Assembly (NCBI GenBank): GCA_937934635.1
Contig: CALGZD010000191.1
Coordinates: 1 to 6,684, forward strand
Source: an uncultured Deinococcales bacterium
GTDB lineage: Bacteria > Deinococcota > Deinococci > Deinococcales > Trueperaceae
Direction: 5' to 3'
DNA length: 6,684 bases
The position numbers were made by a program, and so were the translations under genes. This document shows, in pieces, positions 1-6,684 of the stretch (position 1 is its first letter; every line of letters begins with the position of its first letter). The notes beneath the pieces were generated by a model that was given only the letters and a program-made list of their open reading frames with translations, was not told the origin of the DNA and made no database searches.

Positions 1-2
1 CT

Positions 3-305
3 CGTGAGTTGGTCACGAGCCTAAATACGAGTGCTACACCACTTGATTATGTATTTCATGCCTTATCATTTATGCTTTTTGGTTATTTTATTAATTTGTG
101 GTTGAGCCGTCGGGGCATGGTGAATGCTATAGTAATTTGCCTTATTTTTGGATTTGCACTGTTAGCGGGTGTAGAGGTTGCCAAGTGGTTTAACTTTAAG
201 ATGGCACCAAATCTAATTTTGATTGGACTGGCAGCAGTGGGTTTAGTTGTGGGTACAATCTTGGCACGTTTTGTTTTCAGAATGAGCGAACGATACGCAT
301 CTTGA
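3..305 (+). CDS. VanZ-like small integral membrane protein, 5' end probably outside the window
   Basis: The reading frame is open from the left edge. The first possible start inside is TTG at 9, which gives 98 residues, but no Shine-Dalgarno sequence is visible and the true start is probably upstream. Numbered from that TTG, hydrophobic segments lie at about residues 14-32, 38-54 and 68-90, with a basic SRR turn after the first. The pattern Asp13-x3-His17-x3-Phe21, then Gly54-x-Glu56, then a Gly-rich last helix resembles the VanZ-like family (D-x3-H ... G-x2-E ... N-x2-G-x3-G). VanZ-like proteins normally have a further helix before the D-x3-H motif, and it is missing here, which supports truncation by the window edge. 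The usual Asp/Asn of the last motif are poorly kept. VanZ itself gives low-level teicoplanin resistance, but small homologues are mostly uncharacterised, so no resistance role is claimed. It could also be an unrelated three-helix membrane protein. Confidence 0.6.
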   Translation, partial: RELVTSLNTSATPLDYVFHALSFMLFGYFINLWLSRRGMVNAIVICLIFGFALLAGVEVAKWFNFKMAPNLILIGLAAVGLVVGTILARFVFRMSERYAS

Positions 306-326
306 GTATCTTGTTTCCTTATCAAT

Positions 327-358
327 CGAGATACATTTAGAGCAAGATACATTTAGAG
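327..358. repeat. 16-bp tandem duplication in the spacer
   Basis: Two adjacent 16-bp units (327-342 and 343-358) share 15 of 16 bases, with core AGATACATTTAGAG. The octamer GTATCTTG at 306-313, directly after the upstream stop codon, is the exact inverse complement of CAAGATAC at 343-350 in the second unit. It can also pair, with one G-U, with CGAGATAC at 327-334 in the first unit. The spacer can therefore form two alternative hairpins. No T-run follows, so it is not called a terminator. Confidence 0.7.
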
Positions 359-421
359 TTTTAGGTTTGGACGTTATTCCTCATTTAGTTTTTTGTAAGA
401 GATTGAACCCTATTCTGAATA

Positions 422-458
422 AATACTGACAAAAGCATTTTGTGGGTTTATCAGTATT
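422..458. promoter_or_regulatory. Long interrupted dyad upstream of the exonuclease gene
   Basis: AATACTGA (422-429) and TCAGTATT (451-458) are perfect inverted repeats. After one mismatch, three more A-T pairs (431-433 with 447-449) extend the symmetry inward around a 13-nt centre. The half-sites overlap a possible weak promoter, CTGACA at 426-431 and TATCAG at 449-454 with 17-bp spacing. It may be an operator or a hairpin in a leader. No T-run follows, so it is not an intrinsic terminator. Confidence 0.35.
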
Positions 459-473
459 AGGATTAATGTTCTT

Positions 474-502
474 TTTAGAGCTTTTGGAGTTATTGCTATA
501 AA
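474..502 (+). promoter_or_regulatory. Probable promoter with extended -10 for the exonuclease gene
   Basis: TGC-TATAAA at 494-502 is an extended -10 box (TGn plus 5 of 6 hexamer matches). A weak -35 (TTTAGA, 474-479) lies 17 bp upstream. Initiation would fall near position 508-510, essentially on the annotated TTG start at 507. The same ten-base pattern, TTGCTAkAAw, recurs upstream of the protease gene at 1661-1670. Confidence 0.5.
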
Positions 503-506
503 GGAT

Positions 507-1544
507 TTGCAAACAATATCGAATAACAGACCGTCATCTCATGTGATTGAGGAAGGTGAAGAAACCGCACAACTTGGTGTGGAGCAGCCTTTGCTCGAGC
601 GCATCGTATTCGGTGGCAAGATTATTGTTGTGGATACCTTAGACAAACTGCCTCAAGCCCTACAAGCCTTAGAAGGTGAGTCCGTACTTGGCTTTGATAC
701 AGAAAGCAAACCAGCTTTTCAAAAAGGTGAAAGCTATCCAACCTGTCTCATACAACTTTCCACTGATTCAACGGCTGTTCTATTTCGAATAGGGCAGATA
801 GGATTGCCAGAAGAATTACTAGCGATACTTGAAGATAAAGCTATTGAAAAAGTTGGTTGTAGTGTTATTGCGGATGTCATAGAGCTTATGGAAGAGCACA
901 ACTTTTCTCCCCAAGGCTTTATAGAAATAAATGACATTGAAAAAGACTTAGGAATTTGTGGTTTAAAAACACTCAGTGTTTCTTTATTTGAAAAACGTAT
1001 AGCAAAAGCACAAGCTCGCAGTAATTGGGAAGCAGAAGACTTAACCGAAGCGCAAGTAAACTATGCTGCAATTGATGCGTGGATGGGTCGTCGAATATAT
1101 CTAGAATTAAAAAAGCGACAGTACAAATTTGTTGAAATTACGACTGAGGAAATTCAAAACAGAGAGCTCAGAAGAAAATTAAATAAGGTTTGTCCTTTTC
1201 AAGATAGTGATACTGTTCGCACGGTTATATCAAGCGTATATGACTATTTTTTAGAACGTAAAAGCAAAAAAGCGGGTAGCCAAGTTTCTCAATATAAATT
1301 ACAAACAACGATTTCAAGACAGATGTCAGATAAGAACATAAGTTTTGGTCGTAATAAAGCTTATAAAGTGTTTGGAACACTCGTTGAGGCTAAGTGTTTA
1401 AGTTTGAACCGAGATGAAGCTGATAAATTGCATTTGAAAATGAGGTCCGACTCTCTTGATGAGTTTTTAGCAGGTTACTACCAGCAAGTATCTCGGGTTA
1501 TGGATATGACGATTAATGAGGATAGCTTTCCGAATTTATCCTAA
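507..1544 (+). CDS. RNase D-like DEDDy 3'-5' exonuclease with extra C-terminal region
   Basis: This 345-residue protein is predicted to be a cytoplasmic two-metal-ion 3'-5' exonuclease. The exonuclease fold spans about residues 38-205: motif I is FDTES (Asp64, Glu66), motif II holds Asp123 in VGCSVIADV, and motif III is YAAID (Tyr186, Asp190), so all DEDDy residues are present. The stretches SNWEAEDLTEAQ and KPAFQKGESYP match the small 3'-5' exonuclease group related to RNase D and the WRN exonuclease, often found as a stand-alone domain of about 200 residues. Residues 210-345 are extra: a charged linker, then a helix-rich part around 235-312 that could be a winged-helix or other nucleic-acid-binding domain. 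I do not recognise it. The start is uncertain. TTG 507 has AAAGGA only 1 nt before it and may be leaderless. TTG 591 has GGAG 6 nt upstream and begins just before the conserved fold. Whether the substrate is RNA or DNA cannot be told. Confidence 0.88.
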   Translation: MQTISNNRPSSHVIEEGEETAQLGVEQPLLERIVFGGKIIVVDTLDKLPQALQALEGESVLGFDTESKPAFQKGESYPTCLIQLSTDSTAVLFRIGQIGLPEELLAILEDKAIEKVGCSVIADVIELMEEHNFSPQGFIEINDIEKDLGICGLKTLSVSLFEKRIAKAQARSNWEAEDLTEAQVNYAAIDAWMGRRIYLELKKRQYKFVEITTEEIQNRELRRKLNKVCPFQDSDTVRTVISSVYDYFLERKSKKAGSQVSQYKLQTTISRQMSDKNISFGRNKAYKVFGTLVEAKCLSLNRDEADKLHLKMRSDSLDEFLAGYYQQVSRVMDMTINEDSFPNLS

Positions 1545-1661
1545 GACTTTCCCTCAAATGTAATCTGCGTGATAGGTGCTTTTTTCGTCTGTTCATGGGA
1601 TGAGCTAAAAAGTAAATTGTCATAAGACTCACATTTTTTACACAAGAATGAGAGCTTGGTT

Positions 1662-1670
1662 TGCTAGAAT
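1662..1670 (+). promoter_or_regulatory. Extended -10 promoter for the protease gene
   Basis: TGC-TAGAAT at 1662-1670 matches an extended -10 (TGn plus 5 of 6 hexamer matches). No good -35 lies 16-18 bp upstream, as is common for extended -10 promoters. Initiation would fall near 1677, giving a leader of about 35 nt. Confidence 0.45.
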
Positions 1671-1690
1671 TGAACTATTAGGTGTAAAAA

Positions 1691-1711
1691 GGATGGGAAG
1701 GGAACCCATTC
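1691..1711 (+). promoter_or_regulatory. Shine-Dalgarno sequence in the loop of a hairpin
   Basis: GGATGGG (1691-1697) pairs with CCCATTC (1705-1711) through 7 bp including one G-U. The loop AAGGGAA (1698-1704) is the ribosome binding site. The stem ends on the base immediately before the ATG at 1712. The pairing is weak enough that a ribosome could open it. It could present the site, or modulate initiation. Confidence 0.45.
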
Positions 1712-3142
1712 ATGAAATTTTTAAAACGAAATAGCTTTTTACTACTGTTTTTACTTTTTACAGTTAGCTTTGCACAAACTACGCTTTATCAGTCGACACA
1801 AAATCGAGATAATACCAATACGATTCTTGCAGCGGTTGTACAGATTCAGCCACAAAACGCTGATGGAAACTGGTCGGGCGAGCGTGGTTCGGGTACGGTT
1901 GTTGATGCATCAGGGCTAATTTTGACTAATTACCACGTTGTTGCTGATGCCCAAAATCAGCCCTATCAGAAACACACGATAGTTGTGACTGTTGATTTGT
2001 TTAGTGAACCACAGCCTAAATACATTGCTGAATATGCCGCTGGCGATGAAAGTCTTGACTTAGCAGTGTTGCGAATCGTGTCAGATGTTAATGGCGCTCA
2101 GGTAGGCAGCTTTCCGCATATTCCAATAAGTGATTACCGTACCCTCTATCCAAATGATGTTATTTCTATTTGGGGCTATCCTCTCATTGGTGGTAATACC
2201 ATTACGAGTTCAAGAGGGGTTATCAGTGGATTTACTGGTGAAGACTTTGTAAGTGCTGGTGATCGCTGGATTAAGACTGATGGTAAGTTTGACGGTGGTA
2301 ATTCAGGCGGTGGCGCAATTGATGTAGCTGGCAACCTCGTTGCTGTACCTACGATTTTGGTTGGACAGAGAAGAGATACTGGCATCATCGAAACGCAAAA
2401 CTTTTTGCGTCCTGCTAGTTTTGCAACGACACTCATTCAAACTGCAAGAACTGCTCCAACGACCTTTGTACAGCCAACTAGTATTACTGTTGTGCCTACC
2501 AATGAGCCAACAACAACCGCTGGAACACAGCCAGCACCACTAATACAACCTATTCAACCTGCACCACAAGCCACACAAGAAGCTCAGTCGATACAAGTTC
2601 AACCTACACAAGAGCAAGCTCAAACTCAGCAAGCTGCGGCTCAGCCAGTACAATCTGGTTCTGAACCACCTGAGGTCTTGACGACACAAGAAGCTGTGGG
2701 TATTGTGGCTGCTGATAATCCAAAAGCTTACAAGCTTGCTGTCGGTCTTTTTCAACAAAATGACCCTGCTCTAACGAGTCTCGCTGAGACGCTTTACAGC
2801 AAAGGTTATCCTGTTGGTTTAGATAACTTTGATGGCAACGTGGTAGTTTTTGTCGGACCTGTTGTTCGTCGAAACGAAATCAATGTTATGCAAAAGGCAT
2901 TAGTGAGCCTTGGTTATCAAGTAGAACTATATGGTGGTCCTGCGGGTAGTAATGCGCCTCGTAGTCAATTTGCCCCACCTAGTGCATCCGACCTAGACGG
3001 TTGTAGTGCGCCCGGTAATAGTCAAGGTAGAGGGAATGGTCAGGGTAGAGGTAACGGAAATGGTAACTGTAATGCGCCTGGTCAAGGAAATGGCAATGGA
3101 AATGGAAATGGTCGTGGCAATGGCAAAGGTAGAGGGAACTAA
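1712..3142 (+). CDS. Secreted trypsin-like serine protease with SPOR domain and Gly/Asn-rich tail
   Basis: The protein has 476 residues and the ATG is preceded by AAGGGAA at 8 nt. A signal peptide (KFLKR, then a hydrophobic stretch at residues 8-20) ends at SFA-QT, with likely cleavage after Ala21, so it is exported. Residues about 35-245 form a chymotrypsin-fold protease: His75 in LTNYHVV, Asp116 in SLDLAVL, Ser198 in GGNSGGG, which is the HtrA/DegP-like trypsin_2 pattern. No PDZ domain follows. Residues 250-322 are a Pro/Gln/Thr-rich linker. Residues about 338-410 (YKLAVGLFQQND ... LYSKGYPVG ... VFVGPVVRR ... LVSLGYQV) match a SPOR domain, a family that binds peptidoglycan strands stripped of stem peptides. 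The tail at 411-476 is almost only Gly and Asn with some Arg, and holds the two mature-region cysteines (431, 453), each followed by (S/N)APG. Inference: a cell-wall-localised protease. Substrates are unknown. Transcription probably ends at the terminator at 3181. Confidence 0.88.
   Translation: MKFLKRNSFLLLFLLFTVSFAQTTLYQSTQNRDNTNTILAAVVQIQPQNADGNWSGERGSGTVVDASGLILTNYHVVADAQNQPYQKHTIVVTVDLFSEPQPKYIAEYAAGDESLDLAVLRIVSDVNGAQVGSFPHIPISDYRTLYPNDVISIWGYPLIGGNTITSSRGVISGFTGEDFVSAGDRWIKTDGKFDGGNSGGGAIDVAGNLVAVPTILVGQRRDTGIIETQNFLRPASFATTLIQTARTAPTTFVQPTSITVVPTNEPTTTAGTQPAPLIQPIQPAPQATQEAQSIQVQPTQEQAQTQQAAAQPVQSGSEPPEVLTTQEAVGIVAADNPKAYKLAVGLFQQNDPALTSLAETLYSKGYPVGLDNFDGNVVVFVGPVVRRNEINVMQKALVSLGYQVELYGGPAGSNAPRSQFAPPSASDLDGCSAPGNSQGRGNGQGRGNGNGNCNAPGQGNGNGNGNGRGNGKGRGN
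3000..3140 (+). repeat. Low-complexity repeats coding the Gly/Asn tail
   Basis: Short GGNAAY/GGTAGAGG-type units repeat in frame and encode GN, GQGRGN and GRGN blocks. Two larger related starts, TGTAGTGCGCCCGGT (3001) and TGTAATGCGCCTGGT (3067), encode CSAPG and CNAPG, which suggests an internal duplication. Being in frame, copy number can change without breaking the gene. Confidence 0.75.
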
Positions 3143-3180
3143 AAAAAGTTAAGTAAAAATCTGTAAGTAGTTTGTTTATG

Positions 3181-3219
3181 AAAAAAGGCATTTCCTTGAT
3201 AAGGGGAAATGCCTTTTTT
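3181..3219. terminator. Strong bidirectional intrinsic terminator T1
   Basis: A perfect 15-bp stem pairs 3181-3195 (six A then GGCATTTCC) with 3205-3219 (GGAAATGCC then six T) around a 9-nt loop. It lies 38 nt after the protease stop codon. With A-run and T-run on the two sides, it can work for either strand and would stop the protease transcript. Confidence 0.92.
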
Positions 3220-3340
3220 AGCGTGGTGCTGCGCCCACGGATTTTTGCAAATATTCTAGAATAGTGGGATGTGCTTGGTTAATTATCTGATTTATATACT
3301 TTTCTATAAATGGGCGCAGCTCATGTTATGAAGTAGCTCG
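3181..3340. repeat. Structured intergenic element, copy 1 (~160 bp)
   Basis: This unit recurs at 3358-3518 in the same orientation with about 20 differences, mostly transitions, plus a 1-bp indel. In order it holds terminator T1, a short hairpin (CGTGG 3222-3226 with CCACG 3235-3239) followed by ATTTTT, a perfect 12-bp palindrome TATTCTAGAATA (3252-3263), and a 10-bp long-range inverted repeat (3228-3237 with 3311-3320). It ends with GTTAT-GAA-GTAGC, a small stem using two G-U pairs. No open reading frame of note lies in it. It could be a repeated intergenic element, a duplicated 3' regulatory RNA or a small non-autonomous mobile element. Confidence 0.85.
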
Positions 3341-3357
3341 TTAATTTCATATTTTAG

Positions 3358-3394
3358 AAAAAAGGCACTTCCTTGATAAGGGGAAATGCCTTTT
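3358..3394 (-). terminator. Intrinsic terminator T2, best read on the minus strand (for mrp)
   Basis: The stem is AAAAGGCACTTCC (3360-3372) with GGAAATGCCTTTT (3382-3394). On the plus strand it has one C-A mismatch and its T-run is broken (TTTTCG). On the minus strand the same position becomes a G-U pair and a run of six U follows (3363-3358). It therefore looks like the functional terminator for mrp, about 230 nt after the mrp stop codon. Confidence 0.7.
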
Positions 3395-3518
3395 CGTAGC
3401 GTGGTGCTGTGCCCACGGATTTTTGCGAATGGTTTAAAACAATGGGATGTGCTTGGTTAATCATCTGATTTATATGCTTGTCTATAAATGAGTACAGCTC
3501 ATGCTACGAAGTAGCTCG
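3358..3518. repeat. Structured intergenic element, copy 2 (~161 bp)
   Basis: This is the second tandem copy, 17 bp after copy 1 ends. The palindrome becomes TGGTTTAAAACA (3430-3441). The long-range helix is 3406-3415 with 3489-3498, with 8 Watson-Crick pairs, one G-U and one mismatch. The final stem becomes fully paired, GCTAC-GAA-GTAGC (3503-3515). Several differences from copy 1 fall in both partners of a pair and keep pairing. Confidence 0.85.
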
Positions 3519-3539
3519 ATACTCGCACTCCGCTCGCCA

Positions 3540-3561
3540 ATTCACTGCGACAGCAGTGAAT
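3540..3561. other. Perfect 9-bp hairpin in the convergent spacer
   Basis: ATTCACTGC (3540-3548) and GCAGTGAAT (3553-3561) are perfect inverted repeats around GACA. No T-run follows on either strand, so it is not an intrinsic terminator. It lies in the 3' region of the mrp transcript and might stabilise the 3' end or be a protein-binding site. The rest of 3519-3624 shows nothing further that I can name. Confidence 0.6.
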
Positions 3562-3624
3562 CGTGGAAGTGCTTATTCTAAGCGTTTGTAGCTTCTTAGA
3601 GGTTTCCCAAATATTCAAAACACG

Positions 3625-4674
3625 TTACAACATTGGTAGGGTATTCAAATGCTGCAATGCAACATGCCCAGCAAGCATCCTTGCAGCTTTACGCAGTTCT
3701 AAAGATTCTGGATGGTCAGGGTTGGCAATCACAAGTGGTTGTCCTTCATCGCCAGTTTCACGTATCCGTCTAGCAATAGGAATGTTGCCAAGGATAGGTA
3801 GATTTTCTTTTTCTGCAAAATCCACAGCACCACCTTCACCAAAGATGTAATCACGTGTGCCATCTGGCAATTGGTAGTAGGCCATGTTTTCAATAAGACC
3901 AAGCACAGGGATGTGTGATTTACGAAGCATACTGTGTGCTCTGCTTACGTCAGCAAGTGCCATATCTTGGGGTGTTGTTACCAGTACTGCGCCTGTAACA
4001 GGTACGAGTTGCGAGAGCGATAGCTGTACATCACCTGTACCTGGTGGAAGATCTACGATGAGATAGTCGAGTTCACCCCACAGAGATTGCTCCAGCATTT
4101 GCTTAAGTGTGCCGTGAAGAATTGGACCTCGCCAAACAAGTGCTTGACCGTCTTCAACAAGATTAGCTATTGAGATGACTTTTACACCATAGCTTTTAAG
4201 GGGCAGAATGTTTTTATCTTCATCTGCCATTAGGCGCTTACCTTCAACTTTATACATTTTGGCTTGGCTAGGACCATAGATGTCTGCGTCAAGCAGACCA
4301 ACGCTAGCACCTTCTAGAGCAAGGCTGGCAGCCAAGTTGGCAGATACCGTTGATTTTCCTACGCCACCTTTACCTGCTGCTACCGCAATTACATTTTTGA
4401 CGTCAGGAAGGGCATCTTTTTGGGCGGGGCGCACGTTACAAATGAAGTTAACATCAACGCTACCTACTTGGTTTAACTGCCCAACTACTTGTTTTATGTC
4501 AGCTTCTAAGGCAGCTTGAGCAGGAGAGTTTGGTGTCATAAGGTCAACGGTTATGACAACGCTCCCCCCAAGATTATCTATCTTATTTATCATGCCAAGA
4601 TCGACGATATCTTGTTGCATTTCTGGATGGTTGATTTGTTTTAAGGCTTGAATGATGTCTTGTTCTATTGACAT
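3625..4674 (-). CDS. mrp: Mrp/ApbC-family P-loop ATPase, cysteine-poor variant
   Basis: The protein has 349 residues. The ATG at 4674 is preceded on the minus strand by AGGAG (4688-4684) with 9-nt spacing. Residues 1-85 form an MIP18/DUF59 domain (INHPEMQQDIVDLGMI). Residues about 92-345 form the Mrp/NBP35 ATPase: deviant Walker A GKGGVGKST (101-109), switch I LLDADIYGPS (127-136), Walker B LIVDLPPGTGD (205-215), and QALVWRGP (177-184). Family members are cytoplasmic carriers in iron-sulfur cluster delivery. Oddly, the CxxC pair that many Mrp proteins use to hold a cluster is replaced by YYQLPDGT (266-273). The usual Cys of the DUF59 domain is Ser50 in LMTPNSP. The only cysteine in the protein is Cys79. 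A CxxC-less form is, as I recall, also seen in cyanobacterial and Deinococcus homologues. The gene stands alone, convergent with the protease and divergent from the pseudokinase. Confidence 0.93.
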   Translation of the reverse strand: MSIEQDIIQALKQINHPEMQQDIVDLGMINKIDNLGGSVVITVDLMTPNSPAQAALEADIKQVVGQLNQVGSVDVNFICNVRPAQKDALPDVKNVIAVAAGKGGVGKSTVSANLAASLALEGASVGLLDADIYGPSQAKMYKVEGKRLMADEDKNILPLKSYGVKVISIANLVEDGQALVWRGPILHGTLKQMLEQSLWGELDYLIVDLPPGTGDVQLSLSQLVPVTGAVLVTTPQDMALADVSRAHSMLRKSHIPVLGLIENMAYYQLPDGTRDYIFGEGGAVDFAEKENLPILGNIPIARRIRETGDEGQPLVIANPDHPESLELRKAARMLAGHVALQHLNTLPML

Positions 4675-4968
4675 GAATTGGTACTCCTAGCTTGACAAAT
4701 AGCTTGACAGCTTTCTCCTAATGAAGGTGCCAAAGGTCACTTTATGAACATATCATCATGAAGTTGTCTCGGCACGACGTTGCACATCCATATAGAGTAG
4801 TGCAAATCTTTATAGGAAGCACAGTAACAGCTTTTAACTACCTTTCACAAGAACACAGATTCCACTTTTATTTGCTGAATTTAGGGTTGATGTTAAGGCA
4901 ATTTTCATCATGCCTGAAACTATATCCGCAATTATGGAATTACTTTAGGGCAACGGGGCATTATTATT
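4675..4968. other. Divergent spacer between mrp and the pseudokinase gene
   Basis: This 294-bp region must hold the mrp promoter (minus) and probably that of the pseudokinase (plus), but I see no box of good quality for either. It contains a direct repeat of TAGCTTGACA (4688-4697 and 4700-4709), each carrying a consensus-like TTGACA on the plus strand. The best -10 match downstream is CCTAAT (4717-4722), 19 bp after the first TTGACA, which is poor. An open frame from ATG 4758 crosses this region and does not look like a protein. Confidence 0.4.
4688..4709. repeat. Direct repeat of TAGCTTGACA
   Basis: Two identical 10-mers start 12 bp apart (4688-4697, 4700-4709). The first overlaps the mrp ribosome binding site (4684-4688) by one base. 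They could be paired binding sites or chance. Confidence 0.5.
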
Positions 4969-6684
4969 GTGCAAGCGTCACGCTACAAAATACAAGAATT
5001 ATTAGGTACACAAGGTGCAGTTTCTACGTATCAGGGATTGGATATGTTATCCAACGAACCTGTTTTCTACTACCGCTCTCAAAATGAGCCTTTAGAAAAT
5101 GCAGGGCAGCTTCTTTCTGACAATATTCCAGATATTTTGAATATGAAGTATTCATCTGGGATGACACATGTTGTTACTGCTATTCCACCTGAGCGAAAAG
5201 TTTTAAAAGGTCGCTTGGACGATTCACAGCTCGAGCAGTTCCTCTTAGACACAGCTCAAGCACTAGAAGATGCAAGCAGCGCAGGTGTTATTCATGGCGA
5301 TATTCGTCCTGAGCGTATCCTCTTTGATGGTTCAAAGTACTTGATTGAAGGCTATGGCATACGTTGGGAACTTCTTTCAAATCGTTTTAGTGCGCCTGAG
5401 GCACAGCAACCTGAGGCACAGCAAAGCATTGCTGGTGATGTTTACAGTTGGGCGAAAACAGTCAGTGTTTTTGTGCCAAAGTCAGTTCCAAAAGCTGTTA
5501 TTAATCTGTTGAAGCGTTGTATTCAGCAAGATGCAAGAGAGCGTCCACTACCCGAAGATATTACTAAAGAACTGGGCAGTCTTTTTCTTGAAACTTCTAA
5601 AGTTAAACATCCAACGGTTATCAATTTAAAACAAACCATTGCAGATGCACAGCCAGCTTTGCTTGATAACTTATTGCCTCAAAATGAGGTTAAATCTGCT
5701 ATACAGGTTGATTCTGCCATGCAGGTTGATTCTGGTAGTGAGATTGATTCTGCCATACAGGTTGATTCTGCCATACAGGTTGATTCTGGTAGTGAGATTG
5801 ATTCAGAAGACATTGTCTTGAGTGGTGACTCTGATACGAAAATATCTGATAGGGAAACAGTAGCAGAATCTGGTAGTGAAGTTAAATCAGAGAATGTAAA
5901 CAGTACACAAGAGCGTTTAGCTAAAGCAATGAGTGTATTGAAGAATGATTCTGGGGTAAATCCTGAGTTAAATTCTGGGTCAACTGATGCTAAAAATAAC
6001 GAAATTGGCACTAGCGAAATTGGCAGTAATAAGATTGACACTATACCTTCAACTAAAGCTGCAATGCCTGAGTTAGATGTTGAAATAGAAAGTGAATCTG
6101 GGCTGGATAGTCAAGATAAGCATCTGGAAGACACAGAAAATTTGTTTTTACTAAATTCTGACGATTCTGATATAGCAAAAGTAAAGGCTAGTTCAGAGGC
6201 TCATGAAACAGAAATCACAGGCTTAGATACATTAGATACAATAGAACACAAATTTGCTTTTGATGATGTACAGGATATCAATATAGATGTTGTTGATTTA
6301 GAGGGTCAGACATCTAGTGATGTAACTAATGATTTTGATTTAGCTACTCAGGTAGATGTAAATATCTTAGACGACCTTCTTTCAGATATTGCACCTGTTC
6401 CCACTACTAAAGTGCCAGAGCAAGTAGAAGATAAAGTTAGTGATTTTGATTTTACCAGTCAAGCTGTAGGTGAGACTGAGACAAGTCCAGATTTAGAAGA
6501 GCAGGCTATTGAAAGTATTTTTGTAGAGCCTGAGGAAGAAGAAAGTGAAACTACAACAGGTTTTGATGTTTCTGGTTTAGATTTTAGCGGAGATGGTTTT
6601 AATATTGATTCCTCTTCACCTTCTGTTGCTGTTGATTTAGAGCAAGATACTGTCACTAAAGCTGCTAGTGTAGAAGATTCAAAA
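4969..6684 (+). CDS. Kinase-fold pseudokinase with long acidic repeat region, 3' end outside the window
   Basis: The frame is open from after the stop at 4915 to the right edge, 572 residues so far. GTG 4969 is the only usual start codon before the domain, with GGGG at 10 nt, and gives VQASRYKIQELLG, a typical kinase N-terminus. Residues about 5-205 resemble a Ser/Thr kinase: HGDIRPERIL (109-118, the HRD loop), EGYG (127-130, the DFG site), SAPE (141-144), GDVYSWAK (156-163), and DARERP (188-193). Key residues are lost: the beta-3 Lys is not evident (PVFYYR, 31-36), the Asn after the catalytic Asp111 is Arg116, and the DFG Asp is Gly128. This suggests no normal phosphotransfer. From about residue 208 on, the chain is rich in Asp, Glu, Ser and Thr, low complexity, with IQVDS/GSEIDS repeats (244-279) and later FDF/FDV-like motifs. 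No signal peptide or membrane segment is seen. A scaffold or regulatory role is inference; the C-terminus is unknown. Confidence 0.8.
   Translation, partial: MQASRYKIQELLGTQGAVSTYQGLDMLSNEPVFYYRSQNEPLENAGQLLSDNIPDILNMKYSSGMTHVVTAIPPERKVLKGRLDDSQLEQFLLDTAQALEDASSAGVIHGDIRPERILFDGSKYLIEGYGIRWELLSNRFSAPEAQQPEAQQSIAGDVYSWAKTVSVFVPKSVPKAVINLLKRCIQQDARERPLPEDITKELGSLFLETSKVKHPTVINLKQTIADAQPALLDNLLPQNEVKSAIQVDSAMQVDSGSEIDSAIQVDSAIQVDSGSEIDSEDIVLSGDSDTKISDRETVAESGSEVKSENVNSTQERLAKAMSVLKNDSGVNPELNSGSTDAKNNEIGTSEIGSNKIDTIPSTKAAMPELDVEIESESGLDSQDKHLEDTENLFLLNSDDSDIAKVKASSEAHETEITGLDTLDTIEHKFAFDDVQDINIDVVDLEGQTSSDVTNDFDLATQVDVNILDDLLSDIAPVPTTKVPEQVEDKVSDFDFTSQAVGETETSPDLEEQAIESIFVEPEEEESETTTGFDVSGLDFSGDGFNIDSSSPSVAVDLEQDTVTKAASVEDSK
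5395..5424 (+). repeat. 15-bp perfect tandem repeat at the APE motif
   Basis: CCTGAGGCACAGCAA occurs twice without a gap (5395-5409, 5410-5424), encoding PEAQQ-PEAQQ. It duplicates the PE of the APE motif in the kinase-like domain and lengthens the segment between APE and the GDVYSW helix. It is in frame. Confidence 0.9.
5698..5805 (+). repeat. 54-bp tandem duplication built of 18-bp units
   Basis: 5698-5751 and 5752-5805 share 51 of 54 bases. Each is three 18-bp units coding AIQVDS, A(I/M)QVDS and GSEIDS. Related degenerate units follow (SGSEVKS near 5866-5889, SEIGSNKIDT near 6013-6042). All are multiples of three, so copy number can change while the frame stays open. Confidence 0.93.

What the first reader, a model, noticed from the sequence alone, without database searches (positions are those of the whole stretch)
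3181..3518. Tandem ~160-bp intergenic element whose two copies differ by compensatory changes
The two copies (3181-3340, 3358-3518) differ at about 20 positions, and several differences keep base pairing. In the central 12-bp dyad (3252-3263 versus 3430-3441), pair 2 goes A-T to G-C and pair 5 goes C-G to T-A, both sides changed; pair 3 is broken in copy 2. In the long-range helix (3228-3237/3311-3320 versus 3406-3415/3489-3498), one C-G becomes T-A on both sides and one G-C becomes G-U, with one mismatch. In the terminal stem, two G-U pairs of copy 1 are C-G in copy 2. This pattern suggests selection for a fold after duplication, so it may be an undescribed structured RNA or repeat family. 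Caveat: only two copies, few pairs, and a 12-bp palindrome cannot itself be a full hairpin.
Basis: partly seen in the sequence, partly recalled or inferred. Interest (0 to 1): 0.72.

Follow-up and report, generated by a model that had tools for sequence, protein, structure and literature searches.

The report
Tandem pair of GTAG-REP doublets (REPINs)
The duplicated 160-bp spacer in this uncultured Deinococcus-related bacterium is two side-by-side copies of a small mobile-DNA-like hairpin pair (a REP doublet, or REPIN) behind a transcription terminator, a known kind of bacterial repeat rather than a new structured RNA.

Summary
The two copies and their differences are real. They are most likely not an unknown structured RNA. 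Each copy is a terminator-like hairpin followed by two inverted REP units (GTAG tag, 7-bp stem with or without a 1-nt bulge, 3-nt loop) 69 bp apart: a head-head GTAG-REP dimer, or REPIN, tandemly duplicated between convergent genes (protease and mrp) in a Trueperaceae-like bacterium. A covariance model of the two copies finds relatives in the nearest genome found (G001, Mrp 93% identical). A REP pattern matches G001 24 times (reversed control 0), and some dimers there are also in tandem. Across 39 REP units the local hairpin covaries. Against the G001 consensus, the terminal-stem changes are decay of GTAG tags in copy 1, and the change that breaks the long helix completes a local REP stem. The central dyad lies in a spacer without detectable relatives. 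No RAYT was found in G001, only one other Y1 transposase, so the mobiliser is unknown, and the host genome itself is not held. New member of a known kind; the papers searched showed no GTAG REPs in Deinococcota.

The parts
3181..3219 (.). Flank f1 of unit 1: perfect 15-bp hairpin with A/T tracts on both sides, reads as a bidirectional intrinsic terminator downstream of the protease gene
   Evidence: the repeat finder I1; folds in both strands.
3218..3239 (+). Left REP of unit 1: decayed tag TTAG, hairpin CGTGG(T)GC-TGC-GCCCACG, 7 of 7 pairs
   Evidence: pattern search 1 mismatch
3240..3308 (.).
3309..3329 (-). Right REP of unit 1, inverted: decayed tag ATAA, no bulge, 5 of 7 pairs; not matched by the pattern
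3330..3343 (.). Flank f2 of unit 1
3344..3352 (.). Short non-repeated stretch between the two units
3358..3394 (.). f1 hairpin of unit 2; one substitution gives C.A on the + strand but G.U on the - strand, so it still pairs in transcripts coming from mrp
3396..3417 (+). Left REP of unit 2: intact GTAG tag, hairpin CGTGG(T)GC-TGT-GCCCACG, 7 of 7 pairs
   Evidence: no mismatch to GTAGNGTGNNGCTNYGCCCA
3418..3486 (.). Spacer of unit 2
3487..3507 (-). Right REP of unit 2, inverted: intact GTAG tag, no bulge, 5 of 7 pairs; not matched by the pattern
3508..3521 (.). Flank f2 of unit 2
3522..3577 (+). Right part of a second dispersed palindromic repeat abutting unit 2
   Evidence: matches at 10 distinct places in G001 with E <= 0.13

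Best explanation
A tandem duplication of one unit, made of a terminator hairpin, a head-head GTAG-REP dimer (REPIN) and a short flank, in the spacer between convergent genes. Shown: the REP anatomy, relatives in the nearest genome found, local hairpin covariation, tandem arrangement. Inferred: the REP dimer once spread as a non-autonomous element whose GTAG-tagged single-stranded hairpins were processed in trans by a tyrosine (HUH/Y1) transposase of the RAYT kind. It settled next to the protease terminator, the segment then duplicated (slippage or unequal recombination), and copy 1 is losing its tags. What remains acts as 3' hairpins, with the two terminator hairpins ending the convergent protease and mrp transcripts.
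For: A covariance model of the two copies finds 4 matches in G001 (E 8.4e-6, 0.0012, 0.011, 0.16); of the other 110 genomes of the phylum, scored with stricter filters, 1 has a match (E 0.17) and that one lacks the REP. REP pattern, drawn from those G001 matches: G001 24 matches, reversed control 0; the other 38 genomes of the family 0-4 each, controls 0-4. A version with one base loosened to admit the window's letter matches the window twice, both left REPs, where 0.03 is expected by chance at up to 3 mismatches. GTAG exact in 33 of 39 units and in both REPs of copy 2. Local stem covariation: 205 of 224 canonical pairs in 32 distinct units against 189.8 (sd 2.4) when 3' arms are dealt anew with the bulge re-optimised, 0 of 5000 reach it; 187 of 203 for 29 G001-only units against 175.4, 0 of 5000; without the CGT subfamily 167 of 182 against 160.2, 2 of 5000. 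G001 has tandem dimers at L107 574-644 and 661-734. The f1-REPIN-f2 tandem layout matches the one described for SBW25 (passages of PMC3116915). Convergent-gene location is typical of REPs (section 15 of PMC3733652).
Against: The window's own genome is not held, so copy number there is unknown. Right REPs form only 5 of 7 pairs and do not match the pattern at 3 mismatches. Copy 1 has lost both tags. Spacers are not detectably alike between window and G001. No RAYT in G001: its only Y1 transposase is 146 aa and scores 35 bits against the RAYT cut-off of 80. At 24 pattern matches the family is small compared with the more than 100 copies per genome usual for REPs (abstract of PMC2817692). Shuffles ignore relatedness among copies.
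Confidence: 0.85

Rival explanations
1. A structured RNA (small RNA or cis element) closed by the long-range helix, duplicated and kept by selection.
For: Copy 1 folds better than shuffles even without its terminator (z -3.0 on +, -2.5 on -). Double-changed pairs are more than random placement gives. On the - strand each unit reads as body plus terminator, and the 3 promoter-like sites found lie on that strand (1.0 expected over both strands).
Against: Copy 2 without its terminator folds no better than shuffles (z -0.03 on +, -0.79 on -). The long-range helix has no within-dimer covariation in G001. Most changes in the outer helices are explained by tag decay and local stems. No Rfam family reaches its gathering score.
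Confidence: 0.07
2. Only a duplicated bidirectional terminator between convergent genes; the body between the hairpins is neutral and its palindromes are incidental.
For: Both hairpins are terminator-like; copy 2's substitution keeps pairing on the strand used by mrp.
Against: The body carries REP units shared with dispersed copies in G001.
Confidence: 0.05
3. The matched changes come from template switching or conversion between the two inverted REP arms, not from selection. This can be true together with the REPIN reading.
For: Copy 2's left outer arm, including the 1-nt indel, is the exact complement of its right arm.
Against: GTAG at both ends is the family consensus, so no switch is needed for the outer arm; left and right REPs in G001 dimers are no more alike than swapped ones.
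Confidence: 0.1

Closest known systems
GTAG-tagged REP head-head dimers (Di Nocera et al. 2013, PMC3733652)
   Same: GTAG tag, short stem with short loop, alternative complementary stem residues, inverted dimers mostly 20-100 bp apart, location mostly between convergent or co-directional genes
   Different: Phyla named there for GTAG repeats are Proteobacteria, Cyanobacteria, Chloroflexi and the PVC group; the word search found Deinococcus nowhere, and one passage names D. radiodurans only for untagged repeats. Stem and bulge here were not compared with the 24 family consensuses, which are in a figure
REPINs and their tandem clusters (Bertels and Rainey 2011, PMC3116915)
   Same: Inverted REP doublet as the unit; tandem clusters with repeated flanks f1 and f2 and a short unrepeated gap
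   Different: No RAYT found; few copies; the copies here are 87% identical (148 of 170 columns) rather than nearly identical
Bacterial MITEs with terminal inverted repeats
   Same: Short, non-coding, inverted ends; five G001 dimers also share spacer sequence
   Different: Ends are GTAG-tagged hairpins; target duplications were not tested

Membership tests
GTAG REP / REPIN | GT(A/G)G tetranucleotide at the foot of the hairpin | tested here: met
   Both REPs of copy 2 and 31 of 35 G001 units have GTAG; copy 1 has TTAG and ATAA, read as decayed. Units were chosen by likeness to the GTAG pattern, so the G001 share is partly by construction
GTAG REP / REPIN | Short imperfect palindrome with a short loop and complementary changes among copies | tested here: met
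   7-bp stem, 3-nt loop, covariation that 0 of 5000 shuffles reach; right REPs of the window only 5 of 7 pairs
GTAG REP / REPIN | Two REPs in inverted orientation tens of bases apart | tested here: met
   Spacer 69 bp in both units
GTAG REP / REPIN | Many dispersed copies in the host genome | tested here: inconclusive
   Host genome not held; relative G001 has 24 pattern matches, control 0
GTAG REP / REPIN | Extragenic location | tested here: met
   Between protease stop 3142 and mrp stop 3625; 16 of 19 G001 spans overlap no ORF of 80 aa or more
GTAG REP / REPIN | Cognate RAYT gene flanked by the same REPs | tested here: inconclusive
   None in G001, but it is a fragmented draft of unknown completeness; not testable in the host
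Tandem REPIN cluster | Repeated f1-REPIN-f2 units with a short unrepeated gap | tested here: met
   Units 3175-3343 and 3353-3521, gap 3344-3352
Known structured RNA families (Rfam) | Match at the family's gathering score | tested here: not met
   In the window two matches at E <= 1, both far below gathering score; one of them (mir-2818, 29.4 of 90 bits) is the unit 1 terminator hairpin
MITE of an IS family | Target-site duplications | not tested
   Empty sites were not available

The most novel reading that the evidence does not exclude
A GTAG REPIN family spreading in a Deinococcota lineage that has no RAYT, mobilised instead by an IS200-type TnpA or an unknown enzyme, and carrying outer hairpins along as part of the moving unit (four G001 dimers share one).
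Probability: 0.1. Interest if true: 0.55.

Novelty: new member of a known kind. Interest (0 to 1): 0.3.

Why it matters
It extends GTAG-tagged REP dimers to a low-GC Trueperaceae-like lineage of Deinococcota, where the listings and passages I saw do not report them. It also warns that apparent compensatory changes between two copies of an inverted repeat can be decay of a shared consensus. The lineage is a test case for whether REPINs persist without a detectable RAYT.

Tried and rejected
Exact-pattern scan of genome contigs for the body gave nothing, as did two scans of viral contigs, a count in the 66 loci then held and distant searches of plasmids and phages. Plain DNA search of G001, 39 family genomes (G001 among them) and 111 phylum genomes gave no full-length match. 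L042 and L043 were set aside: the two stretches are alike over hundreds of GC-rich bases and hold none of the rest of the element (by eye). Small-protein reading: seven ORFs of 20-39 aa lie wholly in the spacer; two, one per copy, share the stretch SVVL-PRIFAN but start and end differently, so I did not pursue it. Known RNA family: no. Spacer homology between window and G001: 52 comparisons, the best reached by 12 of 300 shuffles. RAYT in G001: none. Literature searches for the REP sequence gave mostly unrelated hits.

In one search a looser pattern over 111 genomes again set G001 apart (21, control 0), but several other genomes had 7-10 matches against controls of 1-6, so only the comparison with controls is used.

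The bulge position was chosen to maximise pairing; one search repeats the test with the same freedom given to the shuffles. That the G001 Y1 protein is IS200-type rests on its length, its score below the RAYT cut-off and my own knowledge.

Full report
What is in the window. The 6684-bp window holds an RNase D-like gene, a trypsin-like protease (1712-3142, +), mrp/apbC (3625-4674, -) and a kinase-like gene. The repeat lies between the convergent protease and mrp. No whole genome is held for the window. Mrp led to the nearest genome found, an uncultured Deinococcales bin (L001 = G001; Mrp 93% identical, next best 66-69%). By eye, the 3' flanks of G001's own protease and mrp hold other hairpins and not the element.

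The observation. Two units, 3175-3343 and 3353-3521, spacing 178; 22 of 170 aligned columns differ, including a 1-nt indel. With the helices taken as given, double changes exceed random placement: P 0.009 for terminal stem plus long helix, 0.098 for the long helix alone, 0.0015 for the dyad, 0.0001 for all 45 pairs; but the helices were chosen after looking and the indel was counted in their favour. With the terminator both copies fold better than shuffles (z -6.6 and -3.3 on the + strand); without it copy 1 still does and copy 2 does not (z -3.0 and -0.03).

Relatives. Plain DNA searches found no full-length relative. A covariance model of the two copies found 4 matches in G001 with E 8.4e-6 to 0.16, and 1 match (E 0.17) in the other 110 phylum genomes, which does not carry the REP; over 40 genomes the tool uses stricter filters that lose weak matches. 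The four G001 matches share inverted ends of the form GTAGGGTGG-GC-TAT-GCCCACC. A pattern drawn from these ends gave 24 matches in G001 (reversed control 0), and 0-4 in each of the other 38 family genomes, like their controls. Fifteen G001 stretches were fetched and read. With one base of the pattern loosened, the window matches twice, at its two left REPs, where 0.03 is expected; the two right REPs do not match.

Anatomy. From these I took 35 G001 units and the 4 window units. Each was read as a GTAG tag (33 of 39 exact), a 7-bp stem often with a 1-nt bulge near its middle, and a 3-nt loop. Stem pairs change type with pairing kept: pair 2 is G-C in 26 and A-T in 11 of 39, pair 5 G-C, C-G or A-T, pair 7 C-G or T-A. 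In the window's left REPs pair 1 is C-G instead of G-C. With the bulge free in the control too, 205 of 224 pairs are canonical in 32 distinct units against 189.8 (sd 2.4); none of 5000 shuffles reach it, and without the CGT subfamily 2 of 5000 do. These shuffles ignore relatedness among copies.

Local hairpin, not long helix. In 13 G001 head-head dimers, left-right pairing averages 17.77 of 21, and 17.72 (sd 0.18) when partners are swapped, P 0.45. Some dimers carry different, locally complementary stems on the two sides (L104, L116). So the long helix looks like a by-product of two inverted REPs.

Polarising the two copies. Against the G001 consensus, copy 2 keeps GTAG at both ends, while copy 1 has TTAG and ATAA. 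The terminal-stem changes are therefore most simply losses in copy 1. The C-G to T-A pair (3232/3316) joins the third loop base of both REPs, a position that differs between left and right in 5 of 13 G001 dimers. The change at 3313, which breaks the long helix, turns A.C into A-T within the right REP of copy 2. The change at 3315 costs that REP one pair. The central dyad lies in the spacer, which shows no detectable relation to G001 spacers; its two double changes stay unexplained.

Higher order. G001 also has dimers in tandem (L107 574-644 and 661-734). Four G001 dimers (L102, L106, L111, L112) have an outer hairpin just outside one tag, as both window units do; whether those hairpins are related was not shown. 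The window layout, flank-REPIN-flank twice with a 9-bp unrepeated gap, is the tandem cluster described for Pseudomonas fluorescens SBW25 (passages of PMC3116915). A second repeat abuts unit 2 at 3522-3577.

Mechanism. Shown: tagged hairpins, covariation, dispersal in a sister genome, tandem duplication. Inferred: spread by a HUH/Y1 transposase acting on single-stranded tagged hairpins, as shown for E. coli TnpA-REP, where GTAG is crucial; in two other systems changes of the tag are largely tolerated (passages of PMC8266576). The only Y1 protein found in G001 has 146 aa and lies below the RAYT cut-off; the draft is in hundreds of contigs, so absence is weak evidence. The terminator role of the hairpins is inferred from sequence: copy 1 pairs fully on both strands; copy 2's change is C.A on + but G.U on -, the strand of mrp.

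Known and new. Section 5 and sections 14-16 of PMC3733652 describe GTAG REP dimers, and a passage names Proteobacteria, Cyanobacteria, Chloroflexi and the PVC group; D. radiodurans appears in the passages seen only for untagged repeats. A 2025 survey (PMC12306157, passages only) counts REP-like palindromes in three Deinococcota genomes; the passages shown do not discuss GTAG tags there. The listed parts (20 of 62 papers; 15 of 462; 12 of 22) showed no report of GTAG REPINs in Deinococcota by title or opening abstract, and one search found no paper. I rate it a new member of a known kind.

Noticed in passing
window 3522-3577: Part of a second dispersed palindromic repeat (10 distinct places in G001 at E <= 0.13), about 105 bp with imperfect inverted ends AGCG..TCCACG / CGTGGAA..GCTT and an inner hairpin whose stem differs by complementary changes between copies; the window copy lacks the left part (by eye).
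   Followed up: partly
L102, L106, L111, L112: Four G001 REP dimers share an outer hairpin and some bases beyond one GTAG tag; with L105 they share spacer sequence, and L104's spacer looks alike in the other orientation (partly by eye), suggesting a longer mobile unit.
   Followed up: partly
L119 / L127 (G001 contig 167): Single Y1 transposase of 146 aa in G001, the only one found there, probably IS200-type.
   Followed up: partly
window 3014-3139: The protease ends in a Gly/Asn-rich repeated tail; the G001 orthologue has a similar tail.
   Followed up: no
window 4969-6684: Kinase-like N-terminus (below Pfam cut-off) followed by a long acidic, repetitive region; the orthologue on L001 is 1610 aa.
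   Followed up: no
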